This document shows, in pieces, positions 1-64,000 of a DNA stretch of 64,000 nucleotides (positions within the stretch are counted from its first letter, which is position 1; each line of letters begins with the position of its first letter). The stretch is taken from contig OX442316.1 of assembly GCA_949358305.1 (NCBI GenBank), forward strand, positions 9,362,001 through 9,426,000. The letters are read 5' to 3'. The stretch is from Strigamia acuminata. Lineage: Eukaryota; Arthropoda; Chilopoda; Geophilomorpha; Linotaeniidae. A model generated the notes under the pieces. It searched no databases, was not told the origin of the DNA, and worked only from the letters and a program-made list of their open reading frames with translations. Both the position numbers and the translations under genes were made by a program.

Positions 1-46
1 GCACAAACAGCAACACTGTACGCAATCATATGACCATCAGTCTTAC

Positions 47-56
47 TATATATAAG
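47..56 (+). promoter_or_regulatory. TATA box of granulin gene
   Basis: TATATATAAG lies 75 bp upstream of the granulin start codon, a plausible distance for a TATA box with a short 5' UTR. The transcription start itself was not identified. Confidence 0.5.
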
Positions 57-130
57 CTGAGACAATTTTATTAAAACTGCCATTCAACTCATTCAAGTCA
101 CTAGCTACACATAACTTACACCGCTCAAAT

Positions 131-1056
131 ATGAACACTCTAATTCCCTTCTTGGCGCTTGCCATTTGTTTGACTTACGTTCAAGCGGGTAAGTTATTAG
201 AAAATTTAAACTGTCATTTAACCATTTAACCATTCAATGATTTTTAGGTCAATGCCCCGATGGAAGTACGTGCCCTGATGGCTCCACATGTTGCAAACTT
301 GCTACGGGTGGATATGGCTGTTGCCCATACCCATCCGCAACCTGTTGCTCCGATGGTGCCCATTGCTGCCCCAACGGTTACACCTGCGATGTTGCCCATG
401 GAAAATGCAATCCTAAATCATTATTGGCGGCCTTACATTCGAGTGACTCAAGAAGTAAACATTTAAGATTAAAATTTTGTCGCGCAAAGTTTTCAAATAT
501 TTATTTATTTATTTAGTGAGAACAAAAATTCCGGCTATAAAAAGTGAGTTTACTTGAAAATAAGATTCTGGTTGCACTTTGAATTCTGATTAAATCTCTT
601 TTGCAGAGACTGTGACCGATGTTCAAACCTGCCCTAGCGGTCAAACTCAATGTCCAGCTGGTTGCTGTCCCATGCCAAGTGCAGTTTGCTGCTCCGACAA
701 TACACACTGCTGTCCTAATGGATACACGTGTGACCCACCATATTGCGTTCCGGCTGAAAACAGCTTAGGTATCGTTACAACCATTTCACAACTAAATTAT
801 TATAAAATATTTGAACGCTAATTGTATCATTTGTCATTGCACAGATTTAACAAAACTAGAGGAACAAGTTGAAACCTGCCCTGCTGGTCAAACTGAATGT
901 GCAGGAGGTTGTTGCCCTCTTCCAAATGCAGTTTGCTGTAGTGATAATACACATTGTTGCCCTGCTGGAACAACTTGCGCTCCACCATTTTGTATCGGTT
1001 TATATGATAAAAATATTAAATTCACTAACATTCCACTCAAAAACAAAAACTTGTAA
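131..1056 (+). CDS. Secreted granulin-repeat protein
   Basis: Four exons: 131-188, 248-454, 607-768 and 845-1056, all joined in phase 1 with GT-AG introns. Exon 1 encodes a signal peptide ([19 protein letters not shown]). Each later exon carries one granulin module. The first is complete, with 12 Cys ending in [15 protein letters not shown]. Modules 2 and 3 ([10 protein letters not shown] in both) lack the CC-x8 segment and have 10 Cys. Granulins are disulfide-ladder peptides, usually secreted growth or defence factors cut from a precursor; a role here is inference. The tail after module 3 is unremarkable, and a polyadenylation signal AATAAA follows near 1091. The last exon might continue into further exons by a donor after the final Cys, but the stop at 1054 is simplest. 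Confidence 0.85.
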
Positions 1057-1979
1057 ATACGTGAATTGTATTCTTATAATTATAATTACTGAATAAAATT
1101 ACTCGGTTTCAACTCTTACACAAAGTTTCTTCATGCTAATTGGAGTTTAGCTTCGATTCAACTCATAAAATGTAACACTTATCTGCTGTCGGTCTATTCA
1201 AAAACATTATGACCTTCAAGCGTTTTTGTTTATTTATGTAATATACTCGTACAAGAGTACCATTAAAATTAGCCACATCATTTCATGAAAATAAACAATA
1301 AATGCTGGATCACAAGTAACATTTTCCTCGTGATACAGCATTTTCTCTTTATTTTACCAAGGTGGTTTCTATGGATTTTTTTTTTCAGTTTTGCTATCTG
1401 TAAAGTTTTGCTATGATTAACTATGATAATACGGTGCATTAAAAAAATAAGTTTTTGTTGACGAATGCAAAAAATAATTGAAATCACTTATGAATTCTTC
1501 ACTATAGCAAGCGATTGCCTTTACACATCCAAGAATAATAAATCAGTGTTTTTAGTTGAACATGAATTTGTTGTTATTTCAACAAACTAATTACAAGAAT
1601 TTTAAAGAGGATCGAAAGTGATCGCATAATGCCCTACTTCTTGCCCTAGTTTCTCTTTCAAGGTCATATTCGTGTGATTTATTAAGTCATATCACGAGAT
1701 AAAAGCTGTTCCCTCTCAATTACAGAACAATAGTTATTAAAACCAAATCGATAATGATCACCAGTTATTAATGCAGTGATAAAAATATGTAGCCATTGAT
1801 TGTCCTTCAAGTACAAAATTAAAAAAAAAAATGTAAAGCGAGAGAGTTTTTAACAAATTGCCCTATTCGTAAATAAGCCAATTTGAAGTGTCCGTTTTTG
1901 TACAATGACAAAACATAAATCATATTTTACACATAACTATTTATTTTCTCAATTCCTGCCTAATTAACTCATAAATTCA
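1057..1979. other. Intergenic, no gene seen
   Basis: AT-rich sequence holding the granulin 3' UTR (AATAAA near 1091) and, on the minus strand, an AATAAA near 1939-1944 that fits the 3' end of the first glycine-rich gene. No other supported feature. Confidence 0.6.
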
Positions 1980-2327
1980 TCACCCAACGCACAGAATGCA
2001 TACACCAATTCCCCCTCCACCACCGCCACCGCCACCACCTCCTCCACCCCCTCTATGTTGTCCTCTACGCTGTCCACCTCTCCATCGCCCTCGCCCAGGT
2101 CCAAATCTGCCTCCTCCACCACCACCACCACCGCCTCCTCCACCACCCGCTGTTCCTTTGATGATTATTAATCGACGAACACGAACTGATTCTGGTTCAT
2201 TTGGATCGGATGGATCATTCAGCTTCGGCTCTGGCTCTACAACTGGAACGAGTGGATTCAAACCTTCTTCGGGCAATGGGCTGGCGGTGATGCTCACCCA
2301 CAGAACAATGAAGACAAGTGTCAAAAC
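1980..2327 (-). CDS. Secreted poly-glycine protein 1 (exon 2; exon 1 not found)
   Basis: An acceptor at 2328-2329 opens an exon reading VLTLVFIVLWVSITAS, the core of a signal peptide, so a short upstream exon must supply the start Met; I could not locate it. The mature part is acidic and proline-containing, then RRLIIIKGTAG, a run of 13 glycines, an Arg/Gly segment (RFGPGRGRWRGGQRRG), a second run of about 14 glycines, and a C-terminal cap GIGVCILCVG. The organisation (signal peptide, III[KQ]GTAG, poly-Gly, GIGVC cap) is shared with the neighbouring gene ending at 2706, so the two are tandem paralogues. The family is not one I recognise; secreted glycine-rich structural or antimicrobial proteins are possibilities. 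The opposite-strand proline-rich reading is a shadow of the glycine codons. Confidence 0.65.
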   Translation of the reverse strand, partial: VLTLVFIVLWVSITASPLPEEGLNPLVPVVEPEPKLNDPSDPNEPESVRVRRLIIIKGTAGGGGGGGGGGGGGRFGPGRGRWRGGQRRGQHRGGGGGGGGGGGGGGIGVCILCVG

Positions 2328-2705
2328 CTGTAATGGTTAAGATGGATGAATTGCTTAATAAAATTAACCAGTATTTCTAAAAATTTTCATTAAAACATTG
2401 TGTATAAAATTTATGACAAAGATCAAGGATCAAGGATAACTGATTACACACACATAATGACAAATAAAAATATAAATAAAAAAACGGGAAAAACCATACC
2501 ACATGATAACACGTTTATTTTAGATAGTTTTAACAGTTATCACAACAAAGTGTACACGTTCTTTATATCAGATTGATTAGAAAATACAACTTGAGATTTA
2601 CATTACTGAGCAAATAGTGCAAATTAAATGCACACATGAAATCAATAAAAATTTTACAATGATTTTTATATTATTATTGTTAGAAATGTTTTATTGAGCA
2701 AACAT

Positions 2706-3592
2706 TCAACCAGCAGTCCCAGCACAAAACAGACAGACCCCAATACCACCACCACCACCACCCCCACCCCCACCCCCTCCACCTGCATCATCATTTCCAG
2801 ATGGTTTGTTGTTATTATTATTATTATTGCCACCTCCTTTATTCTGACCCTCACCGTTATAAACACTGCCGTATGTTCCAGAACCTTTATATTGTCCATT
2901 GCCATTCTCTTTATGCCCACCTCCTCCTCCTCCCCCACCCCCACCCCCACCTCCAACTTCATCACTTTCGTCACTGTCATCACACGTGAGACAACCAAAT
3001 TTTTTCCTGATTCTATCGCGAATTCTTGTCCTAATTCTATCCGCAATTCCTAATCCTATCCCAATCCCCCCGCTGCTGATACCACCACCACCACCACCAC
3101 CTCCTCCTCCTCCTCCTCCTCCGCCGCCGCCGCCACCTCCTCCACCAGCTGTTCCTTGGATGATTATTCCTCGCTTAGATCGGCTTCCACCGTGAAGTAT
3201 TTGTGAATCTTGGCTCGATGAAAATTGTATGGCCGAAATGCCGAGCAACAGGACAACAACAATGCAGAAAATCTCCTAAAACAAGTTAATTTTCGATACT
3301 TTTGTAATTTCATTGTGTATATTGACATACAAAAGGTGGATATTAAAATGTTTTGAAGTTTTGATTAAAACTTTCGGTTTCAAGTTATTTTTTTCGTTTA
3401 TCTGTGATGTTAAGCAAAGTCTTATGATCAAACTATTTAGGCCAAATGCTATTACGCAATGATAATTGATAACTAAAATTTTTCCACTCGTGTTATTTGA
3501 CCTCTTAATTATACTAATTAACAAGTAAGTACTGTAAACGGATCAATTGTGCGTTAGTTATTGAGAGTGTTAAAATTACTTACTGTTCTCAT
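2706..3592 (-). CDS. Secreted poly-glycine protein 2
   Basis: Two coding exons: a 9-nt first exon at 3584-3592 (Met-Arg-Thr, donor GTAAGT) and 2706-3275. Joined in phase 0 they give a 192-residue protein beginning MRTEIFCIVVVLLLGISA, a clear signal peptide. The mature chain has a Ser/Gln-rich start, KRGIIIQGTAG, then very long glycine runs broken by an Ile/Arg segment with CLTCDDSDESDE, a Gly/Asn-rich part with SVYNGEGQNKGGG and an Asn run, and a cap GIGVCLFCAGTAG. It is the longer paralogue of the 1980-2327 gene. AATAAA lies just past the stop near 2685-2694 on this strand. Function unknown; repeat-length polymorphism is expected in the GGN tracts. Confidence 0.7.
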
Positions 3593-4292
3593 GATGCTTT
3601 TGGATGTTGTAAAATGTATCAGATTTCAAGACAGGAATTTTCTCTTGCACTCATTGCAATCTGAGCAAAATCTTAGGGCTGCAATTGCCCTTTGGCTACG
3701 AATAAACGTGTTTACCTTGAGAAATCATAAGAAAAAAATTAAAATTAACAAAAAATCAATTCCGAGAGAAACAAATTGAAGGTTGGGAAAGTAATTCTTA
3801 GAAGTTACTTAATGAAATAAAAATCAGAATAATACTCACGCTTTAATGGATGTTTAATCAATTCCAAATCGCTGTAAATTATAAAGGTTATTATACTTCC
3901 CTGTCCTCATTTTCCTGCATAACATTTCGGGTTTTGAGGCAGAAGTTCAACAAAAATAAAACAGAAAACGACAATTGCATTATTTTATTCAAATTTTAGG
4001 TATTGAATTAACATGAGTTTGAAGGAAACATAATTCATATCCATTTCATGATTGGTCATGCCATCAAACAAAGTTAATATCTTCAGGACATTATTTTTCT
4101 CATCACACACACAAAATAAAACCAGAATTTCATAAACGTAGATCCGTTTTTAATTCCCTAAAATGATCACAAATTACCTAACAAGCCAGTAAATTTAGCT
4201 TTCGATCGCAAAAATACAAAATCGTGGCAAATTAATTGTTACTTAAAAAAGATGGCCATCGTTCCCCTGGAGAACATATAAAATTTTATTAT
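3593..4292. other. Intergenic, no gene seen
   Basis: AT-rich, without a supported coding exon. It should contain the promoter of glycine-rich gene 2 and the 3' UTR of cullin-2. Confidence 0.5.
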
Positions 4293-8628
<4,336 letters not shown>

Positions 8629-11600
8629 TTACAGCAAACGACTGAAAGCCAATCCTAATCTTTTTCTTTCGCAGTCAATACTCTTTACAAACACTTCAAC
8701 CCTGTCGCCAATGTGTAAAGTCGTGCGTCTCATTTGGCTGGAATGGATTAGCCCATCTGCTCCTACTCCAACATCAACAAACGCTCCGAAGTGAACAACA
8801 TTTGTCACTCTTCCCGTTAAAATTGTCCCGGTCTTTAAATCGGCCAAATTGCTCAAACCTTTGCGAAATAACGGTGTTTGGAACTCTAAATTTTAAAACA
8901 AAAAATTAAAATTAAAATTTAATCATCTCGACGACCCCTATAATAGTTTCCAATTACCAGATCTCATATCGTAATCCAAAGGATGACTTAACCCATCGGA
9001 AATTAACGCCAGTGTTGGTAAACCGCATTTCAATTCGCCCGCCAACTTTTGTAACGCTGAAAATATGAGGAGACGTTAAAGTTAAAATAGCGCAAATATT
9101 GGTGGTACCGTATTCGCATTACCATTTGTATTGGAAAACTTCTTCACTTTATCAATAAGTTGATTTTGGCCAATATTTTCCAATGGCTCATCAATAAACT
9201 CCAAAAAACTGAAAAATTAAGTATTAAGTTTCAAAAATTGTTTCTTAAATTTCTCATCACAAAACACAAAACCTGGTGGCAATGTTGTAAGATTCAGGAT
9301 GAATACACGTCATGTCCAAATAATTATGATTAATATTGACGGCCGTTTTCTTCCTTTTCACAACCTGTTTCTTTTTCGTTTCACTCGGCTCATCTTTGCC
9401 GTCATCTTGAACAACGATTCGAACGAATCCGGCACATTGTTCGTAAGATTTTGGACCCAATCCTTTCACCAATTTTAATTGTTCACGGTTACGAAAAGGC
9501 CCGTTCGTCGATCTCCATTCTACGATGTTTTTGGCTCTCATTGAACTTAAACCCGATACTTTTCTTCAAGAAAAAATATCCCCAAATAAGTTTGATAATA
9601 AATGATCTATTTCACGATTTTTTTATACCTCAAAAGTGTTTCGGAACCCGTGTTCAAATCAACACCCACAAAACTAACGCACTCAGTTACCACATCATCT
9701 AAGGCGGTTCTTAACTGCTTTTGACCTACATCGTGCTGAAATAATGCTCGAGTGCTTCGATTAGTATTTGTTTCCACGCATTAGATGAACCTGTTTACTT
9801 GATACATGCCAACTCCTAAATGTTTTGGTTCGATCTTCACATATTCAGCTAGTGGATCTTGTAATCTTCTCGCTATCGACACTGAATTACGTAAGCAAAA
9901 TCAAACAACATTATTTAAAATTATTTAAAATTAATTTAAATTAATTTAAAAACCTGCACTGCGAAGATTTGGATCTAAATTCGGCATTTCTTTAGCTGCC
10001 TCTGCAGTTACGCTATAAATCGAAGCCCCGCTTTCATTAACTATACTGAAAGAAATTAATGTAAAGAATTATATGAAATTGTAATATATTAATAATAAAA
10101 CATGCATCATTAAACTAAGCAACGTGCGTAAATTTACCAATATTTTACATCTAAAGGCTGAAAAGCTCCACGAGATATCATATCAGAAATTAAACTTTCT
10201 GTTTCACGAGATGCCGTACCGTTCCCAATTCCAATAGTAGTGCATCTGTAATGAAATTTAAACTTGTATCGTTAAAAATCTATTTCTTTGATATGAAAAT
10301 TTTACCTATATTCGCGCAAAATATCACCGATTATTTTAAACGTATTGCTGATATTCGTTTTCCCTTTATTTGCTAAGTAAAATACTGTTGTGTGTAGAAT
10401 ATCCTCTAAAATCACCCAGAAAAAAAATGTAAAAAAATACAGTAAAACAAATTGAAGCAAAAACATTCAGTTACGTGTTGGGGAAATAACAGCAACTTTG
10501 CATCCATGAGTGAATCCAGGGTCAATTCCCGTGATAACTTGCCCCCGAACTGGCGGTGTGAGTAAAAGTTGACGTAAATTCGACATAAACACATCAATTG
10601 AGGCTTTTTCGGCAGTTTTAGTCAATTGACATCTGGTTAAATGCAGCGGAATTATTATCAAAACAATATTGCAGGTAAAAATTTTCATGTACCTTAGTTT
10701 CCTACAAAATTGAGGTTCTAATAATCGATTCCACGCATCGTTGTAACTTGTTTCTAATAACTTAAGATGCTCGGGATTCGTTTGAGATTTCATCCATTTA
10801 TTTTCGCATAATCTAGCAAATCGACCGTATACCGTTCGTGGAATGGTCAGTTTAACCGCCAACATTTTCTCATTTTCACCCCTGTTAATCGCAAGAACCT
10901 AACACACAAATAAAAATAAAACATACAGTGAAATAAAGTGCAATTATACCTGATGTGGTTTTATAAGTCGAACGGGCGCAGAAAATTTATAATAATTTTC
11001 AAATTTCAAATTATTCTGTTTAATGTGATGGACAGGTCTTTTTCCCGACTGACCAGTTGCATCTGCCGCATCTTTAGTGGCAGTTTTTGACTTTGATTTA
11101 TTACTTTCAATCGTCACTTCACTTTGGTTTAAGCTAAAAACATGAATCAGATATAAAATGCTTTTTAAAAAAAACGAATGTAATTCATTAAAATAATTAC
11201 TAGTCGTGAATTTGTAGTAATAGCTCTGGATCTTTGGCTATTACGTCCACAATTATGTGCTGAATTCCGATGCTCACCTCCGCTAAATTCGAAAGACCTT
11301 TTGTGTCTGGTTTAATACAAGTTCGTAAATCACAGTTTTTGTTTTCCAAAATATCCAATGCTGATCTTTCTAAACCAAGTTGTCGTGCTCGTTCAGCTAG
11401 ACTTTTCTTATTGCCACTTTTGAACGGCGCTGCCTAAAAATAAATTTTTTATCTGGTTGAAGTACATAAACAAACGTATAGGAATTACCAATTGTTCAAC
11501 ATCGTCTAATGTTTTTGCATTACTTAATGCAGTTATCACATCTTGACTTATTTTTCCAACTTTCTTAATACCTCGACCGAGCTTTTGAATCTTAGTTTGA

Positions 11601-12068
11601 ACTAGACTATAAACAAATGAGACAATTTTTCATGAATATTTTGCAAATACCGGTATGCAAGCGAAAAAACGTACGTCAAATTTTCATACGACTCTTTAAG
11701 TTCGTATAGCTGTTTTACTTCCATGTTTCTCGTATTTTCCTTTCGGTAACGTGCAATAAACGGAATCGTGTTGTCTTGATCCAACAATTTTATCACATCT
11801 TTTACAACAACATTCGCCACCTGTAATTCGTCAGCAATAACGTCTTCTATTTTCCATGTATGAGATATAATTAAAACTTCGTCATCGTCACTACTTAAGT
11901 CATCCTACAAGTAAAAATAAATGATAAACAAATTTATATTTACATTATAATAAAGTAATTCTCATGTCTTACCTCTACACTATCGCTTTTTTTAATCCTT
12001 TTTGCAGGTTTACATTTAACCTCTCCATCGGAATTTCTCTTCACCGCCTTCCGACTAACCCTATCCAT
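8629..12068 (-). CDS. SRBD1: SRBD1: S1 RNA-binding, Tex-like protein
   Basis: First exon 11973-12068 ([12 protein letters not shown], a basic, likely nuclear-targeting start) is followed by an acidic stretch ([10 protein letters not shown]). Then come a Tex-like N-terminal domain ([36 protein letters not shown]), a YqgF-type RNase H fold ([16 protein letters not shown]), a helix-hairpin-helix region ([35 protein letters not shown]), and a C-terminal S1 domain ([29 protein letters not shown]). Domain order matches animal SRBD1 and bacterial Tex, which bind nucleic acid and are linked to transcription; the precise animal role is unsettled. The upstream flank is unusual because an inverted-repeat element ends 97 bp before the start codon. 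The gene appears intact. Confidence 0.9.
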
Positions 12069-12164
12069 TTCAGTCACTAACCTACAGATATTAAGCGTGC
12101 ATTGAATAAATCGACACCACTTCAAACCACTGCACTCAACTCCAACCATAAAACCATGGCATAG

Positions 12165-13278
12165 TTGGCACCACATTCGCCAGCACAGCATCACATTCGC
12201 GGGGAGACCAGACTTAGGCGATCGATAAGCGGTATTGGAAGGAATTGGATTGTTTAGGTATATTATTTATAATTTAAACGTGGTTTAAAATAAGAAAAAA
12301 AATAAAAATAAAATAAAATAAAATAAAAATATAAAAAAATTTTCCAAAAAGAAAATTTTGTATTCAATCGGGGGCACAGGCGGCTTTGCTGTCGCAGTTC
12401 GACGGTGATCGCCGTACGCGTATGCCGCGTCTGGTGGCCCGGCTTCGGCTGTCACGCACTTATTTGTGCGTACTTCTCAAAACACGCAAAAACAACCATT
12501 TTTTGGGGTTTTTTTATGTTTTTCAATTTTAAACGTGTTTTTTCACTCATAATGGATAAAATTGGTCCGCGTCGGGTTAAATTACAATATAAAATTATAA
12601 CTTACCAAAATTATGGTATGATCTTGAATCTGGAACTGGAGCACGAAAAAATACAACTTTCTTTTTGGACACTTTGGTGAGAAGCAGGATGAGAAGTGCT
12701 CCTCTTCTTGTGACTTGAATTCAGGTTTATTGTTTATTACTTAATCATTTTTTACTTGGGGAATATCTTTTGTGTTTATATTGAATCAATAAATGCATTT
12801 TCCTGCTTTGCTCAATAAACACATGGGTGGCATCACCAGATTACATCGCATCCCAAAACTGGGAGTGCTGCTCAAGGGCAGGACCTCAATTCAAAAGAAA
12901 GCAAAAACACACTCATAAAAGTTTGGGTTGAAGAACACCCCAATTTTATTTTGTATATGCGCTTAAAAATGAGTCTTCTTTTTCCTTTCTTTTCTTTATA
13001 ATGTGTAGGATGAACTGTTCTAGGGCCTGACAAAGCCCAAATTTTTAATTTAACTTAATTTTAATTTTTAATTTTTTAATTTTAATTTTTAAAAAAATTA
13101 CACAAAATTACACAAACCGGAAGTTTAAACACACTAAAACACACTAAAAGCCTTTAATAAACAATAATTAATCAAATTTCTTCAAAATTTACCATTGCGC
13201 CGCCTTTTAGAAATACCGCTTATCGATCGCCTAAGTCTGGTCTCCCCGCGAATGTGGTGCTGGCGAATGTGGTGCCAA
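12165..13278. mobile_element. 1.1-kb element with ~70-bp terminal inverted repeats
   Basis: 12165-12236 and 13212-13278 are inverted copies: both read TTGGCACCACATTCGCCAGC outward-in, then ACATTCGCGGGGAGACCAG and GCGATCGATAAGCGGTATT. The left copy has about 5 extra bases in the middle. Each arm contains the subrepeat CACCACATTCGC twice. The interior is a mix of A/T-rich stretches and a GC-rich patch near 12360-12480, with no transposase I can recognise. No target-site duplication is evident at the ends. It could be a non-autonomous DNA transposon or an inverted duplication. Confidence 0.65.
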
Positions 13279-13508
13279 AAAAATCCAATATGGTTTCCAC
13301 CTATTTCCAGTCGAGTTGTGAAGGTGTCTATTAGCGTCAACACACTTCACACCTAATGCGAAATAGAAGACAAGTAATTTTTATACAATTAAATTTGATT
13401 TATTGTACATTACATTTACAATCGATAGCAGATCCACATAAACTTTATATCATTTATCACAAAACATTTTAGATACATTTGAATCGACCATAAAGAACAA
13501 TAACAATG

Positions 13509-15536
13509 TCACCGCAGAAAATAAAAAGCACTCATTAAAAATAATAAAATAAAAGTTATTAATAACGTTTCTTGATAATACTCTGGGCCTTTTGCTTCTA
13601 TTAGTCGCGTAAATATTGCCTGGACAGCTTCTCTAGCCTTTAAATTTGGATTGCTCCAAATTTCACTTTTAGCACACTTTTCTAAAAACTTTATCTTAAA
13701 CTCTTTGATGTCTTGCGCATCGAACAAACACCACATAAGATTTTTCTCCACAGCCCTCCAGTTACTATCCTCAGCATAATCAAAAAACAAATCGACCCGA
13801 CGCTTTAGGTTTCGTTTCATGTCCTCTTCTGATGTTAGCGACTTACTCAAGACGTCCTTCAGTGCGTCCCAGTCATCAGTGGCCACAAAATCCATACACA
13901 ATTTGCACCCCTCTTGAGAAGTGATAAAAAATCGATTAAATTCACGAATTTGCTGGGGAGTGGGAAGACTCCATGTTAATAATGTTTCAATGGCTTCCCA
14001 TTTTCCTCTGTGAATCAAACTCGCGACAGTCTTGAGTCCGTCGTACGAAAACATGAATTGGGATTTCCAACATTTCGAAAACTCATCCGACGGTGGCAAA
14101 CAATTGTCTACGAGTTCCTGGATGAAATCCAACTTTTGAATTACGATCAATTGCTGAATTGAAGAGTACAACTTGAACATCGCTTCTGTTTTTCTTCGAC
14201 TTAAAGTGGTATCTCCTTCGTCAGGTAGGATCAAATTCTCGGCTGTTGGTGAGTCCCACGGCATAATCCCGCATAACTTTTCCAAACCGTCGTTGGTTCC
14301 TGCGTGCATTTGCAATGCCCATTGAGATACCGTCGTGTTATTCCATATCTGTAGGAAGATTTCCCTGTAATCTTTTTTTGTCGCCGTTCTAAGCTGTTCG
14401 ACCATATTTCCAAAGTGGATTTGGCACATTTCGACCGTAAGAAACACCCATTTCTCCGTCACGGTGTCCAAGAAAAACCATTGCAGCGGCCATTCCAAGA
14501 AGCAAGTCGGTGGTCGAAAACTGACAGTGTTCTTGGTCTCGTATTTCAGCTCCATTTTATTAATTCTCTGCCGAATGTTGGCCAACGAGAAGAGAAACTG
14601 GACAAATCCTCCATATTTAAAGCCAAGGTTCGTCCATGGTTCATTACCGATGGCCGCTTGTATCGCATAATTGAGCAAGACATCCATTAGGTTATCCTGA
14701 GGACACATGATGACCTTTTGACAAAAACACTTGGTGTCCAATATTTTCACCACCTTTTTATTGGCGCCGGACGGTACCATAGGGCCGAGGTGTTTCGGTT
14801 TCGACAGAGATACAATTCTAGACTTTTCCTCCGAAACAGTCGACGTGTCCACTGAATACCGCTCTGTGTCTGTTGGAATGGACTCGGTCACATCGTCGTC
14901 CGGGAATTCAACTTTAGCCTCCGACGTTATTGAAGGTGGCTGCGAAGCAACGCTCGATGGCGAAACACTGCTCAATTCGAAAGAACTTACATTTTTGTTT
15001 TTTAGAAACTCCAACCAGTAGTTGGCCAATGGATACTTGAAAGCAGTTTCCTTGTCTATGCACAAAGATCCCGACAGTTTGAGTTGCTTCCATAAAGAAA
15101 GTATATGCTGCTCGAAACAGTAAATGCAGGCCAAAACAAACCTCTTGCTCACTTCCACTTCGTCAAATTCGAGTATTAATTCAGCAGTGGCTCTGTTATC
15201 TATGTTTCCTTCAGGCAACCAGCACAAATTTGGCGAGAATGCGACAGCCGCTTCGACAGAATTGAAGAATTCGTAATGTCCCTTAATCCAAGCCAAAAGT
15301 GAGTCACCGACCGGTTTAACTAGAGCTTGAATTTTATTTTTAGATTCTGCATTTAGAGTCGACAAGTCGATTACTTTCATTTTCACTGCGTTGATAAGCT
15401 GAGGAGGCATAGTCTTGTATTGTAGTAAATCTGTCTTGGTTAATCTTTTTATCATAGCAGCAGACGTCCACAGCTTGGCAGCCAACCGAACAACCGAGCA
15501 CTCTTGAAGAGACACGTGAAAGGTTGAAGGTGACAT
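13509..15536 (-). CDS. Unrecognised 675-aa protein, intronless, C-terminal membrane anchor
   Basis: One uninterrupted frame of 675 residues. The first ~190 residues are closely related to the neighbouring gene at 15905-17140 (shared ESK.KIQALVKPVGDS, GNIDNRATAELILEFDEVEV versus GTIDNRATAEIMLEFDEINY, and DKETAFKYPLANYWLEFL). The middle is Ser/Glu-rich and presumably disordered. The C-terminal half holds at least three similar helical units (WEAIETLLTWSLPTPQQI, WDALKDVLSKSLTSEEDM, WRAVEKNLMWCLFDAQDI). The last ~20 residues (LLITFILLFLMSAFYFLR) form one hydrophobic segment with no signal peptide, which suggests a tail-anchored protein facing the cytosol. I do not recognise the family. Absence of introns beside intron-rich genes may mean a retrocopy origin. 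Confidence 0.8.
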   Translation of the reverse strand: MSPSTFHVSLQECSVVRLAAKLWTSAAMIKRLTKTDLLQYKTMPPQLINAVKMKVIDLSTLNAESKNKIQALVKPVGDSLLAWIKGHYEFFNSVEAAVAFSPNLCWLPEGNIDNRATAELILEFDEVEVSKRFVLACIYCFEQHILSLWKQLKLSGSLCIDKETAFKYPLANYWLEFLKNKNVSSFELSSVSPSSVASQPPSITSEAKVEFPDDDVTESIPTDTERYSVDTSTVSEEKSRIVSLSKPKHLGPMVPSGANKKVVKILDTKCFCQKVIMCPQDNLMDVLLNYAIQAAIGNEPWTNLGFKYGGFVQFLFSLANIRQRINKMELKYETKNTVSFRPPTCFLEWPLQWFFLDTVTEKWVFLTVEMCQIHFGNMVEQLRTATKKDYREIFLQIWNNTTVSQWALQMHAGTNDGLEKLCGIMPWDSPTAENLILPDEGDTTLSRRKTEAMFKLYSSIQQLIVIQKLDFIQELVDNCLPPSDEFSKCWKSQFMFSYDGLKTVASLIHRGKWEAIETLLTWSLPTPQQIREFNRFFITSQEGCKLCMDFVATDDWDALKDVLSKSLTSEEDMKRNLKRRVDLFFDYAEDSNWRAVEKNLMWCLFDAQDIKEFKIKFLEKCAKSEIWSNPNLKAREAVQAIFTRLIEAKGPEYYQETLLITFILLFLMSAFYFLR

Positions 15537-15904
15537 AATTTTTTTTTGTTTCTTTATTATTTTACGCTTAAAATTTTTAAAAACTCAAAACGAGAAGCTA
15601 AAATTCCTAAGGCTTGATCTTTTGTTTAATTTACTCGCTTGTAATTTTCATTTTAACAATGGCAGCAAAGCTTTCACTTTACAACAATGGATTATCGTGA
15701 TTATTTGACCATGGCCTCATTCCCGAGGTACAACTTGACAAGTGAGAGAAAATTTCATTAGCACACAATTACGTATAATATCAACACGTTTATTTATGAA
15801 ACATTTTCCTTTTTGTATATTTTTTTCTTTTTACAATTATGAAAACGAAGCGTTTATTACAGAGCACTGAAATGACAAACTATTTGAAATTTCCATCAAT
15901 TGTG
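15537..15904. other. Short intergenic region
   Basis: Promoter side of the 675-residue gene and 3' flank of its paralogue; nothing else supported. Confidence 0.5.
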
Positions 15905-17140
15905 TTAATAAACATTCCTAGTTGGACAGCAATTTATGTAGGACAAAAACCCGTCGTCTCTCTTAGTTTTCAATAGTTTTACCTTCTGCGGCTGGAATGA
16001 TATCATTTACAATTTAAAAAACAAAAATTATAACTTTGATTAAAAGTAGTAATTAATTAATACCTTGGCTCCCTTACTCGTTTTGTCAAAACCAAATTCG
16101 AGAAAATTGATAACGTCATCTTCACATAACTAATCAAAAATATAACACATAATTTCAATATTTTGGACCTTACAATTCATCCTGACCTTTTCTCTTTCCA
16201 TATTCGATCTTTGAACTATAGTTTGCACTGCATTTAAAAGAAAACTCAACTCGTAAACTCATAAACTAATGCGAATACTCACATTTAGCTTTGGACCTTC
16301 TGTCTAATAATGTAGGACATACGATGCAACAACTACTGGTACTCGTGATTTCCATTATCGGAATATTCTTTTTTCTATGCTACGAATGATGAATATGAAA
16401 GAAATATTTCAAATTTAAGTACCAATGAAACGTTTAAAATCGATTTTACTAACACCACAGTGTTCAGACTTGACAGTATAATCGTCATCATTCACTGACT
16501 CCCAAATGTAATCATCACCATCTTCTGCCTCCTCTATCAATGGTCTCGTAGAACTTTTCTCACTTTTCAGTGACACCGAATCAATCTGTTCTGTCGTCTT
16601 ATGGTTCAAAAACTCCAACCAATAATTGGCTAGTGGATACTTGAAAGCGGTCTCTTTATCGATGGTAATTTTTCCAGCCATTTTCAGCTGTTTCCAGAAA
16701 ACAACGATGTGTTGTTCAAAGCAATAAATGCACGCCAAGATAAACCGCTTCATGTAATTAATTTCATCAAACTCGAGCATTATTTCTGCAGTTGCTCTGT
16801 TATCAATTGTGCCATCCGGACACCAACGAAGATTGGGGCAAAAGTTTACAGCCTCTTCTAGAGAATGAAAAAAGTCTGCATGTCCTTTTAACCAATGAAA
16901 TATTGAGTCACCGACGGGTTTTACTAAAGCTTGAATTTTCTTCTTTGATTCAGCAGTTAGTGCATTCAAGTCCATAATTTTTAGGAGAATTGCATTGTAC
17001 AAATTGGTAGGCATTCCTTTGCTCTTTCTTAGATTAATTTTAACTAATCTTTTCATCATGGAAACCGATGTCCATAATTTCGCAACAACGCGAACAACTG
17101 ACGTTTCCTGAAGACGTACGTGGTAAGTTGAAGAATACAT
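15905..17140 (-). CDS. Paralogue of the 675-aa protein with a different, spliced C-terminus
   Basis: The long first exon starts MYSSTYHVRLQETSVVRVVAKL and matches the N-terminal ~190 residues of the 13509-15536 protein. Read straight through it stops at 16415 (241 aa). Downstream lie four exons that join cleanly: 16283-16379, 16187-16227, 16064-16129 and 15905-15991. A phase-0 donor at 16453 (GGT|GTTAGT) links the long exon to them, giving 325 residues ending GFLSYINCCPTRNVY. Alternatively those exons are a separate 88-residue gene starting MEITSTSSCC at 16355. Either way the repeat-bearing C-terminal half and membrane anchor of the paralogue are missing. Function unknown. Exon joining is my inference. 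Confidence 0.6.
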
Positions 17141-17606
17141 CCTTTTCGTTTACTCTTGACAATTTTAAAAGAATTAAAAAATAATGGCAGATACAAATTT
17201 GATGACAAATTGGGTGAATATGTTATAACAAAGACAACACACTGGAATAAGTGCATTAATAATGGCAGTGCATCAAACAATAACACGCTTACTGCTCTAA
17301 CTAAACTATGGGCACAGCAGCAAAGCATAGGGGCAGTAAAAAACAAAATAAAATGGTCATGCCAGTTTTGTATAAATAAATAAGTGATGCAATCTGAAAA
17401 GATCTTGTCTAAAAAATAACTAGAACGAAATATTAATAAAACTATTATTTATTTTGAAAATATTGTACATTAGGATCAGAATATATCACTACGACAATGA
17501 AATACGAAATGTGTCATTGTGTGTTTGTGTACATTTGTTGCACTTGTTTGAAAAAATGCAAATGCAGTTGGTAAAAATGAAGAAGTGCGAGTACGATTCG
17601 TACAAA
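17141..17606. other. Intergenic region with a stray open frame
   Basis: On the plus strand 17156-17383 is open for 75 codons and reads like protein (NNGRYKFDDKLGEYVITK) but starts only at TTG and has no recognised relatives. It may be a decayed gene or element fragment. Confidence 0.3.
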
Positions 17607-19142
17607 TTAAGGTAAATCAAACACACTTCCTATGAACAAAACTATTTCTGAGACACGATCGACAATTAAAAATGCAAAAGGGTGGTCAACAGTAAATTCA
17701 AAAGGCTTCGAAAGAGGAATCAGCTGAATAGAAGTCGCAGCAGCAGCAGTTGTACCTGTTTCTTCAACCTCAATAAAACTCTTTTGTATCACATCATTTA
17801 CATATACATCGTTGTTGCAAACAATTCCCGTTAAATTTGCCCTAAAAATTTAAATCAATATATCTTGACCTGAACAAAGTTTTAAAAATGTGTACTCACT
17901 TTGGTGTAAATAACTCTTTAATTCCTAGTTTATTAAGTGCACTTTTGAGTGAATATTCAACTTCTAATTTGAACTTTGGCAATTCCACAGATATTTGAGA
18001 AAAAGTTAGAGCAGCCATCATCCTCTGTAATGTTTCCGGAGTCAAAGATTGAAGTAACTTTGGTAATCCGTCACTCTTTCGAGGCAATAAAATTATCCTT
18101 AAAAATATCAAAAAACATAAATTAGATCCGCAATTTAGTTGTGCCAATTTCGTCATTACATGGAAGTTTTGTTATCTGCATATGGTAATGATAAAACCCT
18201 AGTATTTGTGTCCGAATCATACGCTTGTTGGAACTCGGTAGTTCGTCTCATCATTTCAACTGGTTTCGTCTGGTTTTTTATATTTTTAAACTCTTTTTCT
18301 TTAGTCAAACTTGAATTGAACGGCAACTGCCAATCACCCCGAAAATAAATAGCGTTTGTAATCATCACTTGAACATCTATAAATTAGCCAGATGTTAAAA
18401 TTACATTTTTTTTTGTTTTTTAATTAAAGCCTCACCTGGATTCAAACTGTTTTCATCGACTAATGTCATTATTTTATCGTGGGTATGCTTCGCCACCCAA
18501 TTATTAATTGTAAAAGCAGCGGATTTCTGAATACTAAAATTTAACTGCTGAATATCTGACTGATATATGTCAATAGCCTTTCTTCCGAAAAACGGAATGA
18601 TACCTATTATTTTTATGAAATGGAAATATGAACTATAAATATAATAAATTTATTATGTTAATTCAGCTTAAAACTTACCACAACTTGATTGAGTAAAAAT
18701 ACAAGTAGCAAAGTCTATTGAACCTCCTTCAGAATTCTTCATTAACTCAATTGATTCCTTCAAAATTAAAATATAATTAAGTCGTACAAATTTTACACGA
18801 ACAAGTCTTAATTTGTCTTACCTTAATCTCTTCTTCTAGTGATTCATTCCCACTTCCAATCCTTAAATTTAAAGCAGCCTGGATTTCATTCAACGTTTTC
18901 CCTTGAGCCGCCAAAGCTGTTACACCTAACGCCACTGATGCACCAAAAGGCGAAAACAAAACATTTTCTTCTTTTGATACTGAATTACGAAGAAGGTCCA
19001 GCGAGAATTTAAAGTCAGAAATGATTGATTTTTCACTTCTATCTTCTTTGGGAAATGTAATTGTCCTAGAATTCTGCTCCAAACTAAATGAAATGGATAC
19101 TAGTACCAACGAAAGCAATGCGGTCCTCACACAACACGACAT
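17607..19142 (-). CDS. Secreted serpin, inhibitory type
   Basis: Six exons (18822-19142, 18679-18757, 18436-18603, 18160-18376, 17900-18097, 17607-17841) give 405 residues, normal for a serpin. The start is MSCCVRTALLSLVLVSISFS, a signal peptide. Core serpin motifs follow: ENVLFSPFGASVALGVTALAAQGKT, VMITNAIYFRGDW, MIILLPRK, and the C-terminal DHPFAFLIVDRVSEIVLFIG. The reactive-centre hinge EETGTTAAAAT has Thr at P14 and small residues at P12-P9, as in inhibitory serpins. Counting from the hinge, the scissile bond falls at LIPL-S, so P1 is probably Leu, suggesting chymotrypsin- or elastase-like targets. A role in haemolymph protease control is inference. The longer frame upstream of the Met is not needed. 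Confidence 0.93.
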
Positions 19143-20824
19143 TTTCTTTTCTGTATAGAAAGGAAGACCGTATCGGGCTTTAATTTGACAATAAAAAAAG
19201 AAAATCATTTATATTTATGCTAGTATCTAGATAAGCATGACTAAGCTTATTTCGTATTCACACATATCCTGTAATGAATAATGTTTTCTATGTGACATCA
19301 TAAAGTATACAAATTTCGGACAAAAATTCAGATAGGAGTGAAATTATATTGTATAAGCGTAGTATTCATGACATTGACTCATAGAAAAGAAATGTGTACG
19401 CAAAGGTTAACATTTCCTTCCAGGTAAATTACGCAATAGCTGTGTCGTTCAAACCAGTTTTAATCTGGATTAGTTCTCGGATAACTACTTACCGTGTTTT
19501 CCTATGATGTGTTTAAGAATAAGGCTATGACGGAATATGGCACGCAAATTCTCTTGCCAGCCTTCACAAGTATAATGAAGAGAAGGTCAGTGGCTTAAGG
19601 AAGAATTCAAAGTTTAAGTGAAACCTTGGAATTTCCTGCTCACCTTGACAGTGTTATTTTGTATACACAGCGTCCAAGATCCGGTCTTATATAGTAGTAT
19701 TACAAAATATTTATTAACACATTCTTATCGTATCACGTAATTACGTGATTTATGCTGGACTTCATTTAAGCAAATATATTATATTGACCTTTTCTTATGA
19801 GTGAAAAAAATTAAACTTTTATTTACTTAGAAAAGGTAAAACATCGTAATATATATACCCTAGGGCTAGGCTACTTCATCTACTGGTATTAACCAAATTG
19901 CAATACTATAATAGAAATTTTAAATTGTATATTTTCTACCATGTACGTATATTTATTTTGGCAACAACGAAATCTAAGTAAACAATTAAAAGAAAAAGAA
20001 AAAAAGATTTCCGGTATGGCTAAATATTCATAGAAACTTCCTCTTATTATGAAGGATAAAATGTTTGTGCCCGTTGATAAGCATACAAATTGCTGTACAG
20101 ACATTATTAATATTTATTACCATAATAGATGTGTTTTATGTCGTAAGCACTAAACGGAATTTACCACACTTGCCTGGTGTTAAAAAATGATGATAAGCTC
20201 TGTTCTGAAATAAAATTTATAATTCTAAATAAATTTTGTTATAAAAATAAATAAAACTCTCTCCTGTCAAACTATGTTTATTATTTGTGTTTTAATTGGC
20301 ACACAAGCAAGTACTGCATCCTGGATCACCAAAATTATATCTTAAAAAGGAAATAATGTAAAATAACTAAATAAGAAAATATTTACAAGTTGAAATAATA
20401 AAATGACTCATTTTATTTTGTTGGAGTGTAACAGGTGTCGATTTACCACACACATTCTTTAACTTAAACCCTTGCTTGGATTTTCATCACCTCTTTTTGA
20501 CCCACATTCCAAAAAAAGGGGTGTAAACTAAAAAGGGGTGTTGATTAAATGGATTAAAAGTATCACAGGATTGGTCTGGACTGCATAAGATAATCCAAAT
20601 CTTTTCCAGATGCTGTTGTGTGATACAAATCCTTGCAGAGCTGAAAATAGACAGTCTAACACCAACCACACCATCGACTCGTATCAACGCCTCACCGATC
20701 AAGTCCCTGTATTTTCACATACCGGAGTGACCGAGGCAGATTAAAGTCGAGAAAAAACAGTTGTTAGAAACCCCCAAACCATTTGAAAGAGTGGAATATT
20801 GTTTCCAAGTAATGCTAATAGTAC
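19143..20824. other. Serpin upstream region, no gene seen
   Basis: About 1.7 kb of AT-rich intergenic sequence. Open frames here are short and lack coding character. Confidence 0.5.
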
Positions 20825-20826
20825 TA

Positions 20827-21013
20827 CAGTGAAAGCTCTGTAAACCGGACGTAGCACCGTCCGGACAGCTGTGTGGATCGGACATTTTGGAGGTCCTGAT
20901 TTGGTCCCAACCTGTTCCCAGCAATACTAAATCCCCTCTCCCATCCGGACAGCCTTTTAGTCCGGACAACTTTCTGGGACCAGTCCTATGTCCGGTCTAC
21001 GGAGCTTACACTG
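20827..21013. mobile_element. Pogo/Tigger-like MITE with TA target site
   Basis: A 187-bp element flanked by TA on both sides (20825-20826, 21014-21015). The ends are inverted: CAGTGAAAGCTCTGTAAACC at the left and, read from the right, CAGTGTAAGCTCCGTAGACC. Internal GTCCGGAC motifs repeat on both strands. CAGT termini with TA duplication fit pogo/Tigger-type Tc1-mariner elements. There is no room for a transposase, so it is non-autonomous. Confidence 0.75.
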
Positions 21014-21015
21014 TA

Positions 21016-21502
21016 TTTGAGTTGAATTTAAAAGGCCAGTGGTCCTACTGTTTCGATTAATTTCAATAACAGGCCAGTGGTCATACACTACGGTACACTT
21101 TCAATTAATTCACCCAAGACAACTTACAAGCCAGAATAGAAGTCTAATTAGTTGTAATAATTGAATTTTCCAATTCTATCATAATTTAGCATTTTCCCGT
21201 GTCTGCCATTACGGATTCAAGACCAGTTTTATATTTTATATTAAAATAATTCAACTTGTGATTATTTCCTTAATCCTTAAATTTTCAGGTATCAAGGTAA
21301 ACCACGATTTACTCTAATTCTCAAGTCGAGCACGACAAGTCCTGTACAAGTAAAACGTAACAATTATAAGCATCGAGCATAAACAATAAACATATTTTTC
21401 TAAATTGTCACTTTTTATTTAATTTCTGGCCCTAAAATGTCAGCCGAAGACTTAAATTTAGAATAGAGTATGAGTTTCTAGACAGCTATTTCCCCACATA
21501 GA
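21016..21502. other. Intergenic, promoter side of the SDR gene
   Basis: No coding feature seen; it should hold the SDR promoter and 5' UTR. Confidence 0.4.
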
Positions 21503-23097
21503 ATGGCTGCAAATAAATTAGCAGTAGCGGCAGGTGTCATAACCGCAGCAATCTTTGGCGTCATAGCTTACAAGTAAATAATAGTATAGCAAGTAGAAGT
21601 ACTAATTTCACTTATTTAAATCAGTTTTTTTTTGTGCAATGCAAACACTAGAGATTCTACAGCTGCAACGTATAAAGGCATCGAACGACTAGATGGCCAC
21701 ACGGTTATAATTACAGGCGCAAATTCTGGAATAGGAAAAGCCACCGCTTTGGACCTAGCAAAAAGGGGGGCAAAAATTTTCATGGCTTGTCGTAATCTTG
21801 AAAAATGCGAAATAGCTCGTCAAGAAATAATAAATGCGACACACAATGAAAGAATTTTTTGCCGAGAATGCAATTTGGCATCAATGAAATCCATAAAGCA
21901 ATTCACGCATAAAATTAACAGAGGTTAAACGAGTTATACATACAGTATAAACGTAAATTAGGATATTTTTATTTAAAACCACTATTGTTCTGTAGAAGAG
22001 CATGCCTTGCACATTTTGGTCAACAACGCAGCAGTAATGGGCACTCCTGAATACACGCAGACAAAAGATGGACTCGAGTTACACTTCGGAGTTAATTATC
22101 TTGGTCATTTTGTGCTCACTAATTTGCTTCTTGATAAATTGAAAGCAACTGGTCCTGCTCGCGTAATTATGCTCGCTTGCCCGCAACATACGCAAGGGAC
22201 TATCAATTTTGAAGATTTAAATGGAGAGGATAAATACGATCCAGTCGCAGCTTATAATCAAAGCAAACTGGCTTGCGTAGTATTCGCAAGACAATTGGCC
22301 AAAAAATTAAAAGGTATTTGAGAAGAATTTTAAAGGTCTGAATATATTGTAGGGTTTTTCAGATTACTGCGTGACTGTTAACTCTGCATCGCCTGGATAT
22401 TCGTACACTGAACTCAACAGGCACAAAGTCTACAGAACAAATCACGTGTTGAATCATTTCGCACACCCTGCAATGCTGGTTTTGCTTAAATCTCCATCAC
22501 AAGGAGCACAAACCGTTCTTCACTGTGCTCTGCACCCACAATTGAAGAAAACTAGTGGCAAATATTTCGAGTAAATTAATTCGAGTGTTTTTTTAAAAAT
22601 TTGTTTTTAATTTATTCAATTGTTTTTAAATATTTTTATTTTTGTGCAGTAATTGCGTACAGATCGAACCATCAGCTGACGGTATTGATGATGAGATTGG
22701 AGAGCAATTGTGGGAGGTCAGTGAGAAATTGATGGAACCAATAATTCCGATTAAAAAGAAGCACATCCTTCATGGGAAGAAATCTAAGCACTCAAAAGTA
22801 GACAAACCTGAGAAAATAGAAAAAACTGAAAAGCCAGATGAGACTGAAAAGCCAGAAGAAGCGGAGAAACCAGAAAAAAGTGAGAAAAAAGGGAAAAATG
22901 GGAAAGCTGAAAAAGCTGAGAAAAAAAGCAAAAATGGAAAACCAGAAAAAGCTGAGAAATCACCCGAGAAATCATCCGAGAAACCAGCAAAACCAGATAA
23001 ACCAGGAAAACCCGAGAAACCAGATAATCCTGAGCAACCGGAAACTCCCGACAAATCAAAAAAGACGGAGAAATCAGAAAAATCCCAAAAGACTTAA
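21503..23097 (+). CDS. Membrane-anchored short-chain dehydrogenase (RDH-like) with charged repeat tail
   Basis: Five exons (21503-21573, 21652-21923, 21996-22313, 22363-22570, 22650-23097) encode 438 residues. An N-terminal hydrophobic anchor ([18 protein letters not shown]) precedes a classical SDR fold: cofactor loop [34 protein letters not shown] and active site YNQSK. Overall it resembles retinol dehydrogenases 11-14, which reduce or oxidise retinoids and other lipids at the ER using NADP(H). Two oddities: the usual catalytic Ser position (VSS in relatives) reads LAC, i.e. Cys, and the last ~115 residues are a Lys/Glu/Pro repeat tail ([20 protein letters not shown]-like) not found in typical RDHs. 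A polyadenylation signal lies near 23450. Substrate unknown. Confidence 0.88.
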
Positions 23098-24187
23098 GAG
23101 CTGGAAGAGACTAATTTTGTCAAGTGCCATAACATTGCTAAAAACCTTATTGTTTCCATTTCAAGATTACTTTTTTCAAATTTTTAGTTGACAGATCTTT
23201 GATTTCCAATACGTCGCTTCAATCTCTGTGCATTATTAACTATTAAAGCATACGAGAGTTGAAATACAATTAAGGCTGAAACACACGATCTATAAAAGAT
23301 TGTTCGTATAATTCTTACTGGTATTATTACAAATGTGACAAATGAAAAATAACATTTCAAGATTTTGCTTCATTTTAACATTAAACTGTGCAATTTGCAA
23401 GAGTTGTCTAAATTATGTATAAATGTAACAGTTCTTCATTTTTTTTTTAAATAAAAAAGTGTATATAACCTTGCAGAAATACCAATTTAATGGTTAGATA
23501 AAATTAGATAAAATTGATTAAAATAGCACAACGGGGTCCAACAGAAAAGTCCCGTGTTCAAAGGTTATTTCAACATTTTGTTACTAGAAGACGCTTAAGT
23601 CTCGCCACACCCTGATGCTCTGAACCACGATCAAGACCTCGACCCACCAGCTGCGGTCGCGTCAAGTAACATGACGTGGCATACCAACATGTAGGTGTGA
23701 CTGGTGAGACTGAGATGTGATAAGCAGTTTTTTATTCGCGACTAAATTCATCTTAACACCTTAAGAAATAGGTAGTACAATACATGTGTTTCAAATAGTT
23801 ACCGTAGTATGTAATGAAATACGAGTTAACTTCAATGAGATGAGATGTCATCATCTCATTATAAAGTTTAAAGCCTGGCTAGTTTCGGTTTAAACATAAT
23901 GCATGATAACTCCTAAATTATTTGCGTCAATGATTCAGCTTTTAATAAAAGGGGTCCCATTTGAACACAGCCGATTCATTGATGCGAGAAACACGACAAT
24001 TTAAAATAAATGATGACTAGAAAATAAAATAACTGATCAGTCTCAAGCCATCTTGAATTATTATTTACGGTACTGGACTAGTAATACCCATAAGTAAATA
24101 AACTATACTTGCTTGTTTTATTATATTGGTTTCGTTGTTTTTGCTAGATATCATGACGTTTGTAGCTTTTTAAGCCGTTTTAGAATC
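23098..24187. other. Intergenic between SDR and tandem STING
   Basis: Contains the SDR 3' UTR and, near its right end, the promoter of the STING-like gene. No other gene seen. Confidence 0.5.
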
Positions 24188-26182
24188 ATGGATATGGATT
24201 CAGAGGTTTCTACCATAAAATAATAAAAACAAAGCATTGTAACCATTAAACTTGGTTTGTTTTAGGATTTTTTAGAATGTCTCGGTTTTGTGACGGCATT
24301 TGGTTATTATTTGTATCTTAAAGATGGGCCTTTCCAAGGTATTAAATATTTCTTAAAAAATTATGTTAATAGCCTTTAATGCAAGTAAAACTATTTTGTT
24401 ATTACTCAAAGAGTTACGTCGAAGACTGAAAGATTTTGAAGATTCCCACGATATACGGATCGAACCTAAATTTAAAAAAGTTCTCATATTGGTCCCCGAT
24501 GCGTCATCTTATTGTGATATAGAAAAATTTAAAGAGTTAGAAGTCTTAAAAAACCTGAAAACCATTAGGAAGGATACGGCAGGAACTCAGGAGAGGCCGT
24601 ATCGGTTAACAGTATACAAATATAAATTGTTGGAAACTGAAACAGTAAGAAAAATAAATATTACATTGTATACATCAATATGTAAGCTTGAAAACAATTT
24701 CTAATTACTTTGATCGACTTCTTATTCCTACGCTAGCATTGCTTAATCGAAATGGCACAATGTTTGGACTGCCTCCAAAGAATACGACTACGCAATCAAC
24801 CACTAAAGAAAGAACAGAAAACGCGTGTGATCGATCAATTTCTAAACATTCTTTGTTATCTTTTAAACGATAAAGAATGTGAAAGATTGTATCAAGTCCT
24901 AAGATTTTCAGGTACAGGTTCAGCAATTATTTAAATATACAAATCTTTTTCAAACAAGTCTTTTCAGAAGGTGCCACGTTTGCTGATGTCTTGAACCGAA
25001 CAGTTTCTGTATCAAAAGTTAAAAGGGTCTCAACAAATAATTTGGGCAAAAGTTTGGCATATTGGTTCCATTACAATTACCTTCTGCTCATGAAACCAGG
25101 TGAACAGTAACATATTACACGTTAAATTATTCCTAATTTTTTTAAAAATTGTTTTTCTAGAACTTCCAGACCAGATGGAACGGTGGCAAAAACTTGAAAG
25201 ATTCCAACTAGTAAAGAGAGTCTATTTATTGGTTCCAAGTTCATGTTATTGCCCTGATGAAATTATGAACATTGATGATGATGATGAAAAAATCGAGTAC
25301 GCCAAAGACTTAAATAATAACAGTAAAGCACCACCAATCACAGTTGGGGCAAGTTATAAACGAGAGTACAAAAAATGTGTGTTACGTATTAGAAGTGAAA
25401 AACGTGATACAAAGGCAAGATATTATTTTATAAAATCATTATTTAATTCTATCTAAATTTTAAATTTTTATTACCAGCCTGACATTTACTGCATCGCAGA
25501 ATTCGCATCTCCGATAAAACAAATGTATCGCATGTACAAGAACTACGCAAATCAGATGACAGAGGTGGAAGAAACGAAAACTGAAATGGTGAAACAAAAG
25601 CATCAGTTTGTATTGGCTTTAAACAAATTAATAGAGACAGAGGATCTTTATAAAGTTATTGCGTACACTGGTAAGTTGATTGTAAAATGCAGTGGTTCTC
25701 AAACTGTGCTCTGCGAGGCGCGTCGTTGAATTACCATCATAATTATTCCTATACTGTAACCAACACATGCAATCAGTGAGCCACTGTGGCTGTGCATAAA
25801 TTTTTACACGTGTAAATGGTTCCGGGCCCAAAAAAGTTTGATAACCACTGGTGTATATTGATCTCTAAACGCAATGTTTTAAGTTTGAATTCTTTACTAA
25901 TTCAGATGACAAATCATGCAACTCTCTAGCTTACAGCATGCAATCAAATCAATGCAATCATGCAATCAATGAAATCATGCAATCAATGCAATCATGCAAT
26001 CAGTGAGCCAATGTGGCTGTGCATAAATTTTTACACGTGTAAATGGTGCAGGGTCCAAAAAAGTTTGATAACCACTGGTATACATTGATCTCTAAACGCA
26101 ATGGTTTAAGTTTGAATTCTTTATCAATTCAGATCACAAAAACGTGAAACTCTCTAGCTTACTGCTGCAAAAAGTAAAGTAA
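24188..26182 (+). CDS. Sting: Tandem STING ligand-binding-domain protein, no transmembrane region
   Basis: Eight exons (24188-24205, 24266-24338, 24412-24644, 24737-24911, 24968-25099, 25161-25414, 25478-25670, 26133-26182) give 375 residues. Residues ~7-166 and ~180-375 are two copies of the STING cyclic-dinucleotide-binding domain. Copy 2 has LAYWFHYNYLLLMKP, VKRVYLLVPSSCYCPDE, YKREYKKCVLRI and IYCIAEFASPIKQMYRMY; copy 1 has FKKVLILVPDASSYCD, QERPYRLTVYKYKLLE and HCLIEMAQCLDCLQRI. The Arg-x-Tyr and Glu positions that contact ligand in animal STING (R238, Y240, E260 in human) are kept in both; T263 is Ser in copy 2 and Gln in copy 1. Both copies share intron positions and phases (1, 0, 1). 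The usual four transmembrane helices are absent. Intron 6 is GC-AG. A missed upstream exon cannot be excluded. Confidence 0.82.
25690..25850. mobile_element. hAT-like MITE in the last STING intron
   Basis: Ends are inverted: CAGTGGTTCTCAAACTGTGC at the left and, from the right end, CAGTGGTTATCAAACTTTTT. This terminal sequence is typical of hAT elements. At 161 bp it has no coding capacity. An 8-bp target duplication is not clear. Confidence 0.7.
25766..26162 (+). repeat. 170-bp tandem duplication spanning the STING terminal exon
   Basis: 25766-25934 and 25993-26162 are near-identical, from CATGCAATCAGTGAGCCA through the right end of the hAT-like MITE, the acceptor, and ACTCTCTAGCTTAC of the last exon. 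Between them are short CAATCATGCAATCAATG-type repeats. The first copy has a small length difference in the coding part, so its frame ends differently; the second copy gives the better C-terminus (DHKNVKLSSLLLQKVK). Confidence 0.8.
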
Positions 26183-27125
26183 AGAAACATCTGATGCTGT
26201 TCTACAATTTATATTCATTTAACATTTTCTCGTCAGTAATCAAAAAAATTATTTAAATTTTTTTATATTTCTATCATATATATTCCATTTGTATAACCAT
26301 ATACGATATTTTAATATGTACTAACATTACAAAAAATGTAAACGTCCACAAACCATGGCTCAAATTGTGTTTTATATTATTATCAGATATAATTTAAGCC
26401 ATGGCAGAAGAGCATTTACATTTTTTGAGTAGAATTATTATTAAACAAGCAAATCAACCTAAAAAAGTGTACTGGCCTGACAAATTTTCAATACTGCTTT
26501 AAGACTTTGTAACCAAACATTAAAACAAACGGACACAATTTTCTTGTGTCCGTAATTAAAATAAACACAATAAAATAACTTTACCTACCTTCAAAGAGCA
26601 ACCTAAGTCTTTTCTTTTTTTACTCTCGATTTTAAACCCATTTCATTTCCTGGTACATGGTTCAAAATGATATCTTTTCCGGGAATTCCCCAGTCAGAAC
26701 AAAACGCATGACTTGACCAGTTTTTTGCTCACACGTCCGCACGGACATGAATGCCGTAATCTTTAGAATCTCAACCTGGTGGTGATGGATAATGAAATAA
26801 TTCTTTCAAATTTCAACCACAGGCCCCACGTAAGGCCAAAGTCGAATCCACTCTCATATTAGCTGCCCACATCTGCCACTGGAGGATTTTATTACGTGTA
26901 ATTGGGGTAGCTAAGCTAACCCGGAACTCGGCCACTAAGCTTAACGCATTTTTTGCACCAAAATGATGTCAATCACCAAGTAAATAGAGATATTTTATAA
27001 AAAAAATTAAATTTTAATACAATAACTTCACCTAACACAATAAATTAATTGTAAAAATTATTTTTATGACAGAAAAAGTCTTCGTCCTTTCCACTGAGGA
27101 GCTGGAATCAGTTAATCAGTATAAC
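26183..27125. other. Intergenic with a hairpin repeat
   Basis: Holds the STING-gene 3' UTR (AATAAA-like sites near 26570) and the hairpin at 26330-26427. No gene seen. Confidence 0.5.
26330..26427. repeat. ~98-bp imperfect hairpin (possible MITE)
   Basis: Arms begin with a perfect 13-bp inverted repeat, CAAAAAATGTAAA at 26330-26342 and its complement at 26415-26427. A second matching block CCATGGCT..AAATT lies further in. It could be a small foldback MITE or a stable RNA hairpin. Confidence 0.55.
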
Positions 27126-30100
27126 TTAGCAATGAGAATATGATTGTAAATTGCGGAATTGATCATTACCAATACCGATTTCAATATGAGTGTGTACAAG
27201 ACGATTTTGAGTATTTGAATTTGATCCTATTTTTTGATTTCCGTCGCTCGTTGAAATCGACTTGGATAAGGCTATGGCATGTTTTCTTAATTGAGCTAGT
27301 GATGGATTGCGTATGAGAGTATACGCAACCAACCAACGATTCCGGGCTCTCTTCTTTTTCGCAAAATAACCAGGATCTATTAAATTTTAATTCAAATTCA
27401 TAATAAATAATAATCCTAACTATAGTGGGTTGCTTACTGCAATGGTACTCTTCGTAATCATATGATCTCCAAATTGCATTATCTAATTCGGTGTAATGTG
27501 ATTTAGCTAGTATATCTATAAAACATCTGACAATAGGATTCGATTGCATAGCTTCTAAATACAACAAACATCTATACGATTTGTAACCTGTAGAGAAACA
27601 TATTTTTAACACTATATCTGATGAAATGTCTCGAGCGTTTTACCTTCATCTCTGCTTTCAAACTCTTGTGGTAGCACACATCTATCTAGTCTAGGCACAA
27701 GATAAATACCAATCACCATACCAATTAAAATCCTCTTCAAACAAGAGAACACGCCAGTAAATATATTATAAAAAAATACTATGTACATCATTATAAAAAA
27801 TCCTTTTCTTAAAGTTGAAAAGAAAAATAAAAGAAAATAATTCACACGCTTATTAATTACTCATTATTCAGTATACCTGTTGTCTAATGCCATTGTTTTT
27901 CCATAATCCATCAAAAAAACATGTTTGATTAATAGAAATTGTATCCCTCTGCTTAAAATGAGAACAGCTAAAATCGGTCTAGAAAAACAGACGATTTCCA
28001 CTTTCAGTACCACAATCAATAAACAAATTATCTTAGAACACAACACAATAAACCTAGTATTGCGTTCTTGGTTTCATTATACCCAATCCAATCTAACAGC
28101 CATAATAAAAAAGGTCCTAAGGCATGTATTATTGGCAGTAACAGTAGTTCTCCTCCAATAATTAATGTGAATGACAGAACAAAAAACTGAATTAAAAATC
28201 CTAGAAAAATTTCATTTCTGTGAATCTGCTCAAATTATTTTACACTTTCCATTTTTATTACCCCACATTAGATATGCCACTTGATAGCCTGTGAACTGGA
28301 TTGCATACAACTGAAATAATCATCAACAAAGTATTGAATCAATTTATAGCAAAATGTAACATCCTAGTGTCTTACCACAATGTCTGTATTCGACACTGTC
28401 GCGTAATCTAGCGAGTAATCGACATGTTTTTTCCGGTAAATATCCAGCACATTTTTCCTGTAGGCCATTAACATGTGACAAACAGTGATAGCATTCATTA
28501 AATATGCTATAATAAGTGCAAGTAATGCCCCAACTAAAATAAAGAGAAATAAAAAACATTTAAACATTTGATTGGATACGGATGTTGAACTGGGGGAAAA
28601 TTAGTCTACCATAAAGAATTAGGTTTCCACTTTTCCATAAAGAAAATTCTGATATTTGTTCAATCTCGTTGCCGACTTGTTTATTCCTCTTTGATTGGAC
28701 TAATATTAGAAGTGCCATTTTAATAACTTAAAAATAAAATTGAAATTATTCCATATGCTCAGTAAAGTAGTTCAGTAAAGTATATTTTTACAATTCGGTA
28801 CGTAGGTATCCATTTCCTTTTCCTTTTCTTCGAGTTCATTGCTGAATTGGATAAAATTTTCTGTGCAGGTGTACATAAACTCAGCAGCTAACTGTATATT
28901 GATAAAAAAAATTAATTACAATCACCAATTGATTTCTCACGATAAATCTTTACTACTTACTTTCGTTATTATGAGGAATCCAACCGTACAGCTGATTAAA
29001 ATAGTCAAGGAATAACGAAACCCTGCAACAGAGGTATTACTAACTTAATTATACATAATTATTATTTCGGATAGCTACCGTGAACATTGTGATATATGTT
29101 ATTCCTAAACCAAACAATAAATTTCGATGTATTTTGTTCCGTCTCTTTCTTGTGCTGAGATATTAATGCTTCATAGCTAACAAATGTTTTTAAAAAGTTT
29201 AATCATTTCTGTTTAATTAACTATGACAGTAATTACTTACTCTTTTTTATAAAGCAGTAAATTTTTAATATATTTCAACTGAGAGAGAAAAAGAAAATCA
29301 GAATTCAGAATGTGTTAAATAAAAACGTGACTGAAAATTACTTGACTCGCTGACATTCTGTCAACATCATCCAAGCCAAAGAAAATTAATATAACAATTC
29401 GTTTTGCGAACCAATATACTATATAGGAACCAGCAAACGGAATAACAAGGACCCTTAAAGCTAATTCACCGACTAGGTTTTTCTGTACGGAGAGAAAAAA
29501 TGTAAATATAAAAAATAAATACAGTCGACTTATTCAATTTTAATCTTACCATTGACACAGTTGGTCCAGGTATGCTCTGCACTACGACATTGATAACATA
29601 TAAAGATGTATATACAAATCCAACCAAACAACTTGACACTGACCCCATGTGTATACAACTTAGCATGGGAAGAAAAATCAAAGACACAAGTGCAGTCAGT
29701 ACTAATTTAATTGAGACTGAAATTCAATGAAGAAAAAATTTGTTAAATATTTCTTTAAATTATCGTATAATTAAAATGTTACCTTGAATATAATTTGGTT
29801 GTCCTTCTGTGTATTTTGAAGTTGCTAACATACTTATAATTTCTATAGTGGCTAATGCAAATACAGATACTACAGCTTTTCTCTTTTTTCTCCCTTCCAA
29901 GAAATTTACAGGACTAAACACGAAAGAAAATCAAAAAAGAAAATGTGTTTATTGTAAGATGAGGACACAGGGTAAATATAAATAAAATATGTAATATCTA
30001 GAAATTTTAGACTGCACACAAGTTCTATTGCTACGTAAAATTTTACATATTTAATAAAAATTCTTAGGGTGTAACAAGCACATTTACTGATTTGGGTCTG

Positions 30101-30723
30101 ATCTTTGTAAGTGGATCAACAGGTGACTCAAGCTGAATGAAACTACGAAGATAAACGTTTTTGCTTTTGTGTGGGCTAAACAATGATAGTTGGTGAGTTG
30201 CCTGACTAATAAAATAGATTGATTTAAATATAGATGATGTCGCTCACAAACTGTTCATCAAACAACTTTGCTTACGAGTAGTTTTTAAAAAAAAGAAATG
30301 ATGAGAATCATTCTTGATATACGTGTATACTCACATTACTAAAGCAAACCGCCCCTTTAAAAAATGTAAACAGCAGCCCTTTCTTTTTTCCAAATACATC
30401 AAAATTATTATAGTTGCAATCTTGTTTGTTTTTTTTGTTTTTTTAAAAAAAGAGAGTAATTATAAGATTAAAATTTTAATTAATTTATTATTTTGAAATA
30501 ATATTCTCACCACAACCGCTGCGTATGCAGCTAATGCAGTTTTCTTATTAATCTGTTTTGTTATTAAACTTTCCCATCTGTCATCAGAAATATCATCAGT
30601 TGCACCACTGAAAAATAGCAAACATGAATAAATTGTGGAATTTGATACAACAAAATGTAATAATCGAACGACTATTTACCTCACTTCACTGTCAAGTATA
30701 AACGTCTGCAATAAATTCCCCAT
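27126..30723 (-). CDS. STRA6: STRA6-like retinol uptake receptor
   Basis: A multi-exon, multi-pass membrane protein read from MGNLLQTFILDSEV (30723) to SYSHC (27126). It can be aligned with vertebrate STRA6 along its length: GRFALVIPVNFLEGRKKRKA (human GLPSPVDFLAG region), many hydrophobic spans, SKFIVWFRNNIYHNVHGFRY, TGYQVAYLMWG, KRILIGMVIGIYLVPRLDRC, STGYKSYRCLLYLEAMQSNP, and the conserved C-terminal NRWLVAYTLIRNPSLAQLRK. STRA6 takes up retinol from binding protein at the plasma membrane. Insects lack vertebrate RBP4, so the ligand donor here is unknown. I treated 30080-30210 as intron because skipping it restores both frame and homology. Its downstream neighbour, across the tandem STING gene, is an RDH-like SDR, a suggestive but unproven retinoid link. 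Confidence 0.85.
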
Positions 30724-31500
30724 ATTTAATAAAAAAATTTAAAAAACTATATAATGCCACAGGTACGTATAATTTAAAACAATCTATAAATCAAAGAACT
30801 AGTTAAACATTATAACTTGGTGTCAAGGTCAAAAAGCACACGTTACGTACATTTTATCAAAGTGAAATTCAATGATGATCATGTTGACATCATCCAAAAA
30901 CAATATTGAATCACCCACTTTTTCCTGAAATATATTGACCCAATACACACAGGCTTCAAATTCAGCTTCACTCGAAATTTTAAAATAGCGGATGTTTTAT
31001 ATCCAGTGCTCGAAAGGAAAATGAGAATATCATAAATCAATCCGGTGTGTGACGTGTAAAATCGATCATTATCAAAGAATTAAAAAAACAAAACCTCAAC
31101 GAATGATTATCATCATTTCACATACGTAGCACTTGATAAATGCCCCGAAAGGTTAACAAATCCATCCTGTTCAGCAATCTCCTGCGATAAAGTGACACTA
31201 ACTGTGGCATAAATGCACAACACCACTAAAAAATAAATAAAAAGCGATTATTCATGACAAATAAATAATTGACAAGTTGATTGAAAAGAATATGTTTTCA
31301 TACCATTATTTTCCTCTAAAGAAAAAAAATTGGCTCGCTGCTTTCTTCCTGCAATGCCTTAAAAATTTAATAGCAAAGGATAACTGCATAATCCAACGCA
31401 TCATTGATCAGCATGAAATATTTTTAAATAATGACTTTTCATCACATGATTAAAACAATTAAAGAACTGACAGTTTATTATTATATTAAACACATTCAAA
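30724..31500. other. Region between STRA6 and the zinc-finger gene
   Basis: Divergent promoter space for the minus-strand STRA6 and the plus-strand zinc-finger gene. A minus-strand stretch around 31120-31320 could be read as a short secreted peptide (VVLCIYATVSVTLS) but lacks a convincing start codon. Confidence 0.4.
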
Positions 31501-34500
31501 ATGCCTAAGGAAAGGACGGTTGTCAAAATTGTGAGTTCTTTCGACTGTTTCTTGCGCTTTGTAATGTAAATTTTCATTTTTTATGAAAACTCAGCCTGGT
31601 TGCTGCTGATAATTTATAGATTGTATTGTAATATAGAAATGTGTTAAAATTATTATTTTTAGCGATCTTGTCCGGCCTGCCCTGGGTTTCCGTATAGAAA
31701 TGTCTACTCACACATCCAAACCACCCACAGAATCCATCCACCTTCAAACAGAGGGATTAGAAAAGGAAATGCTGACCAAGATTACATCCGCGCATTAGCT
31801 AACTCTTTAAAAGACAACAACTTGACAGAGGCCAAATTGTTGCTTAAACATATTGAAGACAACATGCCACATACGAAACACGTCAAATGTACAATTTGCA
31901 AGAGCAGATGTATGATCAAAGCAGCTGGATTCAACAAACATCTGAGAATTTACCACGCTTTCAATCATATTCTAGAAGTAGATCTAATGGTATGTACATT
32001 ATTCGCACAAACTTAAATAGCTTTGTTTCAAGGAGTCAAAATCGGATGGTCGTCAATTTGCCACGAACAAAACTCGTGATAAAGACTATTTATCTTCAAC
32101 AAATGAGTCAGATGAAGAGGACGAGATGGATTTTCTTCCAGTTTTCTCAAATCCCTATACAGCCTTTCCAAAATTTCAAGTATTAAATCTTCAAATTTAT
32201 TTAATTACCGTATTTCATTTAAAACGATATCAAATTAACAGCCAGTGATAAATGAGTTAAGAAGTCTTAAAAAAACAGTTAGTGATGGGACTAAGAAGTT
32301 ACCATTGAAGACATTGACTCGACCTTCTGAATCTAATAAAACAAAAGATACTGCTATCATACCACTTAAAACAAATTCATTACCAGCATTATCAACATGT
32401 TGCATTGACGAAGAAGAATCTTTAGCGGTTGATTCAATGCCACGTCCAGAAAGGAATCGTGCAAAATTTAATATTGCCAGTGCTATAAACGAAGAAACTC
32501 AAACAACGACATCGCCAATGACAGTTCAAGAGAGCTGCGTTCCCTCTTTTCCCTCTGTTAATGAAGTAAAGCATTTTTTTTTCAAACATCCTCTTCTCTA
32601 ATTTAGCCTTATTTAGGTGTTGACTCAAGAAACTAATGATACAAAAGAATATTCCGAATTAACTGACGAAATCAATTCAACAGCTATGGACAGCACTGCT
32701 ACTCAAGTATTTTGCACTCAATTCAGGTATTTGGTAATAATAATTAATAAAAGCAATAGCCTCAGATACAGGAAGAGGGAGAAGGTATTTGTTTGCAAGA
32801 TGAAATTAATGACATGAAAGACTTACAAGAAATAGCTTCAATTACGGATGAGTTGGAAAAAATAGAGAATGAATTAGAATCGGCTGGAAAAAGGAAGTGT
32901 CCGTTCGTGTGGGACACTCCAACTGATTCACCAATTCTAATAGTAAGACCACAACAGTACTCTGTGCCCGGTATCTTGATGCCAAATTCACACATTAAAT
33001 TCCATTTTTTACACAAAAAAACAAAAGTTTAAAATTGTTCTAAAAATAATGTATTTGTTGCGTTTATGTGCATGCAGACAGGATTTTTTAATATTGGTTT
33101 TGGCATCAAGATAGTGGTCGTAGACTATACAAATAGATAAACAGGTAGAATCTCATTGTAACAAAGTGTGCTGACCTAATTTTGTAAATGATTTTGTAAT
33201 TAGTATAAATTAAGCTCATGTGTCTGCTTTATTTCTATTGTAGCATTCGGAGTTAACACCTGAACCTGAAATTTGTTCAATAATTGTTCAGAATGAAAAC
33301 GTAATTCTGTTCTACGTTGTAAACCCCTAACTAGACTACACTTGGAACATTTTATTTGCAGAATAACCTGCATGTTGAAAGTTCTGAAATGAAAATGGAG
33401 CGAGACATAACTACGCCAAGCGAGATTGATTTAGTTTGTCCAATAGCTGCTCAGAACGAAAAGGTAATTCGGTTTTTTCTTGTAAACCCCTAACAAGTCT
33501 ATAGTTGGAACTTGGAACATTTCATTTGTAGAATAACCTGCACTTTGAAAATCCTGAAATTAAAATGACGCCAGACAAAACTATGCCAAACGAGATTGAT
33601 TTAGATTGTGCAATAACTGTTCAGGAAGAAAACGTAATTCGTAATTGGGTTTTTTCCTGCAAACCCATAACTAGACTATACTTTGAACATTTTATTTGCA
33701 GACAAACCTGTATTGTGAGAGTCCTAAAATCAAAATAGAGCCTGGTATACCTATGCAAAACGAGATTAATTTGGTAACAGTTTTTAAAGTTGTGTTAGAT
33801 ATTTCATAAAATTACATCACAACATATTTCAGAAATGTTGCGCTTGCCCCGATTCTCTTTCTTTGGATTTAGACAAACACACCGTTAGGAAGCACCAAAT
33901 TACTAACCATGATTCAGAGTCAATAACACTTAGAGACGCTCTAAAAACAAATAATTTCACCAAAGCTAAAAGAATAATAAGAAGACTCTTGAAGTCTTTA
34001 CCAGATGAAAAGAAAATTCTGTGCCTTTACTGCAACCACAAGGTGGATCTACATTTATTCCGAAATCATCTATCTGATTTTCATAAACTAAGCACGATTA
34101 TCACGGTAAAGAAACAGATTATGGATTAAATCTTATTCAGATTTAATCTAAACGCATCTATTAATGGTTTGCTAAAATTTTATAGGAAATAACTGTGACC
34201 GATGCCAATAAACCAATTAAAATAGAACCTGAAGTTATCGATTTAACACAGGTAGAATCAAAATTTAAAAAAAAAATTTGAAAATATTTCAGTTTTTTAT
34301 TCAGAAAAAGTATATACAGTTTGCATTAAAGGATGAGATTGATGACGCCGATCCAGTGGAAATGACTTTCTGTACCAACTGGTCAAATTGCAAAACTTTT
34401 GAGGGACTAGGAAGAAAACCAACCCTTTCAATAGTGAAGTCTGAATCACCTACAGTGGTATATTTCTTCGAAACACCACCTGGAACACCGGACGAAATAA

Positions 34501-35526
34501 AATTCTCGCAACTACTTGTTCGCAACTACTTAACATACTTCAGTGTGTATACTTATGTGATAACTTTCATTTCATTTTAGGATATTGATAATTTAAAAAG
34601 TACAGTGAAGCAAGAACCGTCTAGTTTTGAGGTAAATCGTAGCATACCAATGAACTAACGTACCGGTATATATATTTAAAATTAAATCATCATTTCAGTC
34701 TTGTCAGTCAACCGATGATGACATAAAACCTAAACTTTGTGACCGTGATAAACCAGCAACCAGCTATCATTGTACGTCTACAGTCTACGCCCGGTATCGG
34801 GGTGCCAAATTCAAACACTAAAGTCCATTTTTTGCACGCGAAAACACAAAAGTCTAAAATTGTTTAATGCTCACAAGTGAGTAGTGCCATCATTCCCTGT
34901 TATTACTTCTAAAAATCATGTATTTGTTGCATTGTGTGCGTGGACAGGGATTTTTCGGTTTGATTTTGGCATACAGACTAGTATTACAGTTTAAGACCTC
35001 CCAAACATACTGGGCTGATTGCAAAACACTTAAATCTGCTTTCACTTTCATCACAAAATATATAGCAAATCTACTTACTCCAGTGGATCTGAATAGCTCG
35101 TCTGATGTGAACATCTTGCCTGTGATAAAACAAGAAGTATGATTACAATTTCGAGTCGAGATATTTAACTGGGTAAATTGTCGTGCATCAATTCCAGTCT
35201 AAATGAATGAATGCTTACAGCTTACATTAAGTTTATAATTGCACTGGATTTGATTACTGGAAGGGTACTCTTGAAATTCATTCAGAGTCGAGCATTGCAG
35301 TAAAAAAATCTAAAAAAATATATATATATTATCATTATGACATTTAAATAATTAGTTCGTACTTTATAGTTCGTTTTCCACCACTGGTATTCATCATTAT
35401 ATCTAATATTTTAATATTTAGCCGAATTTGTATGACAGCTCTTCAGCAACCGCACCTATCCCTGAAAAGAAGTCGCTAAACGATAATTTTGGATCCAATT
35501 TAGATTGGAAAAATCGCCGTTTTTAA
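31501..35526 (+). CDS. Unrecognised duplicated zinc-finger protein with SUMO-type motifs
   Basis: Seventeen exons can be joined in frame: 31501-31530, 31663-31989, 32033-32179, 32242-32565, 32617-32706, 32772-32942, 33244-33300, 33362-33463, 33532-33633, 33702-33773, 33833-34105, 34186-34251, 34305-34517, 34581-34631, 34699-34771, 35066-35136, 35422-35526, about 757 residues. Two homologous modules each hold a C2H2-like finger, a helical linker and a second finger: CPACPGFPYRNVYSHIQTTH, NNLTEAKLLLKHIE, CTICKSRC; and CCACPDSLSLDLDKHTVRKH, NNFTKAKRIIRRLL, CLYCNHKV. The rest is acidic and low-complexity with repeated psi-K-x-E sites (IKIEPE, IKIEPG, VKQEP, IKQE). A nuclear, SUMOylated role is inference. 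The donor at 34518 is the least certain join. AATAAA at about 35644. Confidence 0.75.
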
Positions 35527-37199
35527 TTTAATTATCAACGCAATTAATTTTTTTTTAATTACTGGTAATAGAAATTTAATGAATCGCGATTCCCTGATAA
35601 ATTAAACCGAAAATCCCCAAATGTTGTAATATTTATTGCAATCAATAAAAAGAATCTTTCAAAAAAATTATATTACTTTTAAGTTATTCTATTAAAAATT
35701 TGCTCAATTGCAAATGCTTACAAACGGAGGAAAAACATATATTAAAAAAAGGCATTTTTTTGAAAAATAAAAATAAAAATAAACAGTCACCATCAACGCA
35801 TGCATTTTTAAAAATATTTTCTTTCTAGAGATACTGGATAAAGCAAGAATAGGCACTTCTTTTTAAATAAAACTGTCACCGTGAAATCAGTTAAATTTCA
35901 TACCTAGTGGCATTCATTCATTACCAAATTTAAGTTTCCTAAGAATGTGTGAATTACGCGTAGTTCAGAAAATGAAAGAACAAAAGTAAACATTACGGTA
36001 TTTCAGATTCTACAAGAATCACTTTACAATTAATTTCGTTTGTAACTTGGAAAACATGAAATCATCCCAAGTGGTTTTACAGAAATGGACAAATAACTGA
36101 CCAGAAACCATAAAATAGAAACCAAATCCATATCTCGACCTCTCGACCATTTCATACATTTTTGATTCTTTTTGCTTTGGTTTCTGGCAAAAATGTATAC
36201 ATTTTTTATAATAAGCATAAATAAGAAATTAAAATATAAAACAAATGTACAAATTATAAAAGTTTTGAAGGTAATACCTCGCACAATCCACCTCTAAATG
36301 TCAAGCACACCAAATCTTCACGTATAATTTGAATATCAAAATGAAATAAGGGCAAAATCTACACACTCGCATTTTCAATTCACTTTTAAGTTCATAGCAA
36401 TTATTTATCCACCAAAATGATTAAAATCAAACACCTAGCAACGAAAACGCATCTTTTTTTTTTTTTTACTGTACTAATAAAGATAGGTATGTACATAAAA
36501 ATATACAACTACATTCAGCAAAAACCCAATTCTATTTACATTCCAAATTTCTCAACATAATTCACCATTATGTTTTTGCTAAGTTCATTTACGGCAAGAG
36601 GATTTAAAATTAGTTTTTAATTTATTTGGTTTGCGATGAATTAACACTTCTGTAGAGCAGAAAAAAAACATGCAGTAGAAAGGATATGTCAGGTTAGAAG
36701 TTTACTATAAACAAAACAGAAATGTAGTTATTAGAAAAGAAAGAAAGAAAACAGATCAAACTCAACGTGTCATTGATATGTTCCAGAAAAAGTTTAAATT
36801 AATGAGAAGAAGAAAAAACATTTCACAACTTAAATTAAAAAGCACCATTTGTAAAAGCATCATGTTGTTTTGTATAATTAGTTATAATAAACAAAGAAAA
36901 CCATTCATTGACGTCACTCGACCACAAATTCAACCCAAATGCAATAAAAATGTAACAAAAACAACAACAAAAAATGACATGGCACTAAAATGCTTTTACA
37001 GATTTGATTGTAAACTAAAGAGAACTTATTTTCTTTTTTTTAAGTTTGGCACTTGAATATTATGCATTAACAAAACGTTTTAGTGCCTGAACACGCATAA
37101 TGCCACTGGCATTTGTTTAGCTATTACCCAGCTCTTGTTTTAAACAAAATTATCAAACAAAAAATTAAAAGCGAACAAACTAAAAACGCCACACCAATC
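35527..37199. other. Converging 3' ends, no gene seen
   Basis: AT-rich 1.7 kb between the plus-strand zinc-finger gene and the minus-strand LRRFIP gene; probably mostly LRRFIP 3' UTR. Open frames are short and not protein-like. Confidence 0.5.
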
Positions 37200-40100
37200 C
37201 TATTTTACAAATGTATTCCGAACGGATTTCAATTTGTCAATACGTTTTTGCAGATGGTTGTTTGACGTTTCCAGTTCTTCGATTCGAGATTGGGCTTCCC
37301 GTAACTTTCAAAAGGAAAAAAATTTAAAAAATTAATAAAAAAATTTCAAACGCATAAATGAAAAACTGACTTCTCGCTGAAATTTGCGCTTATCGGCTTT
37401 TAATTCATCCTCGACTTTTTCAGAAGCTTCTGCGGCACTTTTAAATCTTGTTACTTGACTTTCCAGACGTGCCACCTGCGCAAAATAAATATTAACACCG
37501 AACCTTTTGAAAAATTGGTTGGAAAAACTTACACTGCCCTGCAATGTGGTTACTTCCTGTTCAGCCTTTTGTAATCGAAATTTATAATCGCTAACTTGCT
37601 TATTTGCTTCTCCTAAATAATAATATAAAAAAAAACTAGTTAACTTTTATTTTTTCCCATTAAACCCAATTTAGTAATGAAAATACTTTGCATTTCTAAA
37701 AATTTCATATCGGGTCCATTCGTATGATGACCCTGAGAACTAAGTTTTTCAATTTTACTGTTCTTCTGCCGTTCATCTTCTAAATCAATTTTCAACCTTC
37801 TTATCTGAAAAATTAAAAAACAAAACCAATACTTTTTTTAATTTTTTAAATCACATACAATAAACAAAATCCAACAGATAATTCCCTAAAAATTCCCTAC
37901 AAATCCACACTAACCACCAAGAAACAGTAGAGAAAGTAGCAAGAGGTTGATAAAATAAGTCCCACATCTTTTTACCTGCATGCTACTCTCGATTTCATTT
38001 AATAAATAGGCAAAATGGTAACACAAAAGAAGCTATAAAGAGAATGAATGCTAAGAACAATCAATTAAACACTTCCCAAACCCATATGTAAGGTATAATT
38101 AGTTCAGCAACAACATTTCAATGCAAAAATAAAATATTACCTCATCAATTAGGTCTTGTTTTTCTTCTGCAAATCGTTTTAGTCTGACATCTGAAATTTT
38201 ATCAGTGTTCTAATAATAACGCAGAGAATGTAAAAATGCAACAAAATAACCTAAAGAGCCTTCCCCTGCTTGCTCGAGCAAGTGTGCGGATTCTTGGGAT
38301 ACTAGCGCTACTTTCGTTGTAGATACAGCGTGATTGGTAGAATTACAAGGTCTCACGTCGTCGTCGCCATCTTCGGCCACTACAACTAGACCGTGTTCCT
38401 ACAATTTATAAAAGCAAGTTGTAAAGAAAAATAAAAAGCATTATTTGAAATGAACCTCAATTAATTTATCTCTCTGCACGACTTGAACTTGAAGCGATTC
38501 GTTTTCTTTTTGAGTTCTAGCTAAGTCTCTTTTAAGTTTGTCATGATCCTGCAAATTAAGAAAAATAAATAATCAAAGAAATATTCACTCCTTCAATAAA
38601 TTTAAACTAACTCTGCATTTTAATTTATGCTCTCTTTGAAGATCTAAATGATTCTCCTCCAGCTCTTCAAATTCATCTTTCAACACATCAACCTGATACG
38701 CCAATGTGGATTTTTCATTATCCATCTGCGCATTGCTGATCATTGCTTTCCGAAACTTCTCCTCCAAATCGTTCAACTGATGCTAAAAAAATAAAAAAAA
38801 AAAAATCAAAATCCATAAAATCACATTCTAAAACAATTTCGTGTCTTAACAAACCCTAAAGTCTCGGCCGTCCATTTCCGTCGAATCTTCACTACTTCTT
38901 CTAGAACCTGCGTACGAAGACCCGCCCTGAGAACCAGACCTTGTAGAAGCCTAACATAACAATTAATTAACATTTATCCTATTAGTATCATTTAAATAAA
39001 CAACTATAATGTACATCTCATTCATCGCGGCACACAATACAACGAGTAAAAATGGAAATAAAAACACATTGATATTTTCCTTTCAACTTTATCTCTTGAA
39101 AATAGGTTTAGATTTTAATTTTAGTTCCTTTTACCTGTCGTACAGATTGAACTGGATCTCGAAACAGGTCATAATGCCGATCGCTCTGTTCGTCAGCCTA
39201 CGGAAAAAAAAGACAAAATTGACAAAAATTAAAACGGTAAAAATTTCATCCAAGTTCAAGGAATTTCACACACGAGCAAAAATTCTTCCATCGAAATTCG
39301 AAATAGTCATCGATACTAAATTTCAACTGATAATTTATCTTATTCTGTCACATTTTTATCCAATGATTAATTCGGGACAATTGATTACATAATTCAGTTA
39401 TCACTTAATACCTCTTTTTGTTGTTTTTCGAGCTCTCTCATACGAATATCCCTAGCTTCAGCTCTGGCTGCTCTCCTCGCTGCCAAACGAGTTTCCGCCT
39501 ATTTTCAAAAACAAATTACACTTAATCATAATTGAGTGCAACAAACTGACATACTTTATAATCTGTTAATCTTAAGACACGAGAAATGTGATAATGATAA
39601 ACAACTGAAGCAAATCCGCACCCAAACAATCTCTTTCAACCTCACAATCAGTTGGCAATGAACCAAAAACATGTACAACATCGAAATCTTAAATGATGAC
39701 TTTAAAAAGAAATTTACATCAAACTGCAAACAGATTTATTTTCCAGTATACAAAATCGTAAAATCCACTTATTTGGCCTCGTTTGCGAGTCGTTGACCAA
39801 ATTCTTCCATTTTAATTGATCAATAACTCAATCGAACCGACTTTTGCAATTGCTGTCGCCTGTTTCGGTTTTAAGGATTTCCTTCAGCAGGTGCCAATGT
39901 TTGACACTGCGTTGTATTCACACGAAATGTCTTGGCACAACGAACGGAATGCAACTAAGCCGACTAAAACAAGAATAAAAAAAATACCGTATTCAGAATG
40001 CCAATTTAACCCACCCTACCCTATCCCCATGGACATTCAGAAATAACCGAGTGACTGCAACTCTTAAAGCTGTAACTTATAATGCACATTATCATATTTC

Positions 40101-41767
40101 GTCCCGAGTGAATATTCCAATTTAAATCCAACGACAACGCATCGAATTCCATCATAATTTGTAGCAAAATATAAAACATTTTCTTTTTCAAGTGGGGTCG
40201 AGAGAGAAAAAAGAGAAGAATGTAAAGCAGAAATCTAGACTTACAGAAACCGAATCTGATGACCGGAAACGAGTGCCTCTATAATTTTTTATATACAGCA
40301 AGGCTGGAATCAACTGATCCATTTTTGCGTCAATCATCGAGTTTTTCACCATTTGGAATGATAAGCAACGCGAGGTTCTAGTCACTTGCTCGCATCTGCA
40401 CTCGTCTGTTAGTTCTATGTCAACAAGAAAGTATTTCCTAAGTGGGTGAATTCCTTTCAGTGATTCACGCAGCTCTTCTTCGCTCTGCTTCCTCGCAAGT
40501 TGCAACCTTGCGGCGCGCTAACAAATCACTCGAACCAACATATCAAGGCAACACCAACACTACTTTCATTTGCTCAATACTACGGACTAAATTTAGATCT
40601 CGCAGGTAGAAAATCAAAAGGAAACATGTCTGCGCACCGATGCTAGTTACAGTGAGTATATCCCTTTATATTTGCCTCGATTAACGCATTGTTTTCGCTC
40701 ATTAAAATCGAACAACGGTGCGTGATTTTTCTTAATTTTTTCTTTAGAAAAATTTCTAATTTATTATATTTGGTTTTTCTAACTTGTTCCACAGTTTTTT
40801 GCTAATTAAACACTTTTTTTCTTTTCGTTCTTCCACACGAGTGTCTTATTAGGGTATGGAATAACTTAGATTTATGGAACCACAAACTGTCAAGTTTTAT
40901 TTCAGACAGAAATAGCATTAAAAATATCGCCATTGGTGCGTATATGAGAGTTTACACTAATTACTTTCATTTTGTTGCTCGATAATCTCGCTTTAAAAGT
41001 GTTAATTTGCAAACATTTAACTCCAAAAAGAAGGATGTTATTGTTGTTTATTGCATCATTACATTTGGGGGCAGTTGCCAACATTTTGTGCGCTCGAAAT
41101 ATTCGTTAAGCTATTAGTAACTAGTGACTTGGACAAATTGTTCAATTAAGAGTTAAGTTTACAATGTGCACGAAACAAATAGTTTTTCCTTCAACGAGTT
41201 CATTTGCATTGAAATTGAATAACAATAGAATGAAAAAGAATTGGCGATAAACGACTTTTACAATAAAAATTTTAAAAAAATAAAAATTTTAAATTATTTT
41301 AAAATAATTAGATAAGAAAACGCAAAAACACCCAAAAATAATATCTATGTTTGAAAAGTGTTTTAGTAGCGAATAAATGCATTTAATCGAGTGCTTATAC
41401 TGTTATTTCCACACTCAAGCTCAAAATTCAACTTCGCGCAACTCTTGCGCCAACTGTTGCTAAATAGCCAAACCAAACCAAATCTAGCGTCATCTAACGA
41501 GCCAATTACACACTAAAATTTCTGTTATCGAGCTTTTCTTATGTTACTATTTTTTCCTGCTTCTGAGGAAATCATAAAAACTGTTAAAAAATAGTTTACA
41601 TCACTTCCTATCAACACTAATTATGTTTAAAGTTACACAATTACATATTTTCCTTCATCAATTTACATAAGTACCTCTTTAGCTACAATATCCAATGCTT
41701 GATCTTCAGCAGCTGAATGCAATTTAGACGTAGTTCTACGTCTGCCTGCAACAACCGGAGTCGTCAT
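37200..41767 (-). CDS. LRRFIP2: LRRFIP-family coiled-coil protein
   Basis: First coding exon 41675-41767 reads [20 protein letters not shown] and ends DIVAKE. Then come the family signature [20 protein letters not shown] (exon ending near 39504), a Ser-rich exon ([20 protein letters not shown]), and long coiled coil: [69 protein letters not shown], and the end [13 protein letters not shown] at 37200. Vertebrate LRRFIP1/2 bind Flightless-I and act in Toll-like-receptor and Wnt signalling and in nucleic-acid sensing. Exons are mostly phase 0, favouring exon skipping. One such optional exon is described separately (40249-40513). Start, order and end agree with the family; I see no frame break. 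Confidence 0.88.
40249..40513 (-). other. Probable alternative LRRFIP exon
   Basis: An open, phase-0 exon bounded by an acceptor (after GTGATTTGTTAG) and a GTAAGT donor. It begins [20 protein letters not shown], echoing the [11 protein letters not shown] exon, then continues with a Cys-containing stretch absent from known LRRFIPs. Its presence in transcripts is unproven. Confidence 0.5.
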
Positions 41768-42764
41768 TGTCGAATGGAAGCACACTTTACTTGAAATCTG
41801 CAAAATAATCAAAGAATTAATGTTTTTATACACAAATAAACATGTGTTGTTTCCAAATCACAAATTTCTAGATTTTTCCCTCCCTGATTTTTATGGAGCA
41901 TAATTTCTGCAGAATTTCCGAACAAATAATAAATTTTGTAATTTTTTTAAGGTAATATTTTTTTTTCTTGGCGAGAATTAAGATTTCGCAAGGTCATCAG
42001 TTTGTGGTACCCGGTTAGGTGCACCAATCTGGGATAGACAACGTTTAATAGACACGATAACCTCTTAAAATCCGTCTAATTTTATTCCGGCTTTTAAACT
42101 TGCTAAAATAGGGCCATTTACCTGTCAAATTAGCTCCTACAGTAACGCAATATAATGTCAACCGGAATCAGTAACTCCTCCATAACGCCTCACTTTGACC
42201 ACGGCCAAATATATCTACATAAGAATAATTAAAAGGTGTGTATTCAAATATAAATTTATTTATATTAGTTTTAGTAAAAATTATGTTGGTTTTTTTGCTT
42301 TTTAAAATATTATAGCGAAAGCAATGATTACAACATCACAAACATAGTTTTAGTTACCTTTTTTTATATACAACGAGCTTGTTCGTGCCATTTTGGATCC
42401 GAAAGATTAACATATCAAGACCCGAGTTCACTAACGTCATAGTAAGTGTGCAGTGATGCGCGATGACTTTATCGACTATATAGTAAGCAGTCGATAGCGA
42501 TCAAATTTCAAATTTCTCTCGCTGAAAGGTTCAATTATAAAATTATTTTTTGACAAAAGCAAATAAAATTCGCAAAAGAATGTAATAATAAAATAACTGG
42601 AAAAAAACGACACTATAGAGCGTGTTTAAATTAATAAAATACCACGGTGTCGATAATATCGACTATTTGATAACTATCCCGCATCGCAGCCGAGCAAGTT
42701 TTGTTTACGAAAAACAAAATGGCGGATTTCTAAACACGCGAGACATTTTAGCCCGGTATTTAAC
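41768..42764. promoter_or_regulatory. Divergent promoter region LRRFIP / SNRNP48
   Basis: The two genes point away from each other across about 1 kb. ACAAAATGGCGGATTTC near 42713-42730 matches a YY1/Pho-type ATGGCGG element just upstream of the SNRNP48 start, and several TCGATA-type half sites (for example near 42487 and 42650) resemble DREF sites. Binding is inference. Confidence 0.4.
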
Positions 42765-44560
42765 ATGAACGAAGCCGATTTGATGAATAAAACGGGAACA
42801 GAAGATAGGCAAGCGTTTGTTGATAATTTGGGCGAATATATAAGTTCTGCAAAACATTCCATCGATAGTTTTATTGATAAATTCGGGTGGACTAAGGAAT
42901 ATTTGTGCAAAGTAATCACACAAAAGCGTGCTATTTCTTATTAGATTTATCTCAAATTTTGAATATTATTTTGACAGGATTTATCCTCACCCAAAGTGCG
43001 ATGCCCGTTTAATCCGGGCCATGTGATGCCAGCTGCTTCGTTAGAGAAACACAAAGAAATCTGCGCTTGGAAAAATGAGGGTTATTCGAAAGAAGAAATT
43101 GTATATTTAATGAAAATTAATTACTCAGGCCAAAACAAACCTTTTAATTTTAATTTTAACTTTAGGAGAAAGCTTTACCAAGTTCCCATTTTTTCTATCA
43201 AAACTCTACTTCGGTTGTTCCCGTTTTAATAGACAAAGCTATGCAATCGAAAATACTTACAGATGCAGCCACGAATTCCGGTGATCAGTCTTTTGGTAAG
43301 TAAAATAAAATAAAAATAAAAAATTTTTAATTTTAAAAATAAAAATAAAAATTATTTATTATTATTATACTGGCAATCATAACCCAAGTATATACAATTC
43401 GATTGACACGAGACGTTAATTTTAATTCAATTATTTTTTGCAGTGATGGTGAGTGAAAATTTCTGTGGCATTAGTTGCACAATTATACTTTCATCCAAAT
43501 AATATCCTTTGTTTGAATTTATTAAATTTTTTAAATGTACGTAATAATTTAAATACAAATATGGATATATCCTTTTGGGTTAAGTAATTATTGGCCAACT
43601 AAAAATATCCTTTTGGGGTTAAAATTATTGAAACTAATTGTATCCTTGTAAAAAAATAGGCAAAAAGAGCAAGATGTGAAATATTACAATCGAATAATTC
43701 GATGCTAACGTTTGTTTATTCTTAATTATACAGCGCCTGTGGATCGAAATGTGCCTCGTACGATGGATCGTGTTATTACGGAGTTTACTCCGAGGGAACG
43801 ACTCGCTATTTATGAATTTGTCATTGATAGAATGAAACAAATAAAGAAAGAATCTCTAGTGAAGTTTGAGGATTTACAATATACGATAGAAGCAAAACGT
43901 GGTTCGTTATTTCTTCGGCAAATTATAATTCTACGTACTAATAACTATCGTTCAACAGATACTGGTGAAGGAAAACCTAAAAGTGAACTAGAGATGATCG
44001 CCGAACACCGCGATTACAAGCGTCGTCGTCAATCTTACCGCGCTAAAAACGTTCACATAACTAAGAAGTCGTACACGGAAGTAAATAATTATTAATTTTA
44101 TTCATACAAAGGAGAAACTAAACAATATTGTTACCGTTTTAAGGTGATGCGGGAAGTAATCCAAAACCAAATGGAAGTTCTGTCAGAAAACGTGGACGAA
44201 ACGAGCAGAGAGGAGACTAAAGAACTCGTCATAAAATCTGAAGAATCTGACAACAATAAAAGCAGATCGCATAGGTTGAACAAGTGGTTAAAATTATCAA
44301 TTTAAAAAATTAACTTTAATTACAATATCACAGACAAGATCGGAACGAAAGGTCGCGATCCAGTAAACGCTCTCACGACGACGAGAGAACGCGCGAATCT
44401 TCGCATCAGCGCAAACATAAACGAGAAAAGTAAGTATTAAATCGTATAAACATTGTAAATGTTTATTTTAAATGTTTATTATTATTTTTTCAGACGTGAG
44501 GAGGAGCATCACAAGCATCATCGCAAACATCATAAACACAAAAAATCTAAATCTAAATAA
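42765..44560 (+). CDS. SNRNP48: U11/U12 snRNP 48-kDa protein (minor spliceosome)
   Basis: First exons 42765-42911 (MNEADLMNKTGTEDRQ) and 42978 onward. The CHHC zinc finger CPFNPGHVMPAASLEKHKEIC is the U11-48K type that contacts the U12-type 5' splice site. Following exons carry DRVITEFTPRERLAIYEFV and the hallmark IAEHRDYKRRRQSYRAKNVH followed by ITKKSYTEV, nearly identical to the vertebrate protein. The C-terminus is basic and His/Lys/Ser-rich (RSHR, KRSHDDERTRESSHQRKHKR, ending HKHKKSKSK), like SR-type splicing factors. AATAAA lies near 44625. The introns I saw inside it are ordinary GT-AG. Presence implies the species keeps U12-type splicing. Confidence 0.93.
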
Positions 44561-45310
44561 TCGTTTAAAACGACTTTTTTATTTGAAATTTTCTCCTTAG
44601 TGTTTCAAATACTTATGAGTACAATAAACAAAAATATTCATCACATTTAGATCGTTTATACAATGGTGCGATCTGCGCCGAATGAGCCACCAATGAATTT
44701 TTTTTCTTATTTTTTCTTCGTTAGAAATCGCTAAACATGAATTATGCTTTCGTTATCGTGAATAGATGCTCGACAAAGTAAGCTGTCTAAATTATTGAAA
44801 TAAATAAAGAGTATAGAGTTCAGATCCTAAAGTACACCGATTGTACAAAACGTAATATCGTCAAAAATCATTTAAACTAAGTTTCTTCAAGTTGTATAAA
44901 TAGGATTGGGTTTTCTAAAGTTGTAAACAACTAGGCACGATTACGTAAAAGTCACAAATGCTCGACAGTATAGTTAAACGGTAAAATACAACAAAAATTT
45001 AAATAAAATAAAAAAATAAAAAATACTCTAAAAAGCTGTCCTATAGAAATGTCCCCAAATGGCGACGACAAACAGGAAGGAAAAAAAGGAAATAAAAATC
45101 AATAACAATTCACTTCTACAGTATAAGATTCGAAATCAAACTCAACATCCTTCAACAATTTCATATAAAAACCCGTACGTTTATGTACACGTCCTTTGGG
45201 AACACTTAGAAAATCCATTTGCATACATTTTGTCGTATCGTTTTTCTTCTTTTTTGTCTAAAAAAGATAAATCGCTTCACTCAATGTAGAAAAGTCATTC
45301 ATCTCGAAGT
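44561..45310. other. Converging 3' UTRs
   Basis: SNRNP48 polyadenylation region and the probable 3' UTR of the PKI-like gene. Nothing else supported. Confidence 0.5.
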
Positions 45311-46728
45311 TTAAGCTTGTGGTGCTTCTGCTTCTCCGTTCGCAGGCATCGAACTGGCTTGTGAACTCCCACTCGCTTCACCTGTATTTGATGTAGAGTC
45401 TAAAATAAATAAAAATAAAAATTATTCCATAAATTCTCATCAAACTTAACTAGAACTTTTCTGACAGTTACACATTTGATTTTAATGAATTTTTCATACT
45501 TAGATTGGAACATTTATAGATTATTTCGCAGCCACGTAAATATATTTATTTATTCACTCATCATCCCGACGAGTATATCGAAACCACTGACCTCATACCG
45601 TATTCTGGTCACACCTCGCAATGTATATTTGAATTCGATCGGTAGACTAAAATACTTTTATAAAGTTACAACCTAACCACACCCCTAGTCAATGGGTTAA
45701 TTGTGCACTTCTAAAAGGTTGGTCTATTTTTACAAAATAATTTGCTACAACTATACACTAAAAACACGACTATAGGCTGTAAATTTGATTCCGTCATAAA
45801 AAAAAATCAAATTCACTTCAACGTCAAGTGGAATAAAATTGATTGATTCGATCGATAGATACAAAAGAACGATAAATGTCCAATTCATTTTTTTTTATTT
45901 TTCCGCTAAATAAAAAATAAAAAATAAATAAAAACAAAAAAATAAAAAAGAGCAGTAAATCGATTTGGTACTTCAGCAATTATTTGTTAAAATTAGATTC
46001 ACTTTCAATAATGGACACTGTGCAAACGATCGATTGGAATTATCAGTAAATAGCCTCGTTATTTCCTCCTTACTGCCGTGTAAATAATACCCCAAACATC
46101 AAAACATCTTCAGATCTCTTAAACTACACTTTATTACATCGATGTGCTCCCGAAATCAAATTCCGTACCCCAAAACGACAATTTACTAACATTGCGATGC
46201 ATCCATCTCACTTTTCTTCGTTAACAATTAATACAATGAAAAATCACATCGCGCCTCGTTTTGCGAAGACATTCTTTACAAGAAAATCGATTGAAACGAG
46301 AGAAAAATTACTCCTTACAAAGTTCATTCACCCCAAACATTGCACAAGTTGCTACAGACACTCGGTATGGTTACAATAAATAGCATCACACCTGCTTAAA
46401 CAGTCTGCGTTTGTTCATGCATCAAAAATAAACATCAAATGCAATATCGTCTGGAGTGAAAAAACTCAAATGGTATTAAATTAAAGTGTGTGATTTCATT
46501 CAAATGGTGAATTTCCCCACTGAGCAATGCTAGAAAATGAATCATTTCTGTAGAAAATATTCCCTTACCTGAACATGAAAGCTTTCCCATTTCACAAGGT
46601 AAATCTCCAGTGCCCACCGCAGCACCTTCGGTCATAATATGCGGCATGGCATTACGCCGTCCTGTCCGTCCAGTTTGTAAAAAATCGTCGAAATTCGCAT
46701 TTACCGCGGTAGCACCTCCAGCTTCCAT
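45311..46728 (-). CDS. PKI: PKI-like inhibitor of cAMP-dependent protein kinase
   Basis: Two coding exons, 46569-46728 and 45311-45399, joined in phase 1, give 82 residues, close to the 70-78 of vertebrate PKIs. The pseudosubstrate NFDDFLQTGRTGRRNAMPHI matches the PKI inhibitor core: Phe eleven residues before the pseudo-phosphorylation site, Arg at the P-6, P-3 and P-2 positions, and Ala in place of Ser/Thr. PKIs bind the PKA catalytic subunit and export it from the nucleus through a leucine-rich signal; here DLPCEMGKLSC is only a weak candidate. The C-terminus is Ser/Ala/Glu-rich and disordered. The exon is open upstream of the chosen Met back to an acceptor, so a non-coding or coding first exon probably lies further upstream. 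Confidence 0.82.
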
Positions 46729-48177
46729 TGCTCCCTGAGCTGCTGCTCCAGCCTGCAAATAACAAACACCCGGATGTTGTTGCTTAGCAACTTATTTTTT
46801 ACAAACCGGTCGCGAGCGAAAATGGCAAATCACATTTATGGACAATGGATTGGTCATTCCATTACGCAAGTCGCCAAATGGCCAACGATTTAGATTAGAA
46901 AAAACTAGAGTACGCGACATTACACTCCCAAAAAAACAAATTCTCACAAATAATAAATGTTGTGTGTTTTGTTCGCTCGGTTGATTAATGCCTAGAAATA
47001 AAAGCCAATTTGTATTCTTATAATCGATCACGTACTACGCGTGCTTCATTTAATCCACTAATTAAATTAATATCGAACATATCAACAGAAAATAAATCAC
47101 TGGGTTATTAGTTTTCTTTTTTAAACGTGGAAAACATCTTGCTCAACATGTTTTTAACAATTTTTCTCGTTTGTAAGACTTCAAAAATTTAATCATGAGA
47201 GTTTTCTGGAAAGGGGGACAAATAAATTCACGTGTTTTGTTATTTTATTCCCTTGCCCTTCCCGAATAACTAATTTTGCTTACAACTGGAAGCGACTACG
47301 AGCCCCCTGCTGTTAGTTTACATCAAGGATACTTAGTAGTTCCACTTATGTAAAGTTTGCCTGACATTTCGCTTCGGTAGTAAAAATAACAACAACATGC
47401 GTGCGGGCGTGAATATGAATTTTTCGAATTTTTCAACGAAATAAAAAACATATATTTGTAAAATAAAAATTTCTCTACACATTTTACACCGGAGTAACAA
47501 CCATTTAAAAAAAAAATTTATAATGTAGAAATTATTTTTAATTTGTAATGACAGTCATTGACAATTAATATTGACAGGTTTTCTCTGGAAGTAATAAGGA
47601 TATATTTTGAACACTTAAGATCTATATCCGTCATAGAAAACATGTGACGAATGAGAACTACATGTTGCAAACGCACTACTATTTTTAGATAAAGTAAAAA
47701 TTCCCGCAAGATTTCTCTTGAGCCGAATCCGCCCATTACACGCATGGAAAATGTGATTGGACTTTCATTTTCCAAGCGAAATCACTAAGGTCACGAGGCT
47801 AAAATCAATACCTCCTTCAACCCTTTCTGGGCTTATCTACACCCTCATAAAATAAAAGAATATACAAAATAATGGTTTCATCAATTTCATTTCGTGTCGT
47901 GAGCAAAATGAAAAAACATAATCAAAAAAATTTATCAAAGCATTTGTCTGACCCTGGAGATAACTTGGGGCCTTAATCTCTTTTTTTAATGATTACTTTA
48001 TCCAACATAAATGAGTCATGTTCACGTTCGTTGGAGCGAAAGTAAGAAGCTTGGAATAACAACCTGATCATGAGTTACTTGGGTTTGCTCAGAAGTCATT
48101 TAGTGCATGATGAAGAAAAGTATATTGTCCAGTCTCGTATGAAGTAAACCTGTAAATCAAAGGTAAAATGAAAATTA

Positions 48178-48222
<45 letters not shown>

Positions 48223-49399
48223 CTAGAAAATTATCTGTAATAATTACGAATGCAACAGTTTTAGATTATAACGAGCAAAAATAAATGGAATTTGATACGA
48301 AAAACAGGTAAGATCAAACGGGTTTGTATATCGATTAATTATAGTTATAAAATTTAATCATCTTCACAAATTGCCACTATAAAATGTCTCCCATTCCAAC
48401 TTCCAATTGCGACATGAGGAGATGACATCTATTCCAATCAATTTAAATTTCTGAAGGCATCAAATAAATTTAAAACAAAACATTTACGTGACAAATTAAC
48501 GTCAATTATCGTTTGAAACAAAAAGACAAGAAAGAATGAAAGTCTTCACGTATTGTCAAGTAAGTTTATTACGACATGACTCATCATTACATAATTACAC
48601 GCGAAGCGTAACTTATTGGCTTATTATTTGTTACGCGAGCTAATAATAAAAATGAGGGCAAACAAGAATCTCGATATGAAGCCATTGACTAAACAAAAGT
48701 GCAGATGGAATGTGAGCAATGCTAATTAAAATAACGACGCCATGTGTTTCCAAGCAACGGGACAACTACTTTTTCTTACCCAGTTTAATGCAGCGAGACG
48801 CCTGTTTTCATTTCCAAAATCGTGTTGTTTCGACGTGTTGCATCAAGAGGTCAACTGGCATGTTGTTTCTAATGGAAACATTGAAACAACCACGTTGAAG
48901 GCAGTTTTATCTTAAGTATAATCTTGTATTCGGTCTAGGTACAATACCAGAACTACGTAACGACAGAGAATAAACATTTTTGGCAGCGACATCAGGTGAG
49001 AGAAATTAGAAGTTGTTTCAATTAAATGTTACTACTTCCAGGAAATGCTATTATTAAATAACAAAAAAGACGAGAAGAAAACTGGAAATCAGAGATTCAA
49101 ACAATAGTTTATTGCAACAACTTGAGTTTAAACTTATAAACATTATTGAATAACCAATAATGATTTAGTAATAACATGAGTATAATAAAAGGCAGGCATT
49201 TTTTGGTTCAAGGAAACTTAAATATCTGATTTGCAGTGATAACAAAATCAAGCGGAATGTCATTTATACATAATTGGAATAATTAGATCATTGATTAAAT
49301 TAAATTTAAAAGCTGTTTGTACAAAATGCATTGTGGAAGACTAATAAGTGGATGGTGAAAATGAATAAATGCCCCACAAGTGCTAATTAAATGTGTTAA
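46729..49399. other. PKI upstream region, no coding gene seen
   Basis: 2.7 kb of AT-rich DNA, presumably 5' UTR exons and promoter of the PKI-like gene. A minus-strand GTAAGA donor near 48778 could end a non-coding first exon. Confidence 0.4.
48181..48219. repeat. (TAA)n microsatellite
   Basis: Thirteen uninterrupted TAA units. Confidence 0.95.
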
Positions 49400-49524
49400 T
49401 CATAGATGAGAAGAAGCAGTTTTTGAGATTCCAGCGTTTATTCTTCCTTTATACTGAGAATCATTCTGTACATTACTGCTATGTTGTGTCTTTGTAGACA
49501 GATCTTCGCGTCTTCCAGGCCCAC
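49400..49524 (-). other. Alternative NPC1 terminal exon
   Basis: An acceptor (TTTTTATAG) at 49525-49526 opens a phase-1-compatible exon that can replace the 50212-50303 exon. It encodes GGPGRREDLSTKTQHSSN and ends SKTASSHL. This tail has no di-leucine. Use in transcripts is inferred from splice sites and frame only. Confidence 0.5.
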
Positions 49525-50211
49525 CTATAAAAAGGTTAAGAAGAAAATTAAAGAAACCAATTTTAGACAATTGTAAAACTAGAGAAAAAAGATGTTAAAA
49601 CCAGTAACAACTAAACTACACCAGATATGAAAATCTCAGCAGCTGCATTCAAAAATTCGTGTTTTAAGTTTTTTTGGTGTTTGTCAGTTTCTTTTTTAAT
49701 CTTTTAACAACACAAAACAAAAACACAAACACTGAGAACACTTGTAACACGACTTTTTTTAATGCAGTTAGCGAAATGAAATAAAAAGTGTTTTATTCAT
49801 AAACCAAAAAATAAAAATAAAAATAAAATAAAAGGAAACAGCAAAATGAACCTTTTCTGGAATGTGGAAATTTACACAAGAATATAAGTTGAGAAATAAA
49901 ATAAAATGAAAAGATATAAAATAAACCCGTATTATTTGAGTGGGGAAAGGGGGGAAACAAAGAAAAATAAAAGCTAAACTAAAAATAAACAATGATTAAA
50001 TTAGATGAGCATATATATTTAAAAACATGATGCAATTTTTATTATACAGTGCTGGTACAAAGTTAAAATTATATAAATCTTTTGTTGAAAACAAAAATTA
50101 AATTAATTAAATTATGAACCGAAAAAATATATAACTTAAAAAAAAAAAAACATCTTTTCTTTATTTCTGTAAAGCTTATATTAAACTTGAGTCCTACTTG
50201 GGGCTTTCACA

Positions 50212-53200
50212 TTACGAACTGCTGTCAGAGTCTACGCTGTGATATGACTGCCTTAATAAAACTTGTTGATGTTCAAGATACCTCTTCTTGTTCACTGGAG
50301 GACCTACATCAAATGTAAATAGTAAAAAGCAGGAATATCGACTCGGGACCACCAAACATTCAAATAAATATTTAAATTGTCGAGCAAGTTTTTGTACAAA
50401 AATGTAGAAAATAAAATCAAAACTATTTCTGAGCATCCTACGTGTCGTAATAACGGGAAAATCAACAAATTAAAAATCTAAACATAATAAATTTGCGGGA
50501 ACTTAAAATAAAAACAAAAATTTCTAAAAGAAAGAAATAAAATTCTATCAAATTGTATGTACTAGAAAGCAAAGAAATCATATCAGTTATTACTCCGGGA
50601 ACTCTAAATCACGAGCATTTCCATGCACAACTATGGGAAAAATAATTTTTATAACATTCTGTCATAGCCTCCAAAGAAAACCTCAAAGATTGAAATTACC
50701 ACAATAATTCGGTTTTACTTTCTATTATTACAGCTCGGATTCACAATAGCGGAGCAGTTTCAAATGTTGAGGTTTTGGTCGGAGTTCAACTACACATCCT
50801 GAATTAAAAATGAATGAGAATCTTACCTATATAACTGAGTAAAACTGGTAAAAATATTAACCCATGTGATGCACCAATCAGAACAATTCCCAAATACATT
50901 CGGAAATAAAATACTCGAAAAATTTGTGATTTAGCAAATGCCAAAACGACAATTCCTCCAAACTTTGTTAACGTGATTCCCGATAAAACCTTTAAAAGAA
51001 ATTAAAAATTAATCAAAATTTAATCATTAATTATTATTATTTTTTTAACCGATGATCCCATATTGACTATCGCTTCTTTGGTTCGTAATAATCGTGTATC
51101 CTGCACACTTACAGCATACGCTCGCGTTATGTGGGAACAAAACTCGACGGCAATGCCAACCGCCTGTTAACAAAATAAAACGAATTAAACCCGTCACTGC
51201 ATTATTTTCGCATTGTTTAACTTACCATAACAAGATTGACTAACGAAACGGCATTCAACTGAATATGCCACCAATACATGAGTCCCATTAAATTCATTAT
51301 AATCATGGTAATGGTGGCAATGATTATAAGTGCTGAAAACACATCAAACCCTAATAAAATAAATGACACGATGAATATGGCTCCGATGGAAATGCCCAAA
51401 TTTTGAATGGTATCTTCCCACATCGTCAAATATTGCTCATAAAATACGTAAAAAACACTAAATAAAATAACAATAAACAAATAAATAAAGCATCCAGTCT
51501 CTTCAATTTGATTCTTATACCTGTACGGAAAAACTTCGTAGGGTTTATTACCGGTAATCCTTGTTTCGTTTCCTTTAAGATTCCCATTGATTGTTTCCGT
51601 TATTCTTTCAGACAAGTATCTTGCCCATTTCAGTGCACTAAAATAATCTTTCGACGACTTCAAAATTGTGTGATACGTCATGAAGTACGTAGCTAAAAAG
51701 AAATTGTTAATACAAACACATACGCAATGGACGAGTAAAAGTAATACCTCCTATCCGGATCGTATGCGTTTCAGTGTTATTTAACAACTCCACACCGCTC
51801 GCGAATGCAGCGTGGCCACTAATAACCAAGAAAAATTAACTTTTCATTTAGAACACAAACTACCTCGTGCGTTTTATAATTGTCTCCGCAAAATTACCCT
51901 AAGCAGCTTGCATCTGCATCCTTCGGTGGATTTTCTTCCAAATAAATAGGTAAATATTTAATAAAGTTGTCGGAACGAACCCGAGTAGTGTTTTTATATT
52001 TCTCCGTTTGAATGTTACAAGGAAAACAAGGAGGAGATTTCTTTTCTGGACAATATCCTCCTCCGGTCTCAGTATTCTGCCAACAACAATCAGTACCAGT
52101 TCCCCAAGCTTCGTAACTATCTAACCACGACTGCGATTCCTGCGCAATGTATGTTCTGGAATAAAATATATTTTTTTAAATTTATACAACAATTAAATTA
52201 AATTAAATCAAACTTGTTCGATTGTTTAGCTGCAAAACGAATTTCCATTAACAACGAGTCCACGTCGCATCCCAAGCCACTGCACAGCTGGTCCTGAGCT
52301 TCGTACCAGGAATAATCGTATCCTTCCTTCACTACAAAATAAACGGGTGGACCAACTGCAAGATACTCTTTAAGTGCCTCGAAATAACGAAGGACAAAAG
52401 AATCCTACGAGAACAGAAAAAAAAGATCAAAATTTTTAATTTTGAACCAATTTCTTTTATTGTGTATGTACTTACTTCAGGCATAGATAATTCTTGATCT
52501 AACCCAACCTCAATCTTATTAATTACAGCTGCTGAACTACACAACCAACCAAAAAAAATCACAATCTAAAACATTAAAAAATAAATTTATAAATTTATAA
52601 TTATTATAAAAATAAATAAATCTTATCTTACCACTGCAATCCTTACAGGTGGTTTCAATAAAAAAGGAGCATAAAAGTTTTTAAATAACCTGAACAGCAG
52701 GCTTTCAGTCTGCTCAGATGCATCATCTTTAGAACCTTGCACGCAACAACATACGTCAAGTCTATTGTTCTGCAAACATCTCAAATGTAACTTAAAGCCG
52801 TAAAAACTTCAATACATTGAAACTTACTTCCTGCCTTTGAATATCCATTGCTAATAAACTGACAAAACATGTAATTTGTAAAAGAAAATCAATCAATAAC
52901 GCCATTCCGGCGTACAAAGCGAATGTTTTGACGGCAGGCATCGCCGATAATCCACCCAGAAAGAAACAACACGATTCTGAAAAACTTGATAGAAGCATGC
53001 TGGGGGCCACTTCACCAACAATTCGACCGATTTGCTCTTCTCTCGATTCCGTTGGCTGCCGTCGATCTCTCTATTATATTTTAATTGATAAATTTAATAT
53101 GTTTTTCTAATTTTTTTTTCAATTTGAAGTTCTCACCTGATAAGTTTGTACTAATATAAAAATATTATCCACACCGACAGCTAGCACGAGAAATGGAATG

Positions 53201-56200
53201 ACTTCGATGATGATTAAAGTTCCAGCCAAACCGACGTAACCAAAAAATCCAATTGATGCACCGACAGAGAGCAAAACAATTAAAACTCCACTCAAGCCGA
53301 GCGTAATTTTGGAATCAATCTGCAAAATATTTTAATAACAAGTTTACGTTGCAGGAAATTTAAAGTTTAAAATTTAAATTCAATTCACCAGAAGACGATT
53401 TAAGCGATTCGCTTGCCCCAATGCAATAGAAATGTACGCAAACATGATCAAATAACTAATGAGTATTGTGCTGACATCGGATTTACTTTCCCGATCTAAT
53501 TCGTCTTGAATGGAGCGCTGCAGTTAAAATTACGATTAGAAAGAAAATATTGAATTAAAGAGAATAAATTGTTCATACTTCAGATGTAAATGCAATTGTC
53601 ATATTAGGGTTTTTATATGACTTAATAAAATCTACATATCTAAATAAATAAATAAAATTAATTAATTAATTAATAACTGGCTAATTAATGTAATTGAATA
53701 CGCACACTTTTTCCCACGCCATTACTTTCTCCAGTTTATCAGAACTGTTGTAATAGTTGTTATTGAGAATTGTGATAACTGCAGCTCTTGCATTGAAATA
53801 TTCCTTTCCTTCAAAACCACCAAGTGCTACGAAAGGAAAAACGGGGCCACCGTAAGTTCCCAAGCACGAAGGTGCAGTTGGATTTCTGCAAAAATTAAAC
53901 TACATAGAATCACATCGTTATTAAAACTAACAAAATTAATGTTACTTACCGAAAACAACCTTGCAATACATCCAAATAATTCGATTGTGTCATTAACGTT
54001 TGATTGTTTTGGAAATAATTAGGCAAACTCTGTATAGTGCATTCATTATTATCGGGAGCTAAAGGTGCAAAACAGGTGTCGTTAAGAGCCACTAGTTCGC
54101 CGTTCCATTCGGCAGTTAATGCTTCAATCTTTAACTGCAAATCTAAAAGCTGGAAATAAAAGAAATGCATTTAAAAAAATAATACTTTGACTGTTATTAA
54201 AAATTAAATACCTGTAACATAAAATTCATTCTAAACACGGGTCCGTAAGCTGTTTCTTTACCGGGTGGTATGAAATTTGTATCATCGGTTGGGGTTATGA
54301 TTAGTTGCTCGGTTCGATAAAACGGTTCAAAATGTTGGTCAAAATAATCCCGCTCAACGCGAGCACGACTGCTAGGCATTGCCCATAATTCAATCGGGTC
54401 AGTGATGACTTTAAAAAATACGACACCGCTCGTCAGGGCAGCGGCTACAGCCAAGCCGCTGATTAAAACGATCAAAGTGTGGGTCGCACAAAACTTTCCC
54501 CACACAGTAAAGAATCGATTAATAGATCCTTCAAAACCTGCAACGAATCGTGTATAACATCCAACCATTTCGTCGATGTTGTTTATTGCTGTTTCTGATG
54601 TTACTGTGCTCGTTTCTGCTTTGTTTGCTACGCGTGCTGAAGTAAAAGAAAAAAATGTTTTAGATTTGTTTACTTTACAAAATGTATTAAATATACAATA
54701 TATGTATTGCAAAATATTACCGTGGAACGATTAAAATACTTCTAATAAGATAAAAATATATTTTTTTAAAGTTATGGGATGAGTGATGTATACACAGACC
54801 TTTCAATTTATGTTGGGATTCTGATGATGATAAGGAGGATTTGGTGTTTTCTGCTGTGTAAAAACTCAAAATACTCAATTTTGAAAATAAATTAGGGTTT
54901 TTGTTAAAGAATTAGTGAGAATTTTAAAGTTCCACAGTAGGTACCAACAGCATGCCATCCAATAACCAAAGCCAATAAATAAAATCAATTTCAAAAATTA
55001 AACTGATTTAGAATGTTACGATATCGTATATCTGATATGCACAGACAAACAACAGGTTGGATACAAGACCAAGAAATGTGAGAGTGCTTAGTGATGTAAA
55101 TTTGCTTCCCCACACCACAGAAATGAGAAACTAGCAACTAGCCGTCAGTGTTATCAGTCAAACCTACATTGTCGCTTAAGCGTAGTGAAAGGAATTGTTT
55201 CTTCAATTTCCTTGGAATTAGAATCCAACCCATTATCACTACTGAGCAGTGTTGCAGTCAAGAAGTCATCTATTGCTAATATTGCATGCATTGAAAAAGC
55301 GAGATTAAAACATGATAGGTGGCGATTTGTACGTTACGTCGCAGCTTTAAATAATTACACGTTTAGCAAAAATAATACCTTGCTTTTTCTCCATTTTCTT
55401 AAAAACGATAAAGCTAATTATGACGAATGGAAGAGACAAAGCAAAAAATACGAGGATAGAAATTTCGATAACTCCGTCGTAACCAAATAATTTGAACGAT
55501 TCAGGATCCGCTGGATAAGGCGGTGGAGCTGGGCATGAATCTTCACAATCGACACAACTGCATGCACTTTCATTCTGTAAATTTAACCAAAATATAATGG
55601 TACTGTAATTTAAATTTCCTATTTGAATAATTACCTCGCTCCGTTCATTACATTTACTGACGTGTACATGAAGTGGTTCAAACGTTATACCATGTTCGTC
55701 TACTGTTTCCTTGTCCCAAAATGTGACGTTTATCAAAAACGGTGCAAAACCATTGTTAACATCACCCATGTACGTCAACCACCGATCTCCGGTGCACAAT
55801 TCAGCTCCCCAAGAGCCGCATAACAAATCCATGGCTTTATTTCCCATCAATGGGTTTGAAACACCGATGCAAGAGTCAAAAAACGACTTCGTGTAAGCTT
55901 CAGAGACGAGCAACTCTATCGATACGATCGCTTTCTGATCCTTGTGTTCTGAAATAGTTGAAATTGGTTTAAGTTTCCAGTACTTCAATAGAAAAATTAT
56001 ATTTTTTAATTACCCTTATCTCCTTTCTTCGTCTCCTGGATATACATGACGCTACTTTGTGGACCGCACGTAAAACTGCATAAGTAATTACGAAAATTGT
56101 GCCAACACGACGGACATCTTGCTAATAGCGATTTTCCTATTGCCACATTCGCTACAAACGTGTTTACTTGATGCACATCACAACACGTAAATGCTTTACC

Positions 56201-57733
56201 TACACACGCAATTATTTTAATTGTATGTCGATAATTAATGTGAAATATGATGTTACCACTTTCATCCACTAAGTCAGGACAGGCGTCTCTCAAAATGTCA
56301 ATGGCCGATGGATCGAAAGGTTTTGGTGGTCCATCATATGCGCAATTTAAAATCTTAGACTCGTCAGTTTTATCGCATTGCCCATACCACACGCACCTAT
56401 CTTCACCTGATACCTATTTTAAAAAAGAAAATATAAAATAACATAAATTTTTTTTAAAAAATATAAATTCTGAATCATGTGCAATCTAAATCTGGTGAGC
56501 ACATTCAACATATTTCGCAATATAATTTAATTAAGGAAGCTATAGTTCATCTTTATTATGACTCGTCTTATATAATGATAAAACAACTAATTTATCTTCA
56601 TCTTCATGTATTTTTCTGATAACATCTTCAATAATTTGATTAAATAATTCACATTTTCAATGTCAAGTTTAGGCATATAAAGTTCAAATTAAAGTCTTGA
56701 CCTATAATACTATAATATCTACATCTTCGCGCTTTTTTACATTTGGATTGCCCAACCAACCAATAAAACACTTTTCGTTAATCCTTTTGTAACCACCATC
56801 TTGTTTTGGTTTTGAATGGACAGTTCCACAAACTCAACCCACGTGTAGAGTCCACTTTCTAACTTTTGAACACTTACAAATACGAAATGTTTTAATCATT
56901 AATTCAAATTCCAATTGAAATACCGGTAATCTAAAATCCTGATTTTGTTCGACAACACAAAATCTTTCGCAGTTTTTCAAATAATTTCAAATAATTTTAT
57001 CCTTTTGTTTTTAATTACAAAAAAAAAATGGGAGGAAAAAGTTAGACTGGGCATTTTTCCGGTGCATGATTCAACAGCTCATGTTTTTTGGGTCAAATGG
57101 GCAAAGTACTTTTCTTAAAGGAAAAGTTGAAAGACTATTTTATTTTTTTGTATGCATTTTTGTTCGTTACCAATGTATATTTTCCAGGCTGAATATGAAT
57201 AGAATTCTTTTTTTAAATTTGTTTATACGAAACTATACCATCGGATTTGATAAAATTTCAATATAATAGCAATTCGTATCAATTTTAAAATCTTTTTCTA
57301 TTCGCATTCCATTATGAAAGGTTTTTAAGACAGAAAAACTAATCGGATTCATCTACTGATGTTTTACAATTGCAAAAATCAATGAAGTCATCATAAAGCA
57401 TGAACTTAAAAGTCTATTATCACTATTTTCTATTGAATTTGTTTGCAACACACACGAATATAAATGTTAAATGTACAAATATTTGGTTTAAACTGATTTT
57501 TTTTGTTTACTTTGAACCCAATTTTGTATTCAAATTCTTTGCTACGTCTGCGTATTCGCTTACATTTGTGATTTACAGCTACGGGAAGTAAACCAACTTC
57601 TGCATTCATTCACTTTCAAATTAACACGCGATCAAAATTATGAGAAATGGAATATCATATTTACCTTCACGCTAAAATATAATAGGCACACTCCCAAAAA
57701 TGTTCTCGTGTACATAGTCCAATGCATGGTCAT
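50212..57733 (-). CDS. NPC1: NPC1 intracellular cholesterol transporter
   Basis: First exon 57665-57733 encodes a signal peptide ([20 protein letters not shown]). The next exon starts [17 protein letters not shown], the sterol-binding N-terminal domain, rich in Cys ([38 protein letters not shown]). Then a Pro-rich linker ([20 protein letters not shown]), transmembrane spans, lumenal loops ([33 protein letters not shown]), the sterol-sensing/Patched domain ([20 protein letters not shown]) and the final spans ending LPVLLSYIG. Terminal exon 50212-50303 gives [23 protein letters not shown]1 moves cholesterol out of lysosomes; in insects it supplies sterol for ecdysone. All exons I checked keep frame. 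Whether it equals Drosophila NPC1a or NPC1b was not resolved. Confidence 0.93.
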
Positions 57734-60082
57734 TTGGCACAAGTAAACAAATTAATTAAAGATCTAAAGTTACAACTTGTGTGAATGCGTGAATCTTGGT
57801 GAAGCATTCAAAACTTTCATTCGCTTTCTCGTTCGTCGCACTCTTAATTTCCACTCGTTCTACTGTATGTCACGAAGATTATTGGCCTTCTGAGTTTCGT
57901 GCCATTGATCGGTATAAAGCTCGAAACTAAATTGATGACTTGAGGTCCCAGCTTCTAACACAAAAAAATATATATAAAAACACACTGGTGCCTGGTGAGA
58001 ATCGACTTAAGTACTATTGATGATGGCTGACGACGGCATGTGATGGGGTTGGCTCTTGATCGGATCCGAGAGTCGATCTAGAGATGTTACTGACGTCATC
58101 GAATCTCAAATTTTACATACACATCGGATTGGGTTTTACATTTCAACATTTATTTATTTCTTGCTCGAATTCTCGTGATTCAGCCTGGTGTACGCATTAA
58201 CATAACCTTTTACAAATCGCAAAAAGTGGGTTACGCCCTTTTTAAGCTTTTTTATTTATTCAAGTTGCATAAAAAAATGATGGGTTTCGAGCGAAGAAAC
58301 TTTTATCTTGTAACAATTTTTGAAAAGAATTTGGACAGAGGAAATGGCTCTTATAAAACTTGTTACATTTAACTCAAGAATTGTTCTTCAATCACCCGTA
58401 ACCCCCGTTAGGACAGGGATTAGTAACCATTCAAACATCACAATTGTGTCTTTGAACCATTACTGGCTTTCAAAGCATTTTTTTATTCTTCTTTTTGGGC
58501 AGAATAAAGACCGTGTTAATCGAATTAATTGATTATCATTATAGCAGAAGGAACTTGAACCCTTGAAACTGATTAAGTTATGTTACACGACAACATCGTG
58601 TGACAAATTGCATGAATAAGTTGATTACGCCACAAATAACAAAACAAAGTTCAATTTGATGTAAATTAATTCACATCTTTCTTTGCCTAGGTGGAATAAT
58701 ACTGCGGTGTAAAGAGTTTGTTGACCTCTATTTTACTTTTCCCCTGAATTCTTAACCTGCTTTTACTTCTTGGCAAAAGGAGTATTTAAAAATTTGGAGT
58801 TTGGATTAAAATAACAATGATTTGCTACATTTAATCAGACAATGCTATCGATATCTAAAATTTGATAATTTCAACAAGTATTAAGTCAAAAACAGCACAG
58901 GGTTCCGGGTTTTTAACATAAAATCAAAAAGAAACAACTTTAAAAACCATATAACCTCTAACCTAGTTTGAAACAAGCAAATTGATTGCTTTTTACCGTG
59001 AAAAAGATATAAAAATACATTTTAATTCTTTAAATTTAATTAATAAATAAGAAGTTGAATGGTTGCAGAGAACATTCTCCAACCCCAAAAAAGAATAAGT
59101 AATTTAAAAAAAATAATAAATGGAATTATTAAAATAAAAAAATTGTCGTATTTAAAATACATCAACTAAAAAAAAAATTCTGCTACCACCATCCTTTGAA
59201 ATGCAGTGCGCACTGTTCTTTGCAATTCGGGAATTGAAAAACAATCAAACGAGAGACAAAGAACGGCACATTAAACAAATGCACATGCAATAGGCAGGCA
59301 GAGTGAGGCACCTGTGCCACGTAGTCTGGGTCAGATTTGGAAAAAAAAGATTAAATAGTTCACCGTTGTACATTTTGTTGTGACGAAATGTATCCAAACT
59401 TTTAACTGGTTGCGTTGTAGCTATTTAATTTTAGGTTTAAGACCTCTTGACAATTTGTGTTGTGTATTCTATTTATTTGTGCATTGCGCACAAATATGAA
59501 CTGATGTTATGACACTGCAAATTTGGAGTCATAAAGGAAAGAATGGTATCATGCAATAACAATAGTTGAATTCTTAGATTTTAGATACAATATAGGTTTG
59601 TGACATATCATATTGTTGGCATGCAACACGTTTTCAACTGAAAAAAAAAGTAAATTGAAAATAAAATAAACTTGAGAGAAAATGGAAATCGCATACAGTA
59701 CATACAGGTTAAATCTTGCACCAAACATGCAAGAATTTAATTTTTTAACTCGTACATGTAGGCTACCCTGCAATACTGTATTCTACATTTTAATTCAAGG
59801 CGATGGTGATGATGTGTTCAGTACCTGGTACTCAAAACATATGTATACAGCTAAAAACGTTTGAAGGTTTTAAATAATTGCATAAAGGGTATAAAATAAT
59901 AATATTCAATAATTTTAATTCATGTATTTTTAAAAAATTTTTCAAAGAAACTAATTACGATTTTTTATCTTCAATTTTTAAAGAAAAAATTCTAATTTCA
60001 TTGCTCAACGAATAATAAAATCGTTCTCCTTGACCTGCTTTAAGCTTGTCACTTTTCCTTGATTGCAAACCGACGTGTAAGC
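57734..60082. other. Intergenic, no gene seen
   Basis: NPC1 promoter side at the left; the remainder is AT-rich without a supported exon or repeat. Confidence 0.5.
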
Positions 60083-60090
60083 TATAAAAG
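60083..60090 (+). promoter_or_regulatory. TATA box of cysteine-rich gene
   Basis: TATAAAAG, followed by a probable 5' UTR exon ending CAGCACACA|GTAAGT near 60147 and an acceptor (ATTACTTAG) just before AATCGAAAATG. This implies a 5' UTR intron of about 190 bp. Confidence 0.6.
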
Positions 60091-60348
60091 TGAGATGGTC
60101 CTTATTAAACTTGCCATAAGGATTTAAACAATACTCCAGCACACAGTAAGTACACGCACGAGCGAGACATTTTCCTTAATTGGTAACATACACGCTTAAA
60201 CGTGACGTTACAATTTAATTTCATGTTTTGTTTTACTGAATCGAAACAAATCTTTATTTTAAAATAAATTACACCACTTAGAGAATGCTTAAAACATGTT
60301 CCATTGGCTAACTCGTTTATTTTGTTTCTCCATTACTTAGAATCGAAA

Positions 60349-60765
60349 ATGAACACATTCTATTTTTTTACCATTTCGACTGTGGTTTGGGCTTCAGTAT
60401 TTGCTGCCCCGAATCCTGAAGAGGCGTGCAATTCCGAGCTAGGCAAATGTAAACAATACTGCAAAGCTGGTGGTCAAAACGAGGCGTCCTGCGGTAGTAT
60501 TTGCAACGAGGACAACGGAATTTGCATCTGCAGTACTAAATGTCAAGCGACTGACGGACCTTGCATCGAAAAATGTTACAGAGCCGTGGAAGACTACTGC
60601 GAAAATAATCTACCAGTTTGCGTTGGGTTTTGCTTGACCGTAGAGAAAAAGGAAGCCGCCGCCTGCAATAATCAATGTAACACCAGCAAAACTGTGTGTC
60701 TTTGTCAAAAAGAATGCAAAGATGACAAATGCAAGAAAGCATGTCTTCCACCTCCGCCTGCTTAA
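60349..60765 (+). CDS. Secreted 20-cysteine protein, two tandem modules
   Basis: A single coding exon of 138 residues starting MNTFYFFTISTVVWASVFAA, a signal peptide. The mature chain has 20 Cys in two repeats of the pattern C-x6-C-x3-C-x9/10-C-x3-C-x6-C-x-C-x3-C-x4/6-C-x3-C. Module 1 runs from ACNSELGKC to CIEKC; module 2 from YCENNLPVC to CKKAC. The tail is LPPPPA. The CxxxC and CxC spacings recall defensin-type folds, but the Cys number is higher and I do not recognise the family. Helical CxxxC hairpins are another possibility. A strong TATA promoter and small size suggest abundant, perhaps inducible, secretion. Upstream in-frame codons before the Met lie in the 5' UTR. Confidence 0.82.
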   Translation: MNTFYFFTISTVVWASVFAAPNPEEACNSELGKCKQYCKAGGQNEASCGSICNEDNGICICSTKCQATDGPCIEKCYRAVEDYCENNLPVCVGFCLTVEKKEAAACNNQCNTSKTVCLCQKECKDDKCKKACLPPPPA

Positions 60766-61914
60766 ACTAAAACATAGGTAATTATTTTAATTTTTGTCAA
60801 TATTTGTTTGTAAAGTGTGACGTCATTTATTGCCATGAACTAAATACCAGTAATGAGTGTTTATTTTTTTTAAAAAAAAAAGTAATTTGCCTTCTATTGA
60901 CTGGTCTTGAAGGAGGAGATTGAGAAATTAACTTTAACATAATTTACCTTGACACAGTTAGAAATTATTTCTGCAATATGATATTTAGTCAACATTTATA
61001 AATTTTTATTTTTATTTTCAGATCAAACGATTTATTATTTTTTGCTGTAATTAGTAAGCCACTTTTTTGTTTAGTTTTGCGGATATTTCAATCTAATGTG
61101 CACTTTTCTAATAAATGATTTCACCTATTTTTTGATATATTTTTGATTTTATTACAATTTTTTTAAAACACTTCACAAAGCACTTCACATTTCTAATAAA
61201 ATAAAAAGTATTTTACTCGGTAGAGTTTATTTTCAGTCTACAAATCCACTTTTCTTCTCTTCGATCTCGAAATTTTTCATCATATTTTCTTTTTGTATAA
61301 ATGTGGCCTATCGCTTGAGATTCCTCGACGATTTGTTCCCAAATTCTTCATTCTTTTTTTTCATTTCGCATTTTAATTCGAATAATAGCTGGATCGACCA
61401 TCCTACTGATAAGATCCGGTGCTGACCAACATTAAATCAACCCATTCGCTTTCATCATTGAAATAAACAATTATTTTCTGCATTCCAGTTGGAAACAAAC
61501 CCCATATCACTCGTGACTCAGGTCAGTTGTGAAATTCCGCGACTGTAAACGAATCCTCGTACAAAGCTATAAAGGTTAAATCAATAAGTTATCTTAATTT
61601 TCAATCTTCCGCAATTGTAGAAACAATTTGTAGCGGAACTTGCACATTTCTTTCATTATCTTATTCCTAAAACTGTTTAAACTCTGCATCAAATACCATA
61701 AATAATTAATTTGATTCTTGTTTCGCAATAAAATATACTTGTATTCGGACTGCAATTATTATTTTATTTTTATTAAATTAGTAAACCGGTTTTATAATCA
61801 TTAAGCAGTACACCTTTTATTTTTATTTTCGATGCAATGGAATTTGAAATGTGTTGTCCGTTGAATTGAATTATTTAATTAATTGCATATTTCAAGTTAA
61901 AAAAGTTTGATGAA
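60766..61914. other. 3' UTR and intergenic
   Basis: AATAAA near 61110 may end the cysteine-rich gene's transcript after a 3' UTR intron (TAG|GTAATT near 60776, acceptor near 61020). No coding sequence seen. Confidence 0.4.
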
Positions 61915-64000
61915 TTAATTTGCTGCCAAAACCTTGTACATAAAAACAATTCCATTTTTTTGAAAGGAGTAATTGGGAATTACTGTGCGTGAGATTTGTT
62001 CCCACTCTTGCTTTTCTTCTAGATCGTGCATGTAGTTTTCTAACTTTCCCGCATATTCGCTAACGACTGTTAAATATTCTTCTCTCATTACAATGCAGAT
62101 TAGACCACCTAATAACAAAACAACATCAAATCGCATTAATTCAATATCATTTCTGCAAATAAATAAATCACATTTTTAATTTTATGTTCATTAATCAACC
62201 TTATTTTTTTGGTGCATACAATCCTCAACATATTCAAATTAATGCCAGTTTTTACTAATAGATGGAGATGGAAGGACGTTCATAGAAATTCATCACTGAT
62301 TCAAAGACAGTGTACTCTGTGCGATATGGAACAGACATAAGATGGGCCCCAGTCCCCAGAAAGTTGTCAGGCGAGTGTACACTCTTTCTACTCCAGACTA
62401 AATGTTCGTAAAAACACAGTTTAAAAAAAAACATTACTGCGTATACCAATGCGCACGCACGTTTTTGCACACGTTGTCATCATTACTTTTCGCTTTTCGT
62501 CACAATTGGAAATCGGAATCATTCTTACCTAACGCGCCTAAAGAAGTCTCACTTCAAAAATTACACAATTTGTAACAAAATACTGATTTTCGGGCGAATT
62601 GTTTCTACCCGTTTCACACTTTCAATTTTAGTTCACGACCCAAAATTCGACAAAATGAAAATCCATTGGGCTCCACCACACAGAGTACACTGTACTTTCA
62701 AAGTGGGGCTTATGCAATTGAAAATATTCGATATTTAATAAAATTTGTTATATTTAACCTGGCAGCAACGATGGGGATAAATTTAAAAAAATAAAATCAA
62801 TCTTTGGCTTATATTCAAGTTTAGGTGCAGCAAATAAAATTTAAAAAAATAATAATAATAATATTTATCAATAAAATTATTGCCATTAATTTCAATCATA
62901 GTTTATACAGATTTTCAGGCGAAATTGCAAACGAGTTCTCAATAATCACCGCCATTTACACACTGCAATTAACACACCATACCTGGTTTAACGATGCGAA
63001 TCATTTCATTAAGTGCTTTGGTTGGAATGTGTCCCTCTCCCATTCCTCCAGAAATCACAAGGCAATCATACACATCTGACGGTTTATTGAAAAGAAAAAT
63101 GTCAAATTTAATTCAACGTTTAAAAAATCAGCTACCTACAGATTCTTACCGTCTTTAATACTAGTTTGAGTAGTACCTATAGACTCTAAGTAATACTCTT
63201 GGTAAAGTTGTTGCTGTTTCGCAATTTGCAACATTCCGTCAGATGGTTCTAAGGCATCAATTTTGTGAAAGCCCAAATCAAGGAGCTGTAAAGAAATCAA
63301 TATGAATATCACAAATTTTCTTCCCCACTCGCGGTTTTTCAATGGAATAATATTTTAAAACAAAAAACTTGTGTTGAAAAATGAAATGTCAAAACTTCAC
63401 ATTTATTTTCATTGAAAAATGACAAATTTCCCGTTATTAAATTCGCACTAGTTGCAAGCATAAATGCATGAAAGAAAGAACAATTTCTAATTGTTTCTAA
63501 TCAATAGACACATAAGGAATCTATGTAAATAAGATTTCTTCAAAAAGATACTTCAGTCATTAAGAAACACTGATCTGTGAAATTATTGGAAACTTACAAG
63601 ACAAACACTGGCAAGGAATTCTCCCAAGAGTGTTTTCATTAATCAAACTGTGGAAAAAAGACTCCCAAATGAAAAAAGGGAAGGAAAAAATAAACTTTTT
63701 TAATTTGATTCTTCTCAAGATCCTCACAGAAAAAAAGAAAGAAAATATATTCGTTTTATGTTCATACCTCTTTACCAACTCTACCAGTTCCAGCAGCAAT
63801 GTCAATAAGTCTGATGTTGGGCCTTTCATTTTCTGGATAATATTGCTCCAGGAATTTGGCAGCAATTTGGGGTCCATTGTATCGACCTGGGCACAAGTCC
63901 TAAAGATAAGCAAAATTAATCAGCTATGGTTTAGAAAACCTTTATTGCGTATATTTGTGCAGAATATCAAGATTAAACTCAATTACCGTAATTTCACAAG
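61915..64000 (-). CDS. METTL27: METTL27/WBSCR27-like methyltransferase (5' end outside window)
   Basis: Visible exons: 63987-64000 (cut by the window edge), 63768-63899, a third ending near 63155, one near 62985-63077, and the last ending at 61915. The second exon reads DLCPGRYNGPQIAAKFLEQY and the S-adenosylmethionine-binding motif I LIDIAAGTGRVGKE. Then LLDLGFHKIDALEPSDGMLQ (motif II, acidic residue contacting the ribose), VYDCLVISGGMGEGHIPTKA, EMIRIVKPG and the C-terminal GGLICIVMREEYLTVV with EWEQISRTVIPNYSFQKNGI. The order matches WBSCR27/METTL27, whose substrate is not established. The intron at about 62137-62984 contains a transposon-like element. Confidence 0.82.
62308..62692. mobile_element. 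CAGTGTACTC element, probable pogo-like MITE
   Basis: A perfect 14-bp terminal inverted repeat (CAGTGTACTCTGTG at 62308-62321, complement at 62679-62692) bounds 385 bp. Its left arm shares CCCAGAAAGTTGTC.GG with the right arm of the 20827-21013 element, so the two seem related. TA follows the right end, but GA precedes the left end. Confidence 0.6.

Follow-up and report, generated by a model that had tools for sequence, protein, structure and literature searches.

Animal STING has four N-terminal membrane helices and works as a dimer with one ligand-binding domain (LBD) per chain. The helices are generally regarded as necessary for trafficking and oligomerisation, and the pocket as requiring two identical chains. 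Proteins with a double STING LBD may exist in other invertebrates. The architectures named in the passages of the literature available to us are TM-STING, TIR-STING and fungal PNP-STING (PMC10732462, PMC12424679, PMC8204762, PMC9980059, PMC8592570, PMC10855445). STING is described as sparse in arthropods in the available part of one of these papers (PMC10732462), and the genome paper on Strigamia maritima does not use the term STING in its main text (PMC4244043). In Drosophila, FADD is placed between the STING dimers of the activated oligomer, without need of a C-terminal tail, in the excerpt of a study based on a structural model, mutants and immunoprecipitation (PMC13144350).

The locus described here lies in a window of 64,000 nucleotides from the centipede Strigamia acuminata (contig OX442316.1). 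Its predicted product shares with the TM-STING of Drosophila, Nematostella and human a common LBD, by profile and sequence, and the Tyr-Arg-Tyr-Glu core of the pocket; cGAS-like loci occur in the centipede genome too. In contrast to TM-STING, which has one LBD per chain, the centipede protein has two, with exon 5 common to both. Furthermore, the positions of Arg232 and Thr263 are changed, the model has no C-terminal tail, and none of the four N-terminal helices of canonical TM-STING was found in the interval 23098-24187 or by the STING_TM profile. TIR-STING, from bacteria and oyster, likewise has the STING LBD outside the plan of four helices and one LBD, whereas the centipede protein has no TIR match and the partner of its LBD is another LBD. 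Fungal PNP-STING also lacks TM helices and has its STING domain in a non-standard architecture; as far as the available text goes, it is a nucleoside phosphorylase fusion and branches closer to bacterial STING, whereas the centipede protein matches animal STING (PMC12424679).

Phrase searches of the partly available literature found no tandem STING; this was a narrow check, and an earlier description is possible. The phrase "two STING domains" occurs in the accessible text of two bacterial STING papers, in neither case for a tandem protein (PMC8748872, PMC12421889), and the accessible part of an insect STING review mentions no tandem form (PMC9127187). Of the 2,102 candidates from a homologue search in a set of 5.8 billion proteins, none had an E of 1 or below; this has little bearing on novelty, as the set seems to be poor in animal proteins. 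Half 2 gave no match to viral contigs.

Gene model and domain content

The gene at 24188-26182 (forward strand) was rebuilt from splice sites as eight exons and seven introns, with 1128 nt including the stop codon (Table 1). The predicted protein has 375 amino acids and no internal stop. Six of the seven introns have GT-AG boundaries, and the remaining one is GC-AG. Six introns are 56-92 nt long, and the final one is 462 nt. The mean GC content of the introns is 30.1%, as against 36.0% in the coding exons; the final intron, at 37%, is exon-like. Upstream of the initial Met, the frame is open back to 24098 without another Met. A tandem duplication of 148 nt (25766-26140, forward strand; 93% identity) gives rise to two candidates for the last exon. 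The more distal exon is preferred because its peptide shares the KVK ending of the domain 1 tail.

Table 1. Exons and selected features of the STING-type gene (window coordinates)
Feature	Position	Strand	Basis or remark
Coding exon 1 (MDMDSE)	24188..24205	+	18 nt; starts with the first ATG in frame
Exon 2, helix alpha-1 of LBD1	24266..24338	+	Alignment to STING alpha-1; register uncertain
Exon 3, LBD1 core and lid (ERPY, Arg92)	24412..24644	+	Profile match, alignment
Exon 4, LBD1 IEMA (Glu113) and C-terminal helices	24737..24911	+	Profile match, alignment
Exon 5, LBD1 tail, short linker and LBD2 alpha-1	24968..25099	+	PDB and profile matches
Exon 6, LBD2 core and lid (KREY, Arg278)	25161..25414	+	Profile match, alignment
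GC-AG intron	25415..25477	+	Splice-site model
Exon 7, LBD2 AEFA (Glu303) and C-terminal helices	25478..25670	+	Profile match, alignment
Exon 8, preferred last exon (DHKNVKLSSLLLQKVK stop)	26133..26182	+	KVK end like LBD1 tail in exon 5 (by eye)
Alternative last exon	25906..26006	+	Start in the first copy of the 148-nt tandem duplication

Each of exons 2-7 has one open frame, and all three frames are open in the 18-nt exon 1. In composition-preserving shuffles, the model frame of exons 3-7 stayed open with a probability of 0.0006 to 0.04; for exon 2 the value was 0.19, and for exon 1 it was 0.51. The window contains no N bases. An intact gene model predicted to encode two STING LBDs is confirmed. 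The GC-AG intron is the kind of feature that a decayed gene or an annotation artefact might show, but this explanation is very improbable, as the frame of 1,128 nt is intact, the splice sites are consistent, the frames of exons 3-7 seldom survive shuffling, no N interrupts the window and both halves keep the core pocket residues.

Several neighbouring features were noted. A short-chain dehydrogenase gene is located upstream (22630-23097, forward strand), apparently ending in a long Lys/Glu/Pro-rich repeat tail as judged by eye. An exon near the STING gene (27612-27860, reverse strand) matches RBP_receptor (STRA6-like), with more exons seemingly on both sides. Two open frames on the reverse strand, of 691 amino acids (13509-15584) and 244 amino acids (16415-17149), look alike by eye and have no Pfam match at E up to 0.01.

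The Pfam profile STING_LBD (PF15009) matched the whole protein in two stretches with 126.7 bits (E 8.7e-37). The separate scores were 54.9 bits for half 1 and 80.9 bits for half 2, both above the curated cut-off of 27 bits. Half 1 is the weaker match and, even with its tail, is covered only to profile position 160 of 182. No TIR domain was found: apart from STING_LBD, the only Pfam profile to match the full protein at E up to 1 was UCR_hinge, with 14.5 bits and thus short of its cut-off. The best PDB sequence match of half 2 was the STING chain 8ydn (E 2.7e-16). That of half 1 was the STING chain 5cfp, which we take to be Nematostella STING, with E 2.3e-4 without the tail and 9.1e-7 with the start of exon 5; with the tail, 5cfl and 5cfo were matched too. 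The improvement brought by the tail shows exon 5 to open with the end of LBD1 (FSEGATFADVLNR compared with FSPDRDLADVMLR). The profile match of LBD2 begins at residue 191, and the second part of exon 5 corresponds to its helix alpha-1. The linker comprises the eight residues that separate the end of one matched stretch, at 182, from the start of the next, at 191. This means that the two domains are joined in a single exon, since exon 5 encodes both the tail of LBD1 and the start of LBD2. On this ground, which is the strongest evidence, two adjacent genes were ruled out. The fusion of two STING LBDs in one protein, as claimed in the preliminary description, is thus borne out by the two Pfam stretches, the PDB matches and the shared exon, and the motifs listed there (the core strand, ERPY and KREY, IEMA and AEFA) are all present as described.

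Ligand pocket and probable internal duplication

The equivalents of Tyr167, Arg238, Tyr240 and Glu260 are found in both halves in a four-sequence alignment; these positions follow human STING numbering and are presumably the known ligand contacts. The Arg238 equivalents are Arg92 in half 1 and Arg278 in half 2, and those of Glu260 are Glu113 and Glu303. At position 167 of half 1, Tyr is also found in the other alignment register (HMMER). The position of Arg232, like Thr263 a further ligand contact, is changed in both halves, to Thr in half 1 and to Val in half 2. The difference between Gln and Ser after the ligand-site Glu, reported previously from the sequence, was located at the Thr263 position (Gln in half 1, Ser in half 2). 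In helix alpha-1, the positions of Ser162 and Tyr163 are occupied by Trp and Phe in half 2. The register of this helix in half 1 differs between alignments: the residues are Val and Thr in the four-sequence alignment, and Gly and Tyr in the HMMER register.

The core of the pocket is kept. Because Arg232 and Thr263 are replaced, the protein may have a different ligand or affinity, or a half-site that no longer works. In addition, the asymmetry of the half-sites may be wider than Gln versus Ser, since the Arg232 position and the alpha-1 contacts differ too.

The two halves show 26% identity over 133 columns (E 0.001), and the order of intron phases in each half is 1, 0, 1. The third intron falls in the same column in both halves. 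The first splits an equivalent Glu codon when four sequences are aligned and is 4 residues off in the two-sequence alignment; for the second, the offset is 3 or 1 residues, depending on the alignment. Therefore, of the statement that the introns lie at the same places and phases in both halves, the phases and their order hold, whereas the positions are approximate and not all identical. The internal tandem duplication proposed together with it is backed by the repeated 1-0-1 phases and the homologous halves. An origin of the LBD pair by duplication within the gene is supported by these comparisons.

Search for other STING genes and candidate pathway partners in the genome

The genome searched comprises 237,517,015 bases in 157 contigs (237.5 Mb). 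The STING searches were exon-wise, and an absence holds at that sensitivity and in this assembly. The STING_LBD profile gave two matches at E up to 0.001. When E was allowed to reach 10, exon 7 was added as a third, and outside the gene no match was obtained in the whole assembly. When the halves were used as queries, four of five matches for one and all three for the other were their own exons. A match on contig C5 (E 2.74) is a Lys/Asp-rich stretch without STING features and was taken as chance. The STING_TM profile, which may have little power to detect a myriapod STING spread over separate exons, gave nothing over its cut-off genome-wide. Its four matches at E up to 10 were all on contig C1, each with a stop, and these were also taken as chance. 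A separate canonical TM-STING, for which a search had been suggested, was found with none of STING_LBD, STING_TM and the two halves. With these profiles and queries, no STING-type gene besides the one described here was found in the assembly.

The Mab-21 family search gave five loci, one on contig C11 and four on contig C3. The C11 gene is Mab-21-like and lacks the GS motif. All four C3 loci (three within about 60 kb at C3:32133750-32192692, and one at C3:34136947) have GSY, EFD and DVD (DVDLVPV) motifs, as read in raw frames whose matches contain stops, possibly from introns. We take GSY, EFD and DVD together to be the cGAS-like catalytic pattern. Mab-21_C gave six matches, and each of the five loci has them a short distance downstream of its Mab-21 matches. 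In addition, genome profile searches found six RHD matches on three contigs and one DED domain match. Since cGAS-like loci, RHD and DED matches are present, a source of cyclic dinucleotides and an NF-kB-type output in this genome are plausible.

It should be mentioned that the assembly also includes a mitochondrial contig (C157) of 15,068 bases, the genes of which were named from translations with code 5. Their order is cox1-cox2-cox3-nad6-nad2, then nad5-nad4-nad4L on the opposite strand, atp6-cob-nad3 on the first strand and nad1 on the opposite one. According to the available part of its description, the mitochondrion of S. maritima has the same order from cox1 to cob, atp8 aside, an order called unique among the animals compared; at 14,938 bases it differs in length from the present one, and its base composition is somewhat different (PMC4368715). 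The gene order of the contig points to Strigamia or some other geophilomorph centipede.

Membrane segments and possible mode of action

No TM-like 19-mer was found in the 375-residue protein (best mean hydropathy 0.85). The intergenic space that follows the upstream gene's stop and precedes the start codon (23098-24187) contains no splice-reachable TM segment, in agreement with the soluble protein of the preliminary description. The sole TM-like open segment there (24105-24161) has neither an in-frame acceptor nor an ATG. This single segment compares with a mean of 2.4 (sd 1.7) in 126 segments of the same length from both strands of the window. Of the outcomes named beforehand as speaking against the fusion, namely two separate genes or upstream exons adding the four helices, none was seen, although splice-reachable TM-like segments do exist beyond the neighbouring gene (20089-20145 and 21228-21284). 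The same scan found such segments within the upstream gene and downstream at 26853-26909. TM-like segments are frequent in this AT-rich window, and they were not assigned to the STING gene.

The preferred reading, to which we give nearly an even chance on the sequence evidence, is that this is a remodelled centipede STING, with its LBD doubled by intragenic duplication and its membrane helices lost, giving a soluble single-chain receptor with intramolecular pairing of its LBDs. The two domains probably form an intramolecular pseudo-dimer, which is the simplest reading of two LBDs per chain, and they would pair like the two chains of the ordinary STING dimer. The pair might then bind one cyclic dinucleotide, supplied by the cGAS-like receptors of the genome, in an asymmetric pocket. 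Upon ligand binding, the protein would oligomerise and signal from the cytosol via LBD surfaces, for example through a FADD/caspase/Relish arm. FADD could dock on a soluble LBD pair through the surfaces that it would contact in fly STING.

It is unlikely, though the least so of the alternatives, that the protein is a soluble sponge or inhibitor, which would bind cyclic dinucleotides without signalling and so damp or store the messenger. Such a role would suit a model without a membrane segment or C-terminal tail, and two LBDs on one chain could retain ligand with no need of trafficking. No second STING_LBD gene was found as a target of inhibition, however, and the cGAS-like loci with catalytic motifs persist. 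As the only STING found in the genome, the protein is more likely to be a receptor than a sponge, and a mere decoy for a second STING is disfavoured.

A little less likely again is a membrane STING with an extra LBD, the TM exons of which were missed or lie further upstream, past the dehydrogenase gene. In its favour, the frame is open between 24098 and the Met at 24188, where a pyrimidine-rich sequence resembling an acceptor ends at 24147 and the frame continues downstream of it; the SRFRIM peptide has, by eye, a loose likeness to SRVM in the connector of 8ydn, and the two distant TM-like segments mentioned above have both acceptor and donor. However, the nearer segment at 24105-24161 lacks an in-frame acceptor or ATG, TM-like segments in this space fall below the control mean, and all STING_TM matches in the genome are below the cut-off. 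When the 13 residues upstream were included, the LBD score was no higher (55.3 versus 55.7 bits; the profile does not cover the connector). Furthermore, distant TM exons would need to enclose the same-strand gene ending at 23097. Assembly between chains, with LBD1 pairing with LBD1 and LBD2 with LBD2 to give chains or filaments with two pocket types, seems quite unlikely when set beside the intramolecular pairing preferred above. The short linker and the divergence of the halves would fit it, and filament formation is reported for bacterial TIR-STING in the available part of one study (PMC8204762).

It is possible, and this is put more tentatively than the preferred reading itself, that the only STING of this lineage is a soluble, single-chain and asymmetric pseudo-dimer. 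Sensing and signalling would then be membrane-free, and a heterodimer-like pocket could read asymmetric messengers. If this is true, a natural, membrane-free and single-chain sole STING would test the need for the helices and for identical chains. Its half-sites could be mutated separately, and it would offer a ready-made single-chain sensor of cyclic dinucleotides. It would also fill a gap in the arthropod STING record. This animal may sense immune cyclic nucleotides by a design unlike that of textbook STING.
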